The translations under genes were made by a program, and so were the position numbers. Positions 1 through 36,879 of a stretch of 36,879 bases of DNA are shown piece by piece; position 1 is the stretch's first letter; every line of letters begins with the position of its first letter. The DNA is taken from the IMG/VR virus record IMGVR_UViG_3300017527_000157, positions 1-36,879 of that record, one strand, 5' to 3'. This DNA is from a virus. The notes under the pieces were generated by a model. It was not told where the DNA came from and made no database searches. It saw only the letters and a program-made list of their open reading frames with translations.

Positions 1-1290
1 CCCGACATGATGGTTGAGGCTGTGCAGGAGAAGTACGGCGTAAAGCTCACGCCTACAGCAATTGACTTCTCCAACCCAATCGGTACGGTAGACCTTATCG
101 AATACTGGGACAAGGACCAGTATTGTATATTCGCTACGACCTCCCAAGACACAACCGAACCTGGCTCCATCAAACCTGCCAAGGAAGCCATTATGTACCC
201 CCTACAGGAATTGGAAGCCCACAACATGGGTAGGGCTCCATTTTTCGTGGTTCCCAACATATTCAACCCAGGGAAGAACCCAACGCTCGAGGGGTCCACA
301 GCCGATTCGGAACTTGTCAAGGACGAAAACAAACACCTCAACCTTATCCGCACGTTAACGGCATCGGCCATCGCCAAGAACGTAGACCCACCAACGGTAT
401 ATACCTCCGGTGAGGGGTGGTCAAAGCCAACAGCGGACATCCGTATGGGTGCAGGTGAGGTTATTCCGTTGAAAGAAACAGAGGCCCTTACCCCGCTTAC
501 GTGGGTGGGACTCCCAGAAATTGTACGACAGCATGGTATTGACACAGTGAAGGCTATGGAGGACCTGGGGCATTTGCCCCATAGCGCGCTTGCTGGTGGC
601 GGGGATGCTCCATCTGGAGTCGGGGCACGACTAGCGTATGCCAATACGGAAATTTCCCTCGGGTTAAAAGTTCCGTTGCGGTCATTGGTGTTGCAGAACG
701 TCCTATCCTTTAGCCTTTCACTGTGCCAGAAATTCATGGCCCCGAATGGCCGGCTTGAGTATTATGCCGCTGACCGCCCAGGTGCGGGTGAGTCCGGTGA
801 CGTAAAGTTTATTGACGTGTCGTTGTTGCGGGAAGACATCATGGACAAGTTGGGATGTACGGTGTCATATGGTAACCTACTCCCCCGCGACCGCATATCG
901 GAAGAACAGCACGTGGCGTACTTGTATAACCAAAAGTTGTTATCGTTGGCTACCGCACACGAACAGTTAGAGTACGTTACTAACCCAGTGTCGGAATCCC
1001 AGCGGATACATGAGGACCTGCAGGACCCCGTGTTGCATCCAGACGTTGTAGCGTTAACGAAGCAGGCTGAGCAGCAACCCCAACAACCCACTCAACCGCA
1101 ACCACCACAATCTCCGCTCCCCGGCCTCGAACAGCCTGGCCTCGTTAATAGCGCTGCACCAACTGTCCCAAGCGGACCTGAACGCCCGGTGTCGCGCAAT
1201 ACTCCGTTCCTAACACGAACCGGTGGACAGATGGCCCCTACGGCTCGCCCAGGTATGTTCGGCGGTCCGCCAGTTGAGGAGACCCAATAA
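1..1290 (+). CDS. Portal protein, C-terminal part (5' end outside window)
   Basis: The frame is open from the first base, so the true start lies upstream; the first internal ATG is at base 7. The visible 429 residues look like the C-terminal two thirds of a phage portal protein, the dodecameric ring at the packaging vertex. The usual portal sequence layout is visible: a beta-rich segment, a MGRAPFFVVPN stretch, a core with a PLKETEALTPLTWVG strand, and a long helical segment (LAYANTEISLGLKVPLRSLVLQNV). The last 80 residues are a Pro/Gln-rich disordered tail, common in portals. The stop codon overlaps the next ATG by one base (TAATG). Its place before a scaffold and a major capsid gene supports the call. 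The match is by layout and residue pattern only, with no catalytic motif to confirm it. Confidence 0.72.
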   Translation, partial: PDMMVEAVQEKYGVKLTPTAIDFSNPIGTVDLIEYWDKDQYCIFATTSQDTTEPGSIKPAKEAIMYPLQELEAHNMGRAPFFVVPNIFNPGKNPTLEGSTADSELVKDENKHLNLIRTLTASAIAKNVDPPTVYTSGEGWSKPTADIRMGAGEVIPLKETEALTPLTWVGLPEIVRQHGIDTVKAMEDLGHLPHSALAGGGDAPSGVGARLAYANTEISLGLKVPLRSLVLQNVLSFSLSLCQKFMAPNGRLEYYAADRPGAGESGDVKFIDVSLLREDIMDKLGCTVSYGNLLPRDRISEEQHVAYLYNQKLLSLATAHEQLEYVTNPVSESQRIHEDLQDPVLHPDVVALTKQAEQQPQQPTQPQPPQSPLPGLEQPGLVNSAAPTVPSGPERPVSRNTPFLTRTGGQMAPTARPGMFGGPPVEETQ

Positions 1291-4200
1291 TGGCACAGAA
1301 TCAACGTCCATGGCTCAGGGAGTTTGAAGGTCTAGACCCCACGCCGCCCAAACCAAAAACCAAAGATGCCAAGCCTGCAAAGCGCAAACCTGCGGAACTT
1401 GCGCCACCAACTAAATTAAAGAAAGACCCGGATGAATGGAAGAATCGGGGACTTGTCAGGACACAACCACCCAGGTCAACGCTCAGGGGTGAGTTCGGTG
1501 CCCCACGCAAACCGTTTTCGGAGAAGGCTGGGGCTCCAAAGCCCCAAAAGATTCCTGCCAGATACCTTCCACAACCGGCTGAACCCGAAGAGGACAACTG
1601 GCAGGATTACGTATTACCAGGTGTTCAGTATGGCGATGTCTGGCGTCCCAAGGAAAGGAATCCCCTCCCGGCCGCTGTGCCCCTGCCCTCCCCTTCGTTG
1701 GACGAGTCCGACATTCAAGGGTCGGCATACAACATGTGGCTTCACCAGGGGACCGACGCCGACGACCCTGAGGATACCAAGTTATTGAACAGTGTGTTCG
1801 ACCTCATGACTGCACGACCCGAACAGATGGACGTTAAGGTTAGTCCAGATGGTAAGTCCTCCACACCTAACATCCTGAAAATTACTACCAACTTGCTCAG
1901 CCAGTGGGCGTTGGGGTGGGCATCTGTGGAGTTTTCCAAGTTGCCCGAACGGGCCGTGTGGGCATCGTCTAGGATTGGTGCTGAATTCCTGGATGACGTT
2001 CCTACCACGTTGACTCCATCCGATTGGATAGGACAGGAAGCTGGTGGTGCCGGCCTGTTCCAAGAGATGATTGGTAATGCCATTTCCCAGGATGCTGCCA
2101 CGCCCGAGGAACGTGCAACGGCTGTCGATGCATACAAACAATACTGGAACGAGGGGAAGATAGGGTGGTCTTTAATCTTTACCGATGACGAGCACATGTC
2201 TAACTTTATTCGGGATATTGAGGCTGGTATGGATGTTGACGAGTCCATAGAGAAGTATGAGAAGTTTTGGCCTGAGTTCATTGGGGGTATTGTATTTGAC
2301 CCTGACTGGGTTGTAGGAGCTGGACTCATTTCGAAGCTGCTCTTCCCGGCACAGATTGTGGTACAGCCCATCCTGCAAGTCGGTGGTAAGTTGTTACGGA
2401 AGATTCCGATTGCTAAGTGGTTAACCAGTATATCCCAAACATCTAGAATTCGGCTGGAAGTATCCCACGTTAACCATGCCGTGAATGAGGCCATCATGGC
2501 CCGGAACCTGACCGAGGGTGTTAACAGTGCAGGTACGTTGATGAATGACCTGGATGATTTGATGCGTGGGTACAGGTCTGACATATTGAACCACGTATCC
2601 CCCAAGTCCCAACAGGCCCTTGAAAGCCTGCAGGTTGCCATGAGGTCACAGGGTGTGGCCTCGTTCAACGATTTGATGTCCAGGTACAATCCATCATTCC
2701 TCGAACTTAGGGGGAGTGCAAACTGGGAGGCAATGCTCCAAGAAAACCCACAGTGGCTAACCCACTATATTGGGGATGCCACGTATAAGCATGTGTATGA
2801 ACGGGTAACTGGAAAGAAACCTAGCCAGCACCCAGTTCGTCAAGCACTTCAATTCTTCCGGAGGCTACAGAAGGAATTGTTACTTGGTCCTAACCCTGCG
2901 TACATGGTAGGTAACCTCACCGACAACTCCAGTAAGGGAATCCTGAGCGGGTACATTATGAACCCGCTCGAAACGAATCCGCTCCAACGCGTGGCTAAAC
3001 ACGTCGGGGGGTGGGGCGGTATTGTAATGGATACTGTAGACAGGGGCTTTGTTAACATAGAGATTGGGAAGAGTATCGTTCCCAACTGGTCATATGTTCC
3101 CATCCCCGGAATAGGGAAGCCGCCTGAGATTGTTGATACGTTGGAGTTCCTACTTCAAACAAACGTTCGAGAGAAGTTACCTGACTTCCTCCAAAATATT
3201 GTACAACCCCGGAACGTCCCAGAATTGGAAGCTGCTGGACTTGTGGAGCCAATGGGATGGGTAGGTAAGGCATTGGATACTATTAACTTTGCCAGCATTA
3301 TAAAGAAGGGTGGAGACATCTCCAATGGAATAGAGCGGGGAGCTAGGTTACAAATTTACGACCAGGCATTTACGCACTACATGGCCAAGTGGGGTGCTCC
3401 CACTGTGGTTGAGGTTGCAAAGATGGCTGGCGTTCCTGATTCTATTGTTGAGACCATGAGCAAGAAACTTTCCAAAGGAATGTCGTTTGCCGAGGTGTTG
3501 GGGTACATGAGGAATTTCTCCGACATCATTCCCGAGTCCGCCGTATCTGACTTCCTCCCGGCTGACGCCTCCCAATATATGCACAATGCCATGGAGGTAT
3601 TTGATAAGTGGCAAGTGGGTGCGTATGGTGCTGATGACGTATTCGGTACACTTGACCTGATGTTCGAAACCATGGATTCGTTTGTTGACCTCAGCCTCCG
3701 CCGGGCTGACGATATAGCAACAAAAGGTGGGGCCGAGGCGGCTATTTCGGACTTCAAAGCAACCACGTTGAGGTCCATTATTGGTGACGTACAACGCATG
3801 TCCAGGTGGGCCAGGGACGAATTGAACAACAAGGTACGGCAGGACATTGCCGCTAATCCCGAGAAGATAGGGTTTCTGTGGAGCCGGTACTTCGAACAGT
3901 CTAGGGTAATCTCCATGATGACCTTCGATGAAGTACAACGGATGATTAGGGAGACAGACCCCGTCTTGGCCCAGGGTATTCAAGACCTGTATGCGGACAT
4001 GGACATTACATATGCTGGCCGGGTTGTTCCTGCCGACTTCCTTCCGGAAGAGTGGGGGTTGTTTGGTGAAAGGCTGCTCGCACGTCGGGAACTCCTCGAC
4101 CAAAACTTTGATGACTTACTATCCACGCTGGTTCGGGAACCAACCCAAGACAACCTCGATATTGTCCGTGGTACGTTTGAAGAAATCCAGACGTATGCGG

Positions 4201-7200
4201 CTACAGCGGCTGCTAAGGCGGCTGAGATTCGGTTCGGGTACAAGCAGAAGATTGTAGCCGGAACCATTACGGACGTTCAACGGGCTGCATACAAACGACG
4301 TATGGATGACATGTGGAGGCAACAGTATTTCCAGAAGGCGTGGGACTTGTTGGCGCAAACGGCTGACGACATCGGATTCAAGGGGTGGTATGCCCCTGAG
4401 GAATTTGTTGACTTGTCTGGATTCAAGGGTGCGGATGATTACATTTCCTCGAGGGCAGGGAGGGTAGTTGACCCGACTGACCCCGAATACTCAAAGTGGT
4501 ATGGGGACTACCTCGTTCGCAAAACGCTGGGTGAGATTCGTACACCTGCACAGCGGGTTGACTTCCAAAAGTATGACATAGATGGATTCGCCGCTCGGGT
4601 CAAATTCTTTGAGGACACAACGTTTGATACGATTGCCGATTACAAGAAGGCCACGGGCCTCGATGTTGCATTTAACCAGGAACAGGCAAGCCGCCTCATG
4701 AGGCCGTACAAGTCGCAGCATGTCCGGTTGTGGCTGGATGTAGACAATCCAGAGTTCTTCAATACTGTACGAAACGCAACTAAGTCTTCCGACATTGACA
4801 AGGCCGATTGGGGAGCCATCTCGGACCTCATAAACATCTCCACATTGTATGATGAAGTTCCGGCCAATCGGACAGGAATTGTTGTTGAGGTTCCAAGGAA
4901 TCAAGTTACACAATTTCAGGATGGGTACGTACTGGACAAGCGGGCTGATTGGCACGAGGCTGGCGTGGCGTTGGGTGTACTGTGGGATTATGATATACCG
5001 ACACCAGCCATTCGGGGTATGTTCGACGGGTACACAGTTGTTACGGAACGTACAGCCCCCTGGTCATATGGTCGGTTGACGTCTACGGGAATCCCAGCTG
5101 ACATTAAGGACCTGTCGTTGGACGTCGCCCGGAAGATGACCTCGGATGGGGACCTAGACCCAGCAATGTATACAAGGTTGTTCATGCACAACCAGGTTAA
5201 GGCAGGGTTGGACTCCGACATTTCAATGTCACTTACCAAAGCGCACCAGTTAACCGCGGAGGGACGGAAACTTGCTGACGACGTACTTGAATGGTACAAC
5301 GGCGTCAAGAAAAATGAGGGCAAACTCCGCCAAGCGGTGGTACGTACTGGTGAGGAAACAAAGTCCTGGAACCAATCCATAGCAACCGTGGCTGAGACGT
5401 TGACCAAGGAAGTAAAAACGGCACAGCTGTACGGTGCTAAAGAGGTTAACGACAAGCTGTTTGATTACTCAATGCAGGGAAACTGGGAGGAGATTCTCGG
5501 GGCCTTCTACCCCTTTACAACTTGGCAGACACGTAACCCTTTGATGTGGTATCAAATGACCAGGAACCGACCAGCCATTTGGACTACATTGGTTCGGTCT
5601 ATGGCATTGATGAAGAGCCAGCGGGACAGGAACAACCTCACAGTAAGATTTAACGGGACTGTTCCTGTGCCATTCCAAGACCAGATGATTGAGTCAGGGT
5701 TCGCACAGGATGGGTATTATGCAACGGACTTGACCTCCATCTTTTCCATCATGAGCCAGGGACAGGAGCTGTTTATTTCCCCAGCCGAAGACGACGCAAC
5801 CGGGGCTAGGAAGTTGGCAAGTCGGTTGGCTAGGACTGGCGAGTACCTGGGCATGACACCCTATCCAGGTATCCAGGCCGCAGGGCGGTATGTTGCGAGA
5901 CAACTTGACATTCCTGTATCGAACAACCCACCTTACGGATTGACTGGACCTGTGGGGAGGGTCTGGCCGTGGTTGTATAGGAAGGAAATTGAATGGGGTG
6001 AGGTTCGCGTACCTGGTTCGTCATGGTTGAGGGAATATAAGATTAGGCGAGAGCTTGCGTTCATGACACAGATGGGCGAGGTTGACCCTGAGGAAGCATT
6101 CATTGCGGAGGGTGGCAACAATCAACAACTACTTGAAAGTATCAATGACGAGATTATCCAACAGAGCTGGTTGTTCTCAGCGATACGCCTTGCCATTCCT
6201 TTCTCGATAAAGTATGCTTCCACAGGGGAACTTGAATTGCGGGCTGACCGCGCTAAGATGAAAGACATGACCCCTGAACAGCAGGCATTCTTCCGGACGT
6301 CACACCCTGCGCAAGGTGTGTATTCGAGGGCCATTGCGTCTGTGGAGAATCCTGAGTGGGCTGAGTGGATGGCTCGACGGGATGCCATATTTGTACGATA
6401 CGCTCAAATGACATCCAGTCTTCCCCCGTGGCACCCACGCAAAACAGAGCTCAACCAGGCCATGTGGGCAGAAATTGACGGGCTAGGTGACCCACCAGAA
6501 AAGATTGGGGAGACAGGCTACGCCATTGACCCTACATCCCGTACCGCTGTGCTCTACGCATTGGAGGAGATGCGACCCAAGGCGGAAGACTTCGAGGACA
6601 CCAATGGGAACATATCGTGGGAAGAATACTATGATATGGAACAGGAATACCTCCGGGCTGTGCCCGGACTGGCTGATGAACTTGGTCAGGCTATATCGGA
6701 ACAAGAGTACATCAACTTCCGAGAGCGGTATATGTCACCAGAAGAAATTGCATGGAGGGAACGTAAGCGGGACTTCGCGACTGGGTGGGACCGATACCAC
6801 GAACTAAAAGGCGAACAGGTGCCGGAGGAAGGATGGATTCCACGACCCACAAACTACTACGAACCTGAACAGGGGATGGAGTTGCCCATGAACGAATTAG
6901 CCCCTGACTTGCAAGCATGGGTTGAAAGTGAGTGGAAGACGCGGGAAGCCGCTGGGTGGTTACCGGAAGAGTTTGCTGCATGGGTGTCTGGTAAGGGTAT
7001 TCCATATGATGTAATTGAGGGCATGCTGACTGATGAAGGGTACGGTGAGCAGACGTTACAATCTATGTATGGGTACGTGTCCAAGCAACGTCCGTGGTTG
7101 GAAACCCTGCCGTGGACTGACCCACAGTTCGGAAACTTCATGGAGATGCGTCAAGAGGTTATGCCTGGGATGTTTGGGACGGATGACGAGGTAGAACAAT

Positions 7201-8669
7201 TTATAGGTGACTATTATGCCCGGATGCCCGGACAGCGGACACAGATTCGCCGGACGCTTGGGGTTGACCTTGCCCCTGGTGAAACGTTTGCTGAATATAC
7301 CCGGAACAACCCTGAGTTGGCCAACGTATTTTATTCGCTACCGCAGGACGTACAATACAACATACTCCGGTTTACGCCACCCACGGAAACGGAACAGATG
7401 CTTGCGGAACTTGAACGCACCCGATGGGAGTTGGGTACAGGGGAGTGGACGCCATTGGTGGAGAAGTATTACGGCGACCCCGAATCCCCAAGGTCCAAGT
7501 TTTGGGACCTCATTAACTCAATGATACTGGACAGTTCGGCATATGATAATCCTGTGCTTGGACCATTGCTGAATCGTGACACACGGGACGCACTGGACCC
7601 CACGGACGACCAGTACACCAAGGCCATCGAATACGCACAGCTGAACGAGGTGTTCTTGGTAAACAAGGAGGCCACCCAAAAGGCTGAGGAACATCCAGAT
7701 TGGTGGGCCACGGCACAGGAACAGAAGCAAGAGTACAAACTCAACCACCCATACACTAGGGAAGAGGAGATGTATTACGCCCTCGAAACGCCCAAGGAAC
7801 AGGATGAGTGGAGGGATGCGAACCCTGAGGTATGGGCGTCATTCCAGGCCACACGTGAGGCGAAGACCAGGGCACAGATTGAGAATCCATATTACCTGTA
7901 CTTCTTCAACCCGGACAAGTACGAGCAATGGTTCGGTGATACGACCCCTGACCAGGTTGACGTGGAAGTGGAAGTAGAATCCTACAACCAGGCTGTGCAT
8001 GACTCCATTAGGCAAGAGGAGGTCGGCGGGTCGTGGACAGCTGACATGGATAGGTGGTTCGGTTCCCGTGGCTCGGCGTCTGGAAAGTTTTGGGATTACT
8101 ATTTCGCTAACAAGGCATTCCTTGCTGGGTACCAGGAAAACCCAGTAATCATGGCAGCGTTGTCGTCGGATGTTCGGTCGCTTATTCCGTCGGATGCCAT
8201 GATACCTGTGTTTGAAGAGGCCCTTAATCGAATTAAGAGGTATTATGATTCGGAGAAGTCGCACAGGTGGGCTGCATATGCGGGGTTAAGGTCACAGGCT
8301 GACCGCGAAAAGGAACACTTCAAAGAATTGTTCCCGTGGCAAGAGGAAGACCCTGGCGTGGAGTTCTGGTCTCGTCGAAAGAATTGGATACTCAACCATC
8401 CCGCTATGGCGTGGTTCCATTACTACGACTATTATGTGAAGGAGTGGGGAGGTACCCCACCAGACCAGGCTGTGCCTGTCGGCGAATTACAGTGGAACTC
8501 TGGCGGAGGGGGCGGAGGTGGTGGAGGTGGCGAGCCCCCACCGCCCGACAAACCACTCGATGAAGGGGTGCCTGGGGTTGAACCACCTGGCTCGTTAGAC
8601 CCTGATGACTTCCCGGACTTAGGACCTCCTGGGTCGGGGGTTATAGACCGCTGGTCGGGGATTGTGTAA
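1290..8669 (+). CDS. Giant 2459-residue virion protein, likely internal/ejection protein
   Basis: This is the largest gene of the window, a fifth of its length. Residues 1-120 are a Pro/Lys-rich basic linker. A segment near residue 330 (FIGGIVFDPDWVVGAG), one near 531-555 (LLLGPNPAYMVGNLTDN) and one near 1406-1422 (FYPFTTWQTRNPLMWYQ) are of the kind seen in very large phage internal virion or polyvalent proteins. The second half is rich in Trp, Tyr and acidic residues. A divergent tandem repeat covers about residues 2053-2222 and 2249-2393. The C terminus has ten consecutive glycines (2405-2414), then a Pro/Asp-rich tail. No transglycosylase, protease or polymerase motif was recognised. Position between portal and scaffold fits an ejection protein packaged in the head or forming a trans-envelope channel; a tape-measure role is the alternative. 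Function is inferred from size, place and segment resemblance. Confidence 0.55.
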   Translation: MAQNQRPWLREFEGLDPTPPKPKTKDAKPAKRKPAELAPPTKLKKDPDEWKNRGLVRTQPPRSTLRGEFGAPRKPFSEKAGAPKPQKIPARYLPQPAEPEEDNWQDYVLPGVQYGDVWRPKERNPLPAAVPLPSPSLDESDIQGSAYNMWLHQGTDADDPEDTKLLNSVFDLMTARPEQMDVKVSPDGKSSTPNILKITTNLLSQWALGWASVEFSKLPERAVWASSRIGAEFLDDVPTTLTPSDWIGQEAGGAGLFQEMIGNAISQDAATPEERATAVDAYKQYWNEGKIGWSLIFTDDEHMSNFIRDIEAGMDVDESIEKYEKFWPEFIGGIVFDPDWVVGAGLISKLLFPAQIVVQPILQVGGKLLRKIPIAKWLTSISQTSRIRLEVSHVNHAVNEAIMARNLTEGVNSAGTLMNDLDDLMRGYRSDILNHVSPKSQQALESLQVAMRSQGVASFNDLMSRYNPSFLELRGSANWEAMLQENPQWLTHYIGDATYKHVYERVTGKKPSQHPVRQALQFFRRLQKELLLGPNPAYMVGNLTDNSSKGILSGYIMNPLETNPLQRVAKHVGGWGGIVMDTVDRGFVNIEIGKSIVPNWSYVPIPGIGKPPEIVDTLEFLLQTNVREKLPDFLQNIVQPRNVPELEAAGLVEPMGWVGKALDTINFASIIKKGGDISNGIERGARLQIYDQAFTHYMAKWGAPTVVEVAKMAGVPDSIVETMSKKLSKGMSFAEVLGYMRNFSDIIPESAVSDFLPADASQYMHNAMEVFDKWQVGAYGADDVFGTLDLMFETMDSFVDLSLRRADDIATKGGAEAAISDFKATTLRSIIGDVQRMSRWARDELNNKVRQDIAANPEKIGFLWSRYFEQSRVISMMTFDEVQRMIRETDPVLAQGIQDLYADMDITYAGRVVPADFLPEEWGLFGERLLARRELLDQNFDDLLSTLVREPTQDNLDIVRGTFEEIQTYAATAAAKAAEIRFGYKQKIVAGTITDVQRAAYKRRMDDMWRQQYFQKAWDLLAQTADDIGFKGWYAPEEFVDLSGFKGADDYISSRAGRVVDPTDPEYSKWYGDYLVRKTLGEIRTPAQRVDFQKYDIDGFAARVKFFEDTTFDTIADYKKATGLDVAFNQEQASRLMRPYKSQHVRLWLDVDNPEFFNTVRNATKSSDIDKADWGAISDLINISTLYDEVPANRTGIVVEVPRNQVTQFQDGYVLDKRADWHEAGVALGVLWDYDIPTPAIRGMFDGYTVVTERTAPWSYGRLTSTGIPADIKDLSLDVARKMTSDGDLDPAMYTRLFMHNQVKAGLDSDISMSLTKAHQLTAEGRKLADDVLEWYNGVKKNEGKLRQAVVRTGEETKSWNQSIATVAETLTKEVKTAQLYGAKEVNDKLFDYSMQGNWEEILGAFYPFTTWQTRNPLMWYQMTRNRPAIWTTLVRSMALMKSQRDRNNLTVRFNGTVPVPFQDQMIESGFAQDGYYATDLTSIFSIMSQGQELFISPAEDDATGARKLASRLARTGEYLGMTPYPGIQAAGRYVARQLDIPVSNNPPYGLTGPVGRVWPWLYRKEIEWGEVRVPGSSWLREYKIRRELAFMTQMGEVDPEEAFIAEGGNNQQLLESINDEIIQQSWLFSAIRLAIPFSIKYASTGELELRADRAKMKDMTPEQQAFFRTSHPAQGVYSRAIASVENPEWAEWMARRDAIFVRYAQMTSSLPPWHPRKTELNQAMWAEIDGLGDPPEKIGETGYAIDPTSRTAVLYALEEMRPKAEDFEDTNGNISWEEYYDMEQEYLRAVPGLADELGQAISEQEYINFRERYMSPEEIAWRERKRDFATGWDRYHELKGEQVPEEGWIPRPTNYYEPEQGMELPMNELAPDLQAWVESEWKTREAAGWLPEEFAAWVSGKGIPYDVIEGMLTDEGYGEQTLQSMYGYVSKQRPWLETLPWTDPQFGNFMEMRQEVMPGMFGTDDEVEQFIGDYYARMPGQRTQIRRTLGVDLAPGETFAEYTRNNPELANVFYSLPQDVQYNILRFTPPTETEQMLAELERTRWELGTGEWTPLVEKYYGDPESPRSKFWDLINSMILDSSAYDNPVLGPLLNRDTRDALDPTDDQYTKAIEYAQLNEVFLVNKEATQKAEEHPDWWATAQEQKQEYKLNHPYTREEEMYYALETPKEQDEWRDANPEVWASFQATREAKTRAQIENPYYLYFFNPDKYEQWFGDTTPDQVDVEVEVESYNQAVHDSIRQEEVGGSWTADMDRWFGSRGSASGKFWDYYFANKAFLAGYQENPVIMAALSSDVRSLIPSDAMIPVFEEALNRIKRYYDSEKSHRWAAYAGLRSQADREKEHFKELFPWQEEDPGVEFWSRRKNWILNHPAMAWFHYYDYYVKEWGGTPPDQAVPVGELQWNSGGGGGGGGGGEPPPPDKPLDEGVPGVEPPGSLDPDDFPDLGPPGSGVIDRWSGIV
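7446..8468 (+). repeat. Divergent tandem protein repeat inside the giant virion gene
   Basis: Two copies can be aligned by eye in the C-terminal part of the giant protein: copy 1 at about bases 7446-7955 (residues 2053-2222) and copy 2 at 8034-8468 (residues 2249-2393). Shared landmarks in order are WT, an aromatic pair followed by G, KFWD, NPV, a leucine plus D-R segment followed by LDPTDD or LIPSD, an NPEVW or DPGVEFW block, a Tyr-rich block, and a closing FG-TTPDQ or GG-TPPDQ. The DNA copies are too diverged to be a recent duplication. Confidence 0.6.
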
Positions 8670-8678
8670 AATATGGTA

Positions 8679-8707
8679 TTGACATTCTACGCGTTTTGTT
8701 GTACAAT
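8679..8707 (+). promoter_or_regulatory. Sigma70-type promoter upstream of scaffold and capsid genes
   Basis: In the 61-base AT-rich gap after the giant gene, a perfect -35 box TTGACA (8679-8684) is followed after 17 bases by TACAAT (8702-8707), one mismatch from the -10 consensus. Transcription would start near 8714, giving a leader of about 17 bases that contains AAGGAGG (8717-8723), seven bases before the scaffold ATG. It is the only near-consensus promoter noticed in an intergenic position of this window, and it precedes the genes whose products are needed in the highest copy number. Confidence 0.75.
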
Positions 8708-8730
8708 TATATAAATAAGGAGGGTGTACT

Positions 8731-9381
8731 ATGGCAGAAGAACAAGAGGCTACTGTTGGCGAAGGCGAAGGACAACCAACACCTACCACTCCCGCACCAG
8801 CGGCTGTCCCCGAGGGGGCTGACACTCAGAGCGTCCTCACGTTACTTACACAGCAACTGGACACACAGGGAAAGGCTATACAAAAGTTGTTGGAGTCGCA
8901 GGCACCTGCAACGCCTCCAACACCAGCTCCGGAGCCAGTCGAAAGACCGACGCCACCGGAGCGACAATCGCCAGAAGCCGTAAGGGAGTATATACGGAAT
9001 CTGGAAAACTTCGCCGAGTCGTCTGCACAAGAGGCGGCTCGATTCAAGGTTGCTCGGGAGTTTGGTATTGAACCCGACGACCTCACTGGCACGTTTCAAA
9101 CACCTGAGTCCATGCGATTGCATGCTAAACAGGTGGCTGAAATTAAGAGGGTAGAACAGCTCGGCAAGGATTTGGAGATTAGGATGCAACAGATGCAGAA
9201 TGGCGTTCCTAATCCTCCTAATGCATCCACCAGCGGTCCGTCTGGTATAGAAGCTGGGGCTCCCACGGGGTTGGCGCAAGAATACGATGACGCAAGGAAA
9301 CAGGCAAAGACGAATCCCGACAGGGGTGTAGCGGCGTATCTCAACACTGTCTACAAGGACCCGTCCAAGCGTGTATCGTAA
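8731..9381 (+). CDS. Scaffold-like capsid assembly protein
   Basis: A 216-residue acidic, helix-rich protein with no cysteines and no enzyme motif. Residues 1-35 and 67-90 are Pro/Thr/Glu-rich and look disordered. Between them and after them lie long charged helices (TLLTQQLDTQGKAIQKLLE; SAQEAARFKVAREFGI; AKQVAEIKRVEQLGKDLEIR). Low-complexity termini, coiled-coil tendency and a site just before the major capsid gene are typical of phage scaffolds, which line the procapsid and leave or are digested before packaging. The ATG is seven bases after AAGGAGG and directly below the sigma70-type promoter. A minor capsid role cannot be excluded. Confidence 0.6.
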   Translation: MAEEQEATVGEGEGQPTPTTPAPAAVPEGADTQSVLTLLTQQLDTQGKAIQKLLESQAPATPPTPAPEPVERPTPPERQSPEAVREYIRNLENFAESSAQEAARFKVAREFGIEPDDLTGTFQTPESMRLHAKQVAEIKRVEQLGKDLEIRMQQMQNGVPNPPNASTSGPSGIEAGAPTGLAQEYDDARKQAKTNPDRGVAAYLNTVYKDPSKRVS

Positions 9382-9405
9382 AACATATCTTAACGGAGGT
9401 ACTTT

Positions 9406-10560
9406 ATGGTAACTGTCAATAGGCAGGAACAAATCCTCACCGTTACGGATACCACCAACGAGAAGCGTAACATTTCGGAGGCTATCCAGCTTCTGAGCCC
9501 TGTGGACGTTCCGTTGCTTCAACGAATTGGGTATCAATCACTCCACTTTCCCTGTGACCAGGTGAAGCACGAGTGGATGGAAGACGAACTAACGCCTTCC
9601 CAATGGACCCTGTTGAGCGCGTACACTGCAGGAAGTGCTACGATGGTATTCTCGTCTAATGCAGGGAAGAACTGTTACGTTGACGACCTAATCTTGGTCG
9701 GTAACAACGTATGCCGTATCCTTGCCATTAACTCGGACACCGTAACGATAAGTGCAGGATTAGGCGCAAGCACCGATGCTAGCGCATCGGCTGGCGCTAC
9801 CGTTCGTCGGATTGGAAATGCTGCCCAGGAAGGCGCTGTGGCTCGCATGGACAGCCGGAAGACTGACATTGTTATGCCGTACAACTATACCCAAATCATG
9901 CGTGATTGGTGTATCGTGTCCGGTACAATGGGAGTCATTCAACGGTATGGTTATGTCTCTGAACGTGCATATCAGGAAGCGAAAATCCTGAAACGACTGG
10001 CAATCCAGTTGGAGTACAACTTACTGTACGGCGTTCGGAGTTATTCGGCAGGTCCCCCCAGGGTATCAATGATGGGTGGGTTGGCTGAGTACATTCTGTT
10101 TGCAGGCATTACAAACTCTTGGGAGACAGTCATCGACAACGCAAGTGCCGAACTGACTGAGGCCAAGTTGAATGATTGCTTTCAACAGATTTGGGAGTTG
10201 GGTGGTATGCCATCTCTCATAGTGGTTAATGCGTGGAATAAAAGGGTCATCACCAAGTGGGCGACCCCCCGTATTCGCACGTCTCAACCTGATAGTGTTG
10301 GTGGTGGTGTCATCGGGACATATGAGTCTGAGTTTGGTACGTTTGAAATCCTTCTGGATAGGTGGGTTCGACCCTCCGACGTTATCATCCTGTCTCCCGA
10401 AGACGTTGCTGTAGGACCCTTGAATGGAAGGCCATTCTCTTCTCGGCCACTCCCTGCATTGGGTGACTACACGCAGACCGAGCTGCTCGGTGAGTACACG
10501 GCGGAAGTATACCGTGGAAAGCAAGCGCACGGCTGGATTTATGATACCTCGGAGGCCTAG
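9406..10560 (+). CDS. Major capsid protein, SU10/DUF5309-like
   Basis: A 384-residue protein expected to form the HK97-fold icosahedral shell. The N-terminal helix region (SEAIQLLSPVDVPLLQRIG) is followed by a W-rich loop (EWMEDELTPSQWTL), then a beta strand-rich peripheral domain (residues about 80-145). The segment MPYNYTQIMRDWCIVSGTM near residue 150 is the hallmark stretch I associate with the DUF5309/SU10 major capsid family. Later come a long spine-like helix (EAKILKRLAIQLEYNLLYG) and a Gly-rich A-domain. Length is normal for the family. The ribosome binding site ACGGAGGT sits seven bases before the ATG. It is probably co-transcribed with the scaffold gene from the promoter at 8679. Confidence 0.75.
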   Translation: MVTVNRQEQILTVTDTTNEKRNISEAIQLLSPVDVPLLQRIGYQSLHFPCDQVKHEWMEDELTPSQWTLLSAYTAGSATMVFSSNAGKNCYVDDLILVGNNVCRILAINSDTVTISAGLGASTDASASAGATVRRIGNAAQEGAVARMDSRKTDIVMPYNYTQIMRDWCIVSGTMGVIQRYGYVSERAYQEAKILKRLAIQLEYNLLYGVRSYSAGPPRVSMMGGLAEYILFAGITNSWETVIDNASAELTEAKLNDCFQQIWELGGMPSLIVVNAWNKRVITKWATPRIRTSQPDSVGGGVIGTYESEFGTFEILLDRWVRPSDVIILSPEDVAVGPLNGRPFSSRPLPALGDYTQTELLGEYTAEVYRGKQAHGWIYDTSEA

Positions 10561-10562
10561 AC

Positions 10563-10946
10563 ATGACTACTCCTAAATTGGCAACCAGCGATTTCCTGCC
10601 TGGACTGACTGAGGAGCATGTTGTTGGTCAAGCCGGTGTGGGTATCAACCTCATCAGCGCGACCCTGGCATGCAACACAGCCCAGACTAACGCAGAGATA
10701 GTGGCAGGTCCGCCCAACACAGTAGCTGCTGCGTGCGGACCCATTGTCCACAGCTTGAAACAAGCTCCTGGATTTGTGCAGATTGAGAACAAGATGGGGA
10801 CTGCCGAACTAACTGGCATGTCCGCAACCGTCCAGTTCCAATATCTCACAGCGGATAACTCCGCAGTTTATTATTCAGCAAAGACGTGGACCGGGGCAGT
10901 ACCGCTCGGTGTTAGCGTTCAGGTCGCAGTCTGGCCACCTGGATAA
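10563..10946 (+). CDS. Small capsid-associated protein, possible head decoration
   Basis: A 127-residue protein two bases after the capsid stop codon, so very likely co-expressed with it. It has no signal peptide or membrane helix. The C-terminal 60 residues look like alternating beta strands (GTAELTGMSATVQFQYLT; AVPLGVSVQVAVWPPG), and the N-terminal part is rich in Ala, Asn and Thr. Size, position and beta content fit a head decoration (cement) protein or a capsid-vertex protein. I do not recognise the family; the role rests on position alone. Confidence 0.45.
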   Translation: MTTPKLATSDFLPGLTEEHVVGQAGVGINLISATLACNTAQTNAEIVAGPPNTVAAACGPIVHSLKQAPGFVQIENKMGTAELTGMSATVQFQYLTADNSAVYYSAKTWTGAVPLGVSVQVAVWPPG

Positions 10947-10968
10947 TCAACACTCATATGTAAACTTG

Positions 10969-11014
10969 TTTCCTGGTGGTGCTCCAAGGCCCTCCGTGGG
11001 GCATCACCTGGAAA
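10969..11014 (+). promoter_or_regulatory. Large intergenic hairpin between capsid and glycosyltransferase genes
   Basis: Bases 10975-10985 (GGTGGTGCTCC) pair with 10998-11008 (GGGGCATCACC), using two G-U pairs in RNA. After one T-T mismatch, 10969-10973 (TTTCC) pair with 11010-11014 (GGAAA). The result is a stem of about 16 pairs with a 12-base loop. No T run follows; instead the glycosyltransferase ribosome binding site GGAGGG comes within ten bases. It could be an imperfect or factor-dependent terminator, an RNase III type processing site, or a 3' end stabiliser for the capsid mRNA. Confidence 0.6.
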
Positions 11015-11027
11015 TTCGGAGGGTGTA

Positions 11028-11789
11028 ATGAAGATTGCTCTGGCTACACCGTATGGTGCTCATCTCGAGCACCCGGACGTATCAATGAGGATGGCGAACA
11101 TGCAGTCCTCGTTGTTGCAACACCAGTTCGTGCATACGACCATTGCCATGCACATAGTGAGTTTGGCCAGGCACAAACTGGTTGAGATGGCACTGGAACA
11201 CGACGCTGATGTAGTTTGGTTCGTGGACAGTGACGTACTATTACCGCCAAACGCTTCGATATTGGTAGACCATATTGAGGCCGGCGTTCCAGTTGTCTCG
11301 GGACTCTACGTTCAACGACATCCTCCTTTCATCCCCCAGGCATATTTTGTAGCAGCCACAGAAGTGGGTATACATAACTACATGCCAATGATTGACGTAC
11401 CATCAGAACCCACCTACGTAGATGCCGTCGGGGCAGGGTGCTTGCTTGTCAGGACAGACGTATTCCGAACGCTGCGCGAACATCACGAAGAACGACGTAC
11501 CGCGCTACGTGAGGCACGTGACCGAATCCTGTCGGGTAAGGCCAGGCTCCCTATACGCTTAAAAGGGGTTACAGATGCCGCTGTGCATGACGCCCTCGCT
11601 TTGGGTCCTTGGTTCGAATTCTTGGCTGGGGTTGGGGAGGACTTCTATTTCTGTGAGAAGCTTAGGGGTATTGGGATTCGTCCTATGCTTGAACCCAACG
11701 TAAGTTGTGGTCACATCGGACAGCAAGCGTTTGACATATCGCACTTTCGACACGCAGCAAATCAGGGTTTCGTAATGGAGGGCAACTAA
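11028..11789 (+). CDS. Glycosyltransferase, GT-A fold (family 2-like)
   Basis: A 253-residue protein with the layout of GT-A nucleotide-sugar transferases. The first strand is KIALATPYG, and the metal-binding DXD motif appears as VWFVDSDV (DSD at residues 67-69), followed by a PVVSGLYVQR strand. An acceptor-side acidic motif is seen in GVGEDFYFCEKLRGIG, then a CGHIG segment near the C terminus. This combination is common in phage-encoded GT-A enzymes. A charged helix (EHHEERRTALREARDRI) is inserted in the middle. Its ribosome binding site GGAGGG lies just below the large hairpin. It starts a run of six genes with 1- to 11-base overlaps or 3-base gaps. Substrate and acceptor are unknown: virion glycoprotein, modified DNA base or host surface are all possible. 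Confidence 0.75.
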   Translation: MKIALATPYGAHLEHPDVSMRMANMQSSLLQHQFVHTTIAMHIVSLARHKLVEMALEHDADVVWFVDSDVLLPPNASILVDHIEAGVPVVSGLYVQRHPPFIPQAYFVAATEVGIHNYMPMIDVPSEPTYVDAVGAGCLLVRTDVFRTLREHHEERRTALREARDRILSGKARLPIRLKGVTDAAVHDALALGPWFEFLAGVGEDFYFCEKLRGIGIRPMLEPNVSCGHIGQQAFDISHFRHAANQGFVMEGN

Positions 11790-12796
11790 TGAACATTGTA
11801 TTTACCCCGCTGCTGGCAGGTAAGCCGTGGAACGGGGCCACGATATACGAACAGGCGCTTGGTGGTTCCGAGGCGTGTGTGGCGTATTTGGCGAGGGAGT
11901 TGGCCCGTAGGGGTCACAACATTAAGGTGTACACGCACGGACAGGAAGGTACATTTGAAGGTGTGTTGTACGAACACACGAACCGGATGTACCAGGAACA
12001 GTGGGACGGTGTTAACGTACACGTATCCAGCCGGTGGCCAGAGGTACTCAGAAATTCAACCCAAAACGTATTGAAGGTCCTATGGTTACACGACATGCCA
12101 AGTCCGCAACCATCTGCACCCATTCAGTATGTGGTATGTATTTCGGAGTTCCAGAAAGCCGTGTGGAACTTTGGGCCTGACTCCGAAGGTCGGGTGTTTG
12201 TTATAGGAGATGGCGTTGACACATCTAACTTCTCAGGATATGAAGATAGGTCAACTACAGACCTCGTGTGGATTAGTAATCCTGACAGAGGGTTGTGGTT
12301 GGCATCGAAAGTTTTCGTGGAGGAAGTTATCCCCCGATGGCCTGATTTACGACTACACGTGTACGGACGGGCCGCTGTGTATGGTTGGGGACCTTCCGCC
12401 GAACGATTGCACCTGCCATTCCCTGAGTGGTGCGAAGGAGACGACCCACCCATTGTGCTTCATAGACCCCTGCCAAGATTAGCGTTGGCGAGGGAGTTAA
12501 TGAGGGCATGGGCTGTGTGGTATCCAACGTTCTGGCCAGAGACGTTTTGCATGGCTGCGTTGGAAGCCCAGTGTGCCGGGACCCCGGTAATTACCACGCC
12601 TGTAGGGGCATTACAAGAGACAGTTAAGGGAGGGGTGGTACAACATGATGTGGTCAATGCCATATCACAACTGAGGAATGTGGGACGTTGGAACAAATTG
12701 TCGGAGGCAGGTAAAGCCCATTCCAAACAGTTTTCCTGGGCCGCAGTTGCTGTCCAATGGGAAAAGATGTTTGAGGAGGGGCTGACCAATGACTAA
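11789..12796 (+). CDS. Glycosyltransferase, GT-B fold (family 4-like), first copy
   Basis: A 335-residue protein with the two Rossmann-like domains of retaining GT4 enzymes. The N-terminal domain shows the acceptor-side GGSE loop (residues 25-28) followed by a helix and the strand HNIKVYTHG. The linker region has VVCISEFQKAVWN and VIGDGVDTSNF, matching the usual CVS/NGVD pattern. The donor-binding domain has ISNPDRGLWLASKVF, LRLHVYGRA, and then the E-x7-E style motif FWPETFCMAALEAQCAGTPVI near residues 248-268. The start codon overlaps the stop of the upstream gene by one base. It overlaps the next glycosyltransferase by eight bases, so the two are translationally coupled. Confidence 0.8.
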   Translation: MNIVFTPLLAGKPWNGATIYEQALGGSEACVAYLARELARRGHNIKVYTHGQEGTFEGVLYEHTNRMYQEQWDGVNVHVSSRWPEVLRNSTQNVLKVLWLHDMPSPQPSAPIQYVVCISEFQKAVWNFGPDSEGRVFVIGDGVDTSNFSGYEDRSTTDLVWISNPDRGLWLASKVFVEEVIPRWPDLRLHVYGRAAVYGWGPSAERLHLPFPEWCEGDDPPIVLHRPLPRLALARELMRAWAVWYPTFWPETFCMAALEAQCAGTPVITTPVGALQETVKGGVVQHDVVNAISQLRNVGRWNKLSEAGKAHSKQFSWAAVAVQWEKMFEEGLTND

Positions 12797-13901
12797 GATT
12801 GCGGTATATGCAGGGGCGTATGGGTACTGGGGGGAACTCAATCCCAGTCGGCTTATTGACCCCAAAGGTGGACAACTAGGGGGCGGGGAAACGGCTGTGC
12901 TTACTATTTCCGCAGGGTTGGCTTCCTTGGGTTACGAGGTGATACTGTGTGGGTCCGTCACATACCCACTTCGGGTAGCGGACAATTTTACAATCGTAGA
13001 TGAGGGTATATTTACGGAGGTACTATATGGTCTGGGGACAGACGTACTGGTTTCATGGGACGCTGCCGCTATGTATAGGATGGCCATGAGGTCCAAGTTG
13101 AACATCCTTGCGTACCAACTGAACGACACTGAGGTTGGTGTAATGGACTACAACATTGATGCATACTTCCACCCATCCCGCTGGCATGCAGACAGGTTCC
13201 ATGAAGTGTACGGCGTTCCATTAAACAAACAGGTTCCTTACATGACTAACGGCACGACGCTCGAATACTTCGAACGGGTCAAGTACCCGAAGCGAGGAAA
13301 GGAGGTGGTCTATTGTTCCAGCCCTGACAGGGGTTTACACCACCTGTTGCGAGTATGGCCTGCGGTGCAAACGGCTGTGCCCGACGCATCGTTGCACATC
13401 TACTACGACATGACAAAGTGGTTGCAAACCACTGCCGAGTTCATGAAGGAGGGATTCAAATTAGTCACGACAGACCGAGCGTTGGACATCAAACGAATGT
13501 TACCATTACTACAAAGCAAGCACAACGTTACGTACCATGGAGGGGTATCCAAGGCATTGCTCTCCGATGCAATGTTACGAGCATCCGTTTTGGCATATCC
13601 ATGTGACCCTGTTGCACCAACAGAGGGGTTCTCCATGACCATCTTGGATGGTTGGACAGCTGGGTTGCATGTAGTAACGACGGACGCCGACGCCTTGCCC
13701 GAGTTGTGGGGCAAGTACGAAGGCATCCGGACCTTACCACTTCCTGTAGACCAGGACCTGTGGGAGAGTACGTTGATTGACCTGTTATCCCAAGACGCAC
13801 CCGAACCAGGACCCAACAAGGGTGTACCAAGGGAGTTCCTATGGGACAGCGTAATTCAGAAGTGGGATGATTTCATAAAGGAGAGATTGTATGCCCGATA
13901 A
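12789..13901 (+). CDS. Glycosyltransferase, GT-B fold (family 4-like), second copy
   Basis: A 370-residue protein related in plan to the gene before it, not a copy of it. The N-terminal domain carries GGQLGGGETAVLTISAGLASLGYEV, a glycine loop plus helix typical of GT4. The hinge region has VPYMTNGTTLEYF, and the donor domain has VYCSSPDRGLHHLLRVWP, similar to the SNPDRGLW segment of its neighbour. The C-terminal motif is EGFSMTILDGWTAGLHVVTTDADALPE (about residues 279-305, written here as two family segments: GFSMTILDGWTAG and HVVTTDADALPE). Two different GT4 enzymes in series suggest building a disaccharide or longer glycan. Its end overlaps the membrane protein gene by eleven bases. Confidence 0.78.
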   Translation: MTKIAVYAGAYGYWGELNPSRLIDPKGGQLGGGETAVLTISAGLASLGYEVILCGSVTYPLRVADNFTIVDEGIFTEVLYGLGTDVLVSWDAAAMYRMAMRSKLNILAYQLNDTEVGVMDYNIDAYFHPSRWHADRFHEVYGVPLNKQVPYMTNGTTLEYFERVKYPKRGKEVVYCSSPDRGLHHLLRVWPAVQTAVPDASLHIYYDMTKWLQTTAEFMKEGFKLVTTDRALDIKRMLPLLQSKHNVTYHGGVSKALLSDAMLRASVLAYPCDPVAPTEGFSMTILDGWTAGLHVVTTDADALPELWGKYEGIRTLPLPVDQDLWESTLIDLLSQDAPEPGPNKGVPREFLWDSVIQKWDDFIKERLYAR

Positions 13902-14220
13902 AAAAGAGATGGGTCCAGTAACCAAGGAGTTTTTCAGGTTACTGGGTGAGAGTGTACTGATACAGAGCGTGGTTACATTGATGCTCATTTCAGTGCTGTG
14001 CTTTATTATATTGTTTCAAGTTATCAATCATGAGGTGGTTGACTTTCCCGCGATTATCGTGGAAGTTACCATGCTCGTGCTGGGCTTCTGGTTTGGTCAG
14101 AAGACAGTTATCACTGGGCGGAGTGCGACAGAGCAAATGACGCAGCGAATGGCTCCTGTCATTGCGAAAGCAGCGGTTGAGGCTGCACGTCAGGTACCGC
14201 CCCCGATTCCTACGGAGTAA
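13891..14220 (+). CDS. Small membrane protein with two helices, holin-like
   Basis: A 109-residue protein with two clear hydrophobic segments (about residues 20-45, SVLIQSVVTLMLISVLCFII, and 53-70, IIVEVTMLVLGFWFG), an intervening acidic loop, and a soluble C-terminal helix rich in Ala with a Pro tail. The LGFWFG stretch ending the second helix is often seen in small phage membrane proteins annotated as holins. Size and topology would suit a holin partner for the M23 lysin, but it lies 12 kb from that gene and inside the glycosyltransferase cassette. A membrane anchor or scaffold for the glycan enzymes is therefore an equal possibility. The ATG is preceded by AAGGAGAG and overlaps the upstream gene. 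Confidence 0.45.
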   Translation: MPDKKEMGPVTKEFFRLLGESVLIQSVVTLMLISVLCFIILFQVINHEVVDFPAIIVEVTMLVLGFWFGQKTVITGRSATEQMTQRMAPVIAKAAVEAARQVPPPIPTE

Positions 14221-14223
14221 CAT

Positions 14224-14946
14224 ATGCCTGTAAACGATATGTCTCTCTTCCAGGGTATGGAAGCTGAGTACGAATGGCAACATGCAGTATCATCAAGGGA
14301 GAAGTTCCAGTGGAACTGTCTCAAATTGGCGCGGGGGGCTGTGCTGAATGTGGGTTCGTGTGACGACCCTGTGGGATTCCGACATCTCGCTGTGCATTGC
14401 GACCTGGATGACTGGAGTGAATACTATACACGACTCTCTACGGAGATTCATCAGTTCGTTCCGTTCATCCAGTGCGATGCACATAGGCTATCATATAAGT
14501 TTGGATATGACTTATTTGACTTGGTCATTATGGGAGACATCATTGAACACCTACCGGACCCTATGGGGGCCATCCTCCACGCCGCTAACGTATCATCGCG
14601 GCTCCTATGTATGACCATATGGGAGGAATGGCGTGTACCTTCCCCCGAAAGGGGAATGGAGATGTTACATGAAGAGGCTATTGCAGGCGGATTTGAGACC
14701 TATACCGAGCTGTATAAGGACATGCACAAGGGACGGGGTGTGGACGTGTATGATAACGATACCCTACCCCACCATGGGCACCTGCACAGTTTTACGGACG
14801 GGAACATTGCGTGGTTTATTTCCGAGCTACTCAACAAAGGTATGCACAAGGTCGCAGCGGTTAAAGTGCCGGAGGCGTTACATGAGGGGCATGTCTGTAT
14901 GAACTGGTGTATACTCATGTCTTGGGACGAAAAGGATACACAATGA
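14224..14946 (+). CDS. SAM-dependent methyltransferase (class I)
   Basis: A 240-residue Rossmann-type methyltransferase. Motif I is AVLNVGSCDDP (residues 39-49), the SAM-binding loop following the first strand, although only one of its glycines is kept. An acidic residue at the end of strand 2 appears in VHCDLDDW. Motif IV is FDLVIMGDIIEHLPDP, the D-x-x-EH pattern common in small-molecule and glycan methyltransferases (UbiE/Methyltransf_11 type). DNA methyltransferase signatures such as DPPY, NPPY or PCQ are not present. Located between glycosyltransferases and a radical SAM enzyme, it probably methylates a sugar or related small group. The stop overlaps the next start as ATGA. Confidence 0.7.
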   Translation: MPVNDMSLFQGMEAEYEWQHAVSSREKFQWNCLKLARGAVLNVGSCDDPVGFRHLAVHCDLDDWSEYYTRLSTEIHQFVPFIQCDAHRLSYKFGYDLFDLVIMGDIIEHLPDPMGAILHAANVSSRLLCMTIWEEWRVPSPERGMEMLHEEAIAGGFETYTELYKDMHKGRGVDVYDNDTLPHHGHLHSFTDGNIAWFISELLNKGMHKVAAVKVPEALHEGHVCMNWCILMSWDEKDTQ

Positions 14947-16163
14947 AGATAGCATTGATATGGCCTGAAAGCACGTTCCTTATTGACCCAATGGTGTATC
15001 CACCGCTGGGGTTGTGGCATGTGTGGGGAGCATTACATAAGAACAACATCCATGCCGAGTTCTTTGACCTTAGCGACCCTAATGGCATACCGCCATGGGT
15101 CGTGGGTGGGTTTGACCAATACTGGTTCAGTGGAACGACACCGCAATCAGCGTCTATCAAGAAGTGGGTTTCCCATTGTAATGAGGAAGGGCTACATACG
15201 GTTGTAGGGGGACCCCATGCAACTATTCATCCTGAGGAGGTGGTTGAGTATGCTGATGTGGTAGCGGTCGGTGAGGTCACGAATACCAACGTGACAGATA
15301 TAATACATGCGAAAAGAGGAGTGGTATCCCTAGGACGTTGTGATAATATGCTGGACGTAGCGTTGCCGGTACGTTCTGTATCTCGTAGGTACCACGCTAC
15401 CCTATTGGGAAGTCGGTGCACTACGATAATGACGTCTTGGGGATGCCCATACTCGTGTGCGTTCTGTTCCTCGAACCACATCTACGGGTCCAAAGTACGA
15501 TACCTTCCTCTTGACTATGTCCTACAGGACCTGAACAACATACAAAGTATGGGATTTGGCGCTGTGCAATTCTACGACGATATACTCCCCATAGCCCGCA
15601 ACAGGACATTGAGGATTGCAAACCACCTCGGAGAGTTAGGGTTACTATGGCGGTGTTTCATGAGGTCAGACCTCGCGCTCATGCACGGGTTTGAGTTCTT
15701 CCGGGAGTTGGCACAGCAAGGGTTAACTGAAATACTTGTCGGGGTCGAAAGCGGCTCCGACATCATTAAAAGGAATATTAACAAGCGCACCACCATAGCG
15801 CAGGATACACAGTTGTTGGAGTGGTGCAAGAAGCTTGGTGTACGATATAAGGCATCTGTCATACTCGGACTTCCGGGGGAAACCTGGAAGACGATGGAGG
15901 CTACGGCAAGGTGGTTGTTGGATAACAGGCCAAACAAAGCAGACGTCAATGTGCTTATCCCTATGCCTGGCACACCACTGTATGACAACGCTGAGGAATA
16001 TGACTGTAATTGGACAGTCGAACTTCCCGATAATTACTTCTTCAAAGGGAAGCCGGATAATGTGGAGGGCTTTGTCAGCACGTCCGAACTCACCTCTTCG
16101 GACATTACCACCTTCCGTGACGTGCTTATATCCCAGTTGAGAGAGCTGGGGGTTACATACTAG
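14943..16163 (+). CDS. Radical SAM enzyme with N-terminal cobalamin-binding-like domain
   Basis: A 406-residue protein. I chose the ATG at 14943, which overlaps the methyltransferase stop as ATGA, over an in-frame ATG 12 codons upstream. Residues 1-120 resemble the B12-binding domain of BchE-type enzymes: YPPLGLWHVWGALH, then WFSGTTPQSASIKKWV, then VVGGPHATIHPEEVVEYADVVAVGE. The radical SAM core carries the 4Fe-4S triad C168-x3-C172-x2-C175 in TSWGCPYSCAFCSSN. Further core marks are an FYDDILP strand, LVGVESGSD (SAM ribose site) and VILGLPGETW. Enzymes of this class perform radical methylations, ring rearrangements or other difficult C-H chemistry, often on lipids, sugars or tetrapyrroles. 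The substrate here is unknown; operon context suggests a glycan or glycan-bearing molecule. Confidence 0.82.
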   Translation: MKIALIWPESTFLIDPMVYPPLGLWHVWGALHKNNIHAEFFDLSDPNGIPPWVVGGFDQYWFSGTTPQSASIKKWVSHCNEEGLHTVVGGPHATIHPEEVVEYADVVAVGEVTNTNVTDIIHAKRGVVSLGRCDNMLDVALPVRSVSRRYHATLLGSRCTTIMTSWGCPYSCAFCSSNHIYGSKVRYLPLDYVLQDLNNIQSMGFGAVQFYDDILPIARNRTLRIANHLGELGLLWRCFMRSDLALMHGFEFFRELAQQGLTEILVGVESGSDIIKRNINKRTTIAQDTQLLEWCKKLGVRYKASVILGLPGETWKTMEATARWLLDNRPNKADVNVLIPMPGTPLYDNAEEYDCNWTVELPDNYFFKGKPDNVEGFVSTSELTSSDITTFRDVLISQLRELGVTY

Positions 16164-16171
16164 GAGAACCT

Positions 16172-16510
16172 ATGGCTGAAACAACTTATGCACCAATTTC
16201 GATTGTAGCGGGAACGTACTCCTCCCCCGCTATCAACATTAAGAAGTATCGTTACATTGGAGCCGTGTGCCGTTCATGGGGTACACCTGCCAAACTAGGG
16301 ATGATGTTTGCTGACAACCCTTCCGCTGTACATGTCCACGTCCACAACTACTCATGCGAGATACGGATGGTAAACATTACGTCCGGAGGGGCAGTCTATC
16401 TGTCCAGTGACATCTATCCATTCCGTTCCCTGAAATTGGTAAGCCACTCTGGCGGTATCAATATCAATCAAGTAGCAGAGGCCCGGCTTGACTTGATGCA
16501 AAAGGACTAG
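16172..16510 (+). CDS. Hypothetical small protein, beta-rich
   Basis: A 112-residue protein with ribosome binding site AGGAG five bases before its ATG. It appears beta-rich throughout (SIVAGTYSSPAINIKKYRYIGAV written in pieces: SIVAGTYSS, KYRYIGAV, CEIRMVNITSGGAVYL, LKLVSHSGGININ) with two cysteines and no membrane helix. It sits between the enzyme cassette and the tail genes, with a four-base gap to the next gene, so it is more likely the first tail or neck gene than an enzyme. I do not recognise the family. Confidence 0.5.
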   Translation: MAETTYAPISIVAGTYSSPAINIKKYRYIGAVCRSWGTPAKLGMMFADNPSAVHVHVHNYSCEIRMVNITSGGAVYLSSDIYPFRSLKLVSHSGGININQVAEARLDLMQKD

Positions 16511-16514
16511 CATC

Positions 16515-17414
16515 ATGAAAAGCTATTATGACGTAACCCAGGACCTTCTTGGCATCCGGCTCAGTGCCACCAGGAACAGTTTGTGGTCTGTGGAGGGTAC
16601 GATTCGGGCGCATGCTGTTCGTGCGCTGAATGACGGAATGGCCATGTTTCCTATCACAACCAGAAAGGTGTACATGTCTGCTGTTGTGCACACCCTTGGT
16701 GCCCGGATAGGATTGCCTCCCGAAATTACGACTCCTAGGGAAATCAGGCTGGCATCTAATTCGTATGGGGACTCCAGACCCATCCCTCACTACACCATTA
16801 TACCCACGCCATTCACGTCGTACTTGACTATCCATGATAACATCACAGGGATGTTGGAGATTATGTACGACAAGAAGATAACCTACGCTCCTGTGGATGT
16901 AACAACGTATGGGTGGGAGTATAGTGGAACGTTGGGGCATGGACTTAAACTTAACACCAAACTTGACCCTGACCTGAGGGACTGGAGACCATCGGCACAG
17001 GCCAAGATACATTGGACATCTACCACGCGGGAAATTAACATCACTGAGTTCATTACTCGACACGTTCCGGAGGACCCACAAAGCATTGACAAGTTGTGGA
17101 AGATTTCACCTGCAAACACCACGCAGGGAACCAAAAACTTTTCCCAGAATCTAGTTGTCTCGCAACTTATTCCAGATGAGGGAGCCCTCCGTCCGGCTGT
17201 GCTCCAGGCCCAAGCCGTATTCTACGACTTCATGATTACTGACCGGGCATTGTACGACCAGTACACCGCTATCGCATCGGAACAGGCCTTGCCATTACGG
17301 GACCTGTTCGTGTTGGTGGGCCAGTACGAGGCACGTGCAATCCAGGCCTACAGACGTACGAGGCAGGTTCCTGAGCCAAGTGGTGTCCACAGACGCAAAC
17401 CGATACCGAGATAA
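16515..17414 (+). CDS. Probable neck or head-tail connector protein
   Basis: A 299-residue protein. It opens with a short helical part (YYDVTQDLLGIRLSATRNSLW; IRAHAVRALNDGMAMF), which resembles the start of adaptor proteins that bind the portal crown. The middle is beta-rich (HYTIIPTPFTSYLTIHDNITGMLEIMY written here as HYTIIPTPFTSYL and ITGMLEIMY). The C-terminal part is a long helix (LRDLFVLVGQYEARAIQAYRR) ending in a basic Pro/Arg tail. No enzyme motif is visible. It is placed directly before the largest tail gene, with a two-base gap. Assignment as connector or stopper is inference from position and helical plan, not from recognised homology. Confidence 0.4.
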   Translation: MKSYYDVTQDLLGIRLSATRNSLWSVEGTIRAHAVRALNDGMAMFPITTRKVYMSAVVHTLGARIGLPPEITTPREIRLASNSYGDSRPIPHYTIIPTPFTSYLTIHDNITGMLEIMYDKKITYAPVDVTTYGWEYSGTLGHGLKLNTKLDPDLRDWRPSAQAKIHWTSTTREINITEFITRHVPEDPQSIDKLWKISPANTTQGTKNFSQNLVVSQLIPDEGALRPAVLQAQAVFYDFMITDRALYDQYTAIASEQALPLRDLFVLVGQYEARAIQAYRRTRQVPEPSGVHRRKPIPR

Positions 17415-17416
17415 CT

Positions 17417-19540
17417 ATGACTAAACCTAAGGTAGGCCTAACACATGACGTGGTTATCTACCCAATTAATAGCAACGTGGAGCCGATTGGGTTGTCCGTC
17501 ATTCCATTTACATACAGGGTATACAACGCACCAGACCGGGTTCCAAGGTTAGCTGGTGGAGACCCTACGGGGTACGATTATTCATCTTATGCCTCGTGGG
17601 TACAGGATAGTTGGGAAGGGCAGAGTGGGTTACTACGCGCTGATGGGCATGGGTATAGAAGGGCCGTCGGGCTCGTACCCATTCCGACAGGATACCCCCT
17701 CGCCCTGGTAAACAGACCCCACAGATTTGTAGCGAACACGTATGATACAACCTCTGACACTACCCACATGGACAGTCCATGGGGAACCCCAGGTGTGGCT
17801 GTGCACAACGTCGCTACGACTGTTGGTAGCAACAGCCCAGTCTATACCAGTCCTGACAATTCAGGGTATTACTACCAGCGAACGAGGGTAGGTATAGGGA
17901 AGGTACTTTTCCAGCCTCTGGTTGCAACCATAGGTGGCATGTACGTTACTATGGGTGTAGCTGGGACAACTCCATCGTATATCTACGACATGGTGGAACA
18001 TTCCACTGTTGTGTACATATCACAGTATAGTGGGGTGGCTGCTGGCGAAGGTATGCGATGGACGAACATGATGGCACACTGTTACAATACAGTGTACGAA
18101 CCAGTTGGTAATACGACGGCTGGGGCACTGGCTGTGTACGACGAAAAGTTGTGGCGGTCTCGACCCATATCTGACCAGATAGCGTACTACCAGCCCACGG
18201 AAAGCACAGTGGGGAAATGGTCCTCATGGGTTGACGTAAAGCCTGGTATACGAATAATGCGGATGGCGGAGTTTATCGGACGCCTCATGATTGGTGCCAA
18301 CGACGGACTATATGCGTATGAGGCTGGGCGCACATACAGGGTGATGTCATTCGAGGACGATACATCCAGGGATAACTTTATGTTGATGTCTGTCATGGCA
18401 GGGTCGTTATGGTTCAACATAGGGGAGCGGTTGTTTAGGTACACATCAGGCGGGCTGCTCGAGGAAATGTCCGTGACCATAGAAGAGGGTGAGATACCCA
18501 TGAGGATTGTCTCAGGCCCTAACTGTGTGTATATGATGTGTGGGGACATAAGTACCGGACAACGGAGTGTATACAGGGTAGACATTAACCTGGGGTCTAC
18601 ACAGATATTGGATGCCTCGGTAGACGATGGGTACAAAGCAAGCATCTACGACCCATTCGGTTCGGAACATTGCACAGGCAGACCAGACGAGGGCCTACCC
18701 ATGCCCACACTATTCAGGATTCCGGGTGAGCGTATCACGTTGGAGAATGCAAGGGCTGGTAATTCCCCGTTGGTGTTCGGACCCGTAACAGACGAGGTGT
18801 CTGGTACGGTATTGACACAGAACTGGCTAAACTTCGGCGACCCAATAACCACGCTACGAACCAAGGGAACCGAACAAAACTTTACGGCGGAGAGGTACCT
18901 TGAAACCGGAATGATTGACATGGGATACCCACTATTGGCCAAGTCGTGGCAACGTGTTAGGTTGAAGGTATCCAACCAACCCCTCGGAACAGATACGTTC
19001 GAGTCCGTGTATTACAGGACATCAAACAGCCTGCGGTGGATGCTGACGGAGACCAAGTCGTATTCATCCAATGACCGGGACGGCTATGTTACGTTTGACT
19101 TCCCGAATGGTGGTGTGGTATCGAGGGAGATTGAACTCAAACCGTACCTTGCCATGCTATCTACCAACGTTTCCAAGGCTGATGTTCCAATGACGTTGGA
19201 CAGGGTAGAATTGGATGCCATGTTCATAGGCCCTGTTGGTAACTCGTCATTGCGCAGGCGCAGGATGATTACGTTCAGGTCCAATGCCGTGAACAACTTG
19301 AAGAGGATTAACATGGAAACAGAAAACTCCGCCGCATACGTACAGCAAACCCTGTGGAGTATTATGGATTCCGGACAGGCACACGTCGTATCCTTGCCAT
19401 ATCCACCACCTACGGGGCACACCACGAAAGCCATCGTATCTTTGGGTGATGAAGGTGCCCACGTACCAGTGGTAGCATATACTGTGGGTGGCGACCATTC
19501 GATTGGCGTCCACTTTCCAGTGGTGATAACGGAGGTATAA
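17417..19540 (+). CDS. Large tail structural protein, propeller-like (nozzle or hub candidate)
   Basis: A 707-residue protein composed mainly of predicted beta strands with repeating short blades, such as SSWVDVKPGIRIMRMAEFIGR (two strands, shown as WVDVKPGIRIMRMAEF), LMIGANDGLYAYEAGRTYR, and MAGSLWFNIGERLFRYTSGG. The pattern 'strand, GANDGLYAY, strand, ERLFRYTSGG' resembles blades of beta-propellers found in podoviral nozzle (tail tubular B-like) proteins. The C-terminal 170 residues are strand-rich and may be an attachment or receptor-side domain. No hydrolase motif was seen. It overlaps the next gene by one base. It is certainly a tail-region structural gene by location; the nozzle assignment is tentative. 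Confidence 0.5.
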   Translation: MTKPKVGLTHDVVIYPINSNVEPIGLSVIPFTYRVYNAPDRVPRLAGGDPTGYDYSSYASWVQDSWEGQSGLLRADGHGYRRAVGLVPIPTGYPLALVNRPHRFVANTYDTTSDTTHMDSPWGTPGVAVHNVATTVGSNSPVYTSPDNSGYYYQRTRVGIGKVLFQPLVATIGGMYVTMGVAGTTPSYIYDMVEHSTVVYISQYSGVAAGEGMRWTNMMAHCYNTVYEPVGNTTAGALAVYDEKLWRSRPISDQIAYYQPTESTVGKWSSWVDVKPGIRIMRMAEFIGRLMIGANDGLYAYEAGRTYRVMSFEDDTSRDNFMLMSVMAGSLWFNIGERLFRYTSGGLLEEMSVTIEEGEIPMRIVSGPNCVYMMCGDISTGQRSVYRVDINLGSTQILDASVDDGYKASIYDPFGSEHCTGRPDEGLPMPTLFRIPGERITLENARAGNSPLVFGPVTDEVSGTVLTQNWLNFGDPITTLRTKGTEQNFTAERYLETGMIDMGYPLLAKSWQRVRLKVSNQPLGTDTFESVYYRTSNSLRWMLTETKSYSSNDRDGYVTFDFPNGGVVSREIELKPYLAMLSTNVSKADVPMTLDRVELDAMFIGPVGNSSLRRRRMITFRSNAVNNLKRINMETENSAAYVQQTLWSIMDSGQAHVVSLPYPPPTGHTTKAIVSLGDEGAHVPVVAYTVGGDHSIGVHFPVVITEV

Positions 19541-20541
19541 TGCCGTCATTAAAACTTAGTGCATTACACCCCCGACAGGCCATGTACAGCCGGTATTGGG
19601 AGCGAAGGACAGCTGCTATGGACCGCATGGGTCCTGGGGTGTTACAAGCCACCAGGACCCGGTCTGACCAACCTGGGTGGGTGGACTACTACCCAGACTT
19701 TCCCGGAACCATCGTCGAGAAGATGATATTCCAGGAGCTTGTGGACAGAGGCATCACGTTTTACTTTGGTGCGTATTGGGGGGACATGCCCTTTACAGCG
19801 GCATACGAACGATACAGGCCGGACTTCATACTTCCAGAGTACAAGATTGTATTGGAGGTTTACGGCGCGTATTGGCACAGCCGGGAGGGGATGTACAAAA
19901 AGGATGCGTGGAAAGAGGCGCTATACACAGCCTCAGGGTACAAACACTACATACTTTGGGATTACGAAATCTACACCAATCCCGCTGAGGTACTCAACAA
20001 GGTTCCTGAATTGCTTAACCCAATCTACACCACAAAGCACGTGTTCGTGGCTGAACGTCCATTTGACCCCACGGCGTCACTGGTTGCACAGCGCCAGAAG
20101 GGTCCTAAGGTTGTGCGCACCCACTTACCCCGTAGACCACAGAAGTACACCCCTCTGGCTGTGCATAAGCCCTACCTCAAACTCCCGAAGGAACCACCAT
20201 CGGACGCTGATTGGGGTCCTAGGTTTACTGGGTTGCCAGACGAATCGGCTGAATACTTCTCCGACTATGGGGCTGACTGGCGCAGGTATATGAATCAGTT
20301 GGATGCCTTCTTCAAAGAAGACCCCAACCGAGGCCGGCAGTATCCGTCACATTGGAGGTATTGGGCGAAGTGGTACAACTGGATGACAAGGTGGGATAGG
20401 TTAACGGAGGAAGACTGGGTGGACTATTACAACCAGTTGGAAACGTACTTCAATGCGTACCCCGATGCTTGGAAGAAATACCGTTCGCAATACTACGAAT
20501 GGCAATCATGGAGGAAGGCAGGGGTGGTGAAGATATGGTAA
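19540..20541 (+). CDS. Vsr/PD-(D/E)XK-type nuclease with Trp-rich C-terminal domain, in tail operon
   Basis: A 333-residue protein. Residues about 55-160 look like a Vsr-like or DUF559-like endonuclease: E60 in a helix (GTIVEKMIFQELVDRG), then RPDFILPEYKIVLEVYGAYW with D95 and E106 as PD and ExY metal-binding positions, then H113, then a helix and GYKHYILWDYEIYTNP. This matches the order helix-E, PD, strand-E-x-G, WH, helix, G-strand-W of that fold. After a Pro/basic linker (180-215), the C-terminal 100 residues carry two Trp/Tyr-rich helical segments (DWRRYMNQLDAFF; DWVDYYNQLETYF) that repeat each other. A nuclease overlapping tail genes at both ends is odd. It may be packaged and injected, or be a moron gene. 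Catalytic activity is likely since all core residues are kept. Confidence 0.65.
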   Translation: MPSLKLSALHPRQAMYSRYWERRTAAMDRMGPGVLQATRTRSDQPGWVDYYPDFPGTIVEKMIFQELVDRGITFYFGAYWGDMPFTAAYERYRPDFILPEYKIVLEVYGAYWHSREGMYKKDAWKEALYTASGYKHYILWDYEIYTNPAEVLNKVPELLNPIYTTKHVFVAERPFDPTASLVAQRQKGPKVVRTHLPRRPQKYTPLAVHKPYLKLPKEPPSDADWGPRFTGLPDESAEYFSDYGADWRRYMNQLDAFFKEDPNRGRQYPSHWRYWAKWYNWMTRWDRLTEEDWVDYYNQLETYFNAYPDAWKKYRSQYYEWQSWRKAGVVKIW

Positions 20542-21212
20542 GACCCACTGTCCTGCAGTCTGACAACCACACCATTGACACCAACGCTTCACGCATATGG
20601 GAGTTGGAACAAGAACTTGCCAGGGTATTACACCAACTCCAAGACCCCGACGCTGTGTACGGGGACTTTAACCTTTCTAGTACGTATATAAGTCCCAATA
20701 ACATTACAAGGTTTTCTGGTTCGTCAGTAACCTTGTATACGAGGGATAGTAGTGGGCTGTCCCTGGCCCTTGCGGACTCCCTTGGCGGAGATATTATCAT
20801 AGTTCCCCCAGGAACGTACGCTAACAACTACTCCATCCCAGCGGGGGTTGCGGTTGTGGGCAGGAGCCCCAACGAGTGCATTATTACGGGCCAGGTGTCC
20901 ATCGCTAATGGGGGGTCTATGGAGTCCGTACACATCTTCCGAAGTTTGGATGATGCCTCGGCTATTTACGGTATTGTGGGAGGGACAGACGCCAACGTAA
21001 TCCTTAGGAACGTTAAGGTAGATGTGGCCAACGCCACTGGTGCAGCATATGCCGTGTACATGGCATTAGGTGGTCGGATAGACGCCTTTGATACGGAGCT
21101 ATTGGCGGAAACTGGTAGTGACGGGTACGCTGTGTACATTACCGACGGGGACTTCTATCACTATGGAGGGAGGGCAATAGGTACTGCAGCGTTGACGCCC
21201 TATTTCTATTAA
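20535..21212 (+). CDS. Tail fibre/spike-like protein with beta-helix
   Basis: A 225-residue protein. The start at 20535 is preferred because it overlaps the nuclease stop by seven bases and follows a purine-rich stretch (AGGGGTGGTGAAG); an in-frame ATG at 20508 is possible. Residues 1-45 form a helix/coiled segment (RIWELEQELARVLHQLQ) that could trimerise. From residue 60 the sequence has the pectate-lyase-like right-handed beta-helix pattern: LADSLGGDIIIVPPGTYANN, VAVVGRSPNECIITG, MESVHIFRS, VILRNVKVDVANAT, IDAFDTELLAE, YAVYITDGDFYHYGG. Such folds are common in phage tail spikes that bind or cut polysaccharides. It is shorter than known depolymerases, and no catalytic residues can be assigned. 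It ends one base into the next gene. Confidence 0.6.
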   Translation: MVRPTVLQSDNHTIDTNASRIWELEQELARVLHQLQDPDAVYGDFNLSSTYISPNNITRFSGSSVTLYTRDSSGLSLALADSLGGDIIIVPPGTYANNYSIPAGVAVVGRSPNECIITGQVSIANGGSMESVHIFRSLDDASAIYGIVGGTDANVILRNVKVDVANATGAAYAVYMALGGRIDAFDTELLAETGSDGYAVYITDGDFYHYGGRAIGTAALTPYFY

Positions 21213-22393
21213 TGACCTGGCCGAGGAAAATCTTTGTAGCGACATATGGACTGGGTGTGTATTGTACGGAAAACTTTAGCGACCCGTCCATACAACCCGT
21301 ATGGACCGCAATCAATGCAGGGTTGCCTACCTTAGACTGTGCGTGGTTTGACATTGACCCGCATGCACCGGGTTACAGGCAATTCGTAATGCTCTCAAGT
21401 AGCAAGGTAATATACCGGCGGGAGGGCGGGGGTAGTTGGACGAGCATACTCACGCCAGCACAGATAGCCAGTATGGTGGGCCAGTCTGTTCACGTACACA
21501 GTTTTTGTGTGGATAAAAGCGTGGCAGGTAGGTTGTGGGTGCAGGCTGGTGCTGTAGCGTTTTGGGAACCCATATGGGGACTGTATACGGATGACTACGG
21601 GGATAACTGGACAGTGGTTGTGATCCGGTCCGGTTGGTACACGTATAGCGAGTGGGGTATTCGGTCACACGGCGATAACGTGTTTGCTAGGGTAAATTCA
21701 GGAAGCGGATCTCCGGCCAGGGTGTACTATAGCACCAATAAGGGATCCAGTTGGAATGATGTGCAAATAGATTACAATGCAAATTTGCCACTAGACTTTA
21801 ACCCTCTTTTACCAAACCAATGCTATTGTTGTTCAGACGCACTAGGAAATTTAGATCATAGCAGGGTAACTAATTCAGGCGTACATACAGCGTTGCAGGA
21901 TGGCATACACATGGCTAGATATGATAGCATGTGGTTCGACCCTGACGATGCAAACCATCAGCGGTTACTATCTGGGGACAAGATGTATTCAACGGATGAC
22001 GAATGGGCCACAAGGAACTCGCCCAGCTCAATCTCCCCAGTACCCACATCGTGTTGTCAGTATAGTGGAACTGACTCAAATAACATGATTGTAGGCTTGA
22101 CACTAGGTACCCATGCGGTAGGTGTATTGGAGGGTGAATTGGATACCTCCCCTACTGGAATTGCTGGGGCTAATGCGGGGTCGGCACCATACACAGACAG
22201 CATCCCGAGCAATTGTGGCGGTGTGGTACAAAGGGGTGTACAGGCTGTACCCATTTCCCTGGGTATGTATACGTATGATGTGGAGTTCGAGGACGCTGCA
22301 GAAGATGACACCGCCCACCCCTTTGGGGTTAGTTATGAAAGTGCAGCAGAGAACGATAGTGTCCATACGTCTGACGTAGAGTTAGGAGATTAG
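21212..22393 (+). CDS. Asp-box (BNR) repeat propeller protein, probable receptor-binding tail protein
   Basis: A 393-residue protein with several Asp-box type motifs (S/T-x-D-x-G-x-x-W): YTDDYGDNWTVV and YYSTNKGSSWNDV are clear, YRREGGGSWTS and YSTDDEWATRN are degenerate. These mark turns of sialidase or VPS10-like beta-propellers, which bind glycans. Residues 1-20 (WPRKIFVATYGLGVYCTENF) look like the first blade. The C-terminal tail is acidic with an imperfect repeat (DVEFEDAAEDDT; SYESAAENDSVHTSDVE). Bases 21622-21857 inside the gene carry four GATC sites and differ in codon choice from the flanks, which suggests a replaced blade segment. The role in receptor binding is inferred from motif and place among fibre genes. 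Confidence 0.65.
   Translation: MTWPRKIFVATYGLGVYCTENFSDPSIQPVWTAINAGLPTLDCAWFDIDPHAPGYRQFVMLSSSKVIYRREGGGSWTSILTPAQIASMVGQSVHVHSFCVDKSVAGRLWVQAGAVAFWEPIWGLYTDDYGDNWTVVVIRSGWYTYSEWGIRSHGDNVFARVNSGSGSPARVYYSTNKGSSWNDVQIDYNANLPLDFNPLLPNQCYCCSDALGNLDHSRVTNSGVHTALQDGIHMARYDSMWFDPDDANHQRLLSGDKMYSTDDEWATRNSPSSISPVPTSCCQYSGTDSNNMIVGLTLGTHAVGVLEGELDTSPTGIAGANAGSAPYTDSIPSNCGGVVQRGVQAVPISLGMYTYDVEFEDAAEDDTAHPFGVSYESAAENDSVHTSDVELGD
21622..21857. other. GATC-bearing patch inside the Asp-box gene
   Basis: Four GATC sites at 21622, 21708, 21744 and 21854 in 236 bases, whereas none was found from base 1 to 21621 nor from 21858 to 24253. The patch also uses more TTA, TTT and AAT codons than its flanks. It looks like a short recombination import within a receptor-binding gene. 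Confidence 0.6.
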
Positions 22394-23467
22394 ATGGCAG
22401 CAAATAGAGGGGAGCCACTACAGGGTGACAGGAGTGCGCATGACATGTCGGACGCTAACCTTCACGCATCTGACATAGAGGATGCTGCATTGACCAGACA
22501 TCTCCCTGCACCTGCGTCTGCTGGGAATTATGCGAGGGATGACGGCTCCAACTGGGATGTACAGTCCGGGCTTCCACTTGAGGACCTTAATGAGTACACC
22601 AGGGGAGAGATAATCCGTGGCGGGGCTGCCGACTGGGAAGACTATGATGCGTCCACCCTTGGCGCTGTGCTTATTGGAGATGGAACAGACATCATCTCCA
22701 CTATTAATCCAGACATCGCAGGAACACTATCCGTAACTGGTGCAACGCTCCTCCGAAATGATGCCACAGTTGAAGGGTCAGAGGATGAAGTACAGTTAAC
22801 AGTAAAGGCCGATGCAGCGCAAACTGCAAACATCGTGGAGGTGCAGACTAGCGGTGGAGTTGACCTGGTAGTTGTTGACGCCAATGGGGATTTGATTGTC
22901 CAACCCACTGCCAACTCAACCGACACTCTTAACATCAATCAGTCCGATGGAACAAACGTTGTCCAGGTAGACACCACCAGCAAGAAGCTTACTGTTACCA
23001 GCGGGACGACTGGGCAGTCTACCATAGAGGCAGGGCTAATCGTTAATAATGGTAGTGGTAACGGGGCCATAGACGACTTCCAGGTAAATTCGGATACCAA
23101 GACTGCGGTGTTGGTAGACGCCTCTGCCGAGACCTTGGACGTAGGGGTACCTGCAACATTCGCTGATAGTGTAATATCCAACGCCGGGCGAAGGGTCCAG
23201 ACAACCAGGCAGACGACCACGTACACAGCACTGGTTTCGGACGATGCAATATTCTGCAATACAGATGGTGGAGCGTGGACATTAACCCTGCCAGCAGGTG
23301 TAGACGGACAGCGGTTCCATATTACAAACTGTGGCAGTTCTGGAAATGACTTAACTGTGGACGGTGATGGGGCTGAGGAGATTGACGGGGAGACCACCCA
23401 GGTCCTTAGCGATGGTGAAAGCATTATCATCATCTTCGAAACAACAGAAGAGTGGAGAATATTCTAA
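22394..23467 (+). CDS. Tail fibre protein with repetitive beta region
   Basis: A 357-residue protein starting directly after the preceding stop codon, with GGAG nine bases before the ATG. Residues 1-90 are polar with HDM and HLPAP segments and probably form the particle-side anchor. Residues 95-255 consist of short repeating units of the form x-T-x-V-x-VDANGDLIV, NSTDTLNINQSDGTNVVQV and SKKLTVTSGTTG, a pattern expected for an intertwined triple beta-helix fibre. The last 85 residues (TYTALVSDDAIFCNTDG, TLTLPAGVDGQRFHITNCG, EIDGETTQVLSDGESIIII) match a small C-terminal module seen at the end of many phage fibres, with strand-turn-strand and an aromatic end. Composition is extremely Asp/Thr/Val-rich and Lys-poor. 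No enzyme motif. Confidence 0.7.
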   Translation: MAANRGEPLQGDRSAHDMSDANLHASDIEDAALTRHLPAPASAGNYARDDGSNWDVQSGLPLEDLNEYTRGEIIRGGAADWEDYDASTLGAVLIGDGTDIISTINPDIAGTLSVTGATLLRNDATVEGSEDEVQLTVKADAAQTANIVEVQTSGGVDLVVVDANGDLIVQPTANSTDTLNINQSDGTNVVQVDTTSKKLTVTSGTTGQSTIEAGLIVNNGSGNGAIDDFQVNSDTKTAVLVDASAETLDVGVPATFADSVISNAGRRVQTTRQTTTYTALVSDDAIFCNTDGGAWTLTLPAGVDGQRFHITNCGSSGNDLTVDGDGAEEIDGETTQVLSDGESIIIIFETTEEWRIF

Positions 23468-24060
23468 TGAGTAAATGGAAACTATTACTTGCGAGGTGGG
23501 GGAGTGGGGCTGGTGAGACTGATGATGTACGTATAGACGCAAGTACCAACGTCCTGGAAACCATAGAGTATGAACACCACGAAATACACAGTGGTAGTCG
23601 ATATGCCTATTCGGAGTCCGAGGATGTGGTGGCAGGGGAGCACAGGCAGTTGTTGCTTGCTGTATCCAACACCACCAAGTGGCCACACCTGTCCCTTCCG
23701 CTACACGTTACGTCCAACAGGCAGACCACCGTGGAGTTCTATGAAGCAGTGGTCACATCATACAATGGAACAGTATTGACACCCTTTAACATGAATAGGA
23801 ACAGTGCCAACACACCCCTCACGGCTGTGTCTGTATCGTTTGTGGTATCCAGCCTTGGAACCAGGCTCATTCATGAACAGTTTGGTACATCCGGGTCTTT
23901 CTTTAAGGCAGACGTTGGAGGGGCTGTGGGTGGTGGTCGAAATGAACTCATGCTAAAACAGAACGTACAGTACTTGCTACGTATGACCAACAACGACGGC
24001 GGTGATTCCGCTGACATCAGTACGTGGATAGACTGGTACGAACACGCAGACAAACACTAA
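23467..24060 (+). CDS. Phage tail-associated structural protein of unknown role
   Basis: A 197-residue protein. ATG at 23467 overlaps the upstream stop (TAATG); an in-frame GTG at 23452 is less likely. The pattern HHEIHSGSRYAYSE, then LLLAVSNTTKWPHLSLPLHV, then TVEFYEAV, NGTVLTPFNMNRNS, GTRLIHEQFGT, ELMLKQNVQYLLRMTNNDGGD and a closing WIDWYEH belongs to a widely distributed phage structural protein found beside fibre genes. I recognise the pattern but know no established function. A particle-associated, beta-sandwich-like adhesin or fibre adaptor is plausible. Confidence 0.6.
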   Translation: MSKWKLLLARWGSGAGETDDVRIDASTNVLETIEYEHHEIHSGSRYAYSESEDVVAGEHRQLLLAVSNTTKWPHLSLPLHVTSNRQTTVEFYEAVVTSYNGTVLTPFNMNRNSANTPLTAVSVSFVVSSLGTRLIHEQFGTSGSFFKADVGGAVGGGRNELMLKQNVQYLLRMTNNDGGDSADISTWIDWYEHADKH

Positions 24061-24077
24061 GCACGGAGGGCACGGAA

Positions 24078-24302
24078 ATGACTTACATAACAGAGGATGG
24101 GAAGATTTACGAGGTTACGGTAGTCAAAAAAGAAGTAGACTTGAAAGCCTTGAAGAAGGAACTAGCCGAGATAAAGGCCATGGGAAAACCTAGCGATGGA
24201 GAACTTATCGAAATCGGAAGGCAGTATTATGAGGGTATCGCTAGGCAGGACGAGATCGAGGACCTAGAGAAAAAGATTGAGCAACTAGAGAAGTTGAAAT
24301 GA
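24078..24302 (+). CDS. Small coiled-coil protein
   Basis: A 74-residue highly charged protein. The start at 24078 is set by the good ribosome binding site ACGGAGGG ten bases upstream. Residues 1-18 form a beta hairpin (YITEDGKIYEVTVVKKE), and the rest is helical with heptad-like Leu/Ile spacing (LKALKKELAEIKAMG; QDEIEDLEKKIEQLEKLK). It overlaps the following fibre gene by four bases (ATGA), so a chaperone or trimerisation partner of that fibre is a reasonable guess. The first GATC of the second foreign tract is at 24254, in the 3' end of this gene. Confidence 0.5.
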   Translation: MTYITEDGKIYEVTVVKKEVDLKALKKELAEIKAMGKPSDGELIEIGRQYYEGIARQDEIEDLEKKIEQLEKLK

Positions 24303-26018
24303 GCATAGATGTAACGGGGCCGTTAAGTACGCCAGTCAATACGGGATCGACAGTACAGGCGGGGGGTGATCTGGATGCTAGCACTACATATTATTGGAGG
24401 GTATTAGCACAAGATCAAAACTCCACATACTTTTTGAAATCTAATTTATTAAGAAGCGATTGGTCGGTAGAAGATTCATTTATCACAACCGCAACCGATA
24501 AGCAGGCAGACTTAACATGGGATGCAGTTTCGGGCGCAACCCATTATGTGGTAATACTTACGAAAGTATCCGGTGATTACGTAGGATCCCACAGGTGCGG
24601 ACCTGGAACCTGGACAACAACCACGGCTACTAATTCATATACCGTTGACGAGGACCCAAGCAGGTCCCAATACACATGGTATATGCTAGTTGCCGCAACT
24701 TACCCACTACCAGGGGGATTGGATCCGGAGCTAGGGGGTAGATTATTAGTTGATTTTGATGGAAACGTCGATTTACAGGACATCTACGATCAGATAGTAT
24801 CTGATGGATATGGGGCGTATGCTTATTATGATGGCACAACGTTTGTACTGAATGGCAGTTTGTATATCACGGACACAGGTGCGGGCAGTTTAACCGTCGA
24901 AGGACAGACGGTTATATTATTAGGCGGGTATGAAAACGCTAGCGCATCGGGCGTAACGGTCACGTTTGGAGAAGCCCATGCCAGCGGGTACAGAAATGCT
25001 TGCACACTTGTACAGTTGTATATGGAGGCAAATATATATTGGTACAGTAACACTATATTTTACGGGGGCAGGATAGTAAGTAAGATGAAGGGGTGGGGAA
25101 CTGTAAACGGTGTTTTCGGTGATGTTAGAATATATCCAAACGGATGCGTATTTGAACAAACCGCCCTTGAGGACGGCGCGAATATAAACATGAGTACCAA
25201 TGATTATATATATCGGGCCAAAACCCCGCAGATGTTAATTGTCGGTACGGGTGTTAAGTCGTGGGATATGGTCGGGCAAACACGTACTTCATACGCGATT
25301 TATCCAAACTCATATACATACGGAACACATTACCGGCTTAGAGTAAATTGGGTACATGCAAACGGGGAGATACTTGCTAAGAGTAGATTGGCTGACGATT
25401 CGGGGGATTGCTATATGTATGATATGGAGTGTCCATACAGAAGCAGCAACACCCCTTATATGTATTGGCGAGAATACGCGACAAACCAAAATTATTGGCC
25501 AGTTATATACTTGTATCATTCGTTTGTATTACGGGTAGTAGATAATAATGGTGATGGAATATCAGGAGCAACAGTAACCATCGACGATGTGGAAGGGGTA
25601 GAGCAATACAGTGGGACAAGTAATGCAGATGGGTATTTATATGGCGAAGATATATCAATAACGGGTAGATCGTTTAATGAGATAACGGATAACTCCAAAA
25701 GCTGGACTACAAACGAGCACCAAGGCAAAGAGATAATGATAAGCGGAGGTGTTAATGCGGGAATGAGAAAGGCTATAAAGTCCAACACAGGGAATACTAT
25801 CACGGTCCACGATGATTATAATGTTGCGTGTGAGGTTGGGGATCAGGCCGGTATACCAATGTATATATTGGGCAAGGAGATAACCAGGGATCCTGAAACA
25901 TACGGCGACGGAAACTTAAAAAGCCCTAATGGGGATCTAGTAACACAAAAAACACCACACACAGTAACTATATCAAAGGCGGGCTATTCAACTAGGGTGC
26001 TCAAGTACACCATGGATC
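24254..26018. other. GATC-bearing, compositionally distinct tract (fibre gene import)
   Basis: Twelve GATC sites were read here: 24254, 24345, 24368, 24413, 24585, 24722, 24788, 25668, 25841, 25889, 25934 and 26015. That exceeds the chance rate of one per 256 bases, in a genome otherwise almost devoid of them. The tract is also visibly richer in A and T, with AGA, TTA, ATA and TAT codons that are rare elsewhere. It spans the 3' end of the coiled-coil gene and nearly all of the 600-residue fibre gene. Composition returns to the phage norm by about 26030. Confidence 0.7.
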
Positions 26019-26101
26019 AGAAGCGTAATGAGGTGGAGAAGTTAACCGTGGATGGGACTGTCCTACAAGACGTGGTTTTATATGACGCAGTAATTTATTA
26101 G
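24299..26101 (+). CDS. Tail fibre/receptor-binding protein with FN3-like and beta-helix parts, likely acquired
   Basis: A 600-residue protein beginning with an ATGA overlap. Residues about 15-145 look like a fibronectin-III-like domain (ASTTYYWRVLAQD; QADLTWDAVSGATHYVVIL; NSYTVDED). Residues about 150-400 suggest an irregular beta-helix (LYITDTGAGSLTVEG; VILLGGYENASASGVTVTF; IFYGGRIVSKMKGWGT; VRIYPNGCVFEQTAL). Residues about 410-450 resemble a carboxypeptidase-regulatory or Ig-like module (FVLRVVDNNGDGISGATVTIDD; SGTSNADGYLYG), with a similar segment near the C terminus (TVTISKAGYSTRVLKYTM). Most of the gene lies in the GATC-bearing, AT-richer tract, which suggests horizontal acquisition of a host-range determinant. 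It is the last structural gene before the lysin. Confidence 0.65.
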   Translation: MSIDVTGPLSTPVNTGSTVQAGGDLDASTTYYWRVLAQDQNSTYFLKSNLLRSDWSVEDSFITTATDKQADLTWDAVSGATHYVVILTKVSGDYVGSHRCGPGTWTTTTATNSYTVDEDPSRSQYTWYMLVAATYPLPGGLDPELGGRLLVDFDGNVDLQDIYDQIVSDGYGAYAYYDGTTFVLNGSLYITDTGAGSLTVEGQTVILLGGYENASASGVTVTFGEAHASGYRNACTLVQLYMEANIYWYSNTIFYGGRIVSKMKGWGTVNGVFGDVRIYPNGCVFEQTALEDGANINMSTNDYIYRAKTPQMLIVGTGVKSWDMVGQTRTSYAIYPNSYTYGTHYRLRVNWVHANGEILAKSRLADDSGDCYMYDMECPYRSSNTPYMYWREYATNQNYWPVIYLYHSFVLRVVDNNGDGISGATVTIDDVEGVEQYSGTSNADGYLYGEDISITGRSFNEITDNSKSWTTNEHQGKEIMISGGVNAGMRKAIKSNTGNTITVHDDYNVACEVGDQAGIPMYILGKEITRDPETYGDGNLKSPNGDLVTQKTPHTVTISKAGYSTRVLKYTMDQKRNEVEKLTVDGTVLQDVVLYDAVIY

Positions 26102-26111
26102 GTAGGAGGAC

Positions 26112-26780
26112 ATGATGGCATGGACAAAGGAAAACTTTCAGGGGGAGAATGGTTACCTTGTGGTAACCTGGAATCCCTTAGCGAAAAAGTGGATGTTCCG
26201 TCCTGTATCCGGTGGCCAGCGCCTAACTGGGGATGAAATCAACGACTTGTTCGGGTACGTACAGCCCGAGGGAGCTAAGTGGGTCCTACCCACTGGAACA
26301 GACCAGTTCCCATACGAGGATTGGTATGCTGCCAGTAGGCACAGCCTGGATGGGAAACTCAACAATGGGTATAGGCACAGCGGGTGGGACATTAACCTAG
26401 ACGTTGCGCCATATGGGGACATCGAGCGTGAGTTGGGGTTGAAGGTGTACGCATCCTCATACGGGGAAGTAACCCACGTAAACCCGGATTGGTACGGAAA
26501 TGCAATGGTGGTAGTGCGCCAGATGACCCTGTGGCGGCCTGTATGGGTACGTTATGCCCATATTGTACCGATTGTGGGTGTTGGTACGATTGTCACCCCT
26601 GGAGCCGAATTAGGGGCATTTGCGGATTGGCGAACCGGAGACCACCTACATTATGACATGGCATGGGACAAGATTACTGACGAATGGTTAACGCCAAGCA
26701 TCAGGTGGGCTGACCCTTGGGATGTACACATGATGTATCAACCAGAGGAAGTGCTTGTAGAATACATGGCAAGAAAATAG
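26112..26780 (+). CDS. M23-family (LytM-like) peptidase, probable lysin
   Basis: A 222-residue protein with GGAGG four bases before the first of two adjacent ATGs (26112, 26115). Metallopeptidase M23 zinc ligands are all visible: H89-x3-D93 in RHSGWDIN and H178-x-H180 in GDHLHYDM. H150 in VRYAHIVPIVGVG is the additional catalytic histidine, and V-x2-G-x3-G patterning around it is typical. M23 enzymes cut peptide cross-links of peptidoglycan, usually at glycyl bonds. No signal peptide or cell-wall binding repeat is present. The N-terminal 60 residues are a small mixed domain of unknown type. As last gene of the late operon it is the best candidate for the lysis enzyme, although a virion-borne role cannot be excluded. 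A terminator overlaps its stop codon. Confidence 0.8.
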   Translation: MMAWTKENFQGENGYLVVTWNPLAKKWMFRPVSGGQRLTGDEINDLFGYVQPEGAKWVLPTGTDQFPYEDWYAASRHSLDGKLNNGYRHSGWDINLDVAPYGDIERELGLKVYASSYGEVTHVNPDWYGNAMVVVRQMTLWRPVWVRYAHIVPIVGVGTIVTPGAELGAFADWRTGDHLHYDMAWDKITDEWLTPSIRWADPWDVHMMYQPEEVLVEYMARK

Positions 26781-26809
26781 CCGGGGCCTGTGCATTGCCC
26801 CGGCTTTTT
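26779..26809 (+). terminator. Rho-independent terminator between convergent operons
   Basis: AGCCGGGGC (26779-26787) pairs perfectly with GCCCCGGCT (26797-26805) around a nine-base loop, with a T run at 26805-26809. The stem begins within the lysin stop codon. Read on the minus strand, the same stem is followed by ATTTTCTT, so it can probably also stop the convergent replication operon, whose last gene ends at 26819. Confidence 0.88.
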
Positions 26810-26818
26810 GACCCCGTA

Positions 26819-27211
26819 CTATATCGAGTCGGCTTTGGTTTGTTCACCTGATACTTTAAAGTATAGGTCAGCCATCTCCGTGGGGTCATTACTGGACGCA
26901 TATGCCAAGCACGCTTCGAGCACACCTCTGCGTTTTGGGCACAGCGGTATGAACTTGTTACAGAACAGTATCACGTCTGGTTCCCGTACCATGTGGAACT
27001 CACAAATGGTACGGGTGGCATTGGTTATGTTCTTGTGCGGTACTGACATGTCCCTGGTGTGGCGCAGCACAGTCTTGTCGGAAGTTCGTATGCCCAGGCT
27101 CAGTATTCCAACCTTGTTTATCCTTACCCGGAGGTTACACTCCACCAGCGCAATGGCTAACTTATCCATCCTGGTAAGGCTACTGAACGGGTTTGTATCT
27201 TGCCTCATCAT
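26819..27211 (-). CDS. Hypothetical protein, last gene of the replication operon
   Basis: A 130-residue protein that overlaps the 3' end of the polymerase gene by 32 bases if it starts at 27211. An alternative start at 27169 avoids the overlap but has no ribosome binding site; the 27211 start has only a weak GAAAG. Its second half has cysteines that could bind a metal (ICEFHMVREPDVILFC, IPLCPKRRGVLEAC). No membrane helix or known catalytic motif was seen. The frame is intact to the terminator, and the opposite strand frame here has no ribosome binding site, so a real gene on the minus strand is favoured. Function unknown. Confidence 0.5.
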   Translation of the reverse strand: MMRQDTNPFSSLTRMDKLAIALVECNLRVRINKVGILSLGIRTSDKTVLRHTRDMSVPHKNITNATRTICEFHMVREPDVILFCNKFIPLCPKRRGVLEACLAYASSNDPTEMADLYFKVSGEQTKADSI

Positions 27212-29972
27212 AGTCTTTCAATGACCCCCATCGTTTCCCAAACTTGACATCCGCCTTATGTGGTACGGATGGGAAGTATTCCCCCGCTGTGCTCACCATC
27301 ACACGTTGAAGGTCCTTCGCTACACAGGGTACCAGGTCATTTGGCGCAAAGAAGATGATGCTATCATGAACCGATACCCCCAACACTACGTCTGGAATGT
27401 CCTTGTACATCTCCGTCATTCTCAGCGCAGATATCAATGTGACATCAGCCGCTCCCGATTGTATGGGATTGTTCTGTCCGGCATGTATCACGTCAATCTT
27501 GTTCCTGTTGTTGATGGCTAGGAACCGTCGCTTCCGGTTGAATGGGGATGTGATGACCCCAGTCTTAACAGCGAGGCGTCCTTGTTCCTCACGCCATTCA
27601 GCCGCGACAGCGAACGTTGATTCCCAGTCGTCCGCAAACTTACGCGCCATGTCATCCGGGAACCGTAAAGCGTCACGAGCAATCTCGTAAACGTTTCCTC
27701 CGTACAGCCACCCGAACACGGCTCGTTTACAGTACCAGTTTCGTTGTTCTTTGGTGAAGTTTGGTCCATATATTGTCTTAGCAACCTCCGAATGAAAGTC
27801 TGAATCGTCCTTGTTGAATGACTCTATCATGAACGGGTCCTGTGACAGGTGTGCTGCTATCCTCAACTCACATTGCGAGAAGTCGGCATACACCAACTGA
27901 CATCCCTCTGGTGCCACGAACATGTCGGAGATTGCTTTACCCCAATGCTCGTCGTCCCGTGGGATAGTTTGGAGTGCCGGTCCAGACGCAGACAACCTAC
28001 CCGTTACCGTTCCATGTATGGCATACCGTGTATGTACCCTACCATCTGTACCCAACAACCTCAGGAATGGCTTAACGTACCCATTACGCATTTTAAGGAT
28101 TCGTCTGTACACTTTCAGGTTTCGTATGAATTGTAAGTTGACTGGCTTACACCAGTTAGGTAGCCATACCCCATCCAGGTGGTCCCAGTATGCCTTCAAC
28201 AACAAGTCCAGGTGTTCTTTACCGTCGGCTGTGCGCATCCTAGACCACCTGTCCAGGTTTGCATCACCCATGTCCAACGTGTCCCGAAGCATGTCCTCGT
28301 GTTTCTTGATAAGTACCTTTTGTATTGCAGTCCGGAACTCATCAATCATTTTATCCTGGGCTTCCTTGGCTGTACTGCGGGGTTTCAACTTCTTGCCCCT
28401 GGATATGGTACGTGCCTCAACTGTAGGTATGCCTATTACATCGTATATCAACCCAGCCATAACTTGCGAGCTGTTCGGGTTTACTTCCCCCAACATAGCC
28501 CTTGCAAGTGTTTTGAGATACAACCGCCTCTCTTGGTCACGCTTCGACAAGTCCCGTACCTTCCCCTTGTTTAGGATGTTCAATTCCTTGGACATCTCAG
28601 GGTTGTACTTGGGTATGGACACGGCATACGCTACCTCGTTGATGTCCTGTAACGCCTTGTCCAGCGCAGGTTGGATGTCGAACTCGTCCACCCACTTGAC
28701 GTGTGGTACGTCCACAGGAAAGCCAGCCAGTTCAGATTCCAACAACATCTCCACGTATGACATGACAGGGAACATGAACGGCTTTTCGTACAGCCCCTGT
28801 TGTTTCATGTCCTTCTCGAAGATGTATGCCAGGCTTCGGGTTGCCTCGGTGTCCAACGCACAGTATGGATATAGTACCTTCCTTGGTATGTTCGAGTATT
28901 TGCCGGACCTGCCACCAGGTATCCATTGCGTTGCCTCGTCCTCATAGTCCGGGTCGAAATCGAGGTAGTCAGCCGACAGTTGTTTCAAACCGTGTGTACC
29001 CTTCTCCTCCCACAGTACGTAATGCGCCAGCATGGTATCGAAGTCAACACGTGCTGACCCCACCCCCAACTGTGCCCTCATGAACCGGAGGTCAAACTTC
29101 CCGTTGTGTGCTACCCACTTGATGTGGTCGAGTGCAAACAGTTGGTCGAGGAAGTATCTCGCATCCTTATCCACCATGTCAGGTGTTATCTCGTCCCCAG
29201 GTGTGTACGTGGATTGGTCGAACGCGTCGCTGTTGTATATGTACCCATCAGGGATGATGACGGCTGACTCCTCGTCATATGTTATCCCAATGCACAGCAC
29301 GCGGTCACGTTGGTAGTCTATCTGGTCAGTTTCCAGGTCAAACGATACGTATGTCCCATCGTACCTCGGTTGCATTAGGTGCTGTATGAAGTCATTAAGT
29401 ACTGTGTGTGACCGGATTACATGGTAGTGTGGGGAGGGCACAGCGATGGGGCCCCTCTTTAACTTTTGAAGGTCAAAGTACAACAGCCGTGATTGTTCTA
29501 GGTTACGCACGACGTATGCTGGATGTACAGTGGCCAGCACCCTGTGCCCCGTTACCGATTCATACCACCGCCGACCAGTTAGCACAGGCTTACCAGTGGT
29601 GTGTGGTACCAACGCCTCCCGAGACCACTTACCCGTTACGAGTATGGGCGTGTCTATCGGCACGTCGGCGACCAACTCCATCAACAATGAATCCTGTACC
29701 TCCATGGCTATGTCAGCCGTCATGGTGTTGTTACGTGGTCGCCACTTGGACAGGTTGGTGAGGTAACATTCCTCTCGGTTGATACCAACCATGTCCATGA
29801 ACGCATTGAGTAGTTTGCCTGCGCGACCAACGAATGGCCGCCGCTGTGCATACTCCGTTTGTCCGGGTGCCTCCCCGATGATTACGTACTTCGCAGTAGC
29901 TGGGTCACCCTCAGGTGGTACGAAATGTGTGCCAACTGTACCATTGGGAATTCTTTCAATCTTAGGGCACAT
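27180..29972 (-). CDS. Uracil-DNA glycosylase / family A DNA polymerase fusion
   Basis: A 930-residue replicative polymerase with three parts. Residues 1-175 are a family 4-like uracil-DNA glycosylase: GEAPG (33-37), RPFVGRAGKLL (45-55), TNLSKWRP (72-79), VHPAYVVRN (149-157). The four cysteines that hold the Fe-S cluster in family 4 enzymes are missing (KCRP has become KWRP). Residues about 205-385 are a 3'-5' exonuclease with D212/E214 (FDLETD), HNGKFD (289-294) and YCALDTEAT (D374). The polymerase follows: motif A VYADFSQCELR (D697), motif B RNWYCKRAVFGWLYGG (K749), motif C VSVHDSII (D870), where the usual HDE is HDS. The 5' end overlaps the DpdA-like gene by eleven bases. Glycosylase-polymerase fusions are known from SPO1-type phages with modified pyrimidines. 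The polymerase should be active; glycosylase activity is uncertain. Confidence 0.9.
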   Translation of the reverse strand: MCPKIERIPNGTVGTHFVPPEGDPATAKYVIIGEAPGQTEYAQRRPFVGRAGKLLNAFMDMVGINREECYLTNLSKWRPRNNTMTADIAMEVQDSLLMELVADVPIDTPILVTGKWSREALVPHTTGKPVLTGRRWYESVTGHRVLATVHPAYVVRNLEQSRLLYFDLQKLKRGPIAVPSPHYHVIRSHTVLNDFIQHLMQPRYDGTYVSFDLETDQIDYQRDRVLCIGITYDEESAVIIPDGYIYNSDAFDQSTYTPGDEITPDMVDKDARYFLDQLFALDHIKWVAHNGKFDLRFMRAQLGVGSARVDFDTMLAHYVLWEEKGTHGLKQLSADYLDFDPDYEDEATQWIPGGRSGKYSNIPRKVLYPYCALDTEATRSLAYIFEKDMKQQGLYEKPFMFPVMSYVEMLLESELAGFPVDVPHVKWVDEFDIQPALDKALQDINEVAYAVSIPKYNPEMSKELNILNKGKVRDLSKRDQERRLYLKTLARAMLGEVNPNSSQVMAGLIYDVIGIPTVEARTISRGKKLKPRSTAKEAQDKMIDEFRTAIQKVLIKKHEDMLRDTLDMGDANLDRWSRMRTADGKEHLDLLLKAYWDHLDGVWLPNWCKPVNLQFIRNLKVYRRILKMRNGYVKPFLRLLGTDGRVHTRYAIHGTVTGRLSASGPALQTIPRDDEHWGKAISDMFVAPEGCQLVYADFSQCELRIAAHLSQDPFMIESFNKDDSDFHSEVAKTIYGPNFTKEQRNWYCKRAVFGWLYGGNVYEIARDALRFPDDMARKFADDWESTFAVAAEWREEQGRLAVKTGVITSPFNRKRRFLAINNRNKIDVIHAGQNNPIQSGAADVTLISALRMTEMYKDIPDVVLGVSVHDSIIFFAPNDLVPCVAKDLQRVMVSTAGEYFPSVPHKADVKFGKRWGSLKDYDEARYKPVQ

Positions 29973-30939
29973 AGCTCATCACCGTACCCGGAAGTAGTGC
30001 CGCTTCTTCCTTGGAGTGGCAGTACGTCAGGTGGTTCTCGTTGTCCACATAGTACCCATCAGGCATGCCCAGGAATTGTAACTCGGCAAACAAGTTGGAG
30101 AATGGACGACCATAGTATTGATTGTACGCTATGGTGTCCAACATCCGCTTAGGTATCTTGCCAACCTGTGTGTTACCCCAACACCACGCCTTCATGAGCT
30201 GCACGTTCACGTGTATCAGGTTAGTTGCCTGAGGGGTGATTGACTTGTATTGGTGCCTCAATTTCAGGGGTATCTTGGGTGAGTGTGGTCCGAGCAGCCT
30301 GCCAGAATACCCTAGTTGGAATGGTAGTGATGTATCCACACCGACCACGTTGGGTATCTCCAATGCCATTGGTAACATCTTATAGAAGAACACCTCCGGC
30401 TGTGCTACCCCCAACAGGTGCATCTTCCTGTCACCTACGAGGGGTTTCATCTCTTCCCACGCCTCACCACGCCAGAACGCTCCCTTGGTACGGTTCTGGC
30501 ACCAACCTATCCATAGTTCAAACTTCTTATCCATATCATACTTGACCCATGTATCCATCCACTGGTCTAAGGTACTGAGGTATTCATCAAGGGTGTTGCC
30601 TTGCGGGTTAAACATCACCGCCCCGGCTACACCATTGAGGGACGCCAACGCATCCCAGGATTTTCTGCATGTCTCAATTCCATCATACAGTACATCAGGA
30701 AGTACAACAACATCAGCCCGAACCATACGACACGCATCGGTCAACGTCTTAGGTGATACAGAACGTCTCTCGAACGCACCGTTGTCCAGTATGACGATAC
30801 ACTCCTCTTGCCTGAATGATTCGGCATAGTACCTTGAATACGCAGCCCTCGTAAAGACCCACTGGGCAAGCACCATGTGGTACTTGCCCTTTGCGATTTG
30901 GTGGGTGAATTTGGGTGCTGTAATTACAGCAAACTCCAT
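29962..30939 (-). CDS. dpdA: DpdA-like TGT: 7-deazaguanine insertion into DNA
   Basis: A 325-residue TIM-barrel protein resembling phage relatives of tRNA-guanine transglycosylase that exchange guanine in DNA for a 7-deazaguanine. Visible marks in order: LDNGAFE with D52 (equivalent to the DSGGF aspartate of TGT), VVLPDVLYDG with D82, FNPQGNTLDEY, IGWCQNRTKG, HLLGVAQPE, and NVVGVDTSLPF with D202 at the place of the TGT nucleophile. It lacks the C-x-C-x2-C zinc motif of tRNA-modifying bacterial TGT, which fits a DNA-acting DpdA rather than a cellular enzyme. AGGAGG sits five bases before the ATG, embedded in the end of the DUF1599-like gene. A YhhQ-type transporter lies two genes upstream in the same operon, supplying the likely substrate. 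The exact DpdA subfamily and base produced cannot be read from sequence alone. Confidence 0.74.
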   Translation of the reverse strand: MEFAVITAPKFTHQIAKGKYHMVLAQWVFTRAAYSRYYAESFRQEECIVILDNGAFERRSVSPKTLTDACRMVRADVVVLPDVLYDGIETCRKSWDALASLNGVAGAVMFNPQGNTLDEYLSTLDQWMDTWVKYDMDKKFELWIGWCQNRTKGAFWRGEAWEEMKPLVGDRKMHLLGVAQPEVFFYKMLPMALEIPNVVGVDTSLPFQLGYSGRLLGPHSPKIPLKLRHQYKSITPQATNLIHVNVQLMKAWCWGNTQVGKIPKRMLDTIAYNQYYGRPFSNLFAELQFLGMPDGYYVDNENHLTYCHSKEEAALLPGTVMSYVP

Positions 30940-30940
30940 A

Positions 30941-31318
30941 CTACCCTCCTATTGTAACCTCGTCACCAGCCCTGAGGCCAGTCCATGTTGTTCGGTCATC
31001 CCACATCCGTAGTGCAGCGTCAAGGAAACATGCATAGTTGATGATGTCAGGTATCTCCTTGCGCATCTGTTCCCGAAGTTTCGGGTCTGTTGTACGCCAG
31101 TCCATGTTAATGACTGACCGAACACGCCCAGCCTTCTTCTCGATTTCGTGTAACATGCCCTCAGGCGTTAAGCGATAGTATGTGGGGGTGGTCTCCCTAT
31201 CATACTCATCACTCCGTTGGTCGGCTATTGACTTCGACTTCTCCAGTGCTGCTAGGTAGAAGTCCCAGAACTTTTGTTGCCGGCTGTTGAGAAATTCCAT
31301 GTCCTCTTCTGGTAACAT
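30941..31318 (-). CDS. DUF1599/Nmad1-like small helical protein
   Basis: A 125-residue protein. The start at 31318 is fixed by AAGGAG four bases upstream and by a one-base TAATG overlap with the transporter stop; an upstream extension of the frame would run backwards into the transporter gene. It appears all-helical. The segment IEKKAGRVRSVINMDW, followed by an acidic residue and IPDIINYACFLDAALRMW, resembles the DUF1599 (nucleotide modification associated domain 1) pattern of a K-A-x-R helix followed by a D-x-x-x-Y-A helix, related in plan to MazG-like nucleotide hydrolases. It lies between YhhQ and the DpdA-like gene, so a part in nucleotide or modified base handling is suggested. The match is short and should be treated as tentative. 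Confidence 0.45.
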   Translation of the reverse strand: MLPEEDMEFLNSRQQKFWDFYLAALEKSKSIADQRSDEYDRETTPTYYRLTPEGMLHEIEKKAGRVRSVINMDWRTTDPKLREQMRKEIPDIINYACFLDAALRMWDDRTTWTGLRAGDEVTIGG

Positions 31319-31923
31319 TAGTCTCCTTTTACCAAGCCAATCATCCACACGGACGCTATAGTAACCAACGCCTTGAAGATAACCTGACCAGTAACCACCT
31401 GCCACATCCCAGCCGCACCGAACGCTATCAGCGTAAACAATATGCTGTCAAGTACCAGGCCCACAGCGTTGGATGCCAACACACGTACTGCTGGTGATGC
31501 ACCCCACCCCCACACTACCTCGTATACAAAGGTGTCCACTGTCTCGGACACCCACTCGGCAACGATGGATGCTATGGTTATTCGTGGTACGACGGAGAAC
31601 ACAGCAGCGAACGCCGCTTGTCCTTCCCACCACACAGGGGCCCTGAGCCCCACCATTAACAACGTATACAATGACAGGAAGATGTTAGCAACAACAGCCA
31701 TCGTGATGGCCCGCTGTGCCGTAACTCCCCCATACCTGCGGTGTATCAGGTCACGCAGTGTGAACGTCAATGCAAAGATGAACGTTCCCGCTGGCAACAC
31801 AACACCACCAACATCCAACAACTTGACAGCGGACACATCCGCTACCAACTGGGCAGCTATGTAGCCACCTATCAATGCTACCCCTGTCCAAGATACCTCT
31901 CGTTTAATTTCTACACCCTGCAT
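31318..31923 (-). CDS. yhhQ: YhhQ-type queuosine precursor transporter
   Basis: A 201-residue membrane protein with about six helices. The family signature is clear: DVGGVVLPAGTFIFALTFTLRDLIHRRYG near residues 37-65 (shown as VVLPAGTFIFALTFTLRD), ITIASIVAEWVSETVDTFVYE (ASxxAxxxSxxxDxxV), and SNAVGLVLDSILFTLIAFGA (S-x-x-x-G-x-x-x-D-S-x-x-F). These are marks of the VUT/DUF165 family, which imports preQ0 or preQ1. AAGGAG stands eight bases before the ATG. Length is close to that of bacterial YhhQ. Encoded with a DpdA-like enzyme, it most likely brings a 7-deazaguanine precursor into the infected cell for DNA modification. preQ0 biosynthesis genes (folE, queD, queE, queC) were not recognised in the window, which would fit salvage. 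Confidence 0.85.
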   Translation of the reverse strand: MQGVEIKREVSWTGVALIGGYIAAQLVADVSAVKLLDVGGVVLPAGTFIFALTFTLRDLIHRRYGGVTAQRAITMAVVANIFLSLYTLLMVGLRAPVWWEGQAAFAAVFSVVPRITIASIVAEWVSETVDTFVYEVVWGWGASPAVRVLASNAVGLVLDSILFTLIAFGAAGMWQVVTGQVIFKALVTIASVWMIGLVKGD

Positions 31924-31926
31924 GTT

Positions 31927-32271
31927 CTATCTCCTTAGTCTCCCCTTCTTACATTCAATTACGAAGTGGGATGGGGAGTCGCCTGTAACACGCACCCTAA
32001 CCGAATCATGTCCTAGTATCTGGCGCGTGAAGTTCCACACGAGGACGCAAACATCCTCTACCGTCGTCCGTTCAGGGCATGCCTTTTGCAATGCCTGCTG
32101 TAATGCAACAGGTTCCAAGTAATGCCCACAGGGCCTGTATTCGACCCATGCCCACAAGTGTAGGCTATCGTTCATGACAGCACACTTCTTTAGCATGGAC
32201 AGTGCAATCTTTACCCTGTCAGGTTGCTTACCTTGTGCCTGTATTCGAAGGTCATCAATCTTCATATTCAT
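31927..32271 (-). CDS. Hypothetical protein, possibly tunnel-fold-like
   Basis: A 114-residue protein with AGGAGGG four bases before ATG 32271; a second ATG at 32265 gives a better spacing and a product two residues shorter. The middle reads DSLHLWAWVEYRPCGHYLEPVAL, then PERTTVEDVCVLVWNFTRQIL, then VRVRVTGDSPSHFVIE. The strand, Cys-Gly-His, helix, T-x-E-D helix and final strand pair loosely recall the tunnel fold of QueD, QueF and FolE enzymes, which handle pterin and preQ0 compounds. It sits directly before the YhhQ gene. This likeness is weak and may be chance; I do not recognise a definite family. Confidence 0.35.
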   Translation of the reverse strand: MNMKIDDLRIQAQGKQPDRVKIALSMLKKCAVMNDSLHLWAWVEYRPCGHYLEPVALQQALQKACPERTTVEDVCVLVWNFTRQILGHDSVRVRVTGDSPSHFVIECKKGRLRR

Positions 32272-32279
32272 AGGCCCTC

Positions 32280-34655
32280 CTAGAATGTCATGTGGATAGT
32301 TGTGATGTCCAACTTTGATGGCACGTCTAGCACAGCCGATGCCTCCAGTATGTCTACCCCGTAGTACCACCTGTTGTCGATTACTTTGGGGTCTACCATG
32401 TAGGCCACCTCCTCCAGTTGTGCGGTTAGTGCGTCCCTTCCTAGGGTTGTGCGGTTCTGTCGTCGTACCCGTTCAAGGTACCACGGGATGCACGTACCCA
32501 GGTGGAAGTACAGCACGTTGGTACTTTCTTTGTATTCAAAGTGGAAGTATGTTGTCTTGCGTGCTGCTTCATTAACAATGGCCTCTACCATATCATCGAC
32601 GTGTAACTTACCACGTCCTGTGGCAGGGTCATATACGTTCTGCATTGATTCGATTAGTGCCTCCCGTATGTCAGGTAGTTCGAACCCACAGTACGAGTTC
32701 GCAAGGCACAGCCCCAACACAACCATCGTATAGTTACGACGTATTCGGTGGGGTAAGCGTTCAGGGAACGAGGTCCGCATGATACCCTCAGCACGTTTCA
32801 GGGCCTTGCCCATGTCCACACCAAGGGTGTACCGTATCCACGCTGTGCCTATCCCCTCTGTTTTGATGCCGCTAAACTCATCGAACGCCAAGGCACACGA
32901 CGTACCCTCGTCTATGTTCTTCTGTCGTAGACGTACCGCAATCACCCGTTCTCGTGCTGCTGGGTCATCGAGGCTGTCCTCCCCGTCTATCACCAGCGGA
33001 GTGGTGAGTGGATAGTCAGTGACAGTTTGGTCCGGTCGCCCACGTGGGTCGTGACCAAGGTCATACGATAGTCGAACATACCGGCTGAGGTACTCTCTTC
33101 CACTGGAATCTCGAAACTCACTGAGCGACACAGGCAGTGAGCGTGAACATCCAAGGAGTGCGAGCATAACAAAGCGGGTTGTCGTGGAATCAAACGTAGT
33201 TGGATTGACATACCCGTACAGTCGCATGAGTGATTGAACCCAGGTTGTCTTGCCACTACCTCGAGTGCCAAAGACATTAAGGACAGGGTATCTATATCCA
33301 TGTGCTTCAACCTCCGTTTTTACCACACTTGCCAGCCACCACCCCATGAGGGGGTACGACACTGTTGGTATGTTACATTGTACCAGCATGTCGAGTGCAT
33401 CCCGGACCTTTCCAGGGTCGCATGGCACAGCATGGTATATTGTGGGTGGGGGCATGGCGCCGGGTACGAGTACAATAGGACCCGATGGGTGGCGGTACAC
33501 CTCCGTGGTGGACATACAGAAGTCCGGTAACACGAAGTATGGACCGTACCTACCCACGGCATCTACCCCCCTAGCATCATGCACTTCCTTCGTGCGCATC
33601 TGCTCGACAAGGTACGGTAACAACTTGCGCACGTCACCATCATTGCCGAGCCATTGCCAGTTGACGTTGGGTAACTGCTTTGCCATGGCCGACACGGACT
33701 GGAACGCCTGGCGTGTGAAGATGGCTCCATCCCACACCTGTGGCGTACCCTGTGCCCGTATTATGCCTATCATTGCATCACCCTGGTCACGACGGAGTAG
33801 TGTGGTGGGTTCAAAGGTGAAGGTAGACAACTGTCGTTCACCCCGTCCCTTCTTCTCCCACCATGCGTTGCGTGATTCCACTATGCCGTCCTTTAACGAT
33901 ATGACATTGACTTTCTCTCGGAGCTTTCTGATTGTCCTATCGAGGTAGTTCTGGGGGTCTGGTGATTCCCGATACTTGATACCAATGGGCATGGTATTGA
34001 AGATGGTTCGTATTGCATTGTCTGTCATGCCCAGGGATATGAGTACGTTGATTACATCCCAGTCCCGTTCGCTCCGGCTTGTGTATCCCCTACTGTCGTT
34101 GGTCAGTATCTTGTGCTTCACTTTGCGGTCTAGTGCACCGATAGCACGTATGTCATCTGTTGTATACGTGACATTGGACCGACGTTTCAACTCTATCCGA
34201 GTGTTGGTTTTGCCGTGGATGGTATTGGGTATCCTAAGGTATCGGTTGGCGTTCCAGCAGTTGTCTGCTCCAGCGCCGATGATTCCGACCAACACCTTAT
34301 TCAACTCTTCCGTCTCTTCCGGCGATATGTATCTGTCGAGTAACCAATATAGGTGCGACCCGTGTGCCGTCGATACTGCATACGTTGGTGTCAAGGGACA
34401 GGGTGCCAGTTTCTTTTCATCGAAGTCAATCCATAGCACCCTGCTCGATAGCACAGCATCCTTGGTCGATGCGTTTCGGGACCTCAACGCGGGTCCAAAG
34501 AACACATCAACCTTCCCGTGGTATTCCTGGGAGACCGCCTCCCAGTCCGATGCAGAAATGTAGCGGCTCTCCATCCACGATGTGGTATCGTTGCGACGGA
34601 GAACCGCAATTTCCACTAACGCTGTTTGGTCGGCTCCCTCAAAGAGCCGGTCCAT
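32280..34655 (-). CDS. Bifunctional primase-polymerase (AEP-like) / helicase
   Basis: A 791-residue replication protein. The N-terminal domain has archaeo-eukaryotic-type primase marks: D77-x-D79 in LWIDFDEK, S95-x5-H101 in STAHGSHLYW, and NANRYLRIPNTIHGKTN (about 135-151), the usual R-x-L-R-x-P-x-T-x-H/N-x-K block. The C-terminal part has a Walker A loop GTRGSGKTTW with K469, and an acidic Walker B-like LPVSLSEFRD, so it should unwind DNA as a phage-type helicase or related P-loop ATPase. A DnaG-like TOPRIM domain is absent. The start lies one base after the stop of the ssDNA-binding-like gene. Together with the family A polymerase it supplies a nearly complete phage replisome. Confidence 0.78.
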   Translation of the reverse strand: MDRLFEGADQTALVEIAVLRRNDTTSWMESRYISASDWEAVSQEYHGKVDVFFGPALRSRNASTKDAVLSSRVLWIDFDEKKLAPCPLTPTYAVSTAHGSHLYWLLDRYISPEETEELNKVLVGIIGAGADNCWNANRYLRIPNTIHGKTNTRIELKRRSNVTYTTDDIRAIGALDRKVKHKILTNDSRGYTSRSERDWDVINVLISLGMTDNAIRTIFNTMPIGIKYRESPDPQNYLDRTIRKLREKVNVISLKDGIVESRNAWWEKKGRGERQLSTFTFEPTTLLRRDQGDAMIGIIRAQGTPQVWDGAIFTRQAFQSVSAMAKQLPNVNWQWLGNDGDVRKLLPYLVEQMRTKEVHDARGVDAVGRYGPYFVLPDFCMSTTEVYRHPSGPIVLVPGAMPPPTIYHAVPCDPGKVRDALDMLVQCNIPTVSYPLMGWWLASVVKTEVEAHGYRYPVLNVFGTRGSGKTTWVQSLMRLYGYVNPTTFDSTTTRFVMLALLGCSRSLPVSLSEFRDSSGREYLSRYVRLSYDLGHDPRGRPDQTVTDYPLTTPLVIDGEDSLDDPAARERVIAVRLRQKNIDEGTSCALAFDEFSGIKTEGIGTAWIRYTLGVDMGKALKRAEGIMRTSFPERLPHRIRRNYTMVVLGLCLANSYCGFELPDIREALIESMQNVYDPATGRGKLHVDDMVEAIVNEAARKTTYFHFEYKESTNVLYFHLGTCIPWYLERVRRQNRTTLGRDALTAQLEEVAYMVDPKVIDNRWYYGVDILEASAVLDVPSKLDITTIHMTF

Positions 34656-34656
34656 A

Positions 34657-35103
34657 CTATACGCCTAGTGACGGACCTGTGGAGACCGGTGATAACTTCC
34701 GGTAATTAGCAACGTTCGCTTGCAACTTACCAGTGTTGGGATTCTCCTGGTGTTCAACCAGGACATCCAAGTACGCATCCTGAATGTTCTCAACCATGTC
34801 ATCAACCGTGGTGTCCTTGGTAGGTACGAACCCAATACATTTGAAGAACTCGAACGTGTACCCAGTGCCCCGTCCTTCCAACATGGTACGGAAGTACAGG
34901 ATGCTCCCCATTTCAGGGTCAGGGTCTTGGACGCGGGATTTGATGTTGAGCATTCCGTTTCCTGCCTTGGACCTGGTGGGTGTGATTTCCTCACACTGTA
35001 TGGGATGCCAGCCCTCAGACACAGGCTTGAACTCCGCATCAGTTAGGTCAATAACCGTATCACCAGACAACGTCAAGACTTCTTCGTCTTCATTATACGC
35101 CAT
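34657..35103 (-). CDS. ssDNA-binding-like protein (DUF669-like, OB-fold candidate)
   Basis: A 148-residue acidic protein with start chosen at 35103, where GAAGGAG lies six bases before the ATG. The frame stays open upstream to an ATG at 35181, which overlaps the stop of the small membrane protein gene as ATGA and also has an AAGGAGG site; that would add 26 residues (MKRIIIVGGERAGKACS...). Strand-rich region WHPIQCEEITPTRSKAGNGMLNIKSRV followed by GSILYFRTMLEGRG (given here as ITPTRSKAGNGMLNIK and GSILYFRTML) resembles the phage DUF669-type proteins that accompany Sak4-like ATPases and bind single-stranded DNA. The last 50 residues are polar. Location between the Sak4-like ATPase and primase genes supports the call. 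Confidence 0.5.
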   Translation of the reverse strand: MAYNEDEEVLTLSGDTVIDLTDAEFKPVSEGWHPIQCEEITPTRSKAGNGMLNIKSRVQDPDPEMGSILYFRTMLEGRGTGYTFEFFKCIGFVPTKDTTVDDMVENIQDAYLDVLVEHQENPNTGKLQANVANYRKLSPVSTGPSLGV

Positions 35104-35177
35104 TTGTAACTCCTTCACACGTTTATGAAATGAGCAGGCCTTGCCTGCCCGTTCGCCACCAACAATTATAATACGCT

Positions 35178-35393
35178 TCATTGCCCTCCTTCCGACATGC
35201 ACATCTCAAAGTTTATTTCCATCATGTCATAGTCCTCTCTGAGCACGCGCAATTCGATTCCCAATTCCGTGGCCTGTTCCTCCGCTGTGTATGTACGCTT
35301 GCGAAGGTGGTCATTCTCGATACCCAACCACAGTATCATGACCATCATGACCAACAGTAGTATCGTCCAGCTCAAGTCCAGGTTACCTTTCAT
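35178..35393 (-). CDS. Small single-pass membrane protein with coiled coil
   Basis: A 71-residue protein starting with a TAATG overlap on the ATPase gene. Residues 9-26 (WTILLLVMMVMILWLGI) form one hydrophobic helix, followed by a charged coiled-coil-like stretch (NDHLRKRTYTAEEQATELG; LRVLREDYDMME). There is no lipobox and no Cys except one near the C terminus. The layout resembles inner-membrane spanins or small accessory membrane proteins, but the place inside the replication operon argues for a membrane anchor of replication or superinfection function. Unknown family. Confidence 0.5.
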   Translation of the reverse strand: MKGNLDLSWTILLLVMMVMILWLGIENDHLRKRTYTAEEQATELGIELRVLREDYDMMEINFEMCMSEGGQ

Positions 35394-36235
35394 TATAACG
35401 ACTCCTCCCATGCACGATGTAACATCTTAGCCATGCGTGGTATGGTTGGGTTGTGTATCTCAGTCGGGAAGACCGCGGTGTTGTCTCGTGCAAACGTGGT
35501 GGATGATACGGCTGTATACCCGGTAGTGTACCACGGCTCCTCTACCCCATTATACAACACTGTACGACCAGGTGGCCGGGCCTTCATGTACATAACAGTA
35601 GCCGATGTGGACGGAAAGATCTGCCGACCCTGCCCCTGTAATGCTGGGGATATTGAATCAATTATGGTCTCCCCGTCATCCAACTTCTTTACCTTGACAT
35701 GTTGTAGGCATGTCATCACGATGTGGAATGGCATGTTGAATGCCTTGTTACCGAACATGGTAAATTCGTTGAGTACCTGTCCCCACCCATCCCACTTAGG
35801 CATCTGTATGCTGGAGGCAATCTTTGCCTCGTTTATGGCATCCTTGTTACCACCCAACCTAAGCACCTCGTACCGTTGCATCTCCGTAACAGAATCAAAT
35901 GCCACGGTCTTGGGAGGCCACGTCAACCCACGCATGTCCCACACCTTCTCGAGGTCTGGGTACTTGTTGATACCAACGAACAACGCCGACAACACCCAGT
36001 TGAGGTCAGTAAACTCCTCGATTTCCAGGTGCACCAGGCTCTTGTCCGATATACCAGCCATGTGTGCCAACGACTGGGACTGTGACCGATAGGATACATA
36101 CAACACTGGAGACGTAAACGAATCCGTTGCTGCGCTACCACACAGCCACGTCTTACCACATCCAGCAGGTCCATATGCCAACACCCGCAACCACTTACTG
36201 CGTTCCTTTAATCCATCAAGCGTTACGAGCTTCAT
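35393..36235 (-). CDS. Sak4-like P-loop ATPase (phage recombination)
   Basis: A 280-residue RecA-fold ATPase. Walker A is YGPAGCGKTWL (residues 21-31, K28), and Walker B is KTVAFDSVTEM with D114. Downstream, FHIVMTCLQHVKVKK and ISPALQGQGRQIFPSTSATVMYM fit the later strands of Sak4-type proteins, written here as IVMTCLQHV and ISPALQGQGRQIF. This family promotes annealing or strand exchange with a phage ssDNA-binding protein, which is encoded nearby. The start at 36235 overlaps the nuclease gene by twenty bases and has GGAGG nine bases upstream. It contains the only GATC site (35618) found in this window outside the two fibre tracts. Confidence 0.7.
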   Translation of the reverse strand: MKLVTLDGLKERSKWLRVLAYGPAGCGKTWLCGSAATDSFTSPVLYVSYRSQSQSLAHMAGISDKSLVHLEIEEFTDLNWVLSALFVGINKYPDLEKVWDMRGLTWPPKTVAFDSVTEMQRYEVLRLGGNKDAINEAKIASSIQMPKWDGWGQVLNEFTMFGNKAFNMPFHIVMTCLQHVKVKKLDDGETIIDSISPALQGQGRQIFPSTSATVMYMKARPPGRTVLYNGVEEPWYTTGYTAVSSTTFARDNTAVFPTEIHNPTIPRMAKMLHRAWEESL

Positions 36236-36879
36236 CTTCTATGTCCTCCCGCGTGCGGTATGATACCTCGAGTAGTTCGGATGGGTATACACCCCGCTGT
36301 GCCAACAGGCATGGCTGATTGAAGTCACACCGTTCGCATTGAGCCCATGCACAGCCCAGCCCCGTGGGGTATGGGGTGTCCATGTCATACATGTCCAACA
36401 TGGTTGGGTATAGGATGTGGTCAACTACCGTGTCCAACTGTTCAGCGGAGAAGCCCACCCTTACGTCCCAAAAGAATGCCTTGGACATGTCCAGCAACGT
36501 CAGCAGGTTATAGTATGCACCCTCGGCAGCCCGGAACAGGTTCTTCACGCGTCCGGCAAAGTCCGATGCTACCCCAAGTTCGGATGTATCGTCCCTCCAT
36601 ACGGCAAGCACAGCGTTGTATCCATCATACTTGTCACATCGTAGGATGTCCATAGCGGACTTAACCCATAGGGCTGTGCGATACTCCCGCCCGGTTGTTA
36701 TCTTGGGTACGTCCTTGCGTTCGGTTAACTTACCCGACTTGAGGATTAGTTGGTCCCACTGTAGCGGTTTCTTCTTCTTGATGAACCGGAAGATACACCC
36801 CCTCACGTCTGGTGATATGATTTGACGTGCGGCATGGGTATACATAGCCGCTTGTAGGTCTACCTTTACCCACCACACA
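36216..36879 (-). CDS. Cas4/RecB-like PD-(D/E)XK nuclease, C-terminal part (start outside window)
   Basis: The frame is open to the window edge, so the N-terminal part is missing. The visible 221 residues begin at VKVDLQAAMYTHAARQ, the end of the nuclease core where a strand leads to the Q-x3-Y helix typical of RecB/Cas4-type enzymes. At the C terminus, GCAWAQCERCDFNQPC carries a cluster of four cysteines in 16 residues that could bind an Fe-S cluster together with an N-terminal cysteine, as in Cas4 and AddB. Such phage enzymes are 5'-3' exonucleases used with Sak4-like ATPases in recombination. There is no CRISPR array here and the phage context makes an adaptation role unlikely. The motif II aspartate and motif III glutamate are not visible. 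Confidence 0.6.
   Translation of the reverse strand, partial: VWWVKVDLQAAMYTHAARQIISPDVRGCIFRFIKKKKPLQWDQLILKSGKLTERKDVPKITTGREYRTALWVKSAMDILRCDKYDGYNAVLAVWRDDTSELGVASDFAGRVKNLFRAAEGAYYNLLTLLDMSKAFFWDVRVGFSAEQLDTVVDHILYPTMLDMYDMDTPYPTGLGCAWAQCERCDFNQPCLLAQRGVYPSELLEVSYRTREDIEDEARNA

Follow-up and report, generated by a model that had tools for sequence, protein, structure and literature searches.

The gene cluster of phage CAjan includes yhhQ, queE/C/D, folE, dpdA, clamp and polymerase genes. The modification of CAjan DNA is a partial replacement affecting ~32% of G, and it is abolished by deletion of dpdA (PMC6884629). In CP220 and CPt10 DNA, 100% of dG is reported to be replaced by dADG (PMC8306585), and in 2019 the Campylobacter phages were considered to have no DpdA and to make modified dGTP instead (PMC6884629). 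Mycobacteriophage Orion encodes DpdA, and its DNA is without 7-deazaguanine where the precursor is absent (PMC6884629). A transporter gene lying directly upstream of, and overlapping, a DpdA gene is found in mycobacteriophage StevieRay (gp53-gp54, YhhQ-like and DpdA-like) and in Streptococcus phage MS1 (gp5-gp6). Thus, the combination of YhhQ, DpdA and polymerase is already known from CAjan, and YhhQ beside DpdA from StevieRay and MS1, so that the precedent claimed for this pairing in the original prediction exists. The PurZ/MazZ/DatZ/DpoZ 2-aminoadenine system combines a dNTP hydrolase, a base-altering enzyme and its own polymerase (in part PMC12783734).

The locus compared with these systems lies in a window that makes up an entire IMG/VR record, linear and 36,879 bases long, a fragment starting at a portal-like gene and stopping within a replication operon. 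It has in common with CAjan-type loci a TGT-fold DNA enzyme, a yhhQ gene in the cluster and a polymerase gene close downstream; the CAjan-type enzyme, however, belongs to another subfamily and has no MazG, kinase or DUF1599-like neighbours. StevieRay and MS1 share the transporter arrangement with the window and differ in the type of DpdA and in having neither a DUF1599-like gene nor an adjoining polymerase. The window resembles the 2-aminoadenine system in this logic, with another enzyme and another predicted base, and the window polymerase reaches 84.6 and 50.2 bits with DpoZ profiles, far under the cut-offs of 500 and 350. The locus is read here as a module for modifying the genome with 7-deazaguanine; its DpdA is of the type found in CP220 and phiST, and it is probably fed by salvage (probability of roughly 0.78).

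Organisation of the operon

Genes of the operon follow on the minus strand in the order exonuclease-like, Sak4-like, SSB-like, primase-like, a small gene, yhhQ, DUF1599-like, dpdA and UDG-polA. The last four are as follows.

31318..31923, minus strand: yhhQ, putative preQ0/preQ1 importer of the Vut_1 family, 201 aa (Vut_1 and TIGR00697 matches; orthologue in phage L007)
30941..31318, minus strand: DUF1599-like small helical partner, 125 aa (PF07659 match below cut-off; TAATG and AGGAG at the start; recurrence upstream of dpdA)
29962..30939, minus strand: dpdA-like gene for a TGT-fold guanine transglycosylase of the CP220/phiST type, 325 aa (structure model; profile match to 7ui4; subfamily profile)
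27180..29972, minus strand: UDG-like, 3'-5' exonuclease and family-A DNA polymerase domains, 930 aa (Pfam; overlap with dpdA; orthologue in phage L007)

The original prediction described a tight operon of three genes that overlaps the polymerase gene by eleven bases, and both its coordinates and its gene calls are correct. The dpdA gene starts 1 base past the DUF1599-like stop with AGGAGG ahead, and the re-measured dpdA/polA overlap is exactly 11 bases, ATGTGCCCTAA. The DUF1599-like gene probably starts at ATG 31318 (125 aa) and not at GTG 31405 (154 aa): this ATG shares one base with the yhhQ stop (TAATG) and has AGGAG ahead, and the relatives of the protein begin at the equivalent point.

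YhhQ matched Pfam Vut_1 with an E-value of 2e-30 and 106.5 bits (cut-off 27.2) and the queuosine precursor transporter family TIGR00697 with 67.8 bits (cut-off 50.95). Both scores bear out the transporter signature noted from the sequence. In the polymerase, Pfam revealed an N-terminal, family-4-like UDG domain (3e-20), an exonuclease (8e-21) and pol A (1e-60).

The order YhhQ, DUF1599-like, DpdA, UDG-PolA is retained in two diverged phages. L007, which is the same phage as L011-L013, keeps the primase, the small gene, yhhQ, the DUF1599-like gene, dpdA and, downstream of it, UDG-polA at identities of 42-43% for the primase, 41% for yhhQ (in the same position as in the window), 37% for the DUF1599-like protein, 29-31% for dpdA and 45% for polA. 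Since a phage diverged to this extent keeps the order, the arrangement is not due to chance. In L010 the order is QueC, yhhQ, a small gene, DUF1599-like, two tandem dpdA genes and UDG-polA. Taken together, the two orders indicate that this dpdA lineage has kept yhhQ and the DUF1599-like gene beside it over time.

An N-terminal UDG-like domain was observed on nearly every family-A polymerase linked to a DpdA of the CP220/phiST type. The carriers are the window, L010, L011, L014, L015, L017, L020, L022, L025, L028, L030, L033, L038, L040, L043, L046, L047, L050, L051, Youna2, BSTP5 and StAshley; polymerase A of VpKK5, which has a CAjan-type DpdA, is without it. The window domain keeps the GEAPG and HPA motifs, and some of its Fe-S cysteines seem to be missing. 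Adjacency of the polymerase gene had been considered a sign of novelty; this idea was dropped, as CAjan-type loci show the same adjacency.

The DpdA-like enzyme and its small partner

A single-sequence search with the window DpdA gave a DNA-guanine transglycosylase, 7ui4, as the sole solved relative (E 0.066). With a profile of 32 phage-contig homologues the E-value for 7ui4 was 7e-6, and no other solved protein, including any tRNA TGT, was found. The structure was predicted with high confidence (pLDDT 90.6, pTM 0.90), and all 50 PDB matches listed by Foldseek were TGT (E 2e-8 to 1e-6). The TM-score to TGT is only ~0.45, which makes the protein a diverged member of the TGT fold. The homology and fold proposed at the outset thus withstood the structural comparison that had been called for.

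Residues D52, D82, D202, F56, E57, P81, H174, L176 and G177 are invariant across the 32 aligned homologues, and the C-x-C-x2-C zinc motif of tRNA TGT is absent from the window DpdA as read directly from the translation; both points agree with the original prediction, which had singled out the three aspartates. Profile-profile comparison of window-type with CAjan-type DpdA gave a probability of 96.4. It placed D52 at the aspartate of D-S-G-A-F in CAjan DpdA, D82 at the second aspartate, H174 at the histidine and D202 at the aspartate of D-S-S.

As judged by profile scores, the window DpdA is a member of the CP220/phiST/immuto subfamily and not of the CAjan type. A subfamily profile from which the window, L010 and L011 had been left out gave 136.6 bits for the window protein, as compared with 157.6 for immuto, 157.4 for phiST, 142 for BSTP5, 138 for Youna2 and 136 for CP220 (range over the subfamily, 83 to 158 bits). 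Ten CAjan-type proteins did not exceed 12 bits with it, and the window DpdA reached 8.6 bits with the CAjan-type profile. Proteins of the CP220/phiST type were reportedly named DpdA3 by Cui et al. 2023; those of the CAjan type are DpdA1. In CP220, phiST, immuto, BSTP5 and Youna2 the residues D52, D82, H174 and D202 are likewise invariant, and several of these genes lie near polA. The window protein differs from them by ~60 additional residues at the C-terminus. The window DpdA alone gave no match in IMG/VR, a two-sequence profile then retrieving 48 loci, and a genome-contig scan gave no relative. In L010 (7215-8975), the first of the two tandem dpdA-like genes reads LDTHPFE instead of LDNGAFE, a possible sign of a heterodimer in which one subunit is non-catalytic.

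The small protein encoded directly upstream of dpdA matched PF07659 with an E-value of 0.026 and 15.3 bits, under the curated cut-off of 25. Weak matches to the same model positions were obtained for 3 of 19 relatives (best E 0.0037). Searching 2,435 ORFs with a three-protein profile of the partner recovered L010 (5e-15) and L054 (4e-10), and a five-member profile added further weak matches (E 1e-4 to 0.05), nearly all directly upstream of dpdA. On iteration the family grew to 25 members, and at 18 of 24 non-redundant carrier loci the member is encoded on the dpdA strand, no more than 1 kb upstream of that gene; the E-values of the iterated profile are inflated by inclusion, and the non-iterated run is the fairer test. 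K91, R94 and D120 are conserved, and N123 and Y124 are present in most members (numbering of the 154-aa form). A viral scan retrieved the L007 phage only, a PDB profile search gave no solved relative, and tblastn against phages gave nothing convincing. An assignment as MazG was not adopted, given that Foldseek with a model of the protein (pLDDT 76.5, over-long start) found no significant match and profile comparison with the MazG neighbours returned a probability of only 10%. The suggestion that the DUF1599-like protein is a new partner gains from the recurrence of its family directly upstream of dpdA. It is a real, conserved partner, and its role in the pathway most likely concerns the nucleotides. 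Judging from the searchable literature, the family is new, and a small, conserved and uncharacterised partner family is thereby named.

Possible source of the 7-deazaguanine precursor

FolE, QueD and QueE genes lie beside dpdA in some CP220/phiST-type records, and QueC is common in these records (22/44 above cut-off). YhhQ is uncommon there (4/44, representing two phages). Youna2, BSTP5, L047 and L050 have preQ0 genes between the primase gene and dpdA, whereas the window has yhhQ in their place. The search for folE and queDEC that had been proposed earlier found no QueC, PTPS or FolE (GTP cyclohydrolase I) within the 36,879-base linear fragment, and the L007 record is likewise without QueC and FolE. 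Given this gene content and the yhhQ gene in the primase-dpdA interval, modification by salvage is plausible for the window phage. L010 has QueC beside yhhQ, hence YhhQ need not mean pure salvage. For the salvage part of the original prediction this makes a plausible case at most: the sequence is a linear fragment, and L010, the nearest YhhQ-bearing relative, also carries QueC. If confirmed, a salvage-type variant might allow the modified base to be selected by feeding the host.

In L010, QueC lies directly upstream of yhhQ and no FolE is present in the 17-kb record; either the remaining preQ0 genes are outside the fragment, or QueC uses an imported or host-made precursor. The small gene between the primase gene and yhhQ was considered as a QueD remnant and rejected after profile comparison. 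A different small family with HRHxFH and SCEMIA motifs lies just upstream of dpdA in L021, L027, L031, L032, L034, L036, L039 and L049, and phiST gp040 (L110, 4195-4542) belongs to it. Profile comparison (probability 82%) suggests that this family is a diverged PTPS/QueD relative.

Nucleotide enzymes beside dpdA and the level of base exchange

A MazG or DUF1599-like gene was found within 5 kb of dpdA at 29 of 50 non-redundant CP220/phiST-type loci. When P-loop kinases were included, the count rose to 42/50, as compared with 0/10 CAjan-type loci, with custom profiles trained on the CP220/phiST-type group. Because of this training, Pfam was taken as the more neutral check. In 84 proteins flanking CP220/phiST-type dpdA it identified AAA_18, AAA_28, AAA_33 and thymidylate kinase families, MazG, NDK, HD, dUTPase and deoxyribosyltransferase, and none of these kinase, MazG, NDK, HD, dUTPase and deoxyribosyltransferase families in 44 proteins flanking the CAjan type; the gene sets were picked by hand and the CAjan-type control loci come from few lineages, so p-values calculated for the contrast carry little weight. 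Individual arrangements are NDK-kinase-DpdA (L028), deoxyribosyltransferase-thymidylate kinase-DpdA (L056), MazG-PTPS-like-kinase-DpdA (phiST), HD/P-loop protein-DpdA-thymidylate kinase (CP220) and MazG-DpdA-formyltransferase-thymidylate kinase (immuto). The window has the DUF1599-like partner, not a kinase or a classical MazG. Nearness to replication genes alone cannot explain the contrast, since both DpdA groups lie close to the polymerase. Nothing relevant was found in the literature on DpdA3 or on a link of MazG to CP220/phiST-type DpdA, and, by the searchable literature, the systematic nucleotide-enzyme neighbourhood is new as well.

In the proposed module, YhhQ would supply the cell with preQ0 or preQ1 from outside. 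The TGT-fold enzyme would cleave the N-glycosidic bond of guanine, with D202 as the putative nucleophile in an active site that also contains D52, D82 and H174, and would put a 7-deazaguanine in guanine's place. The adjoining polymerase would copy the phage genome, which would be extensively modified and would withstand host nucleases. Gene order, protein families, fold, conserved catalytic residues, subfamily and the recurring partner are observations made here; for the window phage, we infer the substrate, the product, import, nuclease protection and the level of exchange, DNA or nucleotide. The module reading is supported by the TGT fold, the 7ui4 match, the catalytic residues, the subfamily, the preQ0 genes in relatives, the kept gene order and the position in a replication operon. 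Counting against it are the TM-score, the unmodified DNA of Orion despite its DpdA, and QueC beside YhhQ in L010. YhhQ and a TGT fold are also used in tRNA queuosine salvage, and the two proteins might in principle recover Q precursors for host tRNA, with DNA modification being a prediction here. This is very improbable, as the DpdA has no zinc motif, its profile finds 7ui4 and no tRNA TGT, the subfamily includes that of CP220 with its modified DNA, the genes lie in a replication operon, and no tRNA genes were found in the window.

Within the module reading, base exchange could take place at two levels. The enzyme could act exclusively on DNA behind the fork, with the small partner aiding targeting or processivity; this has about an even chance, as the fold and residues are like those of DpdA and TGT, and adjacency to the polymerase is common to CAjan-type loci. 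It leaves unexplained, however, the nucleotide-enzyme neighbourhood that is absent at those loci. Alternatively, guanine might be exchanged on free dGMP (or dGDP/dGTP): a MazG, HD or DUF1599-like hydrolase would drain dGTP to dGMP, phage or host kinases would make 7-deaza-dGTP, and the linked polymerase would incorporate it, leading to complete replacement in the manner of PurZ/MazZ/DpoZ. The neighbourhood counts, the Pfam scan and the L028 and L056 arrangements argue for this route, and a modified-dGTP route was proposed for Campylobacter phages (PMC6884629). On the other hand, the substrates of TGT and CAjan-type DpdA are polynucleotides, phage replication regions often contain nucleotide enzymes anyway, and the counts depend on profiles trained on the CP220/phiST group and controls from few lineages. 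The window also has no kinase of its own, and its DUF1599-like protein, for which a hydrolase role is putative, has no solved relative. Cui et al. 2023 are said to have judged DpdA3 insertion to be post-replicative. Thus, enzyme precedent favours DNA, evenly balanced as that reading is, and the neighbourhood favours free nucleotides, a reading held at somewhat under even odds. Extending the latter to the subfamily as a whole, working on free deoxyguanosine nucleotides with hydrolase and dNMP kinase partners as a salvage-fed, independent invention of the PurZ type, is slightly more tentative.

The CP220/phiST-type context predicts extensive replacement and an involvement of the nucleotide pool. 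Control of nucleotide pools by the partner, merely touched on in the original prediction, fits the neighbourhood of the subfamily. The question bears on whether dG replacement in CP220-like phages proceeds by DNA exchange or through modified dGTP.

Among the structural genes of the window, a weak Vsr/DUF559-type endonuclease-like domain is encoded at 19540-20541. For the 2,459-aa protein encoded immediately after the portal-like gene (1290-8669), PHROGs and Pfam gave no match. Besides a glycosyltransferase-like protein, the segment 11028-16163, also among structural genes, encodes two group-1 glycosyltransferases along with a radical SAM protein carrying a B12-binding-like domain, and is possibly a hypermodification or surface-glycan cluster; the radical SAM protein shares 53% identity with its counterpart in the L007 phage and is thus better kept than polA.
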